From Pseudoselenomonas ruminantium (GTDB taxonomy: Bacteria > Bacillota > Negativicutes > Selenomonadales > Selenomonadaceae): a DNA stretch of 64,000 nucleotides. Below, one piece after another: positions 1 to 64,000 of this stretch (its first letter is position 1; every line of letters starts with the position of its first letter). The position numbers and the translations under genes were made by a program. The stretch spans positions 1-64,000 of the forward strand of contig NZ_FNJQ01000010.1 in assembly GCF_900104055.1 (NCBI RefSeq), read 5' to 3'. The notes beneath the pieces are model-generated. The model was not told where the DNA came from, made no database searches, and saw only the letters and a list, made by a program, of their open reading frames with translations.

Positions 1-1
1 T

Positions 2-319
2 ATAGCCATAGAACACCTGCAAATTAAGAACATGATGAGAAACCACAAGTTAGCTCGTGCTATATCAGACGTAAGCTGGTCTGAGTTCTTCCGTCAGCTT
101 GAATACAAGGCAGAATTGCATGGCTCTGAAATCTTGAAGGTAGATACATTCTACCCGTCAAGCCAGACCTGTTCAAAATGCGGATACCAGAACAAGGAAA
201 CTAAGAATCTTGGTATCAGGGATTGGACTTGCCCTGCATGTGGTTCACATCATGACCGAGATGCCAATGCAGCAATAAATATACTGCGAAAGGCAATAGA
301 ACAAAAACAGGTTGCTTAA
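2..319 (+). CDS. tnpB: TnpB (IS200/IS605-family RNA-guided nuclease), C-terminal part
   Basis: The reading frame is already open at the left edge, so only the last ~105 codons are present; the real start lies outside the window. The visible part carries the RuvC-II glutamate region (IEHL near the edge), a four-cysteine zinc finger (CSKCGY followed by CPACGS) and the RuvC-III end HDRDANAAINI, the classic TnpB/OrfB tail. TnpB is an omega-RNA-guided DNA nuclease that keeps IS200/IS605 elements in place after TnpA excision. The stop is followed at once by a structured right end. Whether TnpA is present to the left cannot be seen. The catalytic residues visible here are intact, so nothing shows that the protein is dead. 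Confidence 0.93.
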   Translation: MAIEHLQIKNMMRNHKLARAISDVSWSEFFRQLEYKAELHGSEILKVDTFYPSSQTCSKCGYQNKETKNLGIRDWTCPACGSHHDRDANAAINILRKAIEQKQVA

Positions 320-448
320 CATAAATTAGTACCGTGGGACACACGGGAATTTAAGCTTGGGGAGAACGTGTAAGTCAGTCTGGCTACGGTCAAACCGCAG
401 TGTTCAGCGAACCAAGAATCCCCTGCGTTTACGCATGGGGAGTGTCAA
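320..448 (+). ncRNA. IS200/IS605 right end with predicted omega-RNA scaffold
   Basis: Directly after tnpB are several small hairpins: CCGTG/CACGG at 332-346, CGGT/ACCG around 386-396, and a terminal CCCCTGCG-TTTA-CGCATGGGG stem at 420-440 with one bulged A. The block ends AGTGTCAA at 441-448, matching the TCAA-type right end of this family. In characterised elements the omega-RNA starts inside the 3' part of tnpB and runs across the right end, so that the first host bases beyond it act as guide. By that logic the guide would begin at about 449. The boundary at 448 is inferred from the motif; the left end is not in the window. Confidence 0.72.
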
Positions 449-488
449 GACTTCGTGGGGGCTATGGTGGGCAGAAAAAATAAAATGA

Positions 489-517
489 CCGGCAGTTCTT
501 ATGAACTGCCGGTTTTT
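489..517 (+). terminator. Intrinsic terminator downstream of the IS element
   Basis: Perfect 10-bp stem CCGGCAGTTC / GAACTGCCGG with a TTAT loop followed by five Ts. It faces rightward and would stop transcripts leaving tnpB, or an older host gene interrupted by the element. Confidence 0.9.
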
Positions 518-532
518 CCATGCAGAAAACAC

Positions 533-566
533 AAAAAAGCCACGGAGTGGGATTGACTCCGTGGCC
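533..566 (-). terminator. Orphan leftward intrinsic terminator
   Basis: GCCACGGAGT / ACTCCGTGGC, a perfect 10-bp stem. Read on the - strand it is followed by six Ts (the A run at 533-538), so it ends leftward transcripts. No complete - strand gene lies upstream of it, which suggests a deleted or eroded gene. Confidence 0.8.
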
Positions 567-783
567 TTCTAGGGAAGGGATGATAAAAAATTTGAGAAAT
601 GGGAAGCAAGAAGGGTGGGATTATTCCTTCTTGTTTAGGGAATCAATAGGATCAACCGCTTGGGGGATTGTCCAAGCATTTCCTATCGACAAACATATAA
701 TAGCAAAGTTTTATGAAAAAAATATGTAACTGTGGTTACAAAAGGATTAAAATTTGATTTTTTTTCGGGGAAAATAATTTTCT

Positions 784-811
784 TTAACAACTATTTCCTC
801 TGTGTTACAAT
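784..811 (+). promoter_or_regulatory. Sigma-A type promoter of the M48 peptidase gene
   Basis: TTAACA at 784-789 and TACAAT at 806-811 with a 16-nt spacer, 25 nt ahead of the start codon. Fits the sigma-A/sigma-70 consensus at ten of twelve positions. Confidence 0.6.
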
Positions 812-836
812 AGATGAGAGAAGCGAGGTGTTGACT

Positions 837-2639
837 ATGAAAAACTGTAAGATAAAACATTTTCTGCTGGCAGGGCTTTTGGCTGGAGGGGCTGTACTGG
901 CACCGATGAAACCGGTGCAGGCTGTGGATGCCTGGTCGGCGGCGGCGCAGGCCTTGGGCGTGTTTGCGGCTTACAAGTCCAGCTTGAGCGGGCTGCTCGC
1001 TTTGGGCAATAACGTCAATGCACAGGTGCAGAGCCGCCTGCAGGATGTACGAAAAAACGGATTGGATCCCAATGCCAATGATGTGGCCGTGGTGGACAGC
1101 GTGATGAATCAGCTGGTATCGCAGGGGGATTATGTGCTGCGCACGAATTCCCTGCCTTTTGTCTGGGCGGTGACGGACAGCAAGGATTTCAATGCGGCCT
1201 GCTATCCGACGAATTACATCAGTATCAATCGGGCATTGGTGCGGGGGCTCAATCTTGATCCGGATGAACTGGCGGCAGTGTTTGCCCATGAGATGACGCA
1301 TGGGTTGGAACAGCACAGTGCCAAGAACTACGCCAAGGCCGTGGCACAGGCTATGGGCATGAGCATGATCAATATGGATACGAATTCCATGGACTGGGGC
1401 AAGCTCAATGGCCTGGTGAATTATTCCATTGCCAAGAATGTTACCTTGCCCACGGAGCTTGACGCGGATGCGGGCGGTTTTTATCTGATGACCAGTGCGG
1501 GCTTCAATCCTGGAGGCGGGGCGGCAGCTATGGCACGCATGGGCTATTATCTGACCTATGAGACGCAGAATTTCCTGGAGTATCAGGACCCCAATCCCAA
1601 GAAGCAGGAACGGGAGTCATACAGTGATCATCCGGAAACCCGTCAGCGGGAGGATAAGCTCTCCCAGATGATGACGGATTACAGTTGCGGTCATGTGAGG
1701 GTGGCGAACCGTAAGGATGTTCTTATTGATGGGGAAAAGCTGCTGGAAGTGGAATGGACCGGTGACGATTACGATAACACGGCGGAGAATGCCTATTATG
1801 TGGCTGGGGGACTAGCCAAGGCTTTCCATGATTACGATAATATCAATGGCTGGAATTTCCGCCGGGATGCTCATGGCAGGCTGACCTGTCTGGCCGATGT
1901 GCGCGTCAATCAGAGATTGCAGGAATTTTTGGAGCTGCGGAGTGCAGGGGAAAAGCTGCAGGAGCTGGTGCAGAAGGCCTATGCCGCTGAGCAGGGCACA
2001 GGGGCGAGAAAGAACATGCGGGCTGCAGAGTTGAAGCGGGCACAGGCGCGTTATGAACTGCGGGAAAATATTTTGAACGCCGATGCTAAGACGGTTAAAA
2101 AAATGCGGGAAAATGCCGATACCTATAATGACTATGGTCTGGGCGATAAGGCCAACTTCCAGATGCAGCGGGTATTTGCCAGCAGGAAAATCGATGATCT
2201 GGCAGAAAGTCAGGCCATCAGTGCGCGGGCCAAAGCTGTGAGTGGCGATTTTGCCGGAGCCCTGCAGGAAGCGGATCAGGCGGTAGCCACGAATGGCAAG
2301 AATATCTATACCTATCTGAATCGTGCGGATATCTACCATATGCAGGGGGACACGGACAAAGCACTGTCCGATCTGCAGCGGGCTAAGGAAGTAGATAAGA
2401 AGAATATCATTTCCTACCTGCTGGCCGGACAGATCTATGATGAATTGGGCAATGCGGAGAAGGCCAAAGAGAATTTTGCGGAAATGTATCGGCTGAAGCC
2501 GGAGTCCTGGAAGCGCATCCCCGTGGACTATCTCAAAGATATTGCGCCCAAGGAATACAATAATTTAATGAAGGAAAAAGCCGAGGCAAAGGCGAAATTT
2601 GCAAAGGAGTGGAAAAAGCAGAAAAAAGAAAAAAGTTAA
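837..2639 (+). CDS. M48 family metallopeptidase with C-terminal TPR repeats, secreted
   Basis: A 600-residue protein. The start at 837 gives a clean signal peptide (MKNCKIKHFLLAGLL..., cleavage near PVQA) and sits behind GCGAGGTG. The zinc-protease motif HEMTH is at residues 151-155 and the third ligand lies in ELDAD at about 207-211, the arrangement of M48/Ste24-like periplasmic proteases such as BepA. Residues about 470-555 form TPR-like helical repeats (A..DQAVATNG, Y..RADIYHMQGD, YLLAGQIYDELGN). The C-terminus is very lysine-rich. BepA-type proteins handle quality control of outer-membrane proteins, which fits a diderm Negativicute; that role is inferred. It appears monocistronic, with its own promoter at 784-811. 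No frame damage is visible. Confidence 0.9.
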   Translation: MKNCKIKHFLLAGLLAGGAVLAPMKPVQAVDAWSAAAQALGVFAAYKSSLSGLLALGNNVNAQVQSRLQDVRKNGLDPNANDVAVVDSVMNQLVSQGDYVLRTNSLPFVWAVTDSKDFNAACYPTNYISINRALVRGLNLDPDELAAVFAHEMTHGLEQHSAKNYAKAVAQAMGMSMINMDTNSMDWGKLNGLVNYSIAKNVTLPTELDADAGGFYLMTSAGFNPGGGAAAMARMGYYLTYETQNFLEYQDPNPKKQERESYSDHPETRQREDKLSQMMTDYSCGHVRVANRKDVLIDGEKLLEVEWTGDDYDNTAENAYYVAGGLAKAFHDYDNINGWNFRRDAHGRLTCLADVRVNQRLQEFLELRSAGEKLQELVQKAYAAEQGTGARKNMRAAELKRAQARYELRENILNADAKTVKKMRENADTYNDYGLGDKANFQMQRVFASRKIDDLAESQAISARAKAVSGDFAGALQEADQAVATNGKNIYTYLNRADIYHMQGDTDKALSDLQRAKEVDKKNIISYLLAGQIYDELGNAEKAKENFAEMYRLKPESWKRIPVDYLKDIAPKEYNNLMKEKAEAKAKFAKEWKKQKKEKS

Positions 2640-2808
2640 AAATCAGGCATAAAATTGGGCAAAATCGTAAAAAGATGTAAACTTTTTTCCACTAAGCCCT
2701 TGCGGTAAGTGAATATGCTTGTTAAAATGTAAGGTACGAAATTTTGTGACCGGAAATGATGCGGGCGGCTTGAGCCCGCTATGTAAGGCATATATAGGAG
2801 GACAAAAG

Positions 2809-4728
2809 ATGATTAGAGAGCATCGCAGCCGTGCGAAACTCGAAGCTTATTACGAAAAATTTGCCCAGGAAGGTATACTGGATCCGAACGTTCATCCTTG
2901 GGTGGCAGAGTCCTGGCAGGCCAGTGAGAAATTCGGCGTGGGCAAGGAAAAGATGGCGATCAAGCACCTGATTTCCAAGGAAGAATTCCATGCTTTGCAG
3001 GAAAAGCATGCGGATGCAATCGAATATCTGAGTGACCTGTCTGATGGCATCAAGGAGTTTTTCCAGGAGTACAACCTGAGCCTCCTATTGATCGATGCAG
3101 ACTGCACAGTGCTCAAGAGTTATTCCCTGCCGTTCTATCAGATGACGCCGGGCGAAATCGAAGGTGCCAATGTGGGCATCGATCAGGTGGGCACTTCCTC
3201 CATCAGCGTGGCTTTGGAGCACAAGGCACCGTTCTGGATGTTCGGCCCGGAGATGTGGGTGAAGGAATGTCAGCTGGGCGACGCCTGCTCGGCACCGGTA
3301 ATCGTAGCTGGTGAGCTGACCTACATCATCACGCTGGTGTCCATGGAACAGGTGGCCATGCCGCAGGATGCCGTCATCTCGCTGCTCTTCACCATGCGCA
3401 AGGCATTGGAGCGTCACCTGAGTGAAGCCATCCGCATCAAAGCCGATGAGGCAATTCTCGATGCTACGCCGTTTGCGGTCTATCATGTGCTGCCCGGCGG
3501 TGAAGTGGCCTATGCCAACCGCCTCGGTCATACCCGTCTGGAAGGCATCGGAGCCAAGCGCGAAGCGGGCACGCGCCGCAGCGCTTCCAACCTCAACGAT
3601 GTGATCATGAACTATCAGCATACGCCAATCTACAAAGGCTTCCGGGGAATCCCTTCCTATAATAAGGAGGTAACCTGGATCACGCCGGCCAAGACCTATG
3701 AGGATATCACGACGGTGGTGCCACTGGAGCGTGACGAAGATCAGGCTGTGCAGAGTGTGGTCGTTGTGTCCATGCCGATTGAGGATCTGCGCACTCTGGT
3801 TGCCCATGCCGCTGGCTATACGGCCAAATACAGCTTGGGCTCCATGGTGGGCGAGGGCACGACCTTTGCCAGCGTGCGGCATAAGGAAGAGCGCACGGCC
3901 AAGAACAAGCATCATGTACTGATTCAGGGCGAAGCCGGTACGGGCAAGCAGCGTATGGCCCATGGCATCCATCAGGCCAGCGGCCGGGCAGCCGGTCCGC
4001 TGATCACCCTGCGCTGCGGCGATACGACGCCGGAACTTCTCGAGCAGGAACTCTTCGGTGTCGTGCTCAATTCCGAGGTCAGCCATCAGGGCCGTCTGGA
4101 ACTGGCTTCCGGCGGTACGCTGTTCCTCGATGAGATTGAAAAGATGCCGAAGAATATCGCCAAGACACTGGCCGAAGCCCTGAAGACAGGCAAGGCCTGC
4201 CGTGTCGGCGAGCAGGTGGAGCGCAGCATTGATGTGCGCATCATTGCTGCCTGTGACAGCGATCTGAAACGCCTGACAGAGCGCGATCTTTTTGACCGCG
4301 ATCTCTATGAGGCACTGTCCAAGAGCGTGATCCGTGTGCCGGCTCTACGCAGCCGCAGGGAGGATATCCCGAAACTGGCAGCCCATATCATCAGTGAACT
4401 GGCAGAGCAGCATCAGATGCAGATTAAAAAGATCCTGCCGGAAACGGAAGAGGTGCTGAAGAATTACGACTGGCCGGGCAATATCAAGCAGTTGCAGAGC
4501 GTGCTGGAGTATGCCTTCTTCAACACGACGGAAGATGTGATCAACCCCAATGACATCAGCCTGATGGGCGATGTGAAGCCGGATAACAAATGGAAGGAAG
4601 ACCGGGAAGTGTTCGTGAAGGCCTGGCAGGCAGCGGGGGGCAATGTCAGCCGGCTGGCCAACCTCTTGAATGTCAGCCGCGTAACCCTCTATCGTTATCT
4701 GAAGAAGTATGGATTGGATAAGAAGTAA
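2809..4728 (+). CDS. Sigma-54-activator-type regulator (DhaR/AcoR-like) lacking the GAFTGA loop
   Basis: A 639-residue regulator; the ATG at 2809 follows a strong AGGAGG. Residues 1-240 look like a GAF-type sensory region of the AcoR/DhaR class, 240-350 a PAS-like segment, and 360-590 an AAA+ domain with Walker A GEAGTGKQ (374-381) and Walker B GGTLFLDEIE (435-444). The C-terminus has a Fis-type helix-turn-helix (NVSRLANLLNVSRVTLYRYLKK). Between ELFG (414) and the Walker B the expected GAFTGA loop, which contacts sigma-54, is replaced by VVLNSEVS. Family members without it, such as TyrR, act on sigma-70 promoters. A GC-rich hairpin (GCGGGC/GCCCGC, 2761-2779) precedes the SD and may be a control element. 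The signal it senses is unknown. trmB follows with its own SD. Confidence 0.85.
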   Translation: MIREHRSRAKLEAYYEKFAQEGILDPNVHPWVAESWQASEKFGVGKEKMAIKHLISKEEFHALQEKHADAIEYLSDLSDGIKEFFQEYNLSLLLIDADCTVLKSYSLPFYQMTPGEIEGANVGIDQVGTSSISVALEHKAPFWMFGPEMWVKECQLGDACSAPVIVAGELTYIITLVSMEQVAMPQDAVISLLFTMRKALERHLSEAIRIKADEAILDATPFAVYHVLPGGEVAYANRLGHTRLEGIGAKREAGTRRSASNLNDVIMNYQHTPIYKGFRGIPSYNKEVTWITPAKTYEDITTVVPLERDEDQAVQSVVVVSMPIEDLRTLVAHAAGYTAKYSLGSMVGEGTTFASVRHKEERTAKNKHHVLIQGEAGTGKQRMAHGIHQASGRAAGPLITLRCGDTTPELLEQELFGVVLNSEVSHQGRLELASGGTLFLDEIEKMPKNIAKTLAEALKTGKACRVGEQVERSIDVRIIAACDSDLKRLTERDLFDRDLYEALSKSVIRVPALRSRREDIPKLAAHIISELAEQHQMQIKKILPETEEVLKNYDWPGNIKQLQSVLEYAFFNTTEDVINPNDISLMGDVKPDNKWKEDREVFVKAWQAAGGNVSRLANLLNVSRVTLYRYLKKYGLDKK

Positions 4729-4756
4729 GGAAACAGGAAAGTAAGGAGAAAAGCAA

Positions 4757-5407
4757 GTGCGTTTACGGAGAAAACCCTGGGTGGATGAAGCCATCCATGA
4801 ATTTGATGACTTTGTGGTGAGCAAGGAGCAGGAAATCGGTGAGGAAAGAAAGGGCCATTGGAGTGAGATCTTTGGCCGCAAGGCTCCGCTGCATGTGGAG
4901 CTGGGCACGGGCAAGGGCGATTTCATCACCCAGCTGGCAGAGCGCAATCCCGATATCAACTATATCGGCATCGAGGCGCAGCAGGATGTGCTTTATTCTG
5001 CTGCCAAGAAGGTCGCGGAAAAGGAACTTAAGAATGTGCGCCTGCTGGTCTTTGATATCAACAATATTGAAAATATCTTTGGTGAGGGTGAAGTTGACCG
5101 CTTCTACGTGAACTTCTGCGATCCCTGGCCGAAGAAGCGTCATGCGAAACGCCGGCTGACGCATGTGGGCTTTTTGGAAAAGTATCGCCGTCTGCTCAAG
5201 AAACCCGGTGAACTGCATTTCAAAACGGATAATCGTCCGCTCTTTGATTTTTCTCTGGAGCAGTTCGAGGAAGCCGGTCTCAAGGTGCAGGATGTGTCCT
5301 TTGACCTTCATGCGGAAAACCGCCCGGACAATATCATGACGGAGTATGAACGGAAGTTCAGTGGCTTCGGCGAAAAAATCAACCGCTGCGAGGTAATCTT
5401 CGCATAA
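4757..5407 (+). CDS. trmB: tRNA (guanine-N7)-methyltransferase
   Basis: 216 residues, the normal length. It methylates G46 in the tRNA variable loop using SAM. Visible motifs are the SAM-binding VELGTGKGDF near residue 50, the IGIEAQ strand end, and the TrmB signature VNFCDPWPKKRH. The GTG start at 4757 follows AAGGAG with a 9-nt spacer. It lies 28 nt after the regulator gene and may share its transcript. A GTG-started FtsW-family gene follows after 24 nt. Confidence 0.95.
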   Translation: MRLRRKPWVDEAIHEFDDFVVSKEQEIGEERKGHWSEIFGRKAPLHVELGTGKGDFITQLAERNPDINYIGIEAQQDVLYSAAKKVAEKELKNVRLLVFDINNIENIFGEGEVDRFYVNFCDPWPKKRHAKRRLTHVGFLEKYRRLLKKPGELHFKTDNRPLFDFSLEQFEEAGLKVQDVSFDLHAENRPDNIMTEYERKFSGFGEKINRCEVIFA

Positions 5408-5431
5408 GCACCAATACAAGGAGGCTTTTTC

Positions 5432-6607
5432 GTGCGGATTCGGAAGAAGTTATGGAATAACGATGCCGAGCCCATTCTCGTCATCATGGTGGTGCTGATG
5501 GTTCTCGGCACCATCAATGTCTTCAGTTCCAGCTTTGTACTAGGCACCACGGATTACAATGATCCTTATCATTTCCTGACGCGCCATCTGATGGTTATGG
5601 TGGGCGGCGTCATATTGTTCTTTGCCTTTCGGAAAATCAACTACCGGCGCTGGCAATCCCTGCGCGGCCTGATGTTCTGGGTGATCCTGGGCACATTCCT
5701 GGCGCTGGTGGGGGTGCTGATTCCTTCTATCGGTACGGAAGTGAATGGTGCCCGGCGCTGGCTCTTTGGTGTCCAGCCGGCGGAATTGGCCAAGCTGATA
5801 TCGCTGATGCTGGCCTCATCCACGCTGGTGGCGCGGATAAAGAGAGGTAAGGCGGATTCCTTGTGGAACGTCATAAATCCCCAGTATGGTCTTATCCTGT
5901 TGATGGCTATTCTCATCGAGTTGGAGCCGGATATGGGGACGGCGGCTATTGTTCTGGGCGTTCCCCTGATCATGGCCGTGGTGGCGGGAATGTCGCCTAA
6001 GTATGTGCTTGGCCTGTTGGGCGCAGTCGTTATGATCGTGGTGGCGGCGGTCAATATCCAGCCCTATCGCATGGCCCGTCTGAAAGTCTGGTTTGATCCC
6101 TGGGCTGATGCGCAGGGCATGGGGTATCAGACGGTGCAGTCTCTGTCCACCATTGGTTCCGGTGGTTTTTGGGGCATGGGGCTGGGAGAAGGCGTCAGCA
6201 AATACGCCTATCTGCCCGAAGCCCACACGGACTTTGCTTTCGCGATTTTCAGCCAGGAACATGGCTATATGGGAAACCTGCTGGTGTTCCTGCTGCTGAC
6301 CATGCTGGTGCTGTTCTGCGTGCGCATTGCCAACCGGGCGCCGGATGAATACGGCCAGATACTGGCGATGGGCATTATGGTGCTGATTGCTGGCCAGGCC
6401 GTGGCCAATATTATGATGGTAGGCGGCATCCTGCCCGTAGTCGGCGTGCCGCTGCCCTTTATCAGTTACGGCGGTTCGTCGCTGATGGTCACGATGATGG
6501 CCATGGGGATGCTCATGAATATCTGTGACCATGGGAAAGATCGGAAGAAAGATACACCTGAGGAAAAAACGCAGGCGGCAAAGCCGAAATTGCGTTTAGT
6601 GAAATAA
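5432..6607 (+). CDS. ftsW: FtsW/RodA/SpoVE-family peptidoglycan polymerase
   Basis: 391 residues with about ten membrane segments. SEDS-family glycosyltransferase that polymerises lipid II together with a class B PBP. Landmarks are DPWADAQGMGYQTVQSL, GSGGFWGMGLGEG, the YLPEAHTDFAFAIF loop, and PLPFISYGGSS near the C-terminus. The wording of these motifs is closer to FtsW than RodA, but no division genes flank it, so the exact paralogue is uncertain. GTG start behind AAGGAGG. The short charged tail (KDRKKDTPEEK) is cytoplasmic. A strong bidirectional terminator follows. Confidence 0.9.
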   Translation: MRIRKKLWNNDAEPILVIMVVLMVLGTINVFSSSFVLGTTDYNDPYHFLTRHLMVMVGGVILFFAFRKINYRRWQSLRGLMFWVILGTFLALVGVLIPSIGTEVNGARRWLFGVQPAELAKLISLMLASSTLVARIKRGKADSLWNVINPQYGLILLMAILIELEPDMGTAAIVLGVPLIMAVVAGMSPKYVLGLLGAVVMIVVAAVNIQPYRMARLKVWFDPWADAQGMGYQTVQSLSTIGSGGFWGMGLGEGVSKYAYLPEAHTDFAFAIFSQEHGYMGNLLVFLLLTMLVLFCVRIANRAPDEYGQILAMGIMVLIAGQAVANIMMVGGILPVVGVPLPFISYGGSSLMVTMMAMGMLMNICDHGKDRKKDTPEEKTQAAKPKLRLVK

Positions 6608-6641
6608 AAAATCGCCAGAGCCTGGTGCTCTGGCGATTTTT
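6607..6641. terminator. Bidirectional terminator between ftsW and the - strand ygbA-like gene
   Basis: Arms AAAAATCGCCAGAGC and GCTCTGGCGATTTTT around a 5-nt loop give a near-perfect 15-bp stem with a T run on each strand, serving the two convergent genes. Confidence 0.92.
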
Positions 6642-6648
6642 GTCTTCA

Positions 6649-7110
6649 TTATTTCTTTTCTTTGCGTTCTTTGGCGCGTTTTTTGGCGGCTTCTTCCTTG
6701 GCCTTGACCTTATCGTCGATTTTCTTGGCCTGCTGATACTTGGCGTAATCGACGCCCATGCTGGCCAGCTTGTGTTTGATTGCCATCATGGGATGGGACA
6801 GGAACATGCGCTTCTGGGTGCCGTTCATGATGGTCATGAATTCCTGGGCCTGTTTGGCACCAAAGCACATAGCAGCGCGGTCACAGCGGTCACAGATGGG
6901 TTTCGTGATGCCGTAGGGGCAGCGGTTCATCTTGGTCATGACCGTCGCGAGCAGGGCTGTGCATTTTGGGCAGAGTTTGTCGCCTTTCGTATCGTGATGA
7001 CCATGGCAGTAGATGCCGAAGGTCTTTTTGATGTTTTCCTTTTCTTTGGGAATATTGTTTTTGATCTCTACCGGCTTACGCTTGGGCAGAAAACGCGAAA
7101 AAATGCTCAT
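6649..7110 (-). CDS. YgbA-type 'nitrous oxide-stimulated promoter' family protein
   Basis: 153 residues. Matches the YgbA_NO family: a cluster of Cys/His (C35, H36, H38, H39, C47, C50, C64, C73, C76, C82) in the order CHGHH, LCPKC, RCPYG, CDRC, MCF, then the HPMMAIKH segment. E. coli ygbA is induced by nitric oxide; its biochemical role is poorly defined. The cysteine cluster suggests a metal or Fe-S site (inference). The start follows AAAGGTGAT on the - strand. The C-terminal 30 residues are almost all K/E/A. An ACCATT/AATGGT palindrome lies 36 nt upstream and may be its operator. Confidence 0.85.
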   Translation of the reverse strand: MSIFSRFLPKRKPVEIKNNIPKEKENIKKTFGIYCHGHHDTKGDKLCPKCTALLATVMTKMNRCPYGITKPICDRCDRAAMCFGAKQAQEFMTIMNGTQKRMFLSHPMMAIKHKLASMGVDYAKYQQAKKIDDKVKAKEEAAKKRAKERKEKK

Positions 7111-7145
7111 TTCGTATCACCTTTCGATTAATGGATATATAATAC

Positions 7146-7164
7146 ACCATTCTATTTTAATGGT
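7146..7164. promoter_or_regulatory. Palindrome upstream of the ygbA-like gene
   Basis: ACCATT-N7-AATGGT in the divergent gap between the ygbA-like gene and the small membrane protein gene. The position suits an operator. It does not match NsrR or HcpR consensus sites that I know. Confidence 0.35.
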
Positions 7165-7201
7165 ATTTTAAGAGAAAAGCAAGGGCGCAGGCAATGAACT
7201 C

Positions 7202-7229
7202 TTGACCTGTAGCTGTTTTTTAGTATAAT
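7202..7229 (+). promoter_or_regulatory. Sigma-A promoter ahead of the small membrane protein / degS-like operon
   Basis: TTGACC (7202-7207), 16-nt spacer, TATAAT (7224-7229). Very close to consensus; expected start of transcription near 7236. Confidence 0.75.
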
Positions 7230-7264
7230 TTAAAGTGTAGGATTGTATAATAAGGAATTAGAGG

Positions 7265-7465
7265 GTGGAGACAATAGAATTCATTAAAGCTCATAGTAAG
7301 CTCATTACAAATATATTGGTTGTACTCTTGGTGGTGGCAGCAATTTTCACCAAACTGCAGGAGAATGGTATGGATGCGCTGTTCAAGCCGACGGACTTAT
7401 ATATCCTGGCTGGCGGCCTTTTAGGTCTGCTGGTGATCCGTTATTTCAGCAAGCGCAAAAAATAA
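7265..7465 (+). CDS. Small membrane protein of unknown function
   Basis: 66 residues with two hydrophobic segments (about 13-30 and 47-60) joined by a short polar loop, ending in basic KRKK, so both termini are probably cytoplasmic. GTG start with AAGGAA eight nt upstream. I recognise no family. It is the first gene after a strong promoter and 43 nt ahead of the DegS-like kinase gene, so the two are probably co-transcribed. Confidence 0.7.
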   Translation: METIEFIKAHSKLITNILVVLLVVAAIFTKLQENGMDALFKPTDLYILAGGLLGLLVIRYFSKRKK

Positions 7466-7508
7466 TTTCTCGTAGATCCCAAGGTACAGCGGCGTCAAGG
7501 AGGCCAAT

Positions 7509-8792
7509 ATGGCAGACCAGCATAGCGGGAGCCTCCCCCCCGAATTGGGCGGGCTGCAGGCACAGTCCCTGAAGAAGATATTAAACAATACGATCAGCAC
7601 TATTGAAAGCAATAAATCACAGATATTTGAAATCTACGAGACGGCCCGTTCAGAGGTTGAGAGCAGCCGCAAACTGCTGGCGGATTTAAAAGAGCAGGCA
7701 CGGCAGACCATTGAACGGGTGGACGAGCTGGCGAAAAAGGAACAGCAGGAAAAGCAGAAACTGGTCAAAGTCAGCAGCAATTTTCAGGATTACTCCGAAG
7801 AAAAGGTGCGGGAAAGCTATGAAGCGGTAAAGAACGTGCAGGTTTCTTTGGGGGTAGAACGGGAGAAGGAAGCGAACCTGCGGGCGCAGCGTGATAAGCT
7901 GGAGGTTCGTCTGCGCAATCTGCAGACCATGCTGGCGCAGGCTGAACATCTGGCGTTGGCCGTGGGTTCGGTACTTTCCTATCTCAGCACGCAGGTCAAT
8001 GGCGTTATCTGGAAAATCGAGGCGGTACAGAAGGAAAAATTCATCGGGGCTCGGATCATCAAGGCACAGGAAGAGGAGCGCTACCGCATTTCACGGGAAA
8101 TGCATGATGGTCCGGCACAAGATCTGGCTAACCTGATATTCCAGGCATCAATTGCGGAAAAACTGGTGGATTATGATCCGGACGAAGCCAAGCGTACCCT
8201 GCAGGAACTGCGGCAGCAGATGCGGGATTGTCTGGGCAGTGTGCGGGAAGTCATCTTTGATATGCGTCCTATGGCCTTGGATGACTTGGGCTTGGTGGCG
8301 GCACTCAATCAGCTGATTGGGCGTATGGCCTCCCGGGGAATTTTGGCAATTGATTTTTCCGTGGATGGCACGGTGTATGAATTGCCCAAACACGTAGAAA
8401 TTGCCATTTTCCGTATTGTCCAGGAAGCACTCAACAATATCAAACATCATGCGGAAACAGAGGCAGCCAGGGTGCGCCTGTTATTTTCGCCGGTGGCAGT
8501 GTCAGTCTTGATCGAGGATAACGGCAAGGGTTTTGATCCCGAGGCCAGGGCGGAAGTGACGGACGAAGAGGATGGTGAGCCTGCCGCAGAGGATGCGGCA
8601 GGAGTGCATCATCACTTTGGCCTGATGGGAATGCGGGAGCGCGCCAAGATCATTGGTGCAGAGCTGGCCATAACTTCGGCGGTTGGCGAGGGAACCCGGG
8701 TGCATTTGCGGGTGCCGAATCGTGAGTCGCAGCAGAATACCAAAGATGTAAAGGTGGTTAATACGCCCAATAAGAAGGGCAGAGGTAAATGA
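7509..8792 (+). CDS. DegS-like cytoplasmic sensor histidine kinase
   Basis: 427 residues, no membrane segment. Residues ~20-175 are coiled-coil (long E/Q/K helices) like the DegS sensory region. HisKA_3 dimerisation helix with phosphoacceptor His199 in SREMHDGPAQDL. HATPase with N-box QEALNNIKHH (~305) and G1 box IEDNGKGFDP (~337), then an LMGMRERA loop typical of NarL-partner kinases. The substrate would be a LuxR/NarL-type response regulator, but none is adjacent. Clear AAGGAGG SD before ATG 7509. The stop overlaps the decarboxylase start by 4 nt. An acidic insert (EVTDEEDGEPAAEDAAG) lies inside the ATPase lid. Confidence 0.88.
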   Translation: MADQHSGSLPPELGGLQAQSLKKILNNTISTIESNKSQIFEIYETARSEVESSRKLLADLKEQARQTIERVDELAKKEQQEKQKLVKVSSNFQDYSEEKVRESYEAVKNVQVSLGVEREKEANLRAQRDKLEVRLRNLQTMLAQAEHLALAVGSVLSYLSTQVNGVIWKIEAVQKEKFIGARIIKAQEEERYRISREMHDGPAQDLANLIFQASIAEKLVDYDPDEAKRTLQELRQQMRDCLGSVREVIFDMRPMALDDLGLVAALNQLIGRMASRGILAIDFSVDGTVYELPKHVEIAIFRIVQEALNNIKHHAETEAARVRLLFSPVAVSVLIEDNGKGFDPEARAEVTDEEDGEPAAEDAAGVHHHFGLMGMRERAKIIGAELAITSAVGEGTRVHLRVPNRESQQNTKDVKVVNTPNKKGRGK

Positions 8793-10249
8793 CAGAGTTG
8801 AAGGATCAATTGCGAGCGCCGGTGGCGGAGGCTATGAAAGCCTACGCGGGAGACGGCGCTCTCGCTTTTCATACGCCGGGGCATAAGCAGGGGCTGGGCG
8901 CACATAAGCTCCTGCAGGAACTGATTACCCCGTTGGGCTTGCAGGAGGAAGTTTCCCTGATGGAGGAACTCGATGACCTCCACGAGCCCACCATGTGCAT
9001 AAAAGAAGCCCAGGACCTTGCGGCAGAGCTCTATGGAGCCGATGCCGCTTATTTCATGATAAATGGCACGAGTGGGGCCATCCATGCGATGATCATGGGT
9101 ACGCTGCAGCCCGGTGATACGGTGCTCGTGCCGAGAAATGCCCATCGTTCCATGATTGGCGGGCTGATACTTACGGGCGTAAGCCCCGTCTTTATCCAGC
9201 CCCGCATTGATCAGAAATTGGGCATTCCCATGGGGCTGGAATATGAGGATATCGTGGCGGCGGCCGAGGCGCATCCCGAGGCCAAAGCGCTGATTTTGGT
9301 CTATCCCACCTATTATGGCGTGACCATTGATTTGCGCAAGGTCGCAGATTTCGTTCATAGCCGCAATATGCTGTTATTGGTGGATGAAGCGCATGGCCCG
9401 CATCTGAAATTCAGCAGCCGGCTTCCCCTGCAGGCTCTCGACGCCGGGGCGGATATGGCGGCGCAGAGTACGCATAAGATATTGGGTTCGATGACGCAGA
9501 CTTCCATATTACTGGCGCGGAAAGGCCGCGTGGACCTGGAGCGCGTGCGCTCTGCGGCAAGCCTGCTGCAGTCCACAAGCCCCAATCAGCTTCTATTGGC
9601 TTCCCTCGATATCGCCCGTCTGCAGATGGCAGAACAGGGCGAAGAACTGGTGGGACGGGCCGTGGAGCTGGCCGAAAAATTGCGTCAGGCCGTCAACGGG
9701 ATTCCGGGGCTATGGAGCTTTGGGGCAGATGATTTGCCGGACAGCGAAGGCCTCGACCTGACCAAGGTCACGGTCAGTGTCCGCGGGCTGGGCATTACGG
9801 GCGTGCAGGCGGAGTCCATCCTGCGCCACGAGTACAAGATACAATGTGAGCTGTCCGATGCCTATAATCTGCTGTTTATCATCTCCTATGCTGATACGGA
9901 AGCACAGGCAGCGATCCTGGTCAAGGCATTGCAGGGCTTGGCGGCAAAATTCGCCGGGGCGAAGGAACTGACACTGCCAGTAGAGGTGCCGCCGGTTCCG
10001 GCAGGAGGCATTAGCCCGCGGGAAGCCTTCTTTGCGGGACGGGAGACGGTGGATTTTGAGGATGCGGAAGGCTTGACAGCCGCGGAACAGATCATGTTCT
10101 ATCCGCCGGGTATTCCCATTCTGGCACCGGGCGACCGCATTGAACCGGAGTCACTTTTCTATATACGAACCATGCAGCGGCTGGGACTTAAAGTCGTAGG
10201 CCCTGCCGATACAACACTGGCAACCATCCAGATCGTGAGGGAGAACTGA
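8789..10249 (+). CDS. Orn/Lys/Arg decarboxylase, fold-type I (YaaO/SpeA-like)
   Basis: 486 residues, the usual size of the short Gram-positive type. PLP-dependent decarboxylase making a diamine from a basic amino acid. Visible are HTPGHKQG near the N-terminus, the cofactor Asp in LLVDEAHGPH (~201) and the Schiff-base Lys230 in STHKILGSM, plus the C-terminal PGIPILAPG segment. Substrate (Arg, Lys or Orn) cannot be read from sequence. It overlaps the kinase gene by 4 nt and tmk by one base (TGATG), so translation is coupled. yaaO-tmk order is shared with B. subtilis. Confidence 0.92.
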   Translation: MTELKDQLRAPVAEAMKAYAGDGALAFHTPGHKQGLGAHKLLQELITPLGLQEEVSLMEELDDLHEPTMCIKEAQDLAAELYGADAAYFMINGTSGAIHAMIMGTLQPGDTVLVPRNAHRSMIGGLILTGVSPVFIQPRIDQKLGIPMGLEYEDIVAAAEAHPEAKALILVYPTYYGVTIDLRKVADFVHSRNMLLLVDEAHGPHLKFSSRLPLQALDAGADMAAQSTHKILGSMTQTSILLARKGRVDLERVRSAASLLQSTSPNQLLLASLDIARLQMAEQGEELVGRAVELAEKLRQAVNGIPGLWSFGADDLPDSEGLDLTKVTVSVRGLGITGVQAESILRHEYKIQCELSDAYNLLFIISYADTEAQAAILVKALQGLAAKFAGAKELTLPVEVPPVPAGGISPREAFFAGRETVDFEDAEGLTAAEQIMFYPPGIPILAPGDRIEPESLFYIRTMQRLGLKVVGPADTTLATIQIVREN

Positions 10250-10923
10250 TGAAAGGCAAACTGATTATAATCGAAGCCGGGGACGGCAGTGGCAAGGCCA
10301 CCCAGACCAAGGCGCTGTATGACCATCTGAAGGCGGACGGACATCGGGTACATCGTATTGAGTTCCCGGATTATGCTGATGATTCCTCAGCACTCGTGCG
10401 CATGTATCTGGGCGGGGCGTTTGGCGATAAGGCCGCGGATGTCAATGCTTATGCAGCATCGACGTTCTTTGCCGTTGACCGTTTTGCCTCCTATCAGCGC
10501 AAATGGCGCGATTACTATGAAGCCGGGGATATCATCCTAGCGGACCGCTATACCACGAGCAATATGGTGCATCAGGCGGTCAAGCTTACGGATAAGGCAG
10601 AACGCGAAGCCTTTTTGGACTGGCTTTGGGACTTTGAATTCGGCAAGATGGGACTGCCAGTGCCCGACAAGGTGATTTTCCTCGATATGGCACCGGAGGT
10701 GGCCGATAAGCTGATTGCCGCCCGCGCCGAGGAAACCGCCACGAAGAAGGACATCCATGAGCGGGATACGGACTATCTGCACCGCTGCCATGCGGCTTAT
10801 CTGGAGCTGGCGGCCAAGTATGAATGGGATAAAGTTATCTGCAACGAGGGGGAATATCCCCGCAGCATCGAAGCTATCCACACGGATGTATATGCGATTG
10901 TGGAAGCATTGTTGAAGAAGTAA
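10249..10923 (+). CDS. tmk: Thymidylate kinase
   Basis: 224 residues; phosphorylates dTMP to dTDP. P-loop GDGSGKATQ at residues 11-19, where Ala17 replaces the common Thr; the DR motif lies in ILADRYTTSN, and the lid region is RAEETATKKDIHERD. It belongs to the divergent clostridial-type Tmk group rather than the E. coli type. ATG overlaps the stop of the decarboxylase. rnmV follows after 9 nt behind AAGGAG. Confidence 0.9.
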   Translation: MKGKLIIIEAGDGSGKATQTKALYDHLKADGHRVHRIEFPDYADDSSALVRMYLGGAFGDKAADVNAYAASTFFAVDRFASYQRKWRDYYEAGDIILADRYTTSNMVHQAVKLTDKAEREAFLDWLWDFEFGKMGLPVPDKVIFLDMAPEVADKLIAARAEETATKKDIHERDTDYLHRCHAAYLELAAKYEWDKVICNEGEYPRSIEAIHTDVYAIVEALLKK

Positions 10924-10932
10924 GGAGTTACC

Positions 10933-11490
10933 ATGATAAAGGAAGTTCTGGTGGTAGAAGGCAAGATGGACGTTGTGGCCATCGACAAGGCCGTAGAGGC
11001 CGACTGCATCATCACCGAAGGATTCAATCTGAAAAAACAGGCCCTCAAGAACATCGAGCAGGCCTATAAGAAACGCGGCATCATCATCCTGACCGATCCG
11101 GATTCGGCCGGGGAGCGGATTCGCTCTTATCTGACCAAACGGTTCCCGAATGCCAAGCATGCCTTTGTGCCCGTGGAAGATGCCACAGACAATGACGATA
11201 TCGGCATTGAACAGGCCAAGCCGGATGCCATCCGCAAGGCTTTGGAAAAAGTCCGTACGATGGACTGGGAGCCAACCAACAATTTCAGTGGGGCAGACCT
11301 TATTATCAATGACCTGTCTGGGGCGAGTACCGCCGCCAGCCGTCGGGCTAAACTGGGTGCGAAGTTAGGTCTGGGCTTTGCCAATGCCAAGACTTTTTTG
11401 AAGCGTCTCAATCATTATGGTGTGACGCGGGAAGAATTTGCGCGGGCTGTAGCCGAATTGAATGCAGAAGAAGCGGAGGATGCGAAATGA
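10933..11490 (+). CDS. rnmV: Ribonuclease M5 (5S rRNA maturation)
   Basis: 185 residues. TOPRIM-fold endonuclease that trims 5S rRNA precursor. The TOPRIM glutamate is E9 in VVEGKMD and the DxD pair is D55/D57 in LTDPDSAGE. The C-terminal half (FANAKTFLKRLNHYGVTREEF) is the family's RNA-binding region. It overlaps rsmA by 4 nt (ATGA), the same rnmV-rsmA pairing as in Firmicutes. Confidence 0.94.
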   Translation: MIKEVLVVEGKMDVVAIDKAVEADCIITEGFNLKKQALKNIEQAYKKRGIIILTDPDSAGERIRSYLTKRFPNAKHAFVPVEDATDNDDIGIEQAKPDAIRKALEKVRTMDWEPTNNFSGADLIINDLSGASTAASRRAKLGAKLGLGFANAKTFLKRLNHYGVTREEFARAVAELNAEEAEDAK

Positions 11491-12353
11491 GTGAAAAAGC
11501 GATACAGCCGAAGATTGCCAACCGGGAAGTGACCATGCATATCCTGAAGGCCTTCGGCCTGCGCATGAGCAAGAAACTGGGCCAGAACTTCCTGATCGAT
11601 GCCAGCATCGTGCAGGGCATTGTGGATGCAGCCGAGATTGAAGAAGGCGATAGAGTACTGGAAATCGGCCCGGGTATCGGCACGCTGACGCAGGGCCTGG
11701 CTGAAGCTGGTGCCGATGTGACGGCGGTGGAACTCGATAAGAAACTGCCCGCAGTGCTGGCTGAAACCCTCAAAGGCTATGATAATGTCCGCATCGTGCC
11801 CGGGGATATCCTCAAGGTCAATATCCCCGAAATCATGGGCGATGCGCCCTTCAAGGTGGCAGCAAACCTGCCCTACTATATCACGACGCCGATTCTGATG
11901 GCTCTTCTGGAACGCCATCTGCCCATCACCCATATGGTGACCATGGTGCAGAAGGAAGTCGCCCTGCGCATGGTGGCAAAACCTGGCGGCAAGGATTACG
12001 GTGCCCTGTCGGTGGCCGTGCAGTATTACACGGAGCCGGAAATTGTGCTGGATGTACCGCCGAGAAGCTTTATTCCGGCTCCGGAAGTGGACAGCGTCGT
12101 TATCGCCTGCAAGGTGCGGGAGACGCCTGCTGTTGAAGTAGTGGATGAAAAGATGTTCTTCCGCGTGGTCAAAGCTGCCTTCGGCCAGCGCCGCAAGACG
12201 CTCGCCAATGCCCTGAAAGGCGGCGGCCTGCCCAAAGAACAGGTTCGCGATGCTATGGAACGAGCCGGAATAGATCCAACTCGTCGAGGAGAAACGCTGA
12301 CGTTGGCAGAATTCGGTGAATTGGCCGATGCGTTCAGTGCGATGGCACAGTAA
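11487..12353 (+). CDS. rsmA: 16S rRNA dimethyladenosine transferase
   Basis: 288 residues. Dimethylates the two adenines in helix 45 of 16S rRNA with SAM. Motif I VLEIGPGIGTLT and the catalytic motif NLPYYITTPIL are intact; KLGQNFLID is the usual N-terminal lead. Last gene of the kinase-decarboxylase-tmk-rnmV-rsmA run. The hairpin at 12379-12462 follows. Confidence 0.96.
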   Translation: MSEKAIQPKIANREVTMHILKAFGLRMSKKLGQNFLIDASIVQGIVDAAEIEEGDRVLEIGPGIGTLTQGLAEAGADVTAVELDKKLPAVLAETLKGYDNVRIVPGDILKVNIPEIMGDAPFKVAANLPYYITTPILMALLERHLPITHMVTMVQKEVALRMVAKPGGKDYGALSVAVQYYTEPEIVLDVPPRSFIPAPEVDSVVIACKVRETPAVEVVDEKMFFRVVKAAFGQRRKTLANALKGGGLPKEQVRDAMERAGIDPTRRGETLTLAEFGELADAFSAMAQ

Positions 12354-12378
12354 GATATCGTTACATCTGAATACAGAG

Positions 12379-12462
12379 AACGCCCGTGGGGTGATGATTG
12401 TTTTCTTTCGCTATAGACAAAGCTGGCGAGGCAGACGAAAATCATTGGCCCGCGGGCGTTTT
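12379..12462 (+). repeat. Hairpin repeat copy 1, also acting as probable rsmA terminator
   Basis: Outer arms AACGCCCG / CGGGCGTT followed by Ts, inner arms around GTTTTC / GAAAAT, and a central block TCGCTATAGACAA (12408-12420). The same central block and folding plan recur at 14622-14676, on the other side of the wall hydrolase gene. Either a dispersed intergenic repeat or a structured RNA element. Confidence 0.6.
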
Positions 12463-12626
12463 AGCATGTTGAGACAAATGAAGCAGGACTTTAAGGAGGG
12501 ATAGCGAATTATATACATTATAATGTCTGCGGCAAGCGGATTTTAGGGAAAACAACCAGTTTCCGATTGTGACAATACGTTGCTGGATATTGTTTATGTT
12601 TTTGATTTTGGAGGATGTTGAGAAGA

Positions 12627-14609
12627 ATGGATTTGTTCAATACGAAGAAAAAGAGTATTATTGCCATGTTATCGGTCTGTGCGTTGGCACCGATTCTGCC
12701 AGCATATACGCCGCTGCCTGTCGTACCACAGATAGCAGAAGCAGCATCGGAACAGGCAAAGGGTATCGATTATCTGGTTCTGGTCAATAAAAACCATAAA
12801 CTTCCGGATGACTATGAGGCGAATGTTCCGCTGGTAATTGCAAAAAATTCCATGGGGCGTGAGTTCCAGATTGAGCGGGATACCTATGCACATTTTGTAG
12901 AGCTTCGTGATGAATTGTTGAAACAGGGCATACAGATTGAACTGGATTCCATTTATCGGAGTGTTGCCCGGCAACAGGAAATTGTCAAGGAATTCACCGA
13001 AAAATACGGGGCAGATTATGTCCGGCAGTATGTAGCCGTTCCTGGCTATTCCGAGCACCATACGGGATTGGCAGTGGATATTTGCCTGGTGGTGGACGGC
13101 AAGGTGATTGATGATAACGACGAGATGATTGCACAGAAGGAAATCTTTGCCAAAATCCATCCGTTGCTTGCGAAACATGGTTTTATCCTACGCTATATGC
13201 CGGGAAAAGAGAATATCACCGGTTATAGCTATGAACCTTGGCATTTTCGTTATGTGGGGCAGGAGATTGCCCAGGAAATCAGCAGTAAGGGGCTGACACT
13301 GGAAGAATATCTGAACGCGAAGAAATCGTCCGCAGATTCGCTGGCCATAAAAGATGAAAGAGCTACAGCAGATTATTGGGTGAAGAAAAACCAAAAAGGT
13401 GATACGGAGTGCCTGACACAGGCGGAGATTGTTGCCGCCAATCAGGAGATGCGTACAAAATCTGTGAGTCTGACAGATCTTGAGCATTACCCCAAAACGG
13501 TGGATGGTACCGTATTGAAAGAGATGATTTTGGATGCGCAGCAGGATTTCCGTGAAGAAGCTGAGCCGGGGGAACATTATGACAAAGGCGGCAAGCTGAT
13601 CAGGCAAGCGGATTACGACCTGGACAAGGATAACTGTAATCTGGATAAGATTCCGGTCAGGACGGATATCCGCTATGGTGTGATTACCCAACGTTCGGAT
13701 ATGAGGCTGCTGCCAACTGCAAAATATTACTTCGATGATGCATCCTTCCAGCATTACGATGACCTGCAGGGGACAGCTATAGATCCCTGTGAGCCTGTAC
13801 TGGTGATGCATGAAAGCAGGGACAGGCAGTTTGCCTTTGTTGTAGGACGGTATTACAAAGGCTGGGTGAATCGGAAAGACATTGGTTTCGCCGATAAGTC
13901 AACCTGGAAAAAATATGTTTCGCCTAAGAATTTCCTCGTCGTCGTAGATCATAAGAAAAAGGTTCATGTGAATGGCAGTCGGGACGTTCTTTTCCAGATG
14001 GGAAGCATCATTCCGTTGAAATCTTCTGCAGCCCGGGGCAGCGCTTATAAGGCAATACTTCCTGTTTCTGTGAATGGCCGGCTGTCGGAGGTGACAGTCC
14101 CGATAAAGAAGGATGATACGGTAAATCCGGGCTATCTTCCCTGCACGCCCAATAATTTCGTACGTCAGTCCCTGAAGTTCCGGGGGGACGTCTACGGTTG
14201 GGGTGGCATGGAGGAAAGTGTTGACTGCTCTGCATTCGTCCAGGATGTTTACCGCTCCATGGGAATCCTGCTTCCGCGTGATGCCGATCAGCAGGAATTG
14301 GCGATGAATAATTCGGTATCTTTGGCTGGGCTGGCTACTGCTGATCGTTATGGCAAAGTAGGGGAAGCACCGGTGGGAGCACTCCTTTTCAAGCCTGGTC
14401 ATGTGATGCTTTATCTGGGACGTGATGCGCAGGGCACGCCATTGGTTATCCATTCTGCCAGCAGCTATTTCACCTTTGCGGGTGGGAAGGCAAGTAAGCA
14501 TTACATACGTCAGGTGCTGGTTTCCGATCTATCCTACCAAAATGGTAAGGGGATCAAGACCATCGATGGCATGACTTCCATCGGATCAATAGCAAGAAGA
14601 AATCCTTGA
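12627..14609 (+). CDS. Two-domain cell wall hydrolase: VanY D,D-carboxypeptidase plus SH3 plus NlpC/P60
   Basis: 660 residues from ATG 12627 (GGAGG at 12610-12614 abuts an alternative ATG at 12615, too close to use). Signal peptide, cleaved after residue ~35 (IAEAA). VanY domain at about 50-215: zinc motif SEHHTGLAVD (142-151) and EPWHF (203-207). A middle region with bacterial-SH3-like segments (RSDMRLLPT, YKGWVNRKDI) follows, then an NlpC/P60 domain with catalytic Cys534 in DCSAF, His592 in GHVMLYLG and a polar residue in VIHSAS. The protein could cut both the terminal D-Ala and the stem peptide. Monocistronic and flanked by the two repeat copies. Confidence 0.9.
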   Translation: MDLFNTKKKSIIAMLSVCALAPILPAYTPLPVVPQIAEAASEQAKGIDYLVLVNKNHKLPDDYEANVPLVIAKNSMGREFQIERDTYAHFVELRDELLKQGIQIELDSIYRSVARQQEIVKEFTEKYGADYVRQYVAVPGYSEHHTGLAVDICLVVDGKVIDDNDEMIAQKEIFAKIHPLLAKHGFILRYMPGKENITGYSYEPWHFRYVGQEIAQEISSKGLTLEEYLNAKKSSADSLAIKDERATADYWVKKNQKGDTECLTQAEIVAANQEMRTKSVSLTDLEHYPKTVDGTVLKEMILDAQQDFREEAEPGEHYDKGGKLIRQADYDLDKDNCNLDKIPVRTDIRYGVITQRSDMRLLPTAKYYFDDASFQHYDDLQGTAIDPCEPVLVMHESRDRQFAFVVGRYYKGWVNRKDIGFADKSTWKKYVSPKNFLVVVDHKKKVHVNGSRDVLFQMGSIIPLKSSAARGSAYKAILPVSVNGRLSEVTVPIKKDDTVNPGYLPCTPNNFVRQSLKFRGDVYGWGGMEESVDCSAFVQDVYRSMGILLPRDADQQELAMNNSVSLAGLATADRYGKVGEAPVGALLFKPGHVMLYLGRDAQGTPLVIHSASSYFTFAGGKASKHYIRQVLVSDLSYQNGKGIKTIDGMTSIGSIARRNP

Positions 14610-14621
14610 ACCGGAAGGGTT

Positions 14622-14676
14622 GGTGATAGTTCCCTCGCTATAGACAATTTTGTCAGAGACTTGGGGAATGTCATCA
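14622..14676 (+). repeat. Hairpin repeat copy 2
   Basis: Shares GGTGAT, TCGCTATAGACAA (14635-14647) and TCAT blocks with copy 1. Outer pairing TGAT/ATCA, then TTCCC/GGGAA, and a small GACA-ATTT-TGTC hairpin inside. It starts 12 nt after the stop of the hydrolase gene. A later T-rich stretch (14682-14690) may give it terminator function. Confidence 0.55.
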
Positions 14677-14697
14677 GCTCTCTTTGTTTTTAAGCGG

Positions 14698-14726
14698 TTG
14701 TTTTCTGTTTTATCTTGTGCTAAAAT
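14698..14726 (+). promoter_or_regulatory. Promoter inside the 374-nt gap before nhaC
   Basis: TTGTTT, 17-nt spacer, TAAAAT. It would start a transcript near 14733 that meets a terminator at 14826-14864. Confidence 0.5.
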
Positions 14727-14732
14727 GGCATT

Positions 14733-14864
14733 GAGGTAGGTTTAAAGGAGTTCTATTCGGTCAGTGGCATGCAGGCTGATCATGCATCGGAGCAGGAGAT
14801 CACAGTAGAATAAAATATGCTTGAGGGACTGTGGATTGGCAGTATGCTGGTTCACAGTCTTTTT
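14733..14864 (+). ncRNA. Candidate small transcript of about 130 nt
   Basis: Bounded by the promoter at 14698-14726 and the intrinsic terminator at 14826-14864. Contains an AAAGGAG SD-like site near 14742, but no well-spaced ATG; the short frame that ends TVE-stop before 14813 lacks a clear start. The rest of the gap (14610-14983) holds repeat copy 2 and the nhaC promoter. Non-coding RNA or very short peptide; unproven. Confidence 0.35.
14826..14864 (+). terminator. Intrinsic terminator of the candidate small transcript
   Basis: GACTGTGGA / TTCACAGTC stem (one G-U pair) with a 17-nt loop, then five Ts. Confidence 0.65.
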
Positions 14865-14897
14865 CTATGATAACTTGCAAAAAATGCTTAATTCCTC

Positions 14898-14926
14898 TTG
14901 CTACTATGCAAAAAATGTTATACAAT
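14898..14926 (+). promoter_or_regulatory. Promoter of the nhaC-family gene
   Basis: TTGCTA, 17-nt spacer, TACAAT; transcript start expected near 14933, leaving a 50-nt leader. Confidence 0.6.
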
Positions 14927-14983
14927 TAAGGTCGTGTATTATATGGAAAATATTAGCTAATCATAGCAGAAAGCAGGTAGCGT

Positions 14984-16486
14984 ATGGCTGAATCAATCTG
15001 GTCCATCCTGCCGCCAATCATCACCATTGTACTGGCTTTGTGGACAAAGGAAGTCTACATGTCCCTGATCATCGGCATCTTCTCGGGTGCCATGCTCTTT
15101 ACCGGGGGCAACTTCCTGGAATCTACCTTGACCATGTTCAAGGTTATGGCGGACAAGGTGGGCGGCAACGTCAACATCTTGGTATTTTTGGTAATCTTAG
15201 GCATCCTGGTCGCGGCAATCACCCGCAGCGGTGCGACGAGCGCCTATGGTGAGTGGGCGGCGCGGACCATCAAGGGACGCCGTCAGGCTTCTTTGATCAC
15301 GGCGCTCTTAGGCCTCGTGATCTTCATCGATGACTATTTTAACTGCCTGACCGTTGGTACGGTCATGCGTCCGGTGACGGATAAGTTCCGGATTTCCCGG
15401 GCGAAGCTGGCTTATATCATCGATGCCATGGCTGCACCTATCTGTATCATCGCACCGGTGTCGAGCTGGGCGGCCGCCGTGGGCTCGTCCCTGCCGGAAG
15501 GCTCGGATATCGATGGGTTCGGACTCTTTATCCAGACGATTCCGTTCAATCTCTATGCGTGGCTGACGCTCGTGTTCCTGTTCTTCATCATCTGGACGGG
15601 CAAGGATTTCGGCCCGATGGCCCATGATGTGCAGCGCAGCAACAAGAATTTTGAGATTCCGAAGGAATACCAGGGCAATGGTGAGGTCCATAAGGATGAG
15701 CAGGGCAATGGCAAGATCATCGACCTGATCCTGCCGCTCCTGGTGCTGATTGCGGCCTGTGTCTATGGCATGCTCTATACTGGCGGTATCCATGAGGGCA
15801 AGACGATCGCAAACGCCTTTGCGGATTGTGATTCTTCCAAGTCTCTGGTGCTGGGTTCCTTCATTGCTTTTGTGTTTACCGGCCTTCTGTACCTGCCACG
15901 CAAGGTCATCTCTTTCAATGCCTTCTGCGACAGTTTCGGCTGGGGCTTCAAGGCCATGACGCCGGCTATCTTCATCCTGTGCCTGGCCTGGACGCTCTCC
16001 GGTATCTGCAGTGACAAATACCTGAACCTGGGCGGTTTCGTCGGCGGCATCGTCAGTGCCAATGCGGCCCTCATCATGCTGCTGCCGCCAATCTTCTTCC
16101 TCGTGGCCATCGGCCTGGCATTCGCTACCGGTACGAGCTGGGGGACCTTCGGTATCCTGATCCCGATTGCCGTAGCAGTTGTAGGCGGCGATCCGCAGAT
16201 GCTGACCATCTGCGTGGCGGCTATTCTTTCCGGTGCCGTAGGCGGCGACCATGCTTCGCCGATTTCCGATACGACGATCCTGGCATCGGCGGGCGCACAG
16301 TGTGACCATCTTGACCATGTGAGCACTCAGCTGCCCTATGTCATGACCGTGGCAGGCTGTTCGTTGGCTGGCTATGTGGTGGACGGTTTGACCGGCAATG
16401 GCTGGTTGGGCCTGGGCACAGCGCTTGTCTGCCTGTGCATTGCCATGGCGGTGATTTCGTCCAAGGTGAAATCTCTGGATCAATAA
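14984..16486 (+). CDS. Na+/H+ antiporter, NhaC family
   Basis: 500 residues with about 11 hydrophobic segments. Family features: the DDYFNCLTVGTVMRP segment with buried acidic pair (~residue 111), APICIIAPVSSWAA, FATGTSWGTFGILIPIA and GGDHASPISDTTILAS near the C-terminus. Exchanges cytoplasmic Na+ for external H+, or a related organic substrate; NhaC relatives also carry malate/lactate or amino acids, so the substrate is open. SD is weak (AGCAGGTAG). Single gene with its own promoter and terminator. Confidence 0.88.
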   Translation: MAESIWSILPPIITIVLALWTKEVYMSLIIGIFSGAMLFTGGNFLESTLTMFKVMADKVGGNVNILVFLVILGILVAAITRSGATSAYGEWAARTIKGRRQASLITALLGLVIFIDDYFNCLTVGTVMRPVTDKFRISRAKLAYIIDAMAAPICIIAPVSSWAAAVGSSLPEGSDIDGFGLFIQTIPFNLYAWLTLVFLFFIIWTGKDFGPMAHDVQRSNKNFEIPKEYQGNGEVHKDEQGNGKIIDLILPLLVLIAACVYGMLYTGGIHEGKTIANAFADCDSSKSLVLGSFIAFVFTGLLYLPRKVISFNAFCDSFGWGFKAMTPAIFILCLAWTLSGICSDKYLNLGGFVGGIVSANAALIMLLPPIFFLVAIGLAFATGTSWGTFGILIPIAVAVVGGDPQMLTICVAAILSGAVGGDHASPISDTTILASAGAQCDHLDHVSTQLPYVMTVAGCSLAGYVVDGLTGNGWLGLGTALVCLCIAMAVISSKVKSLDQ

Positions 16487-16498
16487 AGTTTTTGCAAA

Positions 16499-16526
16499 CC
16501 AGCTGCCTGCGGGCGGCTGGCTTTTT
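16499..16526 (+). terminator. Terminator after the nhaC-family gene
   Basis: CCAGCTGCC-TGCG-GGCGGCTGG stem (one G-U pair) followed by five Ts. Confidence 0.9.
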
Positions 16527-16533
16527 CTTTGCC

Positions 16534-16562
16534 TTGTCAAAAGCGGTCAATTGCGTTATACT
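16534..16562 (+). promoter_or_regulatory. murI promoter
   Basis: TTGTCA, 17-nt spacer, TATACT, placed directly after the preceding terminator and about 40 nt before the start codon. Confidence 0.75.
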
Positions 16563-16603
16563 AGCATTTGTTTGCAAAATTAGATTTTCAGGAGTTGAGG
16601 GCG

Positions 16604-17383
16604 TTGAAAATTGCCTTTTTTGATTCCGGCATGGGGGGGCTGTCTGTTCTCCATCATGCCATGAAGGTTCTGCCCCATGAGCAGTTTGTGTTCTATGCTG
16701 ATGAAGACCATGTGCCCTATGGCACGAAATCCACAGCAGAAGTGCAGAAGTTTGTGGGCGAGGCCTTTGACTTCTTATTGAAACAGGATGTGAAGGCCAT
16801 CGTGGTGGCCTGCAATACGGCAACCTCCGTGGCCGTGGCTGAGATGCGCCGCCGCTATGACATGCCCATCATCGGCATGGAGCCGGCGGCGAAAAAGGCG
16901 CTGGACCTGGATGGTACGCATCGGGTGCTCGTGACGGCTACGCCCATTACCGTCAAGGGGCGCAAGATGGAATTGCTGATTGAGAAAGTCGATAAGGACC
17001 ATCTCGTGGATCGGTTAGCCCTGCCGGAGCTTGTGACCTTTGCCGAGCGGCAGGAATTCAATTCCCCGGCAGTGACGGATTACCTTCGGGAGCAGCTGGC
17101 TCCCTTTGACCTGAAGGAGTATTCTTCGCTGGTTTTGGGCTGCACCCATTTCAACTATTTCAAGGACACGCTGCGGACACTGCTGCCGGAAAATGTTGCC
17201 TTTGTAGACGGCAATGAAGGCACGGTCAATGAACTGATCCGCCGTCTGAAGGAACGCAACCTGTTGGAGAACAATCCTCAGCAGGTGGAGTATTTCTACT
17301 CGGGCCGCAAGGTCACGGATCTGATGGAGTTAGAGCGCTTGCAGAAATGCCTGGGCCGGCTCGAAAAGATGTACCGAATTTAA
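16604..17383 (+). CDS. murI: Glutamate racemase
   Basis: 259 residues. Supplies D-glutamate for peptidoglycan. Substrate-binding DSGMGGLSV near the N-terminus and the two catalytic cysteines C70 (ACNTATS) and C180 (LGCTHF) are present. I chose TTG 16604, 9 nt after AGGAG and directly before the conserved KIAFFDSG; another in-frame TTG at 16568 has no SD. Own promoter at 16534-16562. Confidence 0.94.
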   Translation: MKIAFFDSGMGGLSVLHHAMKVLPHEQFVFYADEDHVPYGTKSTAEVQKFVGEAFDFLLKQDVKAIVVACNTATSVAVAEMRRRYDMPIIGMEPAAKKALDLDGTHRVLVTATPITVKGRKMELLIEKVDKDHLVDRLALPELVTFAERQEFNSPAVTDYLREQLAPFDLKEYSSLVLGCTHFNYFKDTLRTLLPENVAFVDGNEGTVNELIRRLKERNLLENNPQQVEYFYSGRKVTDLMELERLQKCLGRLEKMYRI

Positions 17384-17390
17384 CTTGACT

Positions 17391-17418
17391 TTGCAGTGCT
17401 TTTGTTCTAGTCTATACA
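17391..17418 (+). promoter_or_regulatory. Promoter of the thioesterase gene
   Basis: TTGCAG, 16-nt spacer, TATACA, 31 nt before the start codon. Confidence 0.5.
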
Positions 17419-17448
17419 ATGTGCCTAAAGTGTTAAGGGGGACGCAAT

Positions 17449-17895
17449 ATGCCAGTAAATATCGAACATCATGTAAATTTCTATGACACCGATGCCATGG
17501 CCGTGGTACACCATGCCAATTATATCCGTTGGTTTGAAATTGGCCGTGTGGCGTACCTTAGGGAGATTGGCATCACGCTGACGGAAATGATGGACGATGG
17601 CTATGTGTTCCCCATTACGGATATCAGTGCCAAATACGTTTCGCCGGGCAAGTTCGATGACAACCTCATCATTGAGACCACGGCCACGGCACTGACTAAA
17701 GCGAAGATGTGCTTCAAATACCGCATCCTGCGCAAGGAGACGGGGGAAGTGCTGGTGACGGGCAAGTCCCAGAACGTCTACACCAGCAAAGAGACGGGTC
17801 ATATCGCCCGCCTGTCGGAAAAGTATTATACGCGTCTGCAGGCAGCTATGGAAAAGGAAAAGGCTGTTGCAGAGGCGCAGAATAAAGCAAAATAA
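17449..17895 (+). CDS. YbgC/FadM-type acyl-CoA thioesterase (hot-dog fold)
   Basis: 148 residues. The 4HBT signature FYDTDAMAVVHHANYIRWFE at the N-terminus contains the catalytic Asp (D15) and the motif His. Hydrolyses acyl-CoA or acyl-ACP; physiological substrate unknown. AGGGGG SD 8 nt upstream. The tail after residue 130 is charged and Ala/Lys-rich. The next gene (unknown membrane protein) starts 25 nt on, so an operon with the CofE-like gene is likely. Confidence 0.88.
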   Translation: MPVNIEHHVNFYDTDAMAVVHHANYIRWFEIGRVAYLREIGITLTEMMDDGYVFPITDISAKYVSPGKFDDNLIIETTATALTKAKMCFKYRILRKETGEVLVTGKSQNVYTSKETGHIARLSEKYYTRLQAAMEKEKAVAEAQNKAK

Positions 17896-17920
17896 GCAGG
17901 GATTCTAGGGAGGAATTATT

Positions 17921-18472
17921 GTGGAATTTTTAACCATAGTGTTATTGGTCATCCTGATTTTGATCTGTGTGACCAGACTCTTTTTGGCTTATCTGGGTAC
18001 GGAGGACATCCGCGTGGATGCCAGCGCTCCGGTTGAGCTCGAAAGCAAGGACGAAAACAGCCTCGTGCTGGTAAAGAAGCTGCGCTTCTATAATGAAGGC
18101 AAACAGTGTGCCACCATTATGGATGCTATCTGCCGCAGCCAGCTGCCCTATGAGCAGTATGACGGCATTGAAGTGTGCCCCAAGGCTGAACGCGAAGGCG
18201 AAGTCCGTGAGGACGATTACTTCGAGGCCGTAATCATCCAGAAGAAGGGTTACAAGGGCGGTTTGGACAGCCTGAACCTCTTTGCGAAAATCAAGCTGAC
18301 GCCGCGCAAGGGCATGAGCCTGGAGGAAGCACTGTCCCATATGGTTGACCTGCCGGTTGACTTCATCTGGCAGGAGACGGGCCGCGCTGTGCAGCATTAC
18401 AACAAGCTGCGTATCGAGATTACGGCAGATGAGATTGCAAAACTGGCTGGCGTAACGCTGGTCAAGGACTAA
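17921..18472 (+). CDS. Membrane-anchored protein of unknown function
   Basis: 183 residues. GTG start behind GGGAGGAATT. Residues 3-24 form one strongly hydrophobic helix; the rest is a soluble mixed alpha/beta domain with no motif I recognise. It contains C42-like single cysteines (KQCATIMD, AICRSQ, IEVCPK) but no metal-site pattern. The gene lies 12 nt before the CofE-like ligase gene and very likely is co-translated, so the two may work together. I cannot assign a function. Confidence 0.8.
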   Translation: MEFLTIVLLVILILICVTRLFLAYLGTEDIRVDASAPVELESKDENSLVLVKKLRFYNEGKQCATIMDAICRSQLPYEQYDGIEVCPKAEREGEVREDDYFEAVIIQKKGYKGGLDSLNLFAKIKLTPRKGMSLEEALSHMVDLPVDFIWQETGRAVQHYNKLRIEITADEIAKLAGVTLVKD

Positions 18473-18484
18473 GGAGGCACTGAC

Positions 18485-19144
18485 ATGCAAGACGAAATGA
18501 AACTTATTCCGGTGCCGACGCGCATCCTGACGGAAAAAGACGATATTGTGGATGCCATTGAGCATTACACGAAAGATAAGATCGGTGAGAACGACCTGCT
18601 CTGCTGCGCAGAGTCCGTAGTTGCCATCACTCAGGGCCGCTTTGTGCGCCCGGAGGATTTGAAGATCTCCAAGCTGGCCAAGTTCTGCTGCCGCTTTATC
18701 CCGGACTACGGCTCTCTGGCTTCGCCGCATGGCATGCAGTCTCTGATGGACGTGGAAGGCAAATGGCGTGTAGCCTTTGCCCTGCTGGCCGGTTCCGTGG
18801 CTAAGCTCTTTGGCAAATCTGGTATGTTCTATGTCTGGGGCGGCAAGGAAACTGCTATGATCGATGACGTCACGGGTACGATGCCGCCGTTTGACAAATG
18901 CATTGTCTACGGACCGGGTGAACCGTATGAAGTCGTGAAGCGCATCAAGGAACGTCTGGGCTGCTTTGGCGCCATGATTGCCGACGTAAATGACCTTAAG
19001 CGCAGCCGCGTGGTGGGCATCACCGAGGGCACGGACGGCGAGATCGCCCGCAAGCTCCTGATTGATAACCCCTTCGGCAACGCTTCTCAGAAGACGCCAA
19101 TCTGCATTATCAAGAATTACAAGCAGTATCAGGAAAGCAAATAA
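18485..19144 (+). CDS. CofE-like (coenzyme F420-0:gamma-glutamyl ligase family) protein
   Basis: 219 residues. N-terminal [18 protein letters not shown] and [19 protein letters not shown] match the start of the CofE fold, followed by an RxxKxxxxxx-type core, [17 protein letters not shown] and the [11 protein letters not shown] region near the end. CofE adds gamma-linked glutamates to F420-0. No other F420 gene is visible here and the lineage is not known to make F420, so it may glutamylate another molecule (inference). SD AAGGAGG eight nt upstream; terminator at 19153-19179. Confidence 0.8.
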
Positions 19145-19152
19145 GTGGTGAT

Positions 19153-19179
19153 AAAAGCCTCCCCACAGGGGAGGCTTTT
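19153..19179. terminator. Terminator after the CofE-like gene
   Basis: AAAAGCCTCCCC / GGGGAGGCTTTT, a perfect 12-bp stem with a 3-nt loop; short T run on both strands. Confidence 0.75.
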
Positions 19180-19196
19180 AAAAAAGGAGTGATTGC

Positions 19197-19943
19197 ATGG
19201 AGCGTTTCAGACACCGCGCTGCGGACGCTTTGCGACCCTATAAGATCCACCGCAAGTTCCAGAAGTATCCGGCCGGTTCGGTACTGATTGAGATGGGCAA
19301 TACCAAGGTCATCTGTGCCGCTACCGTGGAAGAGCGGGTGCCGTTCTTCCTCAAGGGGACAGGCGAGGGCTGGATTACGGCGGAGTATTCCCTGCTGCCC
19401 AGCGCTACAGGCACGCGCACCCAGCGGGAAGCCGTCAAGGGCAAGCAGACCGGGCGTACTCAGGAAATTGAGCGCCTGATTGGCCGTTCCCTACGCTCCG
19501 TGGTGGACACCAAGGCCTTGGGCGAGCGCACCATCATGATTGACTGCGATGTGATCCAGGCCGATGGCGGCACGCGCACAGCGGCTATTACCGGTGCCTT
19601 TGTGGCTTTGGTGGAAGCCTGTGCGAGCTTCTATCAGAAGGGGAATATCTTTCCTGTCAAGGATTTTTTGGCGGCTATCAGCGTGGGCATCAACAAGGAG
19701 GATGAGCCAATCCTTGATCTATGTTATGAGGAAGATTCTACGGCCATGGTGGATATGAATGTGGTGATGACGGGCTTTGGCAAGTTCGTCGAGGTGCAGG
19801 GCACCGGCGAGGGCCGGCCCTTTGACCATCAGGAGCTCACGCGGCTGCTCGCATTAGGGGAGAAGGGCTGCCGCGAGTTGATTTCCTATCAGAAGGATGT
19901 TTTAGGCGGTCAGCTGGTCTGGCTGGTAGGCCGCGAAGGTTGA
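19197..19943 (+). CDS. rph: Ribonuclease PH
   Basis: 248 residues. Phosphorolytic 3' exonuclease for tRNA 3' ends. Motifs: [40 protein letters not shown] and GTGEG near the C-terminus. SD AAGGAGTG. Forms an operon with rdgB and the phosphodiesterase gene, a common Firmicute grouping. Confidence 0.96.
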
Positions 19944-19961
19944 TATTAGGGGAGTTATTTT

Positions 19962-20561
19962 ATGAAGAAGATTGTCATTGCCACGAAGAATGCGGGCAAA
20001 GTTCGGGAAATGAAAGACGCTTTTGCGCATCTGCCCGTGGAAGTGGTGGCTCTGTCGGAGTTTGGGGATTTGCCCAATGCCATTGAGGATGGGGGAACCT
20101 TTGCGGATAATGCCGCCATCAAGGCCCGCTTCTATATGGAAAAGACGGGGTGTGCCTGTCTGGCCGATGATTCCGGTTTGGAAGTCGCGGTGCTCGGGGG
20201 CCGTCCGGGGGTGTATTCCTCCCGTTTTGCCGGCTATAACGCCGAGGACTGGGCCAACAATCAGAAGATGCTCGAAGAACTCTGCATTGCCGATGTGGAA
20301 GAATCGCCGGCCGATTATCGCTGCTCCCTGTGCTTTATCGATACGGATGGCACTATCCTGCGGGCCGATGGCCGCTGTGATGGCGTCGTGCGCAAGATTC
20401 CCCGGGGCAAGAACGGCTTTGGTTATGATCCCTATTTCTATACCAATGAGTATGCAGGCCGTACCATGGCGGAACTGACCTTTGAGGAGAAGGACCGCAT
20501 CAGCCATCGCGGCCGTGCCCTGCGCAAGCTCACGCAGCAGCTGGAGGAACATCTGGCATGA
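19962..20561 (+). CDS. rdgB: XTP/dITP pyrophosphatase (RdgB/Ham1)
   Basis: 199 residues. Removes non-canonical purine nucleotides (XTP, dITP) from the pool. ATKNAGKVREMKDAF at the N-terminus, LADDSGLEVAVLGGRPGVYSSRF in the middle, GFGYDPYF and SHRGRAL at the end are all family signatures. It starts 18 nt after rph behind GGGGAG and overlaps the next gene by 4 nt. Confidence 0.96.
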   Translation: MKKIVIATKNAGKVREMKDAFAHLPVEVVALSEFGDLPNAIEDGGTFADNAAIKARFYMEKTGCACLADDSGLEVAVLGGRPGVYSSRFAGYNAEDWANNQKMLEELCIADVEESPADYRCSLCFIDTDGTILRADGRCDGVVRKIPRGKNGFGYDPYFYTNEYAGRTMAELTFEEKDRISHRGRALRKLTQQLEEHLA

Positions 20562-21043
20562 GGGTAGGTATTCTGAGCGACAGCCATGGCGATTACCGTT
20601 ATATCGATCAGGCTTTGGCGCATAAGGAAGCCCAGGATGTGGAAGTCTGGCTGTTTGCTGGGGATATTGCCATGGATGCCGATTACCTGGCCATGGTGAC
20701 AGATAAAGAAGTCATCAAAGTGGCGGGCAATAACGACTGGCCTGGCGGCCGCCTGCCGGATTATGAGACGGCGGATATTGCTGGTCATACCATTTTCCTG
20801 ACGCACGGCCATCTCTTTGGCGTGGGCTTTGGCCTTCATAATCTGGCACAGGCTGCCGTCGATGTGGGGGCAGATATTGCCGTCTATGGCCACACCCATA
20901 TAGCGGTGGATACATTGCTGGATGATGTACGGATCTTGAATCCCGGCAGTATATCCCGTCCACGGGATGCGCGCAATGGTTCATTCATGGTGATGAATCT
21001 GGAAGTAGATAAATCCCCTCGTGTAAAACTGTTAAGGATATAA
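20558..21043 (+). CDS. YfcE/MJ0936-type metallophosphoesterase
   Basis: 161 residues. Metal ligands are in SDSHGD (N-terminus), FAGDIAMD, GNND, LTHGH and YGHTHIA, the order of the small calcineurin-like phosphodiesterases. Substrate unknown. Start overlaps the rdgB stop (ATGA), so translation is coupled. A palindrome begins at its stop codon and a strong terminator follows at 21096-21128. Confidence 0.9.
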   Translation: MRVGILSDSHGDYRYIDQALAHKEAQDVEVWLFAGDIAMDADYLAMVTDKEVIKVAGNNDWPGGRLPDYETADIAGHTIFLTHGHLFGVGFGLHNLAQAAVDVGADIAVYGHTHIAVDTLLDDVRILNPGSISRPRDARNGSFMVMNLEVDKSPRVKLLRI

Positions 21044-21068
21044 TTATTATCTATTGTATAATAATTAT
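21040..21068. repeat. AT-rich inverted repeat overlapping the phosphodiesterase stop
   Basis: Arms ATAATTATTA and TAATAATTAT, 10/10 complementary, 9-nt spacer. AT composition makes a chance match more likely than usual; a Fur-like operator is possible but the match is partial. Confidence 0.3.
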
Positions 21069-21095
21069 CAAATAGAAAAAATCTATAAATTTTTT

Positions 21096-21128
21096 AAAAA
21101 AAGTCCTGCTTTTAGCAGGATTTTTTTT
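21096..21128. terminator. Terminator after rph-rdgB-phosphodiesterase
   Basis: TCCTGCT-TTT-AGCAGGA stem with eight Ts after it and an A run before it, so it can act in both directions. Confidence 0.92.
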
Positions 21129-21152
21129 GCGAATATCTAATATAAATATTGA

Positions 21153-21168
21153 TGTGATAGTAATCACG
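21153..21168. promoter_or_regulatory. CRP/FNR-type palindrome upstream of the fumarase genes
   Basis: TGTGA-TAGTAA-TCACG, the CRP half-site pair with one end mismatch and the canonical 6-nt spacer. It lies 90 nt before the -35 element of the fumarase promoter, in a region free of genes. Confidence 0.55.
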
Positions 21169-21184
21169 CGAAGAGGTAACTAAG

Positions 21185-21256
21185 ATGCAGAAAAGTGAAT
21201 TGGATTCACTATTTTCGCGGTTTGCGGGCATCATACGAATGCTTGAAAATCAATAG
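21185..21256 (+). CDS. Possible 23-residue leader ORF before fumarase
   Basis: ATG 21185 has AGAGG eight nt upstream and reads MQKSELDSLFSRFAGIIRMLENQ before a stop that overlaps the fumarase -35 region. A hairpin GTGAAT/ATTCAC falls inside it. Too short for family assignment; the good SD is the only support. A transcript for it would have to start upstream of 21170. Confidence 0.3.
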   Translation: MQKSELDSLFSRFAGIIRMLENQ

Positions 21257-21271
21257 GAAATGTGTTATTAT
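21243..21271 (+). promoter_or_regulatory. Fumarase operon promoter
   Basis: TTGAAA, 17-nt spacer, TATTAT; transcript start near 21278, giving a leader of about 38 nt. Confidence 0.7.
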
Positions 21272-21316
21272 GTGCCTGCTGATGTGTGATAAAGTGTATT
21301 TATGGGAGGGATTACT

Positions 21317-22159
21317 TTGCGAGAAATCGACGCAAAACAAATCACGGAAACCGTAGCACAGATGTGCAAAGAAGCGGCCTATTACCTTCCGGATGACGTC
21401 TACAACGCCATGAAGAAGGCGCGGGAGACGGAAACTTCTCCGGTAGGTCAGAATGTCCTCGACCAGATTATCCGCAATGCGGAAATCGCTAAGGCTGAAG
21501 ATCGTCCTTACTGCCAGGATACTGGCATGACGATTGTCTTCCTTGAAGTTGGCCAGGACCTGCACATTACGGGCGGCCTGTTGGAAGATGCAGTCAATGC
21601 CGGCATTTCCAAGGGCTATACCGAAGGCTACTTGCGTAAGTCCGTGGTCGGCGAGCCGCTGTTCAATCGTGTGAATACCAAGGATAACACGCCGGGCGTC
21701 ATCTACACGAAAATCGTAGCAGGTGACAAGCTCAAGATTACCGTGGCACCGAAGGGCTTTGGTTCCGAGAACAAATCCGGTGTCAAGATGCTGGTACCGG
21801 CTGATGGTGTGGAAGGCGTGAAGAAAGCGGTTATGGACATTATCCTCCATGCCAGTATGAACCCCTGCCCGCCGATGGTTATCGGTGTTGGTATCGGCGG
21901 TACCATGGACAGAGCTGCCCTCCTTTCCAAACTGGCTCTGACGCGTTCCGTTGACGAACGTAATCCGATGCCGGAATACGCCAAACTGGAAGGCGAACTC
22001 CTCGAACTCATCAATCAGACGGGTATCGGCCCCCAGCTGGGCGGCAATACCTCGGCACTGGCTGTAAACGTAGAGTGGGGCCCCACTCATATCGCAGGCC
22101 TGCCGGTTGCAGTAACCATTTGCTGCCATGCTATGCGCCATAAACAGCGTGTACTTTGA
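21317..22159 (+). CDS. Class I fumarate hydratase, alpha subunit
   Basis: 280 residues from TTG 21317, which sits 7 nt after GGGAGGG; an ATG at 21302 lies inside that SD and is unlikely. Oxygen-sensitive 4Fe-4S fumarase interconverting malate and fumarate. Candidate cluster cysteines lie in PYCQDTGMT, MNPCPPM and the C-terminal TICCHAMRH. GIGGTMDRAALLSKLAL is a family signature. The beta subunit follows after 22 nt. With frdCAB downstream this makes the reductive malate-fumarate-succinate branch. Confidence 0.94.
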   Translation: MREIDAKQITETVAQMCKEAAYYLPDDVYNAMKKARETETSPVGQNVLDQIIRNAEIAKAEDRPYCQDTGMTIVFLEVGQDLHITGGLLEDAVNAGISKGYTEGYLRKSVVGEPLFNRVNTKDNTPGVIYTKIVAGDKLKITVAPKGFGSENKSGVKMLVPADGVEGVKKAVMDIILHASMNPCPPMVIGVGIGGTMDRAALLSKLALTRSVDERNPMPEYAKLEGELLELINQTGIGPQLGGNTSALAVNVEWGPTHIAGLPVAVTICCHAMRHKQRVL

Positions 22160-22181
22160 TTTGAGACGGGAGGAAATATAA

Positions 22182-22748
22182 ATGGCTGAACAGATTCGGA
22201 TTCAGACTCCGTTTACGGAGGAAATGAGCCGCAAGCTCAAAGCAGGCGATGCGGTACTTATCTCTGGCGAAATCATCGCCGCTCGTGACGCTGCCCACAA
22301 GGCAATGACGGAAGCTCTTGCCCGCGGCGAGAAACTGCCCGTTGACTGGCAGAATCAGATGGTTTACTACCTGGGACCGACGCCGGCAAAACCGGGCGAT
22401 CCCATCGGTTCCTGCGGCCCGACGACTTCCGGTCGTATGGATGCTTACACCCCGACCATGCTCGAACAGGGCATCAAGGGTATGATTGGCAAAGGCTCCC
22501 GCTCTAAGGAAGTGGTGGAATCCATGAAGAAGAACGGCGTGACCTATTTCGCCGCTGTTGGCGGTGCTGCAGCCCTGATTGCCAAATCCGTCAAGAAATA
22601 CGAAGTCCTCGCATACCCGGAGCTCGGCCCTGAGGCCGTAGCTCGTCTCACCGTAGAGGATTTCCCGGCTATCGTCGTCATCGACTGCGAGGGCAACAAC
22701 CTTTACGAAACGAATCAGGCTAAGTATCGTACGCTGAAAGGCTACTGA
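22182..22748 (+). CDS. Class I fumarate hydratase, beta subunit
   Basis: 188 residues, equivalent to the C-terminal domain of E. coli FumA. Landmarks: SGEIIAARDAAHKAM, CGPTTSGRMDAYTPTMLEQGIKGMIGKG and YFAAVGGAAALIAKSVK. SD GGGAGGAAAT. Acts only with the alpha subunit. Confidence 0.94.
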   Translation: MAEQIRIQTPFTEEMSRKLKAGDAVLISGEIIAARDAAHKAMTEALARGEKLPVDWQNQMVYYLGPTPAKPGDPIGSCGPTTSGRMDAYTPTMLEQGIKGMIGKGSRSKEVVESMKKNGVTYFAAVGGAAALIAKSVKKYEVLAYPELGPEAVARLTVEDFPAIVVIDCEGNNLYETNQAKYRTLKGY

Positions 22749-22820
22749 TAAAGGTATAGTGGAACAAGGCGGGCACGAGATCTTGCCCGCTATTCCAGGA
22801 ATTATTTTAGGAGGTATAGA

Positions 22821-23447
22821 ATGTTTCACACAACTTTTTACGTGCGTCGTCTGCATTCACTAGTGGGCCTCTTGGCGCTGGGCATGGTTCTCTTTGAACA
22901 CATCTTCACCAACTCCATGGCTCTGGGCGGCGCTCCTGCACTCAACGGAGCCCTGGCAATGATGGAGCTCATTCCGCATCCGATCTTCCTCGGACTGGAA
23001 ATTGGCGCTATTGCAACGCCGCTGCTCTTCCATGCCATCTATGGTATCTACATCTGCCTGCAGGCTAAGAACAATCCGGGCCGTTATGGCTATGTCCGCA
23101 ACTGGCAGTTCGCTCTGCAGCGCTGGACGGCATGGTTCCTGGTAGTATTCCTGGTTTGGCACGTATTCTATCTGCGTATCCTGACCAAGGGCATTGCCGG
23201 TGTTCCCATTTCCTATGAACTCCTGCAGAACTACTTCGTAGCAAATCCTGCCTATGCTCTTCTCTACATCATCGGTATGTTTGCTGCCATCTTCCATTTC
23301 TGCAATGGTATCACGACCTTCTGCATGACCTGGGGTATCGCTAAAGGCCCCCGCGTCCAGAATGTGGTAAGTGCACTGAGCATGGGCCTCTGCGCTGTGC
23401 TGTGCCTCGTGACGCTGGCATTTATGGGCAGCTACTTTGTGATGTAA
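22821..23447 (+). CDS. frdC: Succinate dehydrogenase/fumarate reductase, cytochrome b subunit
   Basis: 208 residues, five membrane helices, the B. subtilis SdhC / Wolinella FrdC type that carries two b haems in one subunit. Candidate haem histidines occur in RRLHSLVG, FEHIF, LFHAIYG, VWHVFY and FHFCNG. Exchanges electrons with menaquinone. Strong SD (GGAGG). In an anaerobe making succinate or propionate the fumarate-reducing direction is more likely than oxidation (inference). Confidence 0.93.
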   Translation: MFHTTFYVRRLHSLVGLLALGMVLFEHIFTNSMALGGAPALNGALAMMELIPHPIFLGLEIGAIATPLLFHAIYGIYICLQAKNNPGRYGYVRNWQFALQRWTAWFLVVFLVWHVFYLRILTKGIAGVPISYELLQNYFVANPAYALLYIIGMFAAIFHFCNGITTFCMTWGIAKGPRVQNVVSALSMGLCAVLCLVTLAFMGSYFVM

Positions 23448-23483
23448 TTGCCTTTGTGTATGGCAAAGTAAAGGAGAATTTCA

Positions 23484-25391
23484 ATGGCTAATAAACCTGA
23501 AAAAAAGATTATTGTCGTAGGCGGCGGCCTTTCGGGCCTCATGGCTACGCTGAAAATCTGCGAAGACGGCGGTAAGGTTGACCTCTTCTCTTATTGCCCG
23601 GTAAAACGCTCTCACTCTCTGTGCGCACAGGGCGGCATGAACGCCTGCATGGACACCAAGGGTGAGCACGATTCCATCTATGAGCACTTCGATGATACGG
23701 TATACGGCGGTGACTTCCTGGCTGATCAGCTGGCTGTCAAAGGCATGGTTGAAGCAGCTCCGAAGCTCGTGCATATGTTCGACCGCATGGGCGTGCCCTT
23801 CACCCGTACGCCGGAAGGCGTTCTGGACCTCCGTAACTTCGGTGGCCAGAAGAACAAGCGCACCGTGTTCGCCGGCTCCACGACGGGCCAGCAGCTCCTC
23901 TACGCTCTCGACGAGCAGGTTCGCCGTTGGGAAGTTAAAGGCGGCGTAAAGAAATATGAATTCTGGGAATTCATCAAGATCATCAAGAACAAAGACGGTG
24001 TTTGCCGTGGTATCGTTGCGCAGAACATGAACTCCAACGAGATCCAGGCTTTCCCGGCTGATGTCGTAATCCTTGCTACTGGTGGCCCTGGCCAGGTATA
24101 TGGCCGCTGCACGGCTTCCACTATCTGCAATGGTTCTGCCGTATCCGCTGTTTACCAGCAGGGCGCAGAAATCGGTAACCCCGAGTTCCTGCAGATCCAT
24201 CCGACGGCTATTCCGGGTTCCGATAAGAACCGCCTGATGTCCGAAGCCTGCCGTGGTGAAGGCGGCCGCGTCTGGGTATACCGCAAGAACCCCCAGACGG
24301 GCGAAAAAGAACGCTGGTACTTCCTCGAAGACATGTATCCGGCATACGGCAATCTCGTACCCCGTGACGTTGCATCCCGTGCCATCTACAAGGTCGTTGT
24401 GCACATGGGCCTCGGCATGACCAATCCGAACCGCGTATACCTCGACCTGTCCCATATCCCGGCCGATTACCTCGAGCGCAAGCTCGGCGGTATCCTCGAA
24501 ATGTACGATGATTTCGTAGGCCAGGATCCGCGTAAGGTGCCGATGGAAATCTTCCCGTCCATCCATTATTCCATGGGTGGTATCTGGGTAGACCGTGAGC
24601 ATCACACGAATATCCCGGGCCTTATGGCTTCCGGCGAATGCGATTACCAGTATCATGGTGCAAACCGTCTGGGCGCAAACTCCCTGTTGTCTGCTACTTA
24701 CTCCGGCACCATCTCCGGTCCGGAAGCTCTGCGTCTTGCTCGCAGCGGCAAGCTCGGTGCTGCGCTCACCAATGAAGAGCTCGAAGCAGCCCGTCAGGAA
24801 TGCGTTGCTGAATTCGATAAGATCCGTAACATGAACGGTGCCGAAAATGCTCATCAGATGCACCATGAACTCGGTGACATCATGTACAAGTACGTGTCCA
24901 TCGAGCGTGATAACAACGGCCTCAAACAGTGCATGAAAGAACTCCATGCCCTGCTCAAACGTTGGGATAACATCGGTGTTACGGACCATGGCAACTGGGC
25001 AAACCAGGAAGCTATGTTCGTGCGTCAGCTCCGCAACATGATTATCTATGCAATGGCCATCACGAAGTCCGCTCTGCAGCGTGATGAAAGCCGCGGCGCC
25101 CATGCGAAGATCGTCCTCAAATCCGACTATGACAGCTGGGATGCAGCCAAGAAGAAGGCCTTCGATGAGAAGAATGGCAAATACCATTTCGATGCTGAGA
25201 CTGGCCGTGCCATGACGGATGATGGCAATGATGACCTGCTGTTCTTTGGCCGTGATGATGAGAAATTCATGCGTACCACGGTGGTATCTTTTGACGCTGC
25301 CAACAGTGAACCGGAAGTTTCCTATCGTGAATTTGAACACTCTCTCATTAAGCCGCGTCTGCGTAACTACGCTGTAGCTAAGAAAGAGTAA
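23484..25391 (+). CDS. frdA: Succinate dehydrogenase/fumarate reductase, flavoprotein subunit
   Basis: 635 residues. FAD-binding GGGLSGLMA at the N-terminus, the covalent-FAD histidine in RSHSLCAQGGMNA, the active-site HPTAIPGSDKNRLMSEACRGEGG block, and the GLMASGECDYQYHGANRLGANSLL FAD-binding end. Catalyses fumarate/succinate interconversion on the membrane with frdB and frdC. SD AAGGAG. Codon use is strongly biased to C-ending codons, as expected for a highly expressed gene. Confidence 0.96.
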   Translation: MANKPEKKIIVVGGGLSGLMATLKICEDGGKVDLFSYCPVKRSHSLCAQGGMNACMDTKGEHDSIYEHFDDTVYGGDFLADQLAVKGMVEAAPKLVHMFDRMGVPFTRTPEGVLDLRNFGGQKNKRTVFAGSTTGQQLLYALDEQVRRWEVKGGVKKYEFWEFIKIIKNKDGVCRGIVAQNMNSNEIQAFPADVVILATGGPGQVYGRCTASTICNGSAVSAVYQQGAEIGNPEFLQIHPTAIPGSDKNRLMSEACRGEGGRVWVYRKNPQTGEKERWYFLEDMYPAYGNLVPRDVASRAIYKVVVHMGLGMTNPNRVYLDLSHIPADYLERKLGGILEMYDDFVGQDPRKVPMEIFPSIHYSMGGIWVDREHHTNIPGLMASGECDYQYHGANRLGANSLLSATYSGTISGPEALRLARSGKLGAALTNEELEAARQECVAEFDKIRNMNGAENAHQMHHELGDIMYKYVSIERDNNGLKQCMKELHALLKRWDNIGVTDHGNWANQEAMFVRQLRNMIIYAMAITKSALQRDESRGAHAKIVLKSDYDSWDAAKKKAFDEKNGKYHFDAETGRAMTDDGNDDLLFFGRDDEKFMRTTVVSFDAANSEPEVSYREFEHSLIKPRLRNYAVAKKE

Positions 25392-25408
25392 GAGGGAGGA
25401 CAACAGAA

Positions 25409-26161
25409 ATGGCAGAACAGAAAAAAGTAAGATTTATCATCGAGCGTCAGGATGGCCCTGATTCGGCACCCTACACGCAGGAATTCGATGTAGATTACCG
25501 TCCGGGCCTCAACGTTGTTGCCGCCCTGATGGAAATCCAGAAGAACCCGGTCACTGTTGATGGCAAGAAGGTTGCTCCTGTCGTTTGGGAATGCAACTGC
25601 TTGGAAAAAGTCTGCGGTGCCTGCATGATGGTTATCAACGGCAAGGCTCGCCAGGCTTGCTGCTCCCTGATCGACAATCTGGAACAGCCAATCCGTCTGC
25701 AGCCGGCCCGCACGTTCCCGGTTATCCGCGACCTGCTCATCGACCGCTCTGTTATGTTTGAAAGCCTCAAACGCATTCAGGGCTGGGTGGAAGTCGATGG
25801 TTCCTGGGAAGTCAAGGATGCCCCGATTCAAAACCCGTACACCGCACAGACGGCTTACGAGATTTCGCACTGCATGACCTGCGGTTGCTGCATGGAAGCA
25901 TGCCCGAACGTTGGCCCGCAGTCCGACTTCATCGGCCCGTCCCCGACGGTTCAGGCTTATCTCTTCAACCTGCATCCGCTGGGAAAATTCGACGCTCCGA
26001 AGCGTCTGAATGCCCTGATGGAAAAAGGCGGTATCACCAGCTGCGGCAACAGCCAGAACTGTGTACAGGCCTGCCCGAAGAACATCAAGCTGACGACTTA
26101 CCTCGCACAGCTCAACCGCGATGTCAACAAACAGGCTCTGAAGAATATCTTCAATCACTAA
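25409..26161 (+). CDS. frdB: Succinate dehydrogenase/fumarate reductase, iron-sulfur subunit
   Basis: 250 residues. [2Fe-2S] ligands in ECNCLEKVCGACM plus a later CC; [4Fe-4S]/[3Fe-4S] ligands in CMTCGCCMEACP and CVQACPKN. Passes electrons between the flavoprotein and the b haems. Last gene of the fumarase-frd block; a strong terminator follows at 26181. Confidence 0.95.
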   Translation: MAEQKKVRFIIERQDGPDSAPYTQEFDVDYRPGLNVVAALMEIQKNPVTVDGKKVAPVVWECNCLEKVCGACMMVINGKARQACCSLIDNLEQPIRLQPARTFPVIRDLLIDRSVMFESLKRIQGWVEVDGSWEVKDAPIQNPYTAQTAYEISHCMTCGCCMEACPNVGPQSDFIGPSPTVQAYLFNLHPLGKFDAPKRLNALMEKGGITSCGNSQNCVQACPKNIKLTTYLAQLNRDVNKQALKNIFNH

Positions 26162-26180
26162 TTGCATAAGCAATAGAAAG

Positions 26181-26214
26181 AAGGCCCCTGCCATTTTATT
26201 GGCGGGGGCCTTTT
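26181..26214. terminator. Terminator after frdB
   Basis: AAGGCCCCTGCCA / TGGCGGGGGCCTT stem with an ATTTTAT-type loop and a T4 tail; can also act leftward for the convergent - strand gene. Confidence 0.9.
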
Positions 26215-26262
26215 GCTGTTGGTACGTGTGTGGCGCCAAGGCGGATACGCTAACTGGAGGTC

Positions 26263-26805
26263 TTATGGCCGCCAATCCACGGTGAATGCGTGGCACCAGC
26301 CATGGTAGATGGTGGTGATGGTATTGTCTTCCAGATTCAGCACACGGTAGTAATAATCGGCATAGGGGGGATCTGAGGTATAGCCGTCGGTCACTTTTTC
26401 GGCATAGAGGATGTACTTCCCATCGGGAGAGAGGACACAGTCTTCGACATTCATACGGTTGTTACCAATCCGCTCTTGCAGAAGCTTGTTGGTGCTTGCA
26501 AATGGCTCTGTCTTTTTCCAGCGATAAAGATCGTCTGCGTATTTCCAGACTTTTTTCGGGTTAGCGGCCTCAGTCGCTGTGTGCGTGACGCCGGTGAAAT
26601 CCCGAGTATAGATTTTGAAAGTATCCTCGCCAGAGTGCGATTCCAATACAATGCCTTCATAATTGTCAATGGAACGGTAGGACTGGTCGAAGTCAAAATG
26701 GAAGAAAAATGCTGCGATACCTGCGAGGAGATACAGTATCAGTACAGCGGATGCCAGTAAAAAAATACTTTTCAGGATTTTCCCTAGCAGTTTCAGTGTT
26801 TGCAA
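26263..26805 (-). CDS. Membrane-anchored protein of unknown function
   Basis: 180 residues. TTG start at 26805, nine nt after AAAGGAGG on the - strand. Residues 10-35 are one long hydrophobic helix; the rest is extracytoplasmic. The C-terminal half (VLSPDGKYILYAEK, YYYRVLNLEDNTITTIYHG) resembles a single WD40/TolB-like propeller blade, too short for a full propeller. No catalytic motif. Convergent with frdB. Confidence 0.75.
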   Translation of the reverse strand: MQTLKLLGKILKSIFLLASAVLILYLLAGIAAFFFHFDFDQSYRSIDNYEGIVLESHSGEDTFKIYTRDFTGVTHTATEAANPKKVWKYADDLYRWKKTEPFASTNKLLQERIGNNRMNVEDCVLSPDGKYILYAEKVTDGYTSDPPYADYYYRVLNLEDNTITTIYHGWCHAFTVDWRP

Positions 26806-26935
26806 AATGTACAGCCTCCTTTGGTCAGATTTTATATGAGCTAGTCTAGCATGGGGATATTAGAGACGAATTAAAGCCTGGCTAATTTAAGAAAATCCTT
26901 TTTGCCGACGATATAGTAAGCAGGGAGGTGGCTTT

Positions 26936-27349
26936 ATGAACGTGACGGATATCAAGGGGGCGGCTGGTATAACCAATATCGAGCGGACTAAGGCGGAAGG
27001 TACGGATGATTTCAGATGCTTGTTTTCCGGGATGGTGCAGGAGAAGCTCAACAGCCTCACGGAAACGCTGGAGGAGATGAATGCGCGGCGGCAGGAGGTC
27101 AAAGAACTGAGGGATCAGCAGAATTTCACGGAAACCGTGCGCCATGTACTGCCCGATGGCACGATACTGGTGCGGGAGTATGTGGATGGAAAACTTGACA
27201 GCAGCTATCGCAAAAAGCCGCATATGAAGGATGTTCCCGATGAAAACCAGCCCCTGCCCAGAGCATTGGATGGGACGGTGCTGGAAAGCCAGATCAAGAT
27301 GAAGCAGGTGCCCACGGTACGCGTCTTTGAAGATTTTGCCGGGCAATAG
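26936..27349 (+). CDS. Hypothetical protein, 137 residues
   Basis: Good SD (AGGGAGG) 8 nt before ATG. Helical and charged in the middle (VQEKLNSLTETLEEMNARRQEVKEL), then a beta-like stretch HVLPDGTILVREYVDG. No signal peptide or membrane segment. I do not recognise the family. Monocistronic, closed by the hairpin at 27353-27396. Confidence 0.7.
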   Translation: MNVTDIKGAAGITNIERTKAEGTDDFRCLFSGMVQEKLNSLTETLEEMNARRQEVKELRDQQNFTETVRHVLPDGTILVREYVDGKLDSSYRKKPHMKDVPDENQPLPRALDGTVLESQIKMKQVPTVRVFEDFAGQ

Positions 27350-27352
27350 TTG

Positions 27353-27396
27353 AAACGCGCCATTTCCACGCTGTTATGGCTGGAAATGGCGCGTTT
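27353..27396 (+). terminator. Hairpin terminator after the 137-residue protein gene
   Basis: AAACGCGCCATTTCC / GGAAATGGCGCGTTT, a perfect 15-bp stem with a 14-nt loop, followed by only a weak T stretch. Confidence 0.75.
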
Positions 27397-27496
27397 GACT
27401 TTGAATGGAGGATGTTTGAAAAATATTATCAAATTTAAGGATAATTTAAGAATGTTATTGTACCATAACTGATAAGGGAATTTAGCAGGAGGATGG

Positions 27497-28240
27497 ATGG
27501 TGATGGAAAGTCAGGGATTTCGGGAGCGTTGTGAATATGAACTGATCCGGCAGGAACTGGAAGTTTTGTTCAGGAAGTACCATCATCATGGATTGAATTC
27601 CAGTGCTGCTTATGTGGAATCGGGTAATTTGCTGGAATATGATCCCCTATGTGCTGAGGCGATGTTTTTCCGCTTCTATGCATTGCGGAAGCTGTTGCGG
27701 CCGGAGAAGAATCAGGATTTTTTTGCCCATGCTGGGCGCCCGGAAGTCCGGTTGCTGAAGCAGATGGCAATTAGCAGGGTGATGGATATGGATTATCCTA
27801 TGGAGGATGAGGGGAAGCTGCATTACTATCTGTGCAATAGGCAGGAGCAGCTCGATTTGTGCAGTCGGGAGTTCTATGGCTATGTGCAGGAGGTTTATGT
27901 GCATGGTTCAGAAGCCTTGCTCGTGGATGTCATGCAGAAAATCTGCTTGTTTGAGGGCATATATCTGGATGATTGGCAGCTTTTTCAGGATGATGGCTGC
28001 AAGCGCTGGCTGGAACCATATCTGCCGTATATCCTGGAAATGATTGGCGGACTGCAAATGGAATATCTGCCGCGCCTGCATGATATCTTTGCCAAAGTAA
28101 GCGTGATTTTAGCTGCCAGGAAACAGGATGCAGCCCGCAAAAATAACGAGGAGAAGGAAATTACGCTGCAGGTTCTTGAAGCTGAATTGGCGGACATTAT
28201 AAAGGATACGAATCTGTTTCGGCAGATTGGTCATAAATAA
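27497..28240 (+). CDS. Hypothetical protein, 247 residues
   Basis: AGGAGG at 27487-27492; starts at 27497, 27500 or 27503 are all possible, the last with the best spacing. All-helical appearance, rich in Tyr, Leu and Glu, with a tetratricopeptide-like feel (SGNLLEYDPLCAEAMFFRFYALRKLL) but no clear repeats. No signal peptide. The flotillin-like gene follows after 23 nt, so the two may be co-expressed. Function unknown. Confidence 0.72.
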   Translation: MVMESQGFRERCEYELIRQELEVLFRKYHHHGLNSSAAYVESGNLLEYDPLCAEAMFFRFYALRKLLRPEKNQDFFAHAGRPEVRLLKQMAISRVMDMDYPMEDEGKLHYYLCNRQEQLDLCSREFYGYVQEVYVHGSEALLVDVMQKICLFEGIYLDDWQLFQDDGCKRWLEPYLPYILEMIGGLQMEYLPRLHDIFAKVSVILAARKQDAARKNNEEKEITLQVLEAELADIIKDTNLFRQIGHK

Positions 28241-28263
28241 TCGTATAGAAAGGATGTTGTTTT

Positions 28264-29772
28264 TTGGTTTATCTGGTTTTTGGTGCAGTATTTTTATTTA
28301 TCATCATGGCAATTGCTCTTACCTGCTGGGTAAAGGCCCCGCCTGATGTGGCGTTTATCCTCTCTGGCTGGCGGGCTAAGCCCCGGATGCTGGTCGGACA
28401 GGGCGGCGTGAAGGTGCCGCTGTTGGAACGCGTGGACCGTCTGTATCTTGGGCAGATGACGGTTGATATCCGCACGCAGCAGAGCGTGCCGACCAATGAT
28501 TTCATCAATGTCAAGGTGGATGCGGTAGCCAAGGTTTCGGTAGATGATTCGGAAGAAGCCCGCCTACTGGCGTCCAAGAACTTCCTGAATCTGACGCCGG
28601 AACTCATCGCCGACCAGCTGCGCGATTCGCTCGAAGGCAATATGCGTGAAATCGTGGGCACCCTGTCCCTCAAGGAAATCAGCACCAACCGCGATTCTTT
28701 CTCGGAGCAGGTCAAGGCCGCAGCTGCCCAGGATATGGAGCGGCTGGGCATTAAGGTGATTTCCTGCAATATCCAGAATATCACCGATGAAACTGGGCTG
28801 ATTACGGACTTAGGTGCTGACAATACGGCGCGCATCCGCAAGGATGCTTCGATTGCCAAGGCGCTGGCTGACCGGGATGTGTCGGTGAAGCAGGCTGAGG
28901 CCATGAAGGAAGCCAACGATGCCAAGGTCAAGGCCGAACTGGAGATTGCCCAGCGGCAGAATGAATTGGCCATTCGCAAGGCTGAACTCAAGCGGGAGTC
29001 GGATATCAAGCAGGCAGAGGCTGATGCGGCGTATGCCATTCAGGAACAGGAACAGCGCAAGGCTATCGAGACGGCCACGGTGGATGCGGAAATCGCCAAG
29101 GCCAACCGCGAAGAGGCCCTGCGCAAGCAGCAGGTAGCGGTTCGCGAGCAGGAACTGGCCGCCGAAGTGCAGAAAAAGGCCGATGCGGAAAAGTACAACA
29201 TCAGCAAGCAGGCCGAGGCAGAATTAGCCAAGCGTCAGCGAGAGTCCGAGGCAAAGCTCTATGAACAGCAGCGTGATGCCGAAGCCCAGAAGGCGCAGGC
29301 TGAAGCAAAAAAATATGCCATGGAGCAGGAAGCTGCCGGTATTACGGCAAAGGCGCAGGCTGAAGCCGAAGCTATCCGCCTGAAAGGTGAGGCCGAAGCT
29401 GCCGCCATGGATAAAAAGGCTGAGGCTTTGAAGAAATACGGCAAGGCCGCTATGGCGCAGATGGCCATTGAAATCCTGCCGAAGGTGGCAGCCGAGGTGG
29501 CCAAGCCATTGGGCACCATCGATAAGGTCACGATTTTTGGTGGCGGCAATGGCAGCGGTATGTCCACGATGTCTGACAATGTGCCGTTGGTCATGGCCAA
29601 GACCATTCAGACCATCAAGGAAGCGACTGGCGTGGATATCGCCGAGATCATGCGCGCTGAATCCTATGAGGCCAAGGTGACGAAGAATGTCAATGTCTCC
29701 GGGATGGATGAGGCAGAGGCTCGGGAGGCTATAGCCACAGCTGCGATGACAGAAGCAGTGGCTGCCAAATAA
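28264..29772 (+). CDS. Flotillin-like SPFH/Band 7 protein (YqiK/FloT type)
   Basis: 502 residues. N-terminal membrane segment (~2-22), SPFH domain (~30-190, TVDIRTQQSVPTNDFINVKVDAV), then a long Ala/Glu/Lys/Gln coiled coil (~200-400) with repeated QAEA-type elements and a flotillin C-terminal domain. Flotillins organise membrane microdomains and oligomerise through the coiled coil. TTG start at 28264 after AAAGGATG. An NfeD partner, common beside flotillins, is not adjacent. Terminator at 29785. Confidence 0.9.
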   Translation: MVYLVFGAVFLFIIMAIALTCWVKAPPDVAFILSGWRAKPRMLVGQGGVKVPLLERVDRLYLGQMTVDIRTQQSVPTNDFINVKVDAVAKVSVDDSEEARLLASKNFLNLTPELIADQLRDSLEGNMREIVGTLSLKEISTNRDSFSEQVKAAAAQDMERLGIKVISCNIQNITDETGLITDLGADNTARIRKDASIAKALADRDVSVKQAEAMKEANDAKVKAELEIAQRQNELAIRKAELKRESDIKQAEADAAYAIQEQEQRKAIETATVDAEIAKANREEALRKQQVAVREQELAAEVQKKADAEKYNISKQAEAELAKRQRESEAKLYEQQRDAEAQKAQAEAKKYAMEQEAAGITAKAQAEAEAIRLKGEAEAAAMDKKAEALKKYGKAAMAQMAIEILPKVAAEVAKPLGTIDKVTIFGGGNGSGMSTMSDNVPLVMAKTIQTIKEATGVDIAEIMRAESYEAKVTKNVNVSGMDEAEAREAIATAAMTEAVAAK

Positions 29773-29784
29773 CGGATAATTATA

Positions 29785-29825
29785 AGTCCGGGATGTCAAT
29801 TTGTTGATATCTCGGGCTTTTTCTT
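29785..29825 (+). terminator. Terminator after the flotillin-like gene
   Basis: AGTCCGGGA / TCTCGGGCT (two G-U pairs) with an inner TCAA/TTGA stem, then five Ts. Confidence 0.8.
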
Positions 29826-29833
29826 GTTTTCAC

Positions 29834-29861
29834 TTGCTTATTGTCCCTGTTTAGGTATAAA
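29834..29861 (+). promoter_or_regulatory. Promoter of the PAS-GGDEF-EAL gene
   Basis: TTGCTT, 16-nt spacer, TATAAA, 60 nt before the start codon. Confidence 0.6.
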
Positions 29862-29920
29862 ATATTAGTAAGTGGGTATGTTGCCCTAAGGATGATGGTC
29901 GGCAATGTAGGATGATAATT

Positions 29921-31618
29921 ATGAGAAAAAATAATCGTATTCCCTTAAGCCCGTGTTTACGCCGGTTTCGGTTCTATTTTGACCTGTTGGGCAGGACGAC
30001 AAAGGATTACCTGTTCTTTACGGATCTGCAGGAGAACCTGGTGATGGTGTCACCAAATCTGGTCAATGATTTTGACCTGCCCGGCGAAATCATGCATGAT
30101 TTTGATACGTATTGGCTGCCATTGGTGCATCCTGAGGAACGGGGCCCTTATCAGGCATCCATCAGCAAGGCACTGAATTCGCAGGGCCCCTGCGAGCACA
30201 ATATGGAATATCGTGTCAAAAGCCGTAAAGGCGAGTTTGTCTGGATTTCCTGCCGGGGCAGGGTAGGTCTTGATCGGGATGGCAAGCCCTCGATGTTTGT
30301 AGGCACTATGTCACGGATGGCCCAGCGCAACCAGGCCGATGAAGTGACAGGACTGCTCAATAAGTATCAGTTTGAACACGCTGTGAAGTTGGCTTTGGCC
30401 CAGTACCGTGCCACTGGTGAAGGTGGGGCGATTATGGTATTGGGGCTGGACAATTTCAAGATTGTCAATGAAACCTATAACCGTATGACTGGGGATATCG
30501 TCCTCAAACGGGTGGCAGATCTGCTTGCCAATGTGATTCCACCGCCTTTGACGTTGTTCAAGCTGGATGGGGATGAGTATGCCTTTATTTATCCGGGGGG
30601 GACGGCTGAGGACGTAGCAGAGATTTTTGCCAGTGTGCAGAGTGCATTGTCGCGTCCGCAGGACATTGATGGTCATCAATACTTCTGTACGGCATCCTGC
30701 GGTACGGTGTTCTATCCGGAGTCCGGCAAGGATTATCTCGTGCTGCACAAGCATGCTGAGGCGGCCATGGATATTGCCAAGAGGGAAGGCAAGAACCGCA
30801 ATGTGCTGTTCAGCAAGGAACAGTACAACCGCTGGGTACGCTCGATTTCCATGCGGGACAGCATTTGGGAAAGCGTGGAAAATGGCTGTGTGGGGTTCAG
30901 TCTGTTCTTCCAGCCGCAGGTCAGTGCGGTGGAGCAGAAGCTGATTGGTGCCGAAGCACTGCTGCGCTGGAAGAATCCCAAGGGGCGTATGGTGGCACCG
31001 ATGGAGTTCATTCCAATCCTGGAAGAAACTAAGCTGATCATTCCCGTGGGAAAATGGATCGTGGAGGAAGCTGTCAAAACTTGCAAGAAATGGCGGCGTT
31101 ATGTGCCGGATTTCCGTGTCAGCATCAATATGAGCTATGAGCAGATCAAGGATCTGTCCTTCAAGAACTTTGTCGAAGAGTGTCTGGAACGTTATGATAT
31201 GCCGACGGATTCCATCGTGTTGGAGCTTACGGAGAGCAAGATCGTAGCGGACTGGAGCTTCATCAACAAGCAGTTTGATGCCTTCCGCAGCCAGGGGATT
31301 GCCATTGCCATGGATGACTTTGGTACGGGCTATTCTTCGCTGGCATCGCTCAAGAATCTCTCCTGCGATATCGTGAAGATTGACCGGGAGTTTGTGAAGA
31401 AGATCCTGGAAAACGATTTTGACCGCCGTCTGGTGCAGTATGTGGTAGATCTTTGCCATAGCATCGGCATCTACTGTTGCATCGAAGGCGTGGAGGAAGA
31501 GGCCGAGTATGAACTCCTGACCAAGGAGTGCAAGGCCGATGCCATTCAGGGCTATCTGTTCGGCCATCCCGAGAGTGTGGCCGATTTTGAAGAGAAATTT
31601 TTAAGTTTGGAGAAATAA
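29921..31618 (+). CDS. PAS-GGDEF-EAL cyclic-di-GMP signalling protein with altered GGDEF motif
   Basis: 565 residues from ATG 29921 (TAGGA 8 nt upstream; ATG 29912 is inside the SD). PAS/PAC at about 25-135, GGDEF domain ~140-290, EAL ~305-560. The GGDEF motif reads LDGDEYAF, so the first glycine is Asp and the last residue Tyr; cyclase activity is doubtful. The EAL side keeps [25 protein letters not shown] and the IKIDREF-type lysine, so phosphodiesterase activity is plausible, with the GGDEF domain perhaps sensing GTP. No membrane segment. queF begins 5 nt later. Confidence 0.9.
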
Positions 31619-31623
31619 ACAGA

Positions 31624-32118
31624 ATGTCAAGAAACAAGGAACAAGAAGATATCACCTTATTGGGCAAGAAAAAGGTCAAGTACCATTATGACTACTGCCC
31701 GGAGATCCTGGAGACTTTTCAGAACAAACACCCGGAAAATGACTATTGGGTGAAGTTCAACTGCCCGGAGTTCACGGCCCTGTGCCCGATTACGGGGCAG
31801 CCGGATTATGCGACCATCTACATCAGCTATGTGCCGAATGAGAAGATGGTGGAGAGCAAGTCCCTGAAACTTTATCTGGTGAGCTTCCGCAATCACGGGG
31901 ATTTCCATGAGGATGTGGTCAATGTCATCATGAAAGACCTCGTAAAGCTCATGGAGCCGAAATACATCGAGGTCTGGGGCAAATTCCTGCCTCGGGGCGG
32001 CATTTCCATTGATCCCTATGCCAACTACGGCCAGCCGGGGACGAAGTTCGAGGAACTAGCCTGGCGCCGTTTCGCAGAACATGACATGGTGGCCATGGAT
32101 AAGGTAGACAACCGTTAA
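31624..32118 (+). CDS. queF: NADPH-dependent preQ0 reductase
   Basis: 164 residues, the short unimodular QueF. Reduces 7-cyano-7-deazaguanine to preQ1 for queuosine. Catalytic Cys54 and Asp61 in [11 protein letters not shown] and the NADPH-binding ESKSLKLYL are intact. Only 5 nt after the EAL protein gene, so probably on the same transcript. The other preQ0 genes (queC, queD, queE) are not in the window. Confidence 0.95.
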
Positions 32119-32138
32119 CACTACTGGGAGGAGATTCC

Positions 32139-32966
32139 TTGCTAAGACGTCAAAAACGTATTGCCCTGATCAACGATATAACAGGCTTTGGCCGCTGCTC
32201 GGTGGCGGTGGAACTGCCTTTGATTTCGGCCATGAAGATTCAGGCCTGTCCGCTGCCGACGGCGATACTGTCGGTGCATACAGGCTTTGAGCATCACTAT
32301 CTGGACGATTATACGGCAAGGATGAAGCCCTATATGGACAGCTGGGAGAAAAACCAGCTGTCTTTTGATGGCATTTGCACGGGCTTTATGGGTTCGGTGC
32401 AGCAGATTGCCATTGTGGAAGATTTTATCCGCCGCTTCAAGCAGCCCTATACCCGGGTGATGGTGGATCCCGTGATGGGCGACAATGGCAGGCTCTACAG
32501 TTCCTATACGATGGAGATGTGTGCGGAGATGCGCCGCCTGCTGGCTTATGCGGACTTAGTGACTCCTAATCTTACGGAAGCATGCCTGCTGTTGGATATT
32601 CCCTATCCCAAGGAAGGGCAGGTCACCAATGAGGAACTGGAGTATATGGCCAGTGAACTGGCTGCACAGGGACCTTCACAGGTCATCATCACAGGCCTGC
32701 ATGGGCAGGATACCCTGCGGAACTTTATCTATGAAGCAGGCCGGGGCAAGGTGCTGACGGTGGAGAAGGTCGGCGGTGACCGTTCCGGTACCGGGGATGC
32801 CTTTGCAGCTATCGTGGCGGGGAGTCTCATCAATGGCGAGTCGCTGGAAACAGCGGCGGTGAAGGCGGCCGAGTTCATCAAGAAATGCCTGAGCTATGCC
32901 ATGCAGCTGAATCTGCCATGGAATTACGGTTTACCATTTGAAGAATATCTTAGGGAGCTGAAGTGA
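32139..32966 (+). CDS. Pyridoxal/pyridoxamine kinase (PdxK/PdxY family)
   Basis: 275 residues. Ribokinase-fold: NDITGFGRCS at the N-terminus, VMVDPVMGDNGRLY in the middle, VTPNLTEACLL, and the anion-hole/catalytic GGDRSGTGDAFAAIV at the end, where the usual base Asp is present. Phosphorylates vitamin B6 vitamers. TTG start after GGGAGGAG. One base separates it from the next gene. Confidence 0.9.
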   Translation: MLRRQKRIALINDITGFGRCSVAVELPLISAMKIQACPLPTAILSVHTGFEHHYLDDYTARMKPYMDSWEKNQLSFDGICTGFMGSVQQIAIVEDFIRRFKQPYTRVMVDPVMGDNGRLYSSYTMEMCAEMRRLLAYADLVTPNLTEACLLLDIPYPKEGQVTNEELEYMASELAAQGPSQVIITGLHGQDTLRNFIYEAGRGKVLTVEKVGGDRSGTGDAFAAIVAGSLINGESLETAAVKAAEFIKKCLSYAMQLNLPWNYGLPFEEYLRELK

Positions 32967-32967
32967 T

Positions 32968-33627
32968 TTGTTAGTCTATGCAACCCATAAGGGCGGCAGG
33001 TATCTGCCGTGGGATCAGAGCCTCAGGGAGCAGCCTGAGGGCAAGCGCAATCTCTATGTGAATATCACCAATGAATGCAACTGCGCCTGCACGTTCTGTC
33101 TGCGCAATATGAAGAAGATGGCGGAGGAATCCAGCCTTTGGCTGCACAAGCGGCCCACTGTCGATGAATTGAAAGCCGCGTTGGATGGCGTCCCTTGGGA
33201 GTATGTCCAGGAGATCGTGTTCTGTGGCTTTGGTGAGCCGACGATGCAGCTGGCAACGCTTACGGAACTCTTACATTACGTCAAGGAGAAGCATCCAGAA
33301 CTGCCCACGCGGCTCAATACCAATGGTTTGGGTGAACTGGAATACGGCCGGGAGATCGCAGCAGATTTCCAGGGCGTTCTCGATACGATTTCCATCAGTC
33401 TCAATGCTTCCAATGCGGAGCGCTATTATGAGCTGACGCGGGCAAAATATGGCCTGAAATCCTACGAGGCCATGCTGGATTTTGCCGAGCATAGCAAGAA
33501 GTACGTGCCCCATGTGGTATTGACCATCGTGGATAAGGTGGAAGGCCCGGAGGAAATCGCCAAGTGCCAGGCTATCTGCGATAAGCGGGGGCTGACACTC
33601 AGGGTACGTCCTTACGAAGACAGCTGA
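32968..33627 (+). CDS. Radical SAM protein, TatD-associated type
   Basis: 219 residues. The CxxxCxxC cluster motif is C37, C41, C44 (ECNCACTFC), followed by a GFGEPTMQ SAM-binding stretch and SLNASNAERY. Matches the small radical SAM family usually found beside tatD hydrolases. No tatD is adjacent here; the neighbours are a B6 kinase and queF. TTG start one base after the kinase stop. Reaction unknown. Confidence 0.85.
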   Translation: MLVYATHKGGRYLPWDQSLREQPEGKRNLYVNITNECNCACTFCLRNMKKMAEESSLWLHKRPTVDELKAALDGVPWEYVQEIVFCGFGEPTMQLATLTELLHYVKEKHPELPTRLNTNGLGELEYGREIAADFQGVLDTISISLNASNAERYYELTRAKYGLKSYEAMLDFAEHSKKYVPHVVLTIVDKVEGPEEIAKCQAICDKRGLTLRVRPYEDS

Positions 33628-33639
33628 ACACAGTAAAAT

Positions 33640-33694
33640 AATATCCATAAAGCAAGCCGGCACGCATCGCGTACCGGCTTTATTTATGGATATT
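33640..33694 (+). terminator. Long hairpin after the radical SAM gene
   Basis: Outer arms AATATCCATAAA / TTTATGGATATT and inner AAGCCGG / CCGGCTT. Rightward terminator for the queF block; the - strand remnant gene at 33680-34089 ends inside it. Confidence 0.8.
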
Positions 33695-34089
33695 CATAGA
33701 TATTAACTTATCCTTCTCATATTCATTTGTCGGCAGGTATTTCCTCTCGAGCAGAAATCCTGCGCAGTGTTCCATAATATATGGATGTTCAGCTGAAACA
33801 TGTTTGAATACACAGATTCACTTACTTTGCGCGCGCGTCCATCTCGTTCGATAACAATAGGTTCACTACAGTTTCGATGCTCATGATGTACGTAAAGACT
33901 TACCCGGGGTAGCAGATTGTGATCTTTTTTCCCTAAACGTTGTGCGCCTGACTTCCAATTGCTTTTGAGTACGTCTGGCGGTCTATAACCATCATCACGT
34001 CTCTTTTTCGCTGATTGGATATTCTTGTACTTCACCAATGCACTTGCTAGCTAGGTCTTAAAAGAACTCCTGCTAAGTGATTTCTTCAA
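33680..34089 (-). pseudogene. Decayed gene of unknown family, - strand
   Basis: Reading leftward from TTG 34089 (AAAGGATGTGAG upstream) gives 12 codons, then an in-frame TAG (34051-34053). The same frame resumes as LASALVKYKNIQSAKK and runs on to SESVYSN; near 33820 the protein-like reading moves to another frame (KHVSAEHPYIMEHC...LPTNEYEKDK) and stops at 33680-33682. One stop plus one frameshift suggests a pseudogene. Base composition is more AT-rich than the neighbours. I recognise no family; a short real gene at 33703-34038 is the alternative. Confidence 0.4.
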
Positions 34090-34371
34090 TAAACACTCAC
34101 ATCCTTTCGAAAAACAAGTATGTAAGGTTTTGAAGAGAGCCTGTTTCGGCTAGATACCCACCTGCTAAAATTTCAAACGACAGAATTACTATTCTAGTGG
34201 TTTGAGTACCCATCTCCTCTTTACAAGTACATAATAACATACTTATCAGATAATTGCAATGCTTTTGAATAATAAAATTTAGGATTTGAGAGAAATTATC
34301 GTAATGCAAAGTGCAAATTATATAGTATAATGGGTAACGATGACATTTGTAATGGATAAGGAGCAGAAGCG
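34090..34371. other. AT-rich gap before yqeB
   Basis: Contains a - strand frame (34097-34309) whose last 38 codons start at an ATG directly abutting AGAGGAG, a poor arrangement. A TATAAT-like -10 (34325-34330) lies about 40 nt before yqeB but I see no good -35. Otherwise nothing recognisable. Confidence 0.4.
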
Positions 34372-35214
34372 ATGAAACATTTGGTTATTGTGCGAGGCGG
34401 CGGCGAACTGGCCAGCGGTACCATTCATGCATTATTCCGGGCAGGGTTCAGGGTATTGGTGCTCGAAAAGAAAGAACCATCGGCTACCCGGCGCCGGGTG
34501 GCTTATTCCGAGGCTATGTACCGCGGACAGGCCAAAGTGGAGCGCATAACCTGTTATAAGGCGGAGAACCTGCATGAGGCCAAAGCCAGGCTGAAGAAGG
34601 GCGAATTGGTCATGCTGGAAGATCCCGAGGCCCGCTGTGTGAAGGAATTGAAACCGCAGGTGCTGGTGGACGCAATCCTCTCGCATGATACCAATGGCAC
34701 GACCAAGGATATGGCGGAGCATACGATTGCCTTAGGCCCGGGCTTCTGTGCTGGCCGGGATGTAGACGTGGTGGTGGAAACCATGCGCGGGCACAATCTG
34801 GGACGTCTGATTTATGAGGGGTATTCCGCCCGCAGCCAGGATATCGAGAGCAGTACCGTAGGTGTCAGTGCCAATATGGAGCATCTGATCTTCGCGCCGG
34901 AAGAGGGGACCGTGGATGTTTTGAGTACGATTTCCCTGATGGTGAAAAAAGGTGAGCCGTTGGCGCAGATCCATACGCCGGATGGCCGTACTATCGAGAT
35001 GAAGGCCACGATTGATGGCGTCTTGCGCGGTGCGCTCCATCGGGGCAGCAAGGTGAAGAAGGATCAGAAGATTGCCGATATCCATCCCACCATGGGACAG
35101 GAGGAATGCTTCACGATTTCCGACAAGGCCCGCTGTGTGGCTGGTTCCGTGCTCGAAGCGGTGATGGTCTGGGAACACAAGCGGCCTAAGCGGAGGTTCT
35201 TTGGCCGTGGCTGA
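34372..35214 (+). CDS. yqeB: YqeB, selenium-dependent molybdenum hydroxylase system protein
   Basis: 280 residues. N-terminal nucleotide-binding-like RGGGELASGTIHALFRAGFRVLVLEKKEP, the ILSHDTNGTTKDMA block and ALGPGFCAGRDVDVVVETMRGHNLG are the EF2563/YqeB hallmarks. The C-terminal half has a biotinyl/lipoyl-like hammerhead (VKKGEPLAQIHTPDG). The family accompanies selD/yqeC/xdh genes and is linked to maturation of selenium-dependent molybdenum hydroxylases; those partners are not nearby. SD AAGGAG. comF-like gene overlaps its end. Confidence 0.9.
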   Translation: MKHLVIVRGGGELASGTIHALFRAGFRVLVLEKKEPSATRRRVAYSEAMYRGQAKVERITCYKAENLHEAKARLKKGELVMLEDPEARCVKELKPQVLVDAILSHDTNGTTKDMAEHTIALGPGFCAGRDVDVVVETMRGHNLGRLIYEGYSARSQDIESSTVGVSANMEHLIFAPEEGTVDVLSTISLMVKKGEPLAQIHTPDGRTIEMKATIDGVLRGALHRGSKVKKDQKIADIHPTMGQEECFTISDKARCVAGSVLEAVMVWEHKRPKRRFFGRG

Positions 35215-35875
35215 GATCATTGCTGCTTTGTTGGATTTTTTGTTTCCGCCGCATTGCCCCCTGTGTCATGCCTATGTGGAGAGCAGGGGCGGCTGGTGCC
35301 CGAAGTGCCTGCAGCAGGCGCTGCAGTTCCATCGATTGCCCCTTTCTGTGCCTATGCAGGCGGTCTTGGCCGATGCATGGGCACTTGGTGTTTATCGGGG
35401 AAGCCTCCGGGATCTGATACGCCATCTGAAATATCAGCGAAAGCGCAGCAATCTTCCCTATATTGAAACCCTGCTGCGGTCTGCGGAAGGAGAAATGCTG
35501 CTGCAAAAAATGCTGGCCTCCATAGACCTGGCAGTGCCTGTACCCCTTTATCCTGCCAAGGAGAAACAGCGTGGTTTCAATCAGACGGAACTGATTTTCG
35601 GCAGCTTCCTGTCTCGGCAGCATATTCCTCTGGCGAGATGCCTGCTGCGTATCCGCCCGACCAAGCCCATGTATGAACTGAATGAAAGAGAGCGGGCGGC
35701 TAATCTGCAGGGAGCCTTTGCGGTGACTGAGACAGCGCAGCTGGTAGGAAAAAATATCCTATTGCTGGATGATATCTTCACCAGCGGTGCGACGGCAGGA
35801 GAATGTGCCCGTGTGCTGAAAATGGCCGGGGCAAGGTCTGTCTCTGTGCTGGTGCTGGCCAGCGACCATCGTTGA
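35207..35875 (+). CDS. ComF-family phosphoribosyltransferase-like protein
   Basis: 222 residues from GTG 35207, ten nt after GGAGG; a TTG at 35201 is only four nt away from it. N-terminal zinc finger CPLC...CPKC, then the PRTase domain with VPVPLYPAKEKQRGFNQTE and the PRPP loop LLLDDIFTSGATAGEC. ComF homologues take part in natural transformation or purine salvage. Overlaps yqeB by 8 nt, and dprA lies 100 nt downstream, a competence pairing. Confidence 0.9.
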   Translation: MAEIIAALLDFLFPPHCPLCHAYVESRGGWCPKCLQQALQFHRLPLSVPMQAVLADAWALGVYRGSLRDLIRHLKYQRKRSNLPYIETLLRSAEGEMLLQKMLASIDLAVPVPLYPAKEKQRGFNQTELIFGSFLSRQHIPLARCLLRIRPTKPMYELNERERAANLQGAFAVTETAQLVGKNILLLDDIFTSGATAGECARVLKMAGARSVSVLVLASDHR

Positions 35876-35910
35876 GCGGGAAATTTTTTTGCCGTATAAC
35901 CATAAATATT

Positions 35911-35939
35911 TTGACAATATGGTCATTTTATGTTAAATA
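35911..35939 (+). promoter_or_regulatory. Promoter of the dprA-topA operon
   Basis: Perfect TTGACA at 35911-35916, 17-nt spacer, TAAATA at 35934-35939, in an AT-rich gap. Confidence 0.65.
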
Positions 35940-35975
35940 TGATAATATTGATATCAGACTGCAGGTGGCGATTCG

Positions 35976-37082
35976 ATGATGAAATTAAATGAAGCAAATT
36001 TCTATCTGGCGGCGATGCTTCGCTGTCCGGGGATTGGCTGCCGCTATTTGCAACGGCTGCTGGAGGTTATGGAAAGTCCTTTGGCCATTTGGCAGGCAGA
36101 TGCTCAGACGCTGGCTGATACGAAAGTCTTATCGCCGCGGCTGTCGGAGCGGCTGGCGGATTTTTGCCGTCAGCATAAGTCCGTGCCGGAGGAAATCCAA
36201 AAAGCTTGTGCGCAAAAGCAGATTCAGACGGTATCTATATTGGAAGAAAATTATCCGGAAGTTTTGCGGGAAATCTATGCACCGCCGGTCGTTTTATATT
36301 ATAATGGCATATTGGAGCCGGATGCCCGGCGGGTGGCCATGGTTGGTTCACGGCGCTATTCCGGCTATGGGCAGTCCATTGCGCTGGAGTTTGCTGAACA
36401 GCTGGCGGCGGCAGGGCTTACCGTGGTCAGCGGCGCCGCCCGGGGGATCGACAGTTTTTCCCATCTGGGCGCTTTAAAGAGTGGCCGCACGGTAGCGGTA
36501 TTGGGCTGCGGTGTGGATATTGCCTATCCTTCCGAGAACCGTAAACTGCTCTACGACATTGCTGACAGCGGCGGAGTTGTTATTTCCGAATATGAACCGG
36601 GGACGCGCCCCTTGCCGGCGTACTTCCCTGCGCGTAACCGCATCATCAGCGGCCTTGCCGAAGGAACGCTGGTGGTAGAGGCGGCATCCCGCTCAGGTTC
36701 ATTGATCACTGCGGAGATGGCCCTGTCTGCCGGCAGGGATGTGTATGCCATTCCAGGCAGTATCTTTGCCCCTGCCTGTGCGGGCTGCAACCATCTGATC
36801 CAGCAGGGGGCAAAACTTGTGACAGAACCGGGGGATATCCTGGAGGAATTCAATCTGGCAAGGCCCAAACCGGTCAAAAAGTCAGGGCCGAAGCTGACGG
36901 CAGAGGAAGCGGCCATTTATCAGGTACTGTCCTTTGAACATCCGCTTTCCATGGATGAGATCATGCTGAGCCTGCCGGATGGTGAGATAGCAAATTTATC
37001 CTATCTGCTCCTGCAAATGGAGCTGAAGGGGATTGTCATAGAAAACGAATTGCACTGCTTCAGGCGTGCTGAGAGGGAGTGA
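35976..37082 (+). CDS. dprA: DNA processing protein DprA (Smf)
   Basis: 368 residues. Loads RecA on incoming single-stranded DNA. Rossmann-like core: AMVGSRRYSGYGQSIALEFA, SGAARGIDSFSHLGAL, VLGCGVDIAYPSENRKL, FPARNRIISGL and EAASRSGSLITAEMAL. A C-terminal DML1-type winged helix follows (~310-368). Starts with two Met codons behind AGGTGG. topA follows within 5 nt. Confidence 0.95.
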   Translation: MMKLNEANFYLAAMLRCPGIGCRYLQRLLEVMESPLAIWQADAQTLADTKVLSPRLSERLADFCRQHKSVPEEIQKACAQKQIQTVSILEENYPEVLREIYAPPVVLYYNGILEPDARRVAMVGSRRYSGYGQSIALEFAEQLAAAGLTVVSGAARGIDSFSHLGALKSGRTVAVLGCGVDIAYPSENRKLLYDIADSGGVVISEYEPGTRPLPAYFPARNRIISGLAEGTLVVEAASRSGSLITAEMALSAGRDVYAIPGSIFAPACAGCNHLIQQGAKLVTEPGDILEEFNLARPKPVKKSGPKLTAEEAAIYQVLSFEHPLSMDEIMLSLPDGEIANLSYLLLQMELKGIVIENELHCFRRAERE

Positions 37083-37086
37083 AAGT

Positions 37087-39333
37087 TTGGCTGCAGAGAA
37101 AGTAAAGAAAAAGGCTAAACCGAAAGCTAAAGTTAAAAAGACATTGGTCATCGTGGAGTCACCGGCCAAGGCGAAGACCATTGAAAAATATTTAGGCAAG
37201 AAGTACATGGTGCGGGCTTCCATGGGACATCTGCGGGATCTGCCCAAGAGCCAGTTCGGCATTGATGTCGAAAATGACTTTGCCCCCAAATACATCAATA
37301 TCCGGGGCAAGGGCGACCTGATCAAGGCCCTCAAGAAGGATGCCAAGAATGCTGATAAAGTGTATCTGGCAAGCGACCCGGACCGCGAGGGGGAGGCCAT
37401 TGCCTGGCATCTGTCCTTTATCCTGGGGCTGAACCCGGATGAGGACTGCCGCATTGTCTTCAATGAGATCACCAAACCTGCGATTCAGGAGGCAGTCAAG
37501 CATCCGCGCGGTATCAACCTCGATCAGGTGGATGCCCAGCAGGCCCGTCGTATGCTCGACCGCATCGTGGGCTATAAGCTTTCACCGCTGCTCTGGCGCA
37601 AGGTACGCAAAGGGCTCTCGGCCGGTCGCGTGCAGTCCGTGACGGTCAAACTCATCTGTGACCGCGAAAAGGAGATTCAGGCTTTTGAGTCCGTGGAATA
37701 CTGGACGGTAGGCATGAAGCTGCGCAAGGATAAGTCCGCCATGTTTGATGCCGAGCTTACTCATGTGGATGGCGAGAAGCTGGATCTCCATGATGAAAAG
37801 AATACCACGGCGCTGGTGGAGGACTTCCAGAAACAGCAGCTTATTGTGGATACGGTAAAGAAGAGCGAGCGCAAGCGCAAACCGGCGGCGCCCTTTACCA
37901 CGAGTTCCCTGCAGCAGGATGCAGCCCGGAAATTGGGTTTCACCTCCCGCAAGACCATGATGCTGGCGCAGCAGCTCTACGAAGGTATTGAGCTCGGCCG
38001 CCATGGTGCGACTGGTCTTATCACCTACATGCGTACGGACTCCACCCGTCTTTCAGATGTAGCCCTGCATGATGCCCGGGAATTTATCGGGGCTGAGTTC
38101 GGGGAAGATTATTTGCCGGCAAAGGCCAATATCTATGTGACGGGCAAGAAGGCCCAGGATGCGCATGAGGCAATCCGTCCGACCGATGTGAATCTCACGC
38201 CGGACAGTGTGGCCAAGCATCTGAACAAAGATCAGCTGAAGCTCTACACCCTGATCTGGCAGCGGTTCACGGCCAGTCAGATGGTGCCGGCCATCTACGA
38301 CACCATGAGCATCCAGATCAAGGCCGGCGAACGCTATACGGCCAAGGCTTCCGGTTCCAAGCTGAAATTTGCCGGCTTCACGGCTGTCTATGCCGGGGCA
38401 GATTCCAACAAGAAGGAAAAGGACGTCCTGCTGCCGGATCTGGAAGCAGGCGATGAGCTGAATATCGCTAAGATGCTGCCGCAGCAGCATTTCACGGAGC
38501 CGCCTGCCCGCTATAATGATGCCTCGTTGGTCAAGACGCTGGAGGAAAAAGAGATTGGCCGTCCGAGTACCTATGCGCCGATCATCGAGACTATCCAGGC
38601 CCGTGGCTATGTGCAGCGCATTGACAAGCATTTCCAGCCGACAGAGTTAGGCTTCGTTGTGGTGGATATGCTGGAGGAATACTTCAAGGATATCGTTGAT
38701 GTGAAGTTCACCGCGGATCTGGAAAATGAACTGGATGAAATCGCGGAAGGCAAGGTGGAGAAGAACCGTCTGCTCAGGGAATTTTACGATCCGTTTGCAG
38801 TGACCTTGGAAAAGGCGGATGAAGCCATCGGCCATGTGGAACTGCCCGAGGAAGTTTCGGACGTGCCCTGCGAACTCTGCGGCCGCATGATGGTGGTCAA
38901 GCAGGGGCGCTATGGCAAGTTCCTGGCCTGCCCGGGCTTCCCGGAATGCCGCAACACCAAGCCCTTGCTCGTGGATACCGGCGTCAAGTGCCCGAAATGC
39001 GGCGGTTCCATCGTGGAGCGCAAATCCCACCGCGGCCGCAAGTTCTACGGCTGCAAGAATTATCCGGAATGCGATTACACGACCTGGGATCAGCCTTTGC
39101 AGGAAAAGTGCCCGAAATGCGGCGCCTTCATGCTCAAGCATCATTATAAGAATGGCCGCGGCCTGACCTATTGCAGCAATGACGATTGCGAAACGCGCAT
39201 CGACCATCCCATCAACAAGGAACTGGAGAAGATGCGCCAGCGGGCTGAAGCCCGGAAGGCCAAGGAAGCCGAGGCGGCAGCTGCAGAGGCTGCTGAGAAA
39301 GAAAGCAAGACAAAAAAAGGTAACAAGAAATAA
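37087..39333 (+). CDS. topA: DNA topoisomerase I
   Basis: 748 residues from TTG 37087, eight nt after GAGGGAG. Type IA enzyme relaxing negative supercoils. A Lys/Ala-rich lead precedes TOPRIM ([21 protein letters not shown] acid triad). Active-site Tyr in [13 protein letters not shown]-terminus has three four-cysteine zinc ribbons ([24 protein letters not shown]) and a Lys/Ala/Glu-rich tail. Stop overlaps trmFO by one base. Confidence 0.96.
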
Positions 39334-40667
39334 TGAAAGATATCATCATCATTGGTGCCGGTCTTTCCGGTGCCGAAGCTGCCTGGCAGGCAGCCAATAT
39401 GGGCGCGAAAGTCACGCTCTATGAGATGCGTCCGGTGAAATCCACGCCTGCGCATAAGACCGCAGAGTTTGCAGAACTGGTCTGCAGCAATTCCCTGCGT
39501 GGCGCTGGCATGGAAAATGCCGTGGGCGTGCTCAAAGAAGAAATGCGCCGGCTGGATTCCATCATCATGGAAGCGGCTGATGCTACGAAAGTGCCGGCAG
39601 GCGGCGCACTGGCCGTGGACCGTCATGGTTTCAGCCAGTATATCACGGATAAGGTGAGCAATCATCCGAATATCACGGTTATCCACGAGGAAATCGAGAC
39701 GATTCCCCTGCGTGATGATGCGATTACTATCGTGGCCAGCGGTCCGCTGACCGAAGGGAAGCTGGCTGAGGAAATTGCCAGACTTACGGGTAACGATTCC
39801 CTGTACTTCTATGATGCAGCCGCGCCTATCGTGAGCCTCGAATCCGTGGACATGACCAAGGCTTACCGTGCTTCCCGTTATGGCAAGGGCGAGGCGGCCT
39901 ATATTAACTGCCCCATGACCAAGGAAGAGTATCAGGCCTTCTGGACGGAACTCGTCAATGCGGAAAAAGCACCGACCAAGGACTTTGAGAAGGAAAAATT
40001 CTTTGAAGGCTGCATGCCGGTGGAAGTCATGGCCAGCCGTGGGGAAGATACGCTGCTGTTTGGCCCATTGAAACCAGTGGGCTTAGAGCATCCGGAAACG
40101 GGCGTGCGCCCCTATGCCGTGGTGCAGCTGCGGCAGGATAATGCTTCGGCCACTCTCTACAACATCGTAGGGTTCCAGACGCATCTCAAATGGCCGGAAC
40201 AGCGCCGTGTATTCGGCATGATTCCGGGACTTGAACATGCGGAATTCCTGCGTTATGGTGTCATGCACCGCAATACCTTCCTGAATTCGCCCACTCATAT
40301 GCGCCCGACCTTCCAGTTCAAGGGCATCGACAATCTGTTCTTTGCGGGACAGATGACCGGTGTAGAGGGGTATGTGGAATCGGCAGCTTCGGGACTTGTG
40401 GCTGGTGTCAATGCAGCCCGCATGGCTGCGGGCAAGGAACCGCTGGTCTTCCCCGAGGAAACCTGCCATGGTGCGCTGGCGCATTATATCACGACCAGTG
40501 AGGCCAAGCATTTCCAGCCAATGAATGTGAATTTTGGCATTTTGCCCACCATTGTGATGCGCAATGAGAATGGCAAGATCATCAAGGATAAAAAAGCGAA
40601 GAAAATGAAACTAGCTGAGCGGGCTTTGGCAGCGATCGATGCCTTCAAGCCGGCTATTGGAGGCTGA
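39333..40667 (+). CDS. trmFO: Folate/FAD-dependent tRNA-U54 methyltransferase
   Basis: 444 residues. Forms m5U54 in tRNA using methylene-THF and FADH2. FAD-binding [24 protein letters not shown] with the catalytic-region Cys, [10 protein letters not shown] and the [19 protein letters not shown] end are all present. In B. subtilis xerC (codV) comes next; here hslV starts 5 nt downstream instead. Confidence 0.96.
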
Positions 40668-40671
40668 TATC

Positions 40672-41214
40672 ATGGAAACACAATTTCATGCAACAACAAT
40701 CTGTGCCGTGCGCAAGAACGGCAAGACGGCTATTGCCGGAGACGGTCAGGTGACCTTCGGCGAGCACACGATCATGAAGGCCAACGCCCGCAAGGTGCGC
40801 CGCCTGTATCATAATCAGGTGCTGGCTGGCTTTGCCGGTTCGGTGGCCGATGCCTTTACGCTGTTTGAGAAATTTGAAGCAAAACTGGAGACCTATAACG
40901 GCAATCTGCAGCGCGCGGCAGTGGAGCTGGCCAAGGAATGGCGCACGGACAAGATCCTGCGCAAGCTGGAGGCATTGCTGCTGGTAGCTGACAAGGACAC
41001 CATGCTGATGCTTTCCGGTAACGGTGAAGTCATCGAGCCGGACGGGGATGTGGCGGCTATCGGTTCCGGCGGTTTCTATGCCCTGTCTGCTGGCCGGGCC
41101 ATGGCCAAACATACGGAGATGAGCGCTGGTGAGATCGCAAAAGAAGCCCTGTCAATTGCGGCAGATATCTGCGTATTCACCAATCATAATATCAAGGTTG
41201 AGGAGTTAGACTGA
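40672..41214 (+). CDS. hslV: ATP-dependent protease subunit HslV (ClpQ)
   Basis: 180 residues from ATG 40672 (TTGGAGG upstream). Proteasome-like threonine peptidase. [10 protein letters not shown] holds the catalytic Thr (T8 in the encoded chain); [25 protein letters not shown] and AIGSGG are typical. One-base overlap with hslU. Confidence 0.96.
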
Positions 41215-42614
41215 TGGAAGAACTTTTTGGCACAAATGAACAGACTCCACGCCAGATTGTGGAGGAACTCAATAAGTATATCGTAGGCCAGGATGAAGCG
41301 AAGAAATCCGTGGCCATCGCCCTGCGCAACCGTTGGCGCAGCCGCAAGCTCTCCAAGGATATGCAGGAAGATGTGGTGCCCAAGAATATCCTGATGATCG
41401 GCTCCACCGGTGTCGGCAAGACGGAGATTGCCCGCCGCCTGGCGAAACTTGTCAAGGCTCCCTTCATTAAAGTCGAAGCTACCAAGTTCACGGAAGTTGG
41501 CTACGTGGGCCGGGATGTGGAATCCATCATCCGCGATCTGGCAGAAACTTCTGTGCGCATGGTGCGTCAGCAGCGCATTGAATCCGTACAGGAAAAGGCT
41601 AAGGAAATGGCTGAAGAGCGCATTCTTGACGTTTTCGTGCCGGAACCGAAGAAGAATACCAATCCGCTGGGACGCCTGTTTGGTGGCAGCGATGATGAGG
41701 CAGAAGAGCAGGAGAAACCAGCTGAACCAAAGTATCAGGCTGGTCGCGAATGGGTGCGCAAACGTCTGCAGAAGGGTGAACTGGAGCAGGAAACCATCGA
41801 GATCGATGTGGAAGAAAACGGCAAGCCCATGGTGGGCATGTTTGCCGGCTCCAGCCTCGAGAGCATGGGGGACAATATCCAGGACATGATCGGTAACCTG
41901 ATGCCCAAGCGTCATCGCAAACGCAAGGTGACAGTGGAGCAGGCCCGCAAGATATTCACGCAGGAAGAGGCAGAAAAGCTCATCGATATGGAAGCGGTCG
42001 CAGATGAGGCTGTGAAAGTTGCCGAGTACAGCGGTATCGTATTCCTCGATGAAATCGACAAAGTGGCAGTCAAGGGCAACAGCTCCGGTGCTGATGTGAG
42101 CCGGGAAGGCGTGCAGCGGGATATCCTGCCCATCGTGGAAGGTTCCACGGTCATGACCAAATACGGTCCCTTAAAGACCGACCATGTGCTCTTCATCGCC
42201 GCCGGTGCCTTCCATATGGCTAAGCCGTCGGATCTGATTCCGGAACTGCAGGGCCGTTTCCCGATTCGTGTGGAACTCAAGTCCCTGCGCAAGGAAGATT
42301 TCCAGAAGATCCTGACCGAACCGCAGAACGCGCTGATCAAACAGTATCAGGCCATGCTGGCCACCGAGGGCGTGGAATTGGAATTCCAGGACGAGGCTAT
42401 AGCCAGATTGGCGCAGCTGGCCTGCGATGTCAACGAACAGGCGGAGGATATCGGTGCCCGCCGCCTCCATACATTGTTGGAAAAACTGCTGGAAGAAGTA
42501 AGCTTTACGGCTCCGGAGCTGGAGGAAAAGAAAGTGATCATCGATGGGGCCTATGTGGATAAGCAGCTGGCAGATATCGTGGTGAATCGCGATTTGTCTC
42601 AGTTTATCCTGTAA
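41214..42614 (+). CDS. hslU: ATP-dependent protease ATPase subunit HslU (ClpY)
   Basis: 466 residues. Unfoldase partner of HslV. Walker [16 protein letters not shown] (~residue 63), Walker [10 protein letters not shown] (~280), [25 protein letters not shown] sensor region. The I-domain carries an acidic insert ([14 protein letters not shown]). Its C-terminal SQFIL enters HslV pockets. codY follows after a 210-nt gap. Confidence 0.96.
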
Positions 42615-42645
42615 TCTGTTTTGAACGATTTGTTTCATATGCTTT

Positions 42646-42678
42646 TGAAGGAAGAAGCGGCCTTTGCTTCTCCCTTCA
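42646..42678 (+). terminator. Hairpin after hslU without T run
   Basis: TGAAGG-A-AGAAGC / GCTTCT-C-CCTTCA with one mismatch. Lacks a U tract, so read-through into codY is possible. Confidence 0.35.
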
Positions 42679-42680
42679 GA

Positions 42681-42695
42681 AATAATATGAAAATT
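42681..42695 (+). promoter_or_regulatory. Candidate CodY box upstream of codY
   Basis: AATAATATGAAAATT agrees with the CodY consensus AATTTTCWGAAAATT at 12 of 15 positions. Placement suggests autoregulation. Confidence 0.4.
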
Positions 42696-42824
42696 TAATT
42701 AAAAATATTATTCTGCATCTATGATTATTTTGAAAAATGTGATAAAATAACCATAGATGTGTATGTGATGTCCCGTTCAAGGTTGAACAGGACTGTCAAA
42801 ATATTTTGTAAAGGAGAAAGCTAC

Positions 42825-43601
42825 ATGGCATCATTATTAGAGAAAACCAGAAAGATCAACCGGCTCCTGCAGCGTTCCGAGAATGTGGAATATGATGGGA
42901 TTTCCCGCGTTCTGAGCAATGTACTCAACGCGAATGTCTATATCACGAATAAGAAGGGAAAAATCTTTGGCTATGCTTTTGTCGATGATTTTGAATGCGA
43001 CCTCATGGTGGATAAGGTAATCAACCAGGGCGAATTCCCCAAGACCTATGTGAACTGGCTGATGCGCATGGACGAAACCAACGCTAATCTGCATTCCAAG
43101 ACGGGCATGTGCGCTTACGAGGAAAATACGAAATGCCTCTTCAACGGCAAGAACACCACGATTGTTCCCATCTATGGTGTAGGTGAGCGTATCGGTACCT
43201 TGGTGGTAGCAAAATACGATGAGGAGTTCAGCGATGAAGATCTGTTGCTCTGCGAATACGGCGCAACGGTTGTGGGCATGGAAATGCTCCGTGACCATGC
43301 GGAAAAGATTGAGATCGAAGCCCGCAAGAAAGCTACGGTACAGATTGCCCTGAATACCCTCTCCTTCTCCGAGAGCCGGGCCGCTAAGGCCATCCTTGAG
43401 GCCCTGCCGGATACGGAAGGCCTGCTGGTCGCTTCCAAGATTGCGGACAAGGTGAAGATCACTCGTTCGGTTATCGTCAATGCCCTGCGCAAGTTCGAAT
43501 CCGCTGGCGTGATTTCCTCCAAGTCCCTGGGTATGAAAGGTACCTATATCAAGGTGCTCAACGAATACCTGCTGGAAGAAGTACAGAAGCTGAAAATCTG
43601 A
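42825..43601 (+). CDS. codY: GTP-sensing pleiotropic repressor CodY
   Basis: 258 residues from ATG 42825, behind AAGGAG; a further-upstream frame has no SD. GAF-like effector domain at 1-155 (branched-chain amino acid and GTP sensing) and a C-terminal winged helix at ~200-250 (ASKIADKVKITRSVIVNALRKFESAGVISS). In Firmicutes it links nutrient status to motility and metabolism; the position just before the flagellar locus matches B. subtilis. Strong terminator follows. Confidence 0.95.
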   Translation: MASLLEKTRKINRLLQRSENVEYDGISRVLSNVLNANVYITNKKGKIFGYAFVDDFECDLMVDKVINQGEFPKTYVNWLMRMDETNANLHSKTGMCAYEENTKCLFNGKNTTIVPIYGVGERIGTLVVAKYDEEFSDEDLLLCEYGATVVGMEMLRDHAEKIEIEARKKATVQIALNTLSFSESRAAKAILEALPDTEGLLVASKIADKVKITRSVIVNALRKFESAGVISSKSLGMKGTYIKVLNEYLLEEVQKLKI

Positions 43602-43612
43602 TAGATGTCTGC

Positions 43613-43649
43613 TATAAGACTGGTGCAATAGCACTGGTCTTATTTTTTT
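43613..43649 (+). terminator. codY terminator
   Basis: ATAAGAC ... GTCTTAT stem with an inner TGGTGC/GCACTG arm, followed by seven Ts. Confidence 0.9.
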
Positions 43650-43670
43650 CTGCTGGAGATGGATAGCCTG

Positions 43671-43682
43671 TTGTTTAAACAA
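43671..43682. promoter_or_regulatory. Palindrome in the leader of the flagellar operon
   Basis: TTGTTTAAACAA is a perfect 12-bp palindrome about 90 nt before flgB. An AAGGA-N7-TCCTT hairpin follows at 43703-43719. TTGTTT with TAAAGT 17 nt on could be a weak sigma-A promoter. No sigma-D consensus seen here. Confidence 0.35.
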
Positions 43683-43763
43683 GAAAAAAATGATAAAGTG
43701 GGAAGGAGTTAGAGTCCTTATGTAGAAATTAAACAAAAGGCAACTACAGAAGGAGATTTCTAT

Positions 43764-44216
43764 TTGGGCATATGGAAAGGGTGTGATTCCGGCATGCTGG
43801 AGCAAATAATGAATGCAGCTAACTTCGATTATCTGTCCCGGGGGCTTGAAGCCGCCAATATGCGGCAGGAGGTCATCAGCAACAATATTGCTAATGTCAA
43901 TACGCCCCATTTCAAGCGCAGTGCGGTGAATTTCGAGGATCTGCTGGCCAAGGAATTACATCTGGATGACGAGCCCATGAAGGTGGCAATTGTCCGCACC
44001 CATGACCGTCATCTGCCGATACCTATGCATGGCAAGGCACATGCCGTGATTGAGGAAGACAATACAACCACCATGCGTGTGGATGACAACAATGTGGATA
44101 TTGATATTGAGATGGCTGGCCTGGCCAAGAACCATATGTATTACAACGCGATGACTACCCAGCTGGGTGGCTTTATGACCGATTTGAAGAATGTAATCAC
44201 CAGCGGACAGACCTAA
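43764..44216 (+). CDS. flgB: Flagellar proximal rod protein FlgB
   Basis: 150 residues. TTG 43764 is nine nt after AAGGAG; ATG 43794 has no SD. N-terminal rod motif RQEVISNNIANVNTPHFKRS and C-terminal VDIDIEMAGLAKNHMYYNAM. Part of the rod that crosses the periplasm. First gene of the flagellar operon. Confidence 0.94.
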   Translation: MGIWKGCDSGMLEQIMNAANFDYLSRGLEAANMRQEVISNNIANVNTPHFKRSAVNFEDLLAKELHLDDEPMKVAIVRTHDRHLPIPMHGKAHAVIEEDNTTTMRVDDNNVDIDIEMAGLAKNHMYYNAMTTQLGGFMTDLKNVITSGQT

Positions 44217-44248
44217 GCTGGGGATAGAAAGTGCAAAAGGGAAAGACG

Positions 44249-44698
44249 ATGAGCATGTTTCTAGGGATTGATGCAGCGGCTTCTGGTCTTACAGCTGAGC
44301 GTCTGCGCATGGATGTTATCTCCAATAATATCGCGAATGCCAACACTACCCGTACGGAAGGGGGAGGCGCCTATCATCGCCGCTATGTGGTCTTTGAACC
44401 CAGAGTTAAGGATAGCGGTCCGTTTCAGACTTTTTTGAAAAAAGCGGCAAATAAGCTGGAAGCTGGTGATGGTGTACGTGCTGTGCGCATTGAAAGCGAC
44501 ACGACTCAGGGGCCACTGGTGTACGATCCGGGGCATCCTGATGCCAATGCGGAAGGCTATGTGGAAAGGCCGAATGTGAACATGGTGGCGGAAATGGTGG
44601 ACATGATAACGGCTTCCCGTGCTTATGAGGCCAATACTACGACCATCAATGCTGCCAAGGCCATGGTGTCGAAGGCCTTGGAAATGGGCAATAAGTAA
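44249..44698 (+). CDS. flgC: Flagellar rod protein FlgC
   Basis: 149 residues from ATG 44249 (AAGGGAAA SD). DAAASGLTAERLRMDVISNNIANANTTRT and the C-terminal VNMVAEMVDMITASRAYEANTT are the FlgC signatures. Forms the proximal rod with FlgB and FlgF. Confidence 0.95.
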   Translation: MSMFLGIDAAASGLTAERLRMDVISNNIANANTTRTEGGGAYHRRYVVFEPRVKDSGPFQTFLKKAANKLEAGDGVRAVRIESDTTQGPLVYDPGHPDANAEGYVERPNVNMVAEMVDMITASRAYEANTTTINAAKAMVSKALEMGNK

Positions 44699-44725
44699 GA
44701 ACTTGTGTTTTGAGAGGGAAAAGAT

Positions 44726-45028
44726 ATGGAAATAGCACCACTCGCGATAACTCCGGTGTCAATGAGTGCCACCAGTCATTTGGGCGAAACACAGGAACCT
44801 AAGGAAGTGAAGAATTTTGGTCAGTATCTGACGGATGCGTTGAAGAAGACCAATGGGCTGCAGTTGGAATCTGAACGGCAGAATGCGCTGCTGGCAGCTG
44901 GCAGGATAGAAGATGTGTCACAGGTGGTTATCGCGGCCAAAAAGGCTGAGATTGCCCTGCAGCTTACCCTTCAGTTACGGAACAAGGCAGTGACAGCATA
45001 TCAGGAAATCATGCGCATGCAGGTATGA
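44726..45028 (+). CDS. fliE: Flagellar hook-basal body protein FliE
   Basis: 100 residues. C-terminal VVIAAKKAEIALQLTLQLRNKAVTAYQEIMRMQV is the conserved FliE helix linking MS ring and rod. SD GAGAGGG. Confidence 0.95.
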   Translation: MEIAPLAITPVSMSATSHLGETQEPKEVKNFGQYLTDALKKTNGLQLESERQNALLAAGRIEDVSQVVIAAKKAEIALQLTLQLRNKAVTAYQEIMRMQV

Positions 45029-45068
45029 CGGCTAAGACAGTGTAATTCGACGTGAAGGGATTGAGATC

Positions 45069-46658
45069 ATGGGAGATTGGAAAGAGCGGTATAAGGAGCT
45101 GCTGGAGAGATTCAGTAAGCGCCAGCGCTATATCATGCTGGGCTCCGCTTTGGCTATTCTCATTGCCATAATTGGTGTAAGTGCGTGGTATGGCAATAAG
45201 CCGGATATGGTTCCTCTGTTCACCAACATGGAGACCAAGGATGCCGGTGAAGTAGCTGCAAAACTGAAAGAAGCTAAAATCGAATACGAAGTGCAGGAAA
45301 CACGGCAAGGCACTACAATCATGGTACCGTCACGGGATGTGCACAATGCCCGTCTGGATTTATCGACTCAGGGACTCCCCAGAGGGAATAAGGGGTTTGA
45401 GATATTCGATGACAGTAAGCTGGGTGTCACGGAATTTCAGAACAAGGTAAATTATCTGCAGGCTCTGCAGGGGGAACTGACTCGGACCATTGAGCAGATT
45501 GCATCTGTGGAGAAGGCGCGGGTGCATATTGTTCTGCCGGAGGACAGCCTGTACAAGAAGAATGAGAAGCCGGCAACAGCTTCGATCATGCTGCATCTGC
45601 GGCCTAATATGGAACTATCCAAGAAGGAGATCAAAGGTATTGTCAATCTGGCTGCGAATAGTGTCCAGGGGCTGAAACCGGAAAATATCACGGTGGTGGA
45701 TGCCACGGGCAAGATCCTCAACGATCCGGATGAGAATGAGGAACAGAATGTCAGTGTCAAGACCATGACGCAGTTGGATATGACCAAGAAGGTTCAGGAC
45801 AATATCCAGAAGAACATCCAGTCCATGCTGGATGATTCCATGGGAGAAGGTAAGGCTTTTGCTCGCGTGAGCGTTGAATTAGATTTTGATGATCGCACTA
45901 CGGACAAACAGACCTTTACGCCGGTGGTTGACGATTCTGGCATTATCCGCAGCCAGCAGGATATCAGTGAAGCCTATAATGGCACGTCCACGCAGCCTGG
46001 CGGAGCGGCAGGGGTACAGTCCAACGTGCCCGGCTATGTGGCGCAGAATGCCAATGCCAATGCGGAATATGAGAAGAAAGAATCCACGAAAAACTATGAG
46101 ATAAATGAGGAAAAATCCAAGACGGTGGCTGCTCCTGGTTCCATCCGCCGCCTGACGGTGGCTGTGTTGGTGGATGAATCGGTTACGCCGCAGCAGCAGG
46201 ACAGCATCATGCGGACGGTGACCAGTGCAGCAGGCATCAATGCGGATCGCGGTGATACGGTATCCGTGGAACCGCTGCCCTTCAGCACGGAACTTCGCGA
46301 TAAGCGGGCAGCTGAGGAAAAGGCGGCCAAAGATCGGGAAGACATGATCTTCTATGGTATCATCGGGGGAATCCTGCTGGTACTGGCAGCTATCGGTGGA
46401 TATCTGTACTATCGCCGCAAGAAGAAACTGGAAGCCATTGCGGCCGAGCAGGAGCGGATTCGCTTGGAGGAAGAAGCAAAGAGAAAGAAAGAAGAAGAAG
46501 AGCGGGCGGCCCTTATTGCCGCAGGTGCTATCGAACCGGACGAGCTTTCCGAAGAGGAACAGCAGCATCTGTCCGAAAAGCAGGCCCTGCAACAGCTTAT
46601 CGATCAGCGTCCGGCAGAAGTGGCTATGCTTGTTAAGACTTGGCTGGCGGAGGAATGA
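45069..46658 (+). CDS. fliF: Flagellar MS-ring protein FliF
   Basis: 529 residues. Membrane helices near residues 22-40 and ~425-445; periplasmic ring-building domains between (YccC-like LVPLFTNMETKDAGEVAAKL, RGNKGFEIFD). The C-terminal tail, rich in Glu/Lys, binds FliG. It nucleates the basal body and export gate. ATG after GGGATTGAG. Confidence 0.96.
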   Translation: MGDWKERYKELLERFSKRQRYIMLGSALAILIAIIGVSAWYGNKPDMVPLFTNMETKDAGEVAAKLKEAKIEYEVQETRQGTTIMVPSRDVHNARLDLSTQGLPRGNKGFEIFDDSKLGVTEFQNKVNYLQALQGELTRTIEQIASVEKARVHIVLPEDSLYKKNEKPATASIMLHLRPNMELSKKEIKGIVNLAANSVQGLKPENITVVDATGKILNDPDENEEQNVSVKTMTQLDMTKKVQDNIQKNIQSMLDDSMGEGKAFARVSVELDFDDRTTDKQTFTPVVDDSGIIRSQQDISEAYNGTSTQPGGAAGVQSNVPGYVAQNANANAEYEKKESTKNYEINEEKSKTVAAPGSIRRLTVAVLVDESVTPQQQDSIMRTVTSAAGINADRGDTVSVEPLPFSTELRDKRAAEEKAAKDREDMIFYGIIGGILLVLAAIGGYLYYRRKKKLEAIAAEQERIRLEEEAKRKKEEEERAALIAAGAIEPDELSEEEQQHLSEKQALQQLIDQRPAEVAMLVKTWLAEE

Positions 46659-46661
46659 CAA

Positions 46662-47693
46662 ATGGCATTTGAAGATATGTATGGCGATGGCGATGAGGGG
46701 CTATCCAACTCGGAGAAAGCGGCCGTTCTGTTCATTGCTCTGGGGCCAGAGTATTCGGCCAAGCTGTTTCAGCATCTGGCTGATGACGAGATTGAGCGTA
46801 TCACGCTGGAGATTGCTAACCATAAGAAGGTCAGTCAGGAAGTCAAGGCTCAGGTGGTCAGTGAGTTCTATCAGATGGCCATGGCCAGCGATTACATTTC
46901 CTCTGGCGGGCTCGAGTATGCACAGAATGTACTGGAGAAGGCTCTGGGAGCAGAAAAGGCGATGGAGATCCTCAATCGCCTTACCACCAGCCTGCAGGTT
47001 CGTCCGTTCGACTTCCTGCGCAAGACCGATCCTTCTCAGCTCATGAACTTCATCAACAACGAACATCCCCAGACGATTGCCCTGATCATGGCCTATCTGG
47101 ATCCGGATCAGGCAGCTACCGTCCTCGGGGCACTGTCGCCGGAGGCACAGGCCGATGTGGCACGGCGTATCGCGCAGATGGACCGGACATCGCCGGATAT
47201 CATCCGCGAGGTAGAGAGGGTATTGGAGCGGAAGCTTTCTTCCCTGGTTACGCAGGACTTCACCACGGCTGGCGGTGTCAAGGCCATCGTGGAAGTACTC
47301 AACCGGGTGGATCGCACAACCGAAAAATCCATTATCGAAACCCTGGAAGTGGACAATCCGGAACTGGCCGAGGAAATCAAACGCCTCATGTTCGTATTCG
47401 AAGACATCGTACAGCTCGACGACCGTTCCCTGCAGATGGTTCTGCGCGATGTGGAAACCAAGGATCTGTCTCTGGCCCTCAAGGCTACACAGCCGGAAGT
47501 GGCAGAAAAGGTCTACAGGAATATGTCGAAGCGTGCTGCCGATATGCTGCGTGAGGAAATCGAGTTCATGGGTCCGGTGAAGATCCGCGATGTAGAAGAA
47601 GCACAGCAGAAGGTCGTCAATGTCATCCGGGTATTGGAAGAAAAAGGCGACATTGTAATTTCGCGTGGACAGGGAGACGAGATGATTGTCTAG
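46662..47693 (+). CDS. fliG: Flagellar motor switch protein FliG
   Basis: 343 residues. N-terminal FliF-binding part (LSNSEKAAVLFIALGPEYSAKLFQHL), middle EHPQTIALIMAYLDPDQAA (EHPQ motif) and C-terminal torque helix with FVFEDIVQLDDRSLQ charged residues. Overlaps fliH by 8 nt. Confidence 0.97.
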   Translation: MAFEDMYGDGDEGLSNSEKAAVLFIALGPEYSAKLFQHLADDEIERITLEIANHKKVSQEVKAQVVSEFYQMAMASDYISSGGLEYAQNVLEKALGAEKAMEILNRLTTSLQVRPFDFLRKTDPSQLMNFINNEHPQTIALIMAYLDPDQAATVLGALSPEAQADVARRIAQMDRTSPDIIREVERVLERKLSSLVTQDFTTAGGVKAIVEVLNRVDRTTEKSIIETLEVDNPELAEEIKRLMFVFEDIVQLDDRSLQMVLRDVETKDLSLALKATQPEVAEKVYRNMSKRAADMLREEIEFMGPVKIRDVEEAQQKVVNVIRVLEEKGDIVISRGQGDEMIV

Positions 47694-48477
47694 AGTTATC
47701 AAAGCCGCGATATGGGAGGAGAATCCTCATCTTATCCATACCCCCGAGCCGCCTAAGCCCGAGGAAAAGGCGGCGGAGGATAATGGCCTGGATGAAGAAA
47801 CCCGCACCCGTATGCTGGCAGAAATTGCTGCCAAGGAGCAGCGCGCAATCCAGCTCCTGAAGGATGCCAAGGTAGATGCAGAAATCATCAAGCAGGAAGC
47901 TAAGGCTGAACGCAATCGGCTGCTGGCTGAGGCACAGAAGGAGATTGAGCGAAAGAAAGAAGAAGCCGCTGAAATCGGGCGGCAGGAAGGCTATGATGCC
48001 GGCTATAAGGATGGGGAAGCCAAAGTACGGGAGGAAATGGAAGATATCCTTGTCCAGGGCAGTGCCCGGGCAGAAAAAACCCTGCAGGATGCCAAGGCAG
48101 CCTGCAGGGATTATGTCCAGCAGGCTGAGGAAGATGTGGTGAAGATTGCCATGGCTGTGGTGGAAAAGATCCTGCCCCAGCATTTCATTGATGTGCCGCA
48201 GGTGGTACTGCCATTGGTCAGGGAATCACTTTTGAAGGTCAAAGATCAGAAGACCTTGAAGATTCATGTATCGCCGGCAGATTACGATCTGGTTCTGATG
48301 GCCCGCACGGAGTTCCGCGGGCTGCTTACCTATGGTGATGCAGAGATCGATATAACCTCAGATCTCAGCATGAAGCCGGGAGATTGTTTGATTGAAACGC
48401 CTAACGGCACAGTGGATGCAAGGCTGGCCACGCAGATTGAACTAGTGCGGCAGGCGGTGAAGAATGTGATGCTTTGA
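47686..48477 (+). CDS. fliH: Flagellar export apparatus stator FliH
   Basis: 263 residues, TTG start inside the end of fliG. N-terminal WEENPH-type segment, long Glu/Lys/Ala coiled coil (~40-130), FliH/YscL C-terminal domain with IAMAVVEKILPQHF and LKIHVSPADYDL. Regulates the FliI ATPase. Confidence 0.93.
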   Translation: MSRVIKAAIWEENPHLIHTPEPPKPEEKAAEDNGLDEETRTRMLAEIAAKEQRAIQLLKDAKVDAEIIKQEAKAERNRLLAEAQKEIERKKEEAAEIGRQEGYDAGYKDGEAKVREEMEDILVQGSARAEKTLQDAKAACRDYVQQAEEDVVKIAMAVVEKILPQHFIDVPQVVLPLVRESLLKVKDQKTLKIHVSPADYDLVLMARTEFRGLLTYGDAEIDITSDLSMKPGDCLIETPNGTVDARLATQIELVRQAVKNVML

Positions 48478-48487
48478 GGTTTTCGCT

Positions 48488-49828
48488 ATGGATGATATGG
48501 GGGAAAACAAGCCGTTTCAACTGAATATCACGAAATTTACCGATGCCATCTACGAGTGCTCCAGCGTGAAGCTTACGGGCAAGGTCACGCAGGTGATCGG
48601 CTTGGTCATTGAATCCCAGGGACCGACGGTAAGTGTGGGGGAGCTTTGTTATATCAGCTCGCATAATCCTGATGTTCCCCCCATCCCTGCTGAAGTCGTG
48701 GGCTTCCGGGAAGGTTACGTCATGCTGATGCCTGTCGGCGAGATGCAGGGCATCGGTCCAGGTTGCGAAGTCACGGCGGCCCAGAAGATGCTAAACGTCC
48801 GGGTGGGGGAAGAACTACTCGGACGGGTTTTGGATGGACTAGGCAATCCAATTGATGGCAAGGGGCCAATCCTTTGCAAGCAGGAGTATTCCCTGCAGGC
48901 GGATCCGCCGCATCCGTTATCGCGTCCGCGTATCCATGACAGCCTCTATGTGGGGGTGCGGGCCATTGATGGCCTGATTACCATGGGGGAAGGGCAGCGT
49001 ATCGGCATCATGGCCGGTTCTGGTGTGGGGAAATCCACGCTGCTTTCCATGATTGCCCGGAATACGGAGGCTGATATCAGTGTTATCGCCCTGGTGGGAG
49101 AACGTGGCCGCGAGGTTAGGGATTTCATCGAGCGGGACTTAGGTGAAGAGGGCATGAAGCGTTCCGTGGTGGTGGTGGCTACTTCGGATCAGCCGGCTTT
49201 GGTGCGCATCAAAGGTGCGATGACCGCCACGGCCATTGCTGAATACTTCCGCGATCAGGGGCGCAAGGTCATTCTCATGATGGATTCGGTCACCCGTTTT
49301 GCCATGGCCCAGCGTGAGGTGGGGCTGACCATTGGGGAGCCGCCGGCAACCCGTGGTTACACGCCCTCGGTATTTGCGATGCTGCCCAGGCTGCTGGAGC
49401 GGGCGGGGACCAGTGCCACAGGTTCCATTACGGGAATCTATACGGTGCTGGTGGATGGTGACGATATGAATGAGCCCATTGCCGATGCAGTGCGTTCCAT
49501 CCTCGATGGACATATCGTTCTATCCCGCAATATTGCGGCGCAGAATCATTTTCCCGCCATTGATATCATGCCCAGCGTCAGCCGTGTCATGAATGAGGTG
49601 GTGTCGCCGGAGCATCTGAAGGCGGCCCAGCAGATGCGGCAGCTGATGGCTGTGTATCGCGATGCGGAGGATCTGATCCATATCGGGGCGTATGTCAAAG
49701 GCTCAAGCGCCAAGATTGATGAGTCCATCCAGAAGATTGATGCGATAAATGAATTCCTTTGTCAGGGAATCTATGAAGTGGATACCTATGAAGACACGGA
49801 AAAGAAACTGATGCGCATTTCCGGGTGA
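48488..49828 (+). CDS. fliI: Flagellar export ATPase FliI
   Basis: 446 residues. Walker A GSGVGKSTLLSM, ALVGERGREVRDFIE, Walker B ILMMDSVTRFA and the FliI/YscN EPPATRGYTPSVFAMLPRLLERAG segment. Powers type III export with FliH and FliJ. ATG 48488; ATG 48497 also possible. Confidence 0.97.
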   Translation: MDDMGENKPFQLNITKFTDAIYECSSVKLTGKVTQVIGLVIESQGPTVSVGELCYISSHNPDVPPIPAEVVGFREGYVMLMPVGEMQGIGPGCEVTAAQKMLNVRVGEELLGRVLDGLGNPIDGKGPILCKQEYSLQADPPHPLSRPRIHDSLYVGVRAIDGLITMGEGQRIGIMAGSGVGKSTLLSMIARNTEADISVIALVGERGREVRDFIERDLGEEGMKRSVVVVATSDQPALVRIKGAMTATAIAEYFRDQGRKVILMMDSVTRFAMAQREVGLTIGEPPATRGYTPSVFAMLPRLLERAGTSATGSITGIYTVLVDGDDMNEPIADAVRSILDGHIVLSRNIAAQNHFPAIDIMPSVSRVMNEVVSPEHLKAAQQMRQLMAVYRDAEDLIHIGAYVKGSSAKIDESIQKIDAINEFLCQGIYEVDTYEDTEKKLMRISG

Positions 49829-49834
49829 TGAGGC

Positions 49835-50302
49835 ATGAAGAAGTTTAAATTCCAATTGGAAACCCTGTTGCGGGTGACACGCCGCAAGAAAGACGATGCG
49901 GAGCGGGAATTTGCCGCTGCTTCCCGCAGGCTGGAGGAAGCCCGGGAGGGCTTGCAGACCTTGCTGGCAGAGATGCAGAAGGGACAGCGGGACTATGATG
50001 CCCTGTCTCAGGAAGGTGTCAGGGTTACCGTGGGTCGGCTTATGGCGTTCAATAGCTTTTTTGCCTGGAAGCGGGAACAGATTGAAATGCAGCAGGGCAT
50101 TGTGCTGCAGATGAAGGGTGAGAAACAGAAGAAGCTCAAGGCATTGATGGCCATCATGAGTTATCTGAAAAGCATTGAGCAGTTGAAAGAACGACGCTGG
50201 CAGGAGTATCAGGCCGAAGCCCTGCGGGAAGAACAGAAAATGCTGGATGAGATTGGTCTTCAGCTGACCATGCGCAGGAGAAGGGAAGGAGCAGTATCAT
50301 GA
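49835..50302 (+). CDS. fliJ: Flagellar export chaperone/coiled-coil FliJ
   Basis: 155 residues, almost wholly helical coiled coil, starting FKFQLETLLRVTRRKKDDAE as FliJ proteins do. Sits in the FliI ring and escorts chaperones. Ends within the start of the transglycosylase gene (4-nt overlap). Confidence 0.92.
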   Translation: MKKFKFQLETLLRVTRRKKDDAEREFAAASRRLEEAREGLQTLLAEMQKGQRDYDALSQEGVRVTVGRLMAFNSFFAWKREQIEMQQGIVLQMKGEKQKKLKALMAIMSYLKSIEQLKERRWQEYQAEALREEQKMLDEIGLQLTMRRRREGAVS

Positions 50303-50925
50303 TGGATTTGACCGGCGTGCGTCAGGTACAGGCACGGATTGCCCAATTGCAGGAACAATTCGGTATGCCCGGGACTATTCCCGGTGCGGGCTTCTCTAAG
50401 ACGCTGGAAAAGGAAATCCAAAAGACAATGGGCGGGGCAGATAAGACTGCAGCGCAGGTGGAAAAGACACAACCATTGCCGGATGTGCAGAAGGTGGAGC
50501 AGACGAAGGCAAGGCCTAAGACGGAAAAAGTGCTGGGAAATCTGCCGCTGGCTGATCAAAAACTCAGTACACTCATAGAGTCCGCTGCCCAAAAGTACAA
50601 GGTGGATCCCAAACTTGTGGCTGCGGTGGCAGAGGTGGAATCCAATGGACGGCAGGAGGCCGTATCCCAGGCCGGAGCTATCGGCGTCATGCAGCTGATG
50701 CCGGATACGGCGGCTTCTTTAGGCGTGGATCCGTATGATAAGCAGCAGAATGTGGAAGGCGGCGCCAAGTACCTGCGGCAGATGCTCGATACATTCGGCG
50801 GTGATCTCAAAAAGGCTGTGGCGGCTTATAATGCCGGCCCTGGAGCGGTAAAAGCCTATGGCGGGATTCCGCCTTACAAGGAAACCCAGAATTATGTGAA
50901 TAAAGTATTGGATATCTATAGATAA
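50299..50925 (+). CDS. Lytic transglycosylase (SLT domain) within the flagellar operon
   Basis: 208 residues. No clear signal peptide: the N-terminal ~90 residues are a Gln/Lys/Pro-rich linker beginning TGVRQVQARIAQLQEQFG, then an SLT domain with catalytic Glu114 in AEVESNGRQEAVS, GVMQLMPDTAASLGV and AAYNAGPGAVKAYGG. Probably opens peptidoglycan for rod passage, and may itself be exported through the flagellar gate since no Sec signal is seen (inference). Coupled to fliJ by overlap. Confidence 0.92.
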   Translation: MMDLTGVRQVQARIAQLQEQFGMPGTIPGAGFSKTLEKEIQKTMGGADKTAAQVEKTQPLPDVQKVEQTKARPKTEKVLGNLPLADQKLSTLIESAAQKYKVDPKLVAAVAEVESNGRQEAVSQAGAIGVMQLMPDTAASLGVDPYDKQQNVEGGAKYLRQMLDTFGGDLKKAVAAYNAGPGAVKAYGGIPPYKETQNYVNKVLDIYR

Positions 50926-50942
50926 CGAAGGCAGGTAGGAAA

Positions 50943-51602
50943 ATGGCAGCAGCGAAGAAGAAAAAAAAGAAAAAAGGCAGCAAAATAGTAAAAGTGCTAT
51001 TGGTGCTCTTCCTGCTGTTGGTACTTATAGTGGGAGGCTTTGCCCTGGGCATCTATCTGCAGCTCATTGACACTAAGGATGCCAATGAGAAACTGAAACT
51101 CTATGATCTGCCGGTGGTGGGGGAATACTTTGTGCGCCCTGCTCCCAGCGAGGATGAGATGGAAAAATTGCCGGTGGAGGATGCTAAGCCGGACAAGGAT
51201 AAAGACAAGAATGTAAAAAAGGACGACAAGGATAAGAAGGAATCCAAGAAAATCGTCATAACCAAGGAAGAAATCGAAAAACAGATGAAGCAGCGGGAAG
51301 CGGAGGAAAAGAAGCGTGTTTCCAAGCTGGCCCGGTTGTACAATCAGATGAAGCCCAAAGAGGCGGCTAAGGCTATGAATGAGCTCGACGATGATATGTG
51401 CATCGCTATCTTACAGCGTATGGATGAAGCCGTGGTGGCCAAGATCCTGACTGCCTTTGATGAGGGCAAGACTGCCAGGATCACCCGAATCATGTATGCG
51501 GGCACCCAGAAGGAAGTCAATACGGAGGAAGATATCCGCCGTATGCTGGAGGAAAAAGCCCAGAAAAAAAATGCGGAAGAAGAGCAGCAGCAACAACAGT
51601 GA
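50943..51602 (+). CDS. MotE/YlxF-like flagellar protein (MgtE N-domain-like)
   Basis: 219 residues. Very basic start (AAAKKKKKKKGSK), membrane helix ~16-38, a Lys/Asp-rich linker (~75-110), then a helical domain with LYNQMKPKEAAKAMNELDDDMCIAILQRMD and FDEGKTARITRIM, the MgtE_N-like fold seen in MotE and Bacillus YlxF. Probably assists motor or export apparatus assembly. Poly-Gln end. Strong terminator follows. Confidence 0.82.
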   Translation: MAAAKKKKKKKGSKIVKVLLVLFLLLVLIVGGFALGIYLQLIDTKDANEKLKLYDLPVVGEYFVRPAPSEDEMEKLPVEDAKPDKDKDKNVKKDDKDKKESKKIVITKEEIEKQMKQREAEEKKRVSKLARLYNQMKPKEAAKAMNELDDDMCIAILQRMDEAVVAKILTAFDEGKTARITRIMYAGTQKEVNTEEDIRRMLEEKAQKKNAEEEQQQQQ

Positions 51603-51609
51603 ATCCATC

Positions 51610-51639
51610 CCTGTTGGCAGAAATGCCAACAGGTTTTTT
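51610..51639 (+). terminator. Terminator closing the first flagellar block
   Basis: CCTGTTGGCA-GAAA-TGCCAACAGG, perfect 10-bp stem with a GAAA tetraloop, then six Ts. Confidence 0.95.
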
Positions 51640-51755
51640 ATTATGGCAGGGTTAAAATACCATTAAAAAGCGGTTAAATTGGGACATAGCCCCTTGCATT
51701 TTCAAAAGATAAATAAGATAATAAAGTATATGTGTCTGAACAGGGGAGGAGTTCC

Positions 51756-52958
51756 ATGAAAAGACTATTCTTTTTGCTGTATATCACGGCGCTGGCCGTC
51801 GTGTTCCCTTTTGCTGCGCTTACTGCTGAGGCCAGTGATTTTGGGGACAGAGTCAGCAGCATGGCAGAGATAACTGGCATCCGGGACAGCAGTGATGCCG
51901 ATAAAACCCGGATTGTCATTGATGCCAGCAAGCCGGTGACCTATAAAAAGATGGTGCTTTCAGCTCCTGACCGGGTGGTTATCGATATTGCCAACGCCTG
52001 GGTTTCACCCAAGCTTGACCGGCAGCTGGACCTTGATACGAACTTTGTGGGCACAGTGAAGATTGCTCAGTTCGATCCTCAGACGGTCCGTGTGGTGGTG
52101 GAGACCAAGGTGGGCCGGAATAATTACAAGGTTTTTGGCCTGAACAGCGGTACGGTTCCCGGCCGTATTGTGATGGATTTTGGCAATCTGACGGATTCCA
52201 GTGGGGCTAAGATCGATCTGCCGGAGAAGACGCCGGCAGCTAAGCCGAAGGCGGAAACGGTCAAGCCAAAATCCGCAAAACAAGAGCAGGCGCAAAAGCA
52301 GGAGAAAAAAGAGCCGGAAAAGAGCAAAGATCCCACCAATAAGGATGAGGAACTGGACGAGGAACTGGCAGGCATTACCGGCTTGAAGGGGCGTAAGATT
52401 GTCTTAGATCCCGGTCATGGCGGCAGTGACTCAGGCGCTATTGGTCCTACGGGCGTAATGGAAAAGAGCGTTACCCTGCGGGTGGCCAATGAAGTGCGCC
52501 GCTTGCTCGTGAAGGAAGGTGCCACGGTCTATATGACACGGGAGGCTGATATCGAGGTGTCGCCGAAACGGGCGAAGGCCACGGATATCGAGGAATTGCA
52601 GGCTCGCTGTGATGTGGCTAATGAGGTCAATGCGGATATCTTCGTCTCGATCCACATGGATTCCTTTACCAACCGGGCCGCCAAAGGCACGACAGGTTAT
52701 TATTACTCGTTGGGAGACAAGCGCTCCCGGGTATTGGCGGACAAGATCCGTTCCGGGGTTATCGATCAGATCGGCACGCAGAGCCGGGGCACGCAGAGCT
52801 GCAATTTCTATGTAGTGAAGCATACGGATATGCCCGCAACTTTGCTGGAGGTAGCGTTTATCTCCAATGAGCAGGAAGAAAAGCTTCTGGACAGCGAAGA
52901 CGGCATCCGCAAAGCAGCTCAGGGAATTGTGGATGGCATTGCCGATTACTTTGGTTAA
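51756..52958 (+). CDS. N-acetylmuramoyl-L-alanine amidase with AMIN domain
   Basis: 400 residues from ATG 51756 after GGGAGGAG. Signal peptide, AMIN domain (~45-145; RIVIDASKPVTYKKMVLSAPDRVVIDIA), Lys/Glu/Pro linker (~155-200), amidase_3 domain with zinc ligands in DPGHGGSDSGA (His), a later Glu and SIHMDSF, and catalytic Glu in LLEVAFISNEQEE. Cuts the amide between MurNAc and L-Ala. Sits between two flagellar blocks, so either cell division or basal-body-related wall work. Confidence 0.94.
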   Translation: MKRLFFLLYITALAVVFPFAALTAEASDFGDRVSSMAEITGIRDSSDADKTRIVIDASKPVTYKKMVLSAPDRVVIDIANAWVSPKLDRQLDLDTNFVGTVKIAQFDPQTVRVVVETKVGRNNYKVFGLNSGTVPGRIVMDFGNLTDSSGAKIDLPEKTPAAKPKAETVKPKSAKQEQAQKQEKKEPEKSKDPTNKDEELDEELAGITGLKGRKIVLDPGHGGSDSGAIGPTGVMEKSVTLRVANEVRRLLVKEGATVYMTREADIEVSPKRAKATDIEELQARCDVANEVNADIFVSIHMDSFTNRAAKGTTGYYYSLGDKRSRVLADKIRSGVIDQIGTQSRGTQSCNFYVVKHTDMPATLLEVAFISNEQEEKLLDSEDGIRKAAQGIVDGIADYFG

Positions 52959-52997
52959 TGAGACAGAAGAATAAAAGAAAGGATTTTACAGGTAACA

Positions 52998-54197
52998 ATG
53001 GAAGCACAGAAAACAGAAATGACACAGGCAGAAAGCCTGGCGCAGATGATGGAAGCAGATATGGAGGAGCGTAAGAAAGCGCTCTATCGCCATAAGATGC
53101 CGGCGAAGAACGACCTGCAGTCGATGCTGGAAGCCATGACCAGGGCAGAGTTGGATGATATCCGCTACAATCTCAACATCAGCGGTGCCAGCTCGCTGAA
53201 GAAGGCGGAGCTGGTTCAGAAGCTGATGCCGGAAATCATCAATTTCGCCCGTCTCTGGCTGCCTTCTATTCTGTTGGAGGAATACGAATGCTTCCAGCAC
53301 CTTATCCTGGAAAAGGGGCAGAGTACCAAGCTGCGCGATGATGATGTGCGTCTGGACTATCTGCGCGGCCTGGGTTTCCTTTCCTGTGCCAAGGTTGAGG
53401 ACCAGCTCGTCTGGTATATGCCGGAGGAAATCCGTGCTGAGTTCAAGAAGCTGGATTCCCCGAACTTTGAGGCGCTGGCAACCATGAATACGGAGATTAC
53501 CCGCCTGACAGCAGGTGCGCTCTTCTATTACGGCTACATGAACTATGAAGAGCTGTATACTATGGTGGCCGGACATCTGGAAGCTGACCAGCGGGAAAAT
53601 CTCTCCTTCAAGGATTTTGTCGGCGTGATGCTCAATGCCTCCTGCTGGACGAATACGATCGTGGCTTTGCCGCAGGGCGTGAAGTATTATACGCTGATCG
53701 ATGAGTCGGCATTGGAGGATGAACAGCGCAAGCACAGCAATCTGGATTTTGCGAAGTTTACCTATGCGCAGCTTTTTGAAGCTGGCGCAGACAATCATAT
53801 CGATGCTACGATGGAGTATAAGGATCTGGCACAGTTCTTCATGAAAGAACATGGCTGTGATGTGCTGAAGGCAGCAGATATTACAGGGGAGATCTTCATC
53901 CTTTTGCAGAATGGCGGCAATCTGCAGGAAGCAGCAGAATATCTGGAACAACTGGGCATGATGGACGATGAACGCAAGATGAAGGCTGTGGTGCCTTTGC
54001 TGATCGCATACAATAACGAAACTCATCTTTGGCCGCTCAAAGGACATACCCCCAGCGAGCTCTTTGCCAAGAGTGGTATGGGCAAGGTGATTCCCTTTGC
54101 GGAAGTGCATCGTCAGAAGGCTGGACGCAACGATCCCTGTCCCTGTGGCAGCGGGAAAAAATATAAGAACTGCTGCCTGGCGAAGGATGAAAACTGA
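52998..54197 (+). CDS. SEC-C motif protein of unknown function
   Basis: 399 residues. Ends with the zinc-binding SEC-C motif NDPCPCGSGKKYKNCC, as in SecA and YecA-like proteins. Residues 40-85 include a SAP-like LDDIRYNLNISGASSLKKAELVQKL segment. The rest is helical, with no enzyme motif. No signal peptide. Overlaps the MATE gene by one base. Role unknown; a helper for nascent or exported chains is a guess. Confidence 0.85.
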   Translation: MEAQKTEMTQAESLAQMMEADMEERKKALYRHKMPAKNDLQSMLEAMTRAELDDIRYNLNISGASSLKKAELVQKLMPEIINFARLWLPSILLEEYECFQHLILEKGQSTKLRDDDVRLDYLRGLGFLSCAKVEDQLVWYMPEEIRAEFKKLDSPNFEALATMNTEITRLTAGALFYYGYMNYEELYTMVAGHLEADQRENLSFKDFVGVMLNASCWTNTIVALPQGVKYYTLIDESALEDEQRKHSNLDFAKFTYAQLFEAGADNHIDATMEYKDLAQFFMKEHGCDVLKAADITGEIFILLQNGGNLQEAAEYLEQLGMMDDERKMKAVVPLLIAYNNETHLWPLKGHTPSELFAKSGMGKVIPFAEVHRQKAGRNDPCPCGSGKKYKNCCLAKDEN

Positions 54198-55555
54198 TGA
54201 AACAGACCTTTGGTTACAAGGCAAAAGCACGGCAATTCTTTGTGGTGCTTTTGCCCATCTTTATAACCCAGTTGTCCCTGATGGCAACGGGTTTTTTTAA
54301 TACCGTGATGGCCGGTCATATCAGCCAGCAGGACCTGGCCGGCGTGGCGGTGGGGGTAAATCTCTTCATGCCTTTTTTCGGCAGTTTTTTGGGAATCATA
54401 TCCGGTCTGACACCAACGATTTCCCAGCTTTATGGTGCGGATAAGGCACATAAGATCGGCTTCATCGTCAAGCAGGGCTTTTACTGGGCACTGGCTTTGG
54501 GGGCAGGTTTTGTGGCGCTGGGCTGGCTGGCAGTGCCTCATATCCTGCCGCTTTTGCATCTGGAGCCGAAGGTGGAGTACATCACCAGTCATTATCTGAT
54601 GTTCCTCTCCATTGGCATCATGCCCATCTTCGTGTCCTCGGTGTTGCGGAATTTCATCGATGCCCATGGCTATACGCGGCTGACCATGTGTGTGACCATG
54701 TGTACCGTGCCCACTAACATCACGCTCAACTACATTTTCATGTACGGCCTGTGCGGGATGCCGGCCTTCGGCGGCGTGGGGGCTGGCCTTGGCTCAGCTA
54801 TCACGCTGACGCTGAACCTGCTGCTGAATATCGTCGTGGTGACAACGATGAAACCGTTCAAGGAGTATCATGTGTTCCGCAATCTGCCGAAAATCGATCT
54901 GCAGGAGTGGAAAAAGCAGCTGAGTGTCGGGATTCCCATCGGAGCTACTATGTTCTGTGAACAGAGCATCTTTGGTGCTGTGGGGCTCTTCATGACCGCT
55001 TATGGCACCGCAATCGTGGCAGCACATCAGGCGGCCATGAATTTCACCACCATTGTCTATATGATCCCGCTGGCTGTGAGTATGACACTGACAATCCTGG
55101 TCGGTTTTGAGGCAGGGGCAAAACGCCTGGCGGATGCGCAGCAGTATATCCGGCTGAGCCGTTATCTGACGTTTTTCACGGTGGGCAGCATTGCCCTGCT
55201 GCTTACGCAGTTTCGTGAGGAAATCGCGGCTTTCTACACCACCAGCAGCGAAGTGCAGCCCATATTGGCTGGCTTTTTGGTCTATGCGGTGTTCATGCAG
55301 TTTGCCGACAGCATCAACGCGCCGCTGCAGGGGGCTCTGCGCGGATTCAAGGACGTTCATGTGACCTTCATGCTGGCGGTGCTCTCCTTCTGGCTCATCG
55401 GGCTGCCGTTGGGCTGGGTGCTGGCCAGATTTACGGATCTGGGCCCTTATGGCTATTGGCTGGGGCTGATTGCCGGCATTATTATCGGGGCAATCTGTTT
55501 GGAGATACGCTTGCGGCAGGTGCAGGAAAAGGCTGCGTCCACTGTTAAACAGTAG
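54197..55555 (+). CDS. MATE family efflux transporter
   Basis: 452 residues, 12 membrane segments in two related halves (LPIFITQLSLMATGFFNTVMAGH and VGIPIGATMFCEQSIFGAVGLFM). Na+- or H+-driven export of cationic drugs or metabolites; NorM-like. Translation coupled to the SEC-C gene (TGATG). No regulator nearby. Confidence 0.92.
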   Translation: MKQTFGYKAKARQFFVVLLPIFITQLSLMATGFFNTVMAGHISQQDLAGVAVGVNLFMPFFGSFLGIISGLTPTISQLYGADKAHKIGFIVKQGFYWALALGAGFVALGWLAVPHILPLLHLEPKVEYITSHYLMFLSIGIMPIFVSSVLRNFIDAHGYTRLTMCVTMCTVPTNITLNYIFMYGLCGMPAFGGVGAGLGSAITLTLNLLLNIVVVTTMKPFKEYHVFRNLPKIDLQEWKKQLSVGIPIGATMFCEQSIFGAVGLFMTAYGTAIVAAHQAAMNFTTIVYMIPLAVSMTLTILVGFEAGAKRLADAQQYIRLSRYLTFFTVGSIALLLTQFREEIAAFYTTSSEVQPILAGFLVYAVFMQFADSINAPLQGALRGFKDVHVTFMLAVLSFWLIGLPLGWVLARFTDLGPYGYWLGLIAGIIIGAICLEIRLRQVQEKAASTVKQ

Positions 55556-55678
55556 ATTTTTGAAAATTTTGCCAGAAAAACTTTAAATTTTAAAAGGGAA
55601 AAAGGCGAACCTTGCCGAAATTAGAGAGAATAAGAAGACGTGCCGGATGAGTATGTGGAAGGTAAGGAGAGGAAGAGC

Positions 55679-55879
55679 ATGATCAAGCTGACAAAGTTTA
55701 ATTCGCAGACAAATAAAAAAGGAGAATTCGTGCTCAATGCCGAAATAATAGAAACGATAGAGGAAACGCCGGATACGGTGGTAACCCTGACTAATGGCAA
55801 GAAATTCATCGTGGAGGAACCCATGGATGAAATCGTCCGCAGGGTGATGAAGTATCGCCGGGCACTCCACCAATTTTGA
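55679..55879 (+). CDS. swrD: FlbD/SwrD-family flagellar protein
   Basis: 66 residues from ATG 55679 (AAGGAGAGG upstream). IKLTKFN...FVLNAEIIETIEETPDTVVTLTNGKKFIVEE matches FlbD/SwrD, which supports motor power for swarming in Bacillus. First gene of the second flagellar block, before fliL as in Bacillus. Confidence 0.9.
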   Translation: MIKLTKFNSQTNKKGEFVLNAEIIETIEETPDTVVTLTNGKKFIVEEPMDEIVRRVMKYRRALHQF

Positions 55880-55944
55880 TGTGGACAAATCCTCATCAGC
55901 TGTTATAAAATTGAAAGACATTACGATTATGGAGGAGTAAACAT

Positions 55945-56457
55945 ATGGCTGACGAAGAAAAAGACACAGAGGAAGTGGCAGAGGAAGAACCGAAGAAGAA
56001 ATCTCCGATAGTTCTGGTTGTCATTCTGGTGTTGATTGGTCTGGTGCTCGCCGGCGGCATCTCGTTCTTCATAACGACTAAGATGATGGCGGAGACCGCA
56101 ACAGAGCAAGTCAACGAACATCACGATCCTGGCAAGTTCATCAAGCTAGGGGATGCAAAAGAGGGTATCCTGGTCAACGTGGGCGGCCAAAAGGCCGGCA
56201 AGTTCCTGAAGGCTGGTATTGTTCTGGAAATGAATCCGGGCAAGAAAAGCAATATTACAGAGGAAGGTGCATTGCTCCCTGAAGCCGAAACCAAGATCCT
56301 GGATACGACGATGCAGCTCCTGCGCAGTGCAAAGCTCGATGAATTTGATGCAAACCGGCAGGATGAACTCAAGAAGAAATTGAAGGATGAACTGAACAAC
56401 AAACTGGGGCCGGGTTCTGTGTATGATGTGTATATAACGAGCTTCCTGCTTCAGTAA
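55945..56457 (+). CDS. fliL: Flagellar basal body-associated protein FliL
   Basis: 170 residues. Acidic N-terminal tail, membrane helix ~24-45, periplasmic FliL domain ending VYDVYITSFLLQ. Sits around the stator. SD GGAGGAG. Confidence 0.93.
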   Translation: MADEEKDTEEVAEEEPKKKSPIVLVVILVLIGLVLAGGISFFITTKMMAETATEQVNEHHDPGKFIKLGDAKEGILVNVGGQKAGKFLKAGIVLEMNPGKKSNITEEGALLPEAETKILDTTMQLLRSAKLDEFDANRQDELKKKLKDELNNKLGPGSVYDVYITSFLLQ

Positions 56458-56492
56458 GCACGTTCGTATTCCAGCAGGGAGGAGGGCGTAGA

Positions 56493-57497
56493 TTGGCAGA
56501 TGAAGTACTATCTCAATCTGAGATAGATAAATTGCTTTCTGCACTGTCAGATGGAACAGTATCGGCAGAAGAAGTCAAAGCAGACGAAGAACAAAAGAAA
56601 ATCAAGACATACGACTTCAAGCGTCCGGATAAATTTTCCAAGGATCAGATACGAACGCTGTTTATGTTGCATGAGAGCTTTTCCAGGCTCTTGAATACGT
56701 ATTTATCCACGCACCTGCGCACGCTGGTGAATGTAGAGGTTGCCTCCGTTGAGCAGCTGACCTATCAGGAATTCGTCCAGAGTCTGGCCAATCCTTCGGT
56801 GATCAGCATTGTGGCGGTGCCGCCGCTCAAGGGCAATATCATCATGGAAATCAACACGGAGATTGCCTTTGCCTTCATTGACCGCGTCTTCGGCGGTGAG
56901 GGCCGGGTGGGGATAAAGCCCCGCGTGCTCACGGAAATTGAGGATGTAGTGGTGCAGCGCTTTATCAATACGGCGCTGGGGCATCTCAAGGAAGCCTGGC
57001 TCAATGTCGTGGAATTTTTCCCCGCACTGGAAACCACAGAATCCAATCCGCAGTTCACGCAGATCGTGCCGCCAAGTGATATGGTGGTCATTGTGACCAT
57101 CCAGATGAAGGTGGGGGATGTGGAAGGCATGATGAATATCTGCATTCCGTATCTTGTGCTGGAGCCGGTTATGTCAAAACTCACCACGACATTCTGGGTG
57201 GCTTCATCCGTATCCAAGGATGATAACCCGGAACAGGTTAAACTCCTGCAGAAGAAGATCGAGCGTACCAAAGTTCCCTTTGTGGTGCAGCTTGGTTCGC
57301 TGGATCTGACCATCCATGAGTTCCTGACTTTGGGCTTTGGTGATGTCCTGCAGATGGATACACGTGTTAATGACAATCTCTTGTGTTTGGTAGGCAAGAG
57401 ACCAAAATTCTACAGTCGTCCCGGCAAATCAGGGAAGAAAATGGCAGTACAGATTACCAAAATTATAAGCGAAGGAGATGAGATTGCTGATGAGTGA
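56493..57497 (+). CDS. fliM: Flagellar motor switch protein FliM
   Basis: 334 residues, TTG start behind GGAGGAGGGCG. N-terminal CheY-P-binding peptide LSQSEIDKLLSAL, middle CheC-like domain (YDFKRPDKFSKDQIRTLFMLHESFSRLL), C-terminal SpoA domain (TIHEFLTLGFGDVLQMD). Overlaps fliY. Confidence 0.96.
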   Translation: MADEVLSQSEIDKLLSALSDGTVSAEEVKADEEQKKIKTYDFKRPDKFSKDQIRTLFMLHESFSRLLNTYLSTHLRTLVNVEVASVEQLTYQEFVQSLANPSVISIVAVPPLKGNIIMEINTEIAFAFIDRVFGGEGRVGIKPRVLTEIEDVVVQRFINTALGHLKEAWLNVVEFFPALETTESNPQFTQIVPPSDMVVIVTIQMKVGDVEGMMNICIPYLVLEPVMSKLTTTFWVASSVSKDDNPEQVKLLQKKIERTKVPFVVQLGSLDLTIHEFLTLGFGDVLQMDTRVNDNLLCLVGKRPKFYSRPGKSGKKMAVQITKIISEGDEIADE

Positions 57498-58761
57498 CGA
57501 CGGAAAGATCTCACAAGCGGAGATTGACGCCCTGCTTAATGGTGGTGCTATACCAGCGGCAGACGATGCGGCACCGGCTGAGGATGCAGCACCGGCTGAA
57601 GCAGCTGAAGAAGCAGCAGCTGAACCATCAGCTGGCTCCGACAGTAGTTCATCTCAATTTGATGATGTACTCACGGATGTGGAGAAGGATGCCTTAGGGG
57701 AGATTGGCAATATCTCCATGGGCAGCGCCGCAACAACCCTGTCGGTGTTGCTGGGTCATAAGGTCAATATCACAACCCCCTCGGTTTCTGTATCCTCCAT
57801 GAGCATAATACAGGAAAAGTACCCCATGCCTTACCTCATTGTAGAGGTTGGATATACCATCGGTATCGATGGCAATAACGTTCTGGCTATTCAGGCTCAG
57901 GATGCGGCCATCATCGCTGATCTGATGATGGGGGGCGACGGCACCAATCCCGATACCGAAATCAATGAAATCGCCATGAGTGCCGTGGGCGAATCCATGA
58001 ACCAGATGATGGGTACGGTGGCAACATCCCTGTCCACAATGTTCAACAAGAAAATCGATATTTCCCCGCCCAAGGTCAATCTCATTGATTTTGGCAGTGA
58101 GGATAAGATTTCTGAGGTGCTGGGGCAGACGGAACCCATCGTTTGTACCTCCTTCCGCATGGAAGTAGACGGCCTTATCGATAGCGAGATCATGCAGATC
58201 CTGCCCGTGGAAGTGGCCAAGGAAATGGTGGAATCCCTCACCAATGGATCGGCTGATGAGCCCGAGCCGGAACCGGCAGCAGCTCCGCCGCCACCGCCAC
58301 CGGCAGCGGCACCACCGCCGCCTGCGGCTGCGCCCCCGCCAATGTCGGCGCCGGCTCAGCAGATGGCCCCACCGGTCATGGCTCCGCCGCCAGCTGCAGG
58401 AGGATATGGTTATGGTATGCCCATGCAGGGTGTTGCCAGCAATATCCCCGTTCAGCCGGCACAATTTACGCCACTGAATATGCAGCCTGTGCAGGTCAAT
58501 GATGCCAATATAGGCCTGATCCTGGATGTTCCCTTGTCTGTGACCGTGGAACTCGGGCGCACCAACAAATCCATCAAGGATATATTGGAGCTTACCAATG
58601 GTTCTATCGTGGAACTTGACAAGCTGGCTGGTGAACCCGTTGATATCAATGTCAATGGCAAGTTCCTGGCCAAAGGTGAAGTGGTGGTTATCGACGAGAA
58701 TTTCGGTGTGCGTATCACTGAGATTGCCAGCCCCGCAGAGCGGGCGGCGAAATTGCAATAA
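57490..58761 (+). CDS. fliY: Flagellar motor switch phosphatase FliY
   Basis: 423 residues from ATG 57490; TTG 57484 has slightly better SD spacing and cannot be excluded. N-terminal ISQAEIDALLNGG CheY-binding peptide, Ala/Glu-rich link, CheC-type phosphatase domain (EIGNISMGSAATTLSVLLG, GESMNQMMG), a Pro/Ala-rich linker (~260-315, runs of PPPPP) and a C-terminal SpoA/FliN domain (LDVPLSVTVELGRT). Dephosphorylates CheY-P and builds the C ring. Confidence 0.95.
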   Translation: MSDDGKISQAEIDALLNGGAIPAADDAAPAEDAAPAEAAEEAAAEPSAGSDSSSSQFDDVLTDVEKDALGEIGNISMGSAATTLSVLLGHKVNITTPSVSVSSMSIIQEKYPMPYLIVEVGYTIGIDGNNVLAIQAQDAAIIADLMMGGDGTNPDTEINEIAMSAVGESMNQMMGTVATSLSTMFNKKIDISPPKVNLIDFGSEDKISEVLGQTEPIVCTSFRMEVDGLIDSEIMQILPVEVAKEMVESLTNGSADEPEPEPAAAPPPPPPAAAPPPPAAAPPPMSAPAQQMAPPVMAPPPAAGGYGYGMPMQGVASNIPVQPAQFTPLNMQPVQVNDANIGLILDVPLSVTVELGRTNKSIKDILELTNGSIVELDKLAGEPVDINVNGKFLAKGEVVVIDENFGVRITEIASPAERAAKLQ

Positions 58762-58793
58762 TTCCCTGGGGGATTTAGCATGTAGAGAGGCTC

Positions 58794-58822
58794 TTGTCTA
58801 AAACAAGACTTTCTTATATAAT
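58794..58822 (+). promoter_or_regulatory. Internal promoter before cheY
   Basis: TTGTCT, 17-nt spacer, TATAAT in the 113-nt gap between fliY and cheY. The -35 falls in a TCTTGT/ACAAGA hairpin. Confidence 0.65.
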
Positions 58823-58874
58823 TAAATTATTATTGAACCAAGTCGAATGTTTTTAAGATGAGGAGAGATGGAAC

Positions 58875-59237
58875 ATGGCAGTAAGAGTATTGGTCGTTGA
58901 TGATGCGGCATTTATGAGAATGATGGTTAAAGATATCCTGTCCAAGAACGGCTACGAAGTCGTAGGCGAAGCCGAGAATGGCATGAAGGCTCTGGAAAAA
59001 TATCAGGAGCTCAAGCCGGACCTGGTTACGATGGATATCACGATGCCGGAAATGGATGGTATCAGCGCCGTTAAGGAAATCAAGAAGGTCGATCCCAACG
59101 CCAAGATCGTTATGTGCAGTGCAATGGGCCAGCAGGCAATGGTTATTGAAGCCATCCAGGCTGGTGCCCGGGACTTTATCGTAAAACCCTTCCAGGCAGA
59201 TCGTGTATTGGAGGCTGTCCGTAAAGCAGTGGGCTAA
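58875..59237 (+). CDS. cheY: Chemotaxis response regulator CheY
   Basis: 120 residues, single receiver domain. D9, D10, phospho-acceptor D54 (VTMDITMPEMD), S82 and K104 are all present. Switches motor direction through FliM/FliY. SD GAGGAGAG. Confidence 0.96.
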   Translation: MAVRVLVVDDAAFMRMMVKDILSKNGYEVVGEAENGMKALEKYQELKPDLVTMDITMPEMDGISAVKEIKKVDPNAKIVMCSAMGQQAMVIEAIQAGARDFIVKPFQADRVLEAVRKAVG

Positions 59238-59761
59238 TGGAAAGAAAAAGTATTTTTCTGGCGTGTTTCGTGGGGATAATCGTACTTTTGATAGCAGCAG
59301 AACCTGCCCTGGCAGCCGAGGAGGCTGCCAGGGGCGGTTATCTGGCTGGCTATGAGAATAGTGAACCGCGGCCGACGTCGATTTCCTGGTGGTCAACAAT
59401 TGCTTATCTGGTCAGCCTCTTTGCTATTTTTATCTTTGTTGTAGGGCTGGCTTATTTTGCTGCCCGGTTTATCGGGGGCAAGTTTGCCAAGCAGAAACTG
59501 GGCTATGGCGGCAGGATACTGTCTCATCTGCCTTTGGGGCCGAACCGGTCGGTCTGCGTGATTGAAATGAGCGGCCGGGTGTTTATGTTGGGGGTTACGG
59601 AACATTCTATCACATTGCTTACAGAAATTACCGATCCGGACGAGATTGAACGGCTGCATCGGGAAGATCTGGCTTTTGGCAGGATGCCGGACATGTTTTC
59701 TCAGCAATTTGGCACTTTGGCAGGACTGGTACAGAAAGTACCGCCGATGTTCCGCAAGTAA
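59237..59761 (+). CDS. fliO: Flagellar biosynthetic protein FliO
   Basis: 174 residues, overlapping the cheY stop by one base. Signal-like N-terminus, membrane helix ~53-77 and the FliO cytoplasmic domain (GRILSHLPLGPNRSVCVIEMSGRVFMLGVTEHSITLLTEI). Helps FliP assembly. Confidence 0.9.
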   Translation: MERKSIFLACFVGIIVLLIAAEPALAAEEAARGGYLAGYENSEPRPTSISWWSTIAYLVSLFAIFIFVVGLAYFAARFIGGKFAKQKLGYGGRILSHLPLGPNRSVCVIEMSGRVFMLGVTEHSITLLTEITDPDEIERLHREDLAFGRMPDMFSQQFGTLAGLVQKVPPMFRK

Positions 59762-59799
59762 CAGATTGGTATCATCATTGAAGAAGGAGTGGTGGGCAG

Positions 59800-60558
59800 T
59801 TGAAACGCCGGAATGCTTTTATCATGCTGGCAGGGGCGGCCCTCCTGCTGATTATGGCACAGGGCGTTGCAATGGCTGCACCGCTTATCCCGTCAGTGAA
59901 TGTGGATGTAGGCTCCTCAAACAAACCGCAGGATGTGGCAGTGACGCTGCAGGTAATGGCGCTTTTGACGATTTTGTCTTTGGCGCCGGGAATCCTTATC
60001 ATGACCACGTCTTTTGTGCGTATTGTGGTGGTTATCGGCTTTTTGCGTAATGCCCTGTCCACTCAGAATGCGCCGCCCAATCAGGTGGTCATAGCTTTAT
60101 CGCTTTTCCTGACCTTTTATATCATGTCTCCCTATTGGAGCCAGGCTAACGAAAACGGCATTCAGCCGTATATGGCCGGACAGATAACACAGGAAGAAGC
60201 AATAAAGAATGTGGTGGCTCCGGTTCGGGAGTTTATGTTCAAGCAGACGCGGGAGTCTGATCTGGCTCTCTTTGTGAATCTGGCTGATGATGAACGTCCG
60301 GAATCGCCTGATGATGTATCTACGTTTACCCTGATTCCGGCTTTTGTAATCAGTGAACTGAAGACGGCTTTCCAGATCGGCTTCATGATTTATGTACCCT
60401 TTATCGTCATTGATATGATCGTGGCCAGTACCCTCATGTCCATGGGTATGATGATGCTGCCACCGGTAATGATATCCCTGCCGTTCAAGATATTGCTCTT
60501 TGTTATGGTGGATGGCTGGCACTTGCTGATAAAGTCGCTGATCATCAGCTTCAAATAG
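59800..60558 (+). CDS. fliP: Flagellar biosynthetic protein FliP
   Basis: 252 residues, TTG start. Cleavable signal peptide, then four helices. Signatures TSFVRIVVVIGFLRNALSTQNAPPNQV and TLIPAFVISELKTAFQIGFMIYVPFIVIDMIVAS. Export-gate core. The downstream SD is GAGGAG for fliQ. Confidence 0.96.
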   Translation: MKRRNAFIMLAGAALLLIMAQGVAMAAPLIPSVNVDVGSSNKPQDVAVTLQVMALLTILSLAPGILIMTTSFVRIVVVIGFLRNALSTQNAPPNQVVIALSLFLTFYIMSPYWSQANENGIQPYMAGQITQEEAIKNVVAPVREFMFKQTRESDLALFVNLADDERPESPDDVSTFTLIPAFVISELKTAFQIGFMIYVPFIVIDMIVASTLMSMGMMMLPPVMISLPFKILLFVMVDGWHLLIKSLIISFK

Positions 60559-60594
60559 CAGTCCGAATGGTTGGGGAAAGAGGAGCGGGTGTCT

Positions 60595-60864
60595 ATGTCA
60601 GGTGATTTGGTTGTACAGCTGGGACAGGAAGCGTTGTTCATCGTTATGATCGTAGCAGCGCCCATGTTGGGGCTGGGGCTGATGGTTGGCCTGATGGTCA
60701 GTGTGTTTCAGGCAACGACATCCATTCAGGAGCAGACTTTGGCATTTATACCGAAGATTATCGCTGTGTTTGTGGCAATCCTTATTTTTGGCCCCTGGAT
60801 GCTCCGGATCATGACAGAGTACCTGACCAATATCCTGGTCAATCTGCCGGGGTATATCGGCTGA
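60595..60864 (+). CDS. fliQ: Flagellar biosynthetic protein FliQ
   Basis: 89 residues from ATG 60595, nine nt after AGGAG. Two membrane helices; GLGLMVGLMVSVFQATTSIQEQTLAFIPKI is the family signature. Export-gate component. Confidence 0.95.
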   Translation: MSGDLVVQLGQEALFIVMIVAAPMLGLGLMVGLMVSVFQATTSIQEQTLAFIPKIIAVFVAILIFGPWMLRIMTEYLTNILVNLPGYIG

Positions 60865-60875
60865 GGGAGCGGGTT

Positions 60876-61658
60876 ATGGACTTTTATGAACTTCTTCAGG
60901 GGCATGCGGCAGTGTTTTTGCTCCTGCTTACCAGGGTGGGCGGCATATTCATGCTTTCGCCATTCTTTGGCAGTCTGAACATTCCTGTGTATTTCCGGGC
61001 AGCAACTTCCTTTGCTTTTGCGCTGGTGCTCTTTCCTGTAGTGGATAATTTTCAGGGCATAACAGCTCCGGATACGCTGTTAGGTTATATTGGAGCGGTG
61101 CTTGCAGAGCTTTTTGTCGGCTGGCTTATCGGGCTGGTGGCCTATATTTCCTTTGCTGCGATTACATTTGCCGGTAAGGTTATGGATATGCAGGCCGGTT
61201 TTGCCGTAGTAAACGTAATGGATCCGACTTCCGGTCAGCAGATGCCGCTTATCGGAAGTTTTCTTTATAATTTGGGGATAATCGTCTTTGTGGTGACCAA
61301 TGGGCATCACATGATCATCTCTGCTTTATTCGAGAGCTTTAAGCTGGTGCCCCTGCTCGGGGCAGAGCTCAATCTGTCACTGCCGCTGATTATTGCGCGC
61401 TTTACGACAGGAATTTTTTTTACGGGCATGAAGATTGCCATGCCTGTGACCTTTGCCATTTTACTGACCAATGTTGGTCTGGGAATATTGGCGCGTACAA
61501 TGCCACAGATGAATATTTTCGTTGTGGGTATTCCGATGCAGCTGACTGTGGGCATGCTGATTCTGACCATGGTACTGCCGTTCTACGTCTTATTTCTGGA
61601 TGTGTTGTTCAATGAAATGTATGGAAATATCACCATTGCGCTGGAAGCCTTACGCTAG
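60876..61658 (+). CDS. fliR: Flagellar biosynthetic protein FliR
   Basis: 260 residues, six membrane helices. LTRVGGIFMLSPFFGSLNIPVYFRAATSFAFAL at the start and MDPTSGQQMPLIGSFLYNLGIIVF in the middle. Export-gate component. Its 3' end overlaps the flhB reading frame. Confidence 0.95.
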   Translation: MDFYELLQGHAAVFLLLLTRVGGIFMLSPFFGSLNIPVYFRAATSFAFALVLFPVVDNFQGITAPDTLLGYIGAVLAELFVGWLIGLVAYISFAAITFAGKVMDMQAGFAVVNVMDPTSGQQMPLIGSFLYNLGIIVFVVTNGHHMIISALFESFKLVPLLGAELNLSLPLIIARFTTGIFFTGMKIAMPVTFAILLTNVGLGILARTMPQMNIFVVGIPMQLTVGMLILTMVLPFYVLFLDVLFNEMYGNITIALEALR

Positions 61659-62745
61659 GGATGCTTTTGTCTTTGATCTGCAGCTTTTTGCCGGAGATGA
61701 CAAGACGGAAGAACCAACGGCCAAGAAGCGGGCTGACGCGAAGAAAAAAGGGCAGGTAGGCCGTAGTACGGATATGAACGCAGCCTTTGTGCTGTTGATG
61801 GGCTTTACCATCCTGAGGATACTTTGGGAGTCTATATATCAAAAGATTGCGGCTTATGCCACGTATATATTCACGCATCTGAATCAGCCGGTGGATACGG
61901 AAAATATCCTGCGCATCGTTATTGGTATCATCGAACTTTTGGCCCAGACGGCACTGCCTATCATGATTGCGATCATGTTCATTGGCCTAGCTGTAAACCT
62001 TTATCAGGTGGGGCTGAATTTCAATACAGAGGCGATTGGTTTCAAACCGGAAAAATTGAATCCCATCAACGGCTTTGGCCGTATTTTTTCCAAACGCTCA
62101 TTGATGGAGCTGGCCAAATCTCTGATGAAAATTGCAATTATTGGTTTTTTCCTTTATGATTTTTTATCGGATCATCTGATGGAGATGCCACAGTTCATCT
62201 ATTTCGATTTACCTACCAGTTTGGCTCAGATAGCGGATATCATCTTCAAGATGGCCTTTGAGGTGGTAGGTGTCATCATGATTGTGGGGTTCATCGATTA
62301 TGCCTACCAGAAATGGCAGACCACGCAGGACCTCAAGATGTCCAAGCAGGAAGTGAAGGACGAGGCGAAACAGTCGGAAGGTGATCCCCAGATCAAGGGC
62401 AAGATCAAACAAAAACAGCGGCAGATGGCCATGGCCCGCATGATGCAGGAAGTTCCCAAGGCAGATGTTATCGTGACCAACCCGACACATTTTGCGGTGG
62501 CACTGAAATACGACAAGAGTATGCCAGCGCCGCAGATCGTAGCGAAAGGGCAGGATTTAGTGGCCAGACGCATCAAGGAGCTGGCTGCAGAAAACAAGGT
62601 TCCCATCGTGGAGAACAAGCCTTTGGCCCGGGCCCTGTATGCCAGTGTGGAGGTAGGGGAGCTGGTCCCTGCAGAACTTTATCAGGCTGTAGCTGAAGTC
62701 CTGGCTTATGTATATCGTCTGAAGAATCGCCGCCGCAGGGCATGA
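61621..62745 (+). CDS. flhB: Flagellar export switch protein FlhB
   Basis: 374 residues if ATG 61621 is used. The start is uncertain: no SD-preceded start exists after the fliR stop, and the frame is open back to 61600 within fliR. Core features are FDLQLFAGDDKTEEPTAKKRADAKKKGQVGRS, four membrane helices, and the autocleavage motif NPTH (VIVTNPTHFAVALKYD). Controls export substrate switching. Confidence 0.92.
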   Translation: MEISPLRWKPYARDAFVFDLQLFAGDDKTEEPTAKKRADAKKKGQVGRSTDMNAAFVLLMGFTILRILWESIYQKIAAYATYIFTHLNQPVDTENILRIVIGIIELLAQTALPIMIAIMFIGLAVNLYQVGLNFNTEAIGFKPEKLNPINGFGRIFSKRSLMELAKSLMKIAIIGFFLYDFLSDHLMEMPQFIYFDLPTSLAQIADIIFKMAFEVVGVIMIVGFIDYAYQKWQTTQDLKMSKQEVKDEAKQSEGDPQIKGKIKQKQRQMAMARMMQEVPKADVIVTNPTHFAVALKYDKSMPAPQIVAKGQDLVARRIKELAAENKVPIVENKPLARALYASVEVGELVPAELYQAVAEVLAYVYRLKNRRRRA

Positions 62746-62766
62746 GTTTTTTGAAGGAGAGGCATT

Positions 62767-64000
62767 ATGGCTGCACAACAGGCAGCTGCACCTGCCGCCT
62801 CGGTGGGCAAGGGCAGTTTTGTTCAAAAATACAGCGATGTCATGCTGGCTGTCGCCATCGTAACCATCGTTGTCATGATGATTATCCCGTTGCCGACCTT
62901 GCTGCTGGATATGCTGATCTGTCTGAATATCACGATCGCATTGTTGCTGGTGATGTCGGTAATCTACAACAAGGAAGCTTTGGACTTATCGATATTCCCT
63001 TCTATCCTGTTGATCACCACCTTATTCCGGCTGGCGCTCAACATTTCTTCCACCCGTCTTATCCTGCTGGATGGTTATGCGGGTGAAGTGATCACGGCTT
63101 TCGGTAACTTCGTTGTCGGTGGTAATCCCGTTGTCGGATTTATCATGTTCATCATCCTGGTAGCCATCAACTTTATCGTCATCACCAAAGGTTCGGAACG
63201 TGTGGCTGAAGTATCGGCCCGTTTCACCTTGGATGCTATGCCCGGTAAGCAGATGTCCATCGATGCGGACCTCAATCAGGGGGCCATCACGGATGCAGAA
63301 GCCAAAGTCCGCCGTGAAAAGATTCAGCACGAAGCAGATTTCTTCGGGGCTATGGACGGTGCTTCAAAGTTCGTCAAGGGCGATGCCATCGCGGCAATCA
63401 TCATCATGCTCATCAACATCGCCGGCGGCTTTGTCATCGGTATGGTGCAGCGCAATCTGGAAGCCCTGCAGGCCCTGCAGACCTATACACTCCTGACCGT
63501 GGGTGAAGGCCTGGTAGGCCAGATCCCGGCACTGTTGATTTCGACTGCTACGGGTCTTATCGTTACCCGTGCCGGTGCAGAAGGCAACCTGGGCAGCGAC
63601 ATCACGAAGCAGTTATTCCATAATGATCGCATCTTCTTTATCCTTTGCGGTGTACTGCTCTTCTTTGCGATGGTCCCAGGTTTGCCGGGCGTGCCGTTTA
63701 CGGCACTGTCCATTGGCTGCTTCCTGATTGGCCGGGCGCTCAAGCAGTCTACGGAAGTCAAGACCGAAGTCCAGCAGGAAGAAAAGAAGGTGCAGGAAAA
63801 GCGCAAGGCGACAACACCGGAGAATATCGTTTCCCTGCTGCAGGTTGATCCGATGGAACTGGAGATCGGCTATTCACTGATTCCTTTGGTGGATACGGGG
63901 CAGGGCGGTGATCTCCTCGACCGTATCGTCATGATCCGCCGTCAATGCGCTTTGGAATTGGGCCTTGTCGTGCCCACCATCCGTATCCGCGATAATATCC
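62767..64000 (+). CDS. flhA: Flagellar export gate protein FlhA, N-terminal part
   Basis: The frame is open to the right edge, so the C-terminal cytoplasmic ring is missing. 411 codons are visible. ATG 62767 follows GAAGGAGAGG. Eight membrane helices and the FHIPEP cytoplasmic loop RFTLDAMPGKQMSIDADLNQGAITDAEAKVRREKI with its conserved Asp are present. Last gene visible in the swrD block. Confidence 0.95.
   Translation, partial: MAAQQAAAPAASVGKGSFVQKYSDVMLAVAIVTIVVMMIIPLPTLLLDMLICLNITIALLLVMSVIYNKEALDLSIFPSILLITTLFRLALNISSTRLILLDGYAGEVITAFGNFVVGGNPVVGFIMFIILVAINFIVITKGSERVAEVSARFTLDAMPGKQMSIDADLNQGAITDAEAKVRREKIQHEADFFGAMDGASKFVKGDAIAAIIIMLINIAGGFVIGMVQRNLEALQALQTYTLLTVGEGLVGQIPALLISTATGLIVTRAGAEGNLGSDITKQLFHNDRIFFILCGVLLFFAMVPGLPGVPFTALSIGCFLIGRALKQSTEVKTEVQQEEKKVQEKRKATTPENIVSLLQVDPMELEIGYSLIPLVDTGQGGDLLDRIVMIRRQCALELGLVVPTIRIRDNI

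Follow-up and report, generated by a model that had tools for sequence, protein, structure and literature searches.

In the window, by which we mean the whole 64,000-nucleotide stretch of Pseudoselenomonas ruminantium DNA that was analysed, a three-gene operon (amidase, SEC-C protein, MATE pump) stands where the flagellar hook genes fliK, flgD and flgE are normally found. We consider it highly probable (roughly 0.85) that ordinary translocation of whole transcription units explains this locus, whose make-up suggests shuffled genes and no new tie to swimming. No description of such a swap was found in the titles and abstract openings of the literature searched. A gene's place in a flagellar cluster is thus an unsafe guide to its function, as an unrelated operon can arrive there by translocation.

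Gene content of the locus and the present place of the hook genes

In the Bacillus-type fla/che cluster, the genes run fliJ-ylxF-fliK-flgD-flgE-swrD/flbD-fliL, and the window's class shows the same fliJ-to-fliL order. The genes flanking the insert keep this order, all on the forward strand: fliJ (49835..50302; Pfam FliJ, 1e-14) and a MotE/ylxF-like gene (50943..51602; MgtE_N, 4e-7) on the left, and FlbD/SwrD (55640..55879; FlbD, 5e-25; the true start is probably the ATG at 55679) and FliL (55945..56457; FliL, 2e-15) on the right. Open reading frames and Pfam searches revealed no fliK, flgD or flgE between MotE and FlbD. Unlike the Bacillus-type cluster, this one therefore lacks hook genes and holds a non-flagellar operon, although the hook genes are retained in the genome. 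The first-pass annotation, made from the sequence alone, had described both the flanks and the substitution of three unrelated genes for fliK-flgD-flgE, and Pfam and the open reading frames confirm it on each count. To that description we add an SLT lytic transglycosylase gene (50299..50925, forward strand; SLT, 5e-28) between fliJ and the ylxF-like gene; it is common at this spot, being labelled in 53 of 61 loci.

The three inserted genes are also on the forward strand. An N-acetylmuramoyl-L-alanine amidase (51732..52958, with a true start probably at the ATG at 51756) has AMIN (9e-17) and Amidase_3 (3e-52) domains that both exceed the Pfam cut-offs, while its CwlD-type and AmiC-type NCBIfam matches both fall under theirs. 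The SEC-C motif protein that follows (52998..54197; SEC-C, 2e-10) has no assigned function and is conserved family-wide (alignment of 11 sequences). Its gene overlaps by one base with that of the MATE efflux transporter (54197..55555; MatE, 3e-56; TIGR00797, 6e-82, over the cut-off).

Searching the window genome (G000) for the three hook genes found all of them away from the fla locus, bearing out the earlier suggestion that the hook module had moved; loss from the genome is rejected. FliK and flgD form an adjacent pair at C61:4183-6827 (PF02120, 2.7e-18; PF03963, 1.6e-23), now between a CptA-like gene and map, and flgE lies on a different contig, at C50:78948-80510. The pair has the same neighbours in a second genome, G117 (contig C19), where the 12.2-kb C61 block is collinear; in G089 the parts of this block are scattered over four places, as they are in G011. 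The TIGR02530 protein, present in 7 of 15 genomes examined, had no match in G000 or G117, and it seems to have been lost in their lineage.

Distribution of the junction and of the operon

We surveyed the junction in 61 of 85 FlbD-positive genomes of the class, counting that of the window; two genomes, G125 and G141, were omitted as their flbD lies at a contig end, and the remaining omissions were made without selection on content. The 101 family and 150 class genomes are themselves draws from larger groups. Since short rod proteins encoded upstream of fliF also receive the FlgE label, flgE was counted manually, and only if at least 350 aa long and directly upstream of flbD. By this measure, 47 of the 61 loci have a hook-size flgE directly before flbD, the normal order being fliK-flgD-TIGR02530-flgE. 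Replacement by the amidase-SECC-MATE operon occurs in two, the window genome and G117, which are sisters in the tree (local support 0.968) with 94% identity between their SEC-C proteins.

Hook genes often leave the flagellar cluster within the family: 26 of 82 genomes have flgD apart from flbD, of which the contig-edge cases G125, G141, G209 and G216 may be assembly breaks. (The flbD-flgD and SEC-C counts omit a second FlgD match of G169 and a second FlbD match of G199.) In G067, of the same family, the hook segment is gone from the locus as in the window genome, but MotE joins flbD directly, without replacement, and the genes lie elsewhere in a different order, flgE-fliK-flgD.

Long SEC-C matches were found in 63 genomes, including G193, where the match is cut by a contig edge; matches to the short C-terminal motif alone, or to a short piece (G177), were left out. 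The SEC-C gene and FlbD occur together in 54 family genomes; the two are adjacent in 2 of these, at least 18 kb apart on the same contig in 8 and on different contigs in 44. Draft contigs give no chromosomal distance for these 44 of the 52 non-adjacent cases, and a few drafts have flbD at a contig end, among them G141 and G216, where flbD and the operon could still be neighbours. Seven of the 63 genomes have neither FlbD nor FlgD matches, three of them listed as less than 92% complete, and one (G137) has rod-protein-like and FlgM matches and so cannot simply be counted as lacking flagellar genes. G029, listed as 100% complete, carries the SEC-C gene and has no FlbD, FlgD or FlgE-type match.

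Of 15 SEC-C contexts fetched from other places than the flagellar locus, 13 have an open amidase frame next to the gene and 10 have MATE there. The operon has at least four neighbourhoods within the genus, the flagellar one counted. A Selenomonas ruminantium MAG contig (SVBZ01000005.1, L117) and Propionispira arboris (L119) carry the same three genes in the same order and strand as the window but, unlike it, these loci match no flagellar reference profile. The three genes thus lie mostly outside flagellar loci in relatives, which gives no support to the first-pass proposal that they might be tied to motility.

Edges of the insert and origin of the arrangement

An intrinsic terminator follows MotE (51610..51633, forward strand; -18.1 kcal/mol, z -3.9). 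All five genus relatives that were folded (G011, G089, G062, G072 and G097) have a hairpin and then a T-rich stretch at the same position 5' of fliK, and the left terminator is therefore ancestral in the genus and predates the replacement. The right edge of the insert has only a short palindrome. Terminators on both sides are thus rejected, and the earlier view of an insert bracketed by a strong terminator holds for the left edge alone.

Upstream of the amidase lies a promoter-like sequence (TTGCAT, 17 nt, GATAAT; 51694..51722, forward strand). At the amidase loci of G089 and G011 it is conserved along with the rest of the leader, suggesting that the gene arrived with its own promoter-like leader; a simple promoter scan did not list this site. 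The breakpoints can be placed at base level. On the right, the final MATE codons, ACTGTTAAACAGTAG (55541..55555, forward strand), are fused to the flbD leader and made from its palindrome. This palindrome is the same upstream of flbD in G011, altered in G089 and G062, and not clear in G072, G097 and G220, while the flbD leader block is recognisable in all eight aligned genus genomes.

In the genus, fliK-flgD-TIGR02530-flgE seems to form its own unit, as suggested by the terminator closing the fliF-MotE operon, the sigma28-type motif of fliK and the conserved leader of flbD. This unit would have departed in a common ancestor of the two sister genomes, fliK-flgD moving with its promoter motif to the site between the CptA-like gene and map, and flgE being carried elsewhere in a separate unit, likewise with a sigma28-like motif. 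The amidase-SECC-MATE operon, known from several genus neighbourhoods, would then have settled at the vacated site, bringing its own promoter. The apparent transcriptional independence of each unit could allow flagellar genes to stay expressed. We infer the order of these steps, the promoter activity and the neutrality of the change. We also rejected one inversion, with ends at the CptA-like gene and fliK, as the sole step; it yields the junction upstream of fliK, but neither the amidase insertion nor the flgD-map junction.

Within translocation, recombination between copies of a dispersed repeat of about 640 bp may have made the rearrangement, a real if minority possibility. Copies lie between flgE and flbD in G089 (L012:11248-11828), just 5' of the amidase in the same genome (about L077:7975-8620) and right after MATE in G072 (L080:8040-8654). 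The window genome has at least 27 matches and, among the matches listed, ten lie within 70 bases of a contig's first base, C61 being one of these, with the repeat 3.8 kb from flgD. However, neither the window nor locus L008 has a match (BLASTN, E 1e-8), the orientation and order of the copies fit no single simple crossover, and copies are so common that their adjacency may be chance. No repeats of 40 bases or more were found within the window, and Rfam at gathering threshold returned only tRNA in five loci searched, four of them with a copy of the dispersed repeat. The abundance of repeats at contig ends in a draft of 71 contigs might also suggest misassembly, but the dispersed repeat has no copy at the junctions, and G117, a separate genome, shows identical gene junctions (L014; SEC-C identity 94%), so an assembly accident is rejected as having a negligible chance.

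Recruitment of the operon for motility, such as for wall remodelling during flagellum insertion, with its position under selection, is also quite improbable. An amidase could in principle open the wall for flagella, in both sister genomes the operon is cleanly placed inside the cluster and its reading frames are open, and the MATE gene ends in the flbD leader, making read-through into flbD possible. Against this, the SEC-C gene is rarely beside flbD and turns up in genomes with neither FlbD nor FlgD matches, as described above, the locus already holds the SLT transglycosylase, and the operon retains its own promoter-like leader. As the replacement is one event, seen in two sister genomes, neutrality rests on negative evidence, and so clean a replacement could be a product of selection.

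Sigma28-like motifs before hook genes

Using the sigma28 consensus, a TAAR-N15-GCCGATAA-like site, we found strict motifs before the relocated fliK of both G000 and G117, whereas just 2 of the 54 in-place fliK genes have one. They also precede flgE in G000, G117 (793 aa) and G011 (522 aa). A relaxed form, T[A/T]A[A/G]-N(14-17)-CGATA, chosen after the sequences had been inspected, occurs in the 120 nt before in-place fliK in 8 of 15 family loci, being absent from the other 7, vs 1 of 39 outside the family (background 113 of 12868 windows). The scan covered 120 nt plus 30 nt of the gene for in-place genes and 250 nt for relocated ones. Elsewhere in family loci, 2 of 18 MotE genes and 1 of 15 flgD genes also have it upstream; outside the family, it precedes SLT in 1 of 35, MotE in 1 of 39 and FlgE in 1 of 39.

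The hook genes that so often leave the cluster in this family are apparently self-contained units with sigma28-like promoter motifs. Hook genes are usually expressed before sigma28 release, at the FlgM checkpoint. Judging by these motifs, it is conceivable, though doubtful, that this rule may fail in Selenomonas, and that the hook there is a loose, exchangeable late part, with fliK and flgE as independent, freely relocating sigma28-type units and flgE in several copies with variable middles. If sigma28-type regulation is real, FlgM-bearing bacteria offer a direct test of when the hook is expressed with respect to the FlgM checkpoint. FlgM is present in all 12 genomes searched, and the relaxed motif lies about 180 nt upstream of it in two of three fetched loci.

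The amidase operon at the hook site

Between the MotE/ylxF-like gene (ending at 51602) and flbD (swrD; probable start at 55679), the window carries genes for an amidase (AMIN and Amidase_3 domains), a SEC-C protein and a MATE pump, exactly as the first-pass annotation had listed them. All three are on the + strand and closely packed, with a one-base overlap between the SEC-C and MATE genes. The terminator on their left (51610-51633) gives a good fold (z -3.9). The locus is a real rearrangement and had been read correctly, though it is largely ordinary.

To place it among relatives, we searched 150 genomes of the class for FlbD (85 positive) and labelled the genes at 60 fetched FlbD loci and the window locus. 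In these 61 loci, the usual order is MotE-fliK-flgD-(~130 aa gene)-flgE-flbD-fliL, the ~130 aa gene being TIGR02530 for the copy in relative G089. FliK is present in 54 loci, and in 47 the gene immediately 5' of flbD encodes a FlgE of 350 aa or more. The amidase operon occupies the hook site in only two: the window's genome (G000) and G117, which a tree built on FliL+FliM+FliY places together as sisters (local support 0.968). The replacement looks like a single event. Five other loci lack fliK in the fetched stretch; in G067, MotE is immediately 5' of flbD, and in G047, G093, G129 and G145 unrelated genes precede it. In genera g4 and g11 (L016, L021, L026, L028), flbD sits at a break, and the fetched stretch upstream has unrelated frames and no fliF-MotE. 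In a second family, f11 (L035, L049, L066), a single ~130-aa frame separates fliK from flbD; this interval holds no flgE, and nothing in it was labelled FlgD.

A hairpin lies between MotE and fliK in 5/5 genus relatives folded, so the left terminator is ancestral. Beyond it, a promoter-like amidase leader (51694-51722, TTGCAT-17-GATAAT) is also conserved where G089 and G011 carry the amidase. At the right junction, the final MATE codons and stop (ACTGTTAAACAGTAG) are built from a palindrome that G011 carries 5' of flbD and that recurs in altered form in G089 and G062.

Distribution of the operon and fluid gene order

Long matches to the SEC-C protein turned up in 63 of 101 genomes from the family. 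Of the 54 genomes with both SEC-C and FlbD, the genes adjoin only in G000 and G117; they share a contig at a distance of at least 18 kb in eight, and lie on different contigs in 44. Fifteen SEC-C contexts outside the flagellar locus were fetched, with an open amidase frame 5' in 13 and MATE 3' in 10. The upstream amidase of G011 (L078:8334-9793) has no long reading frame and is apparently broken, and no amidase was detected in the fetched context of G163. Seven genomes have the SEC-C gene without a FlbD or FlgD match. Of these seven, G029 likewise lacks FlgE-type matches, while G137, which belongs to the genus, retains FlgM and rod-protein-like matches; its flagellar system is perhaps partly lost. 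Within the genus, the operon sits in at least four different gene neighbourhoods. Named carriers are a Selenomonas ruminantium MAG (70% identity), a S. bovis MAG (52%), Propionispira arboris (41%) and an Anaerovibrio MAG (40%).

The genus shows a fluid gene order: a 12.2-kb G000 block, collinear in G117, is split among four places in each of G089 and G011, and a 13.4-kb G089 block is scattered in G000, G117 and G062. A dispersed repeat of ~640 bp, which may have had a part in the rearrangement, adjoins relevant junctions in relatives (L077:7975-8620, L012:11248-11828, L080:8040-8654); it had no match in the window, and four copies had none in Rfam. By eye it contains internal inverted repeats, and many copies occur in G011, G062, G117 and G000 (at least 27 in G000), often at contig ends. 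A second dispersed repeat (~52 bp, near L006 1787-1839) has many copies in G089 and G000.

The displaced hook genes

The proposal that the hook genes had moved held: fliK-flgD is on contig C61 of G000 and flgE (521 aa) on C50. The fliK-flgD pair is flanked by map and a CptA-like gene (NCBIfam matches under cut-off), with identical neighbours in G117. TIGR02530 had no match in either genome. Close to flgE, near a contig end, a partial second copy broken into short frames (G000:C50:82226-82686) is probably a remnant. The G000 flgE is 80% identical to its closest copy in G011, and BLASTN of the compared stretches found only the gene and its leader in common; flgE is therefore also mobile. Across 101 family genomes, 82 had both FlgD and FlbD. 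In 56 of these the two lay no more than 5 kb from each other, 39 leaving space for flgE and 17 not; in the remaining 26 they were separated, five times along a single contig (by 15.7 kb to 1.3 Mb) and 21 times by falling on different contigs, some cases being at contig ends. Hook-gene exit from the cluster is therefore frequent in the family.

Hook-size flgE genes occur two or three per genome, with conserved ends, variable middles and open frames of 437 to 912 aa (G089 C1, C11, C15; G062 C4, C10; G072 C10, C24; G097 C15, C18; G220 C23, C43; G011 C11; G117 C35, C20). Each copy adjoins a TIGR02530 gene in G089, G062, G072, G097 and G220.

Sigma28-like motifs and possible tolerance of the move

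The more interesting lead lies in the family's hook genes, which appear multi-copy, sigma28-like and self-contained. Since the hook unit seems to stand on its own, its move may have been tolerated. A strict motif (TAAR-N15 type) precedes both relocated fliK genes (G000 and G117), and fliK in place at 2/54 loci, against 24 matches in 1.95 Mb of strand sequence. It also precedes flgE in G000, the 793-aa copy of G117 and the 522-aa copy of G011. The 427-aa G117 copy has only the relaxed form (T[A/T]A[A/G]-N(14-17)-CGATA, chosen after viewing sequences), and the 831-aa G011 and 910-aa G089 copies have neither upstream. The relaxed form precedes fliK in place at 8/15 family loci and 1/39 outside the family (background 113/12868 windows). 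The motif before the hook genes is putatively sigma28-dependent. FlgM was found in 12/12 genomes searched; for the displaced fliK (L006:6849, - strand) and flgE (L007:12683, - strand) to carry sigma28-like motifs despite FlgM would, if real, be unusual wiring. The relaxed motif also lies ~180 nt 5' of FlgM at two of three loci.
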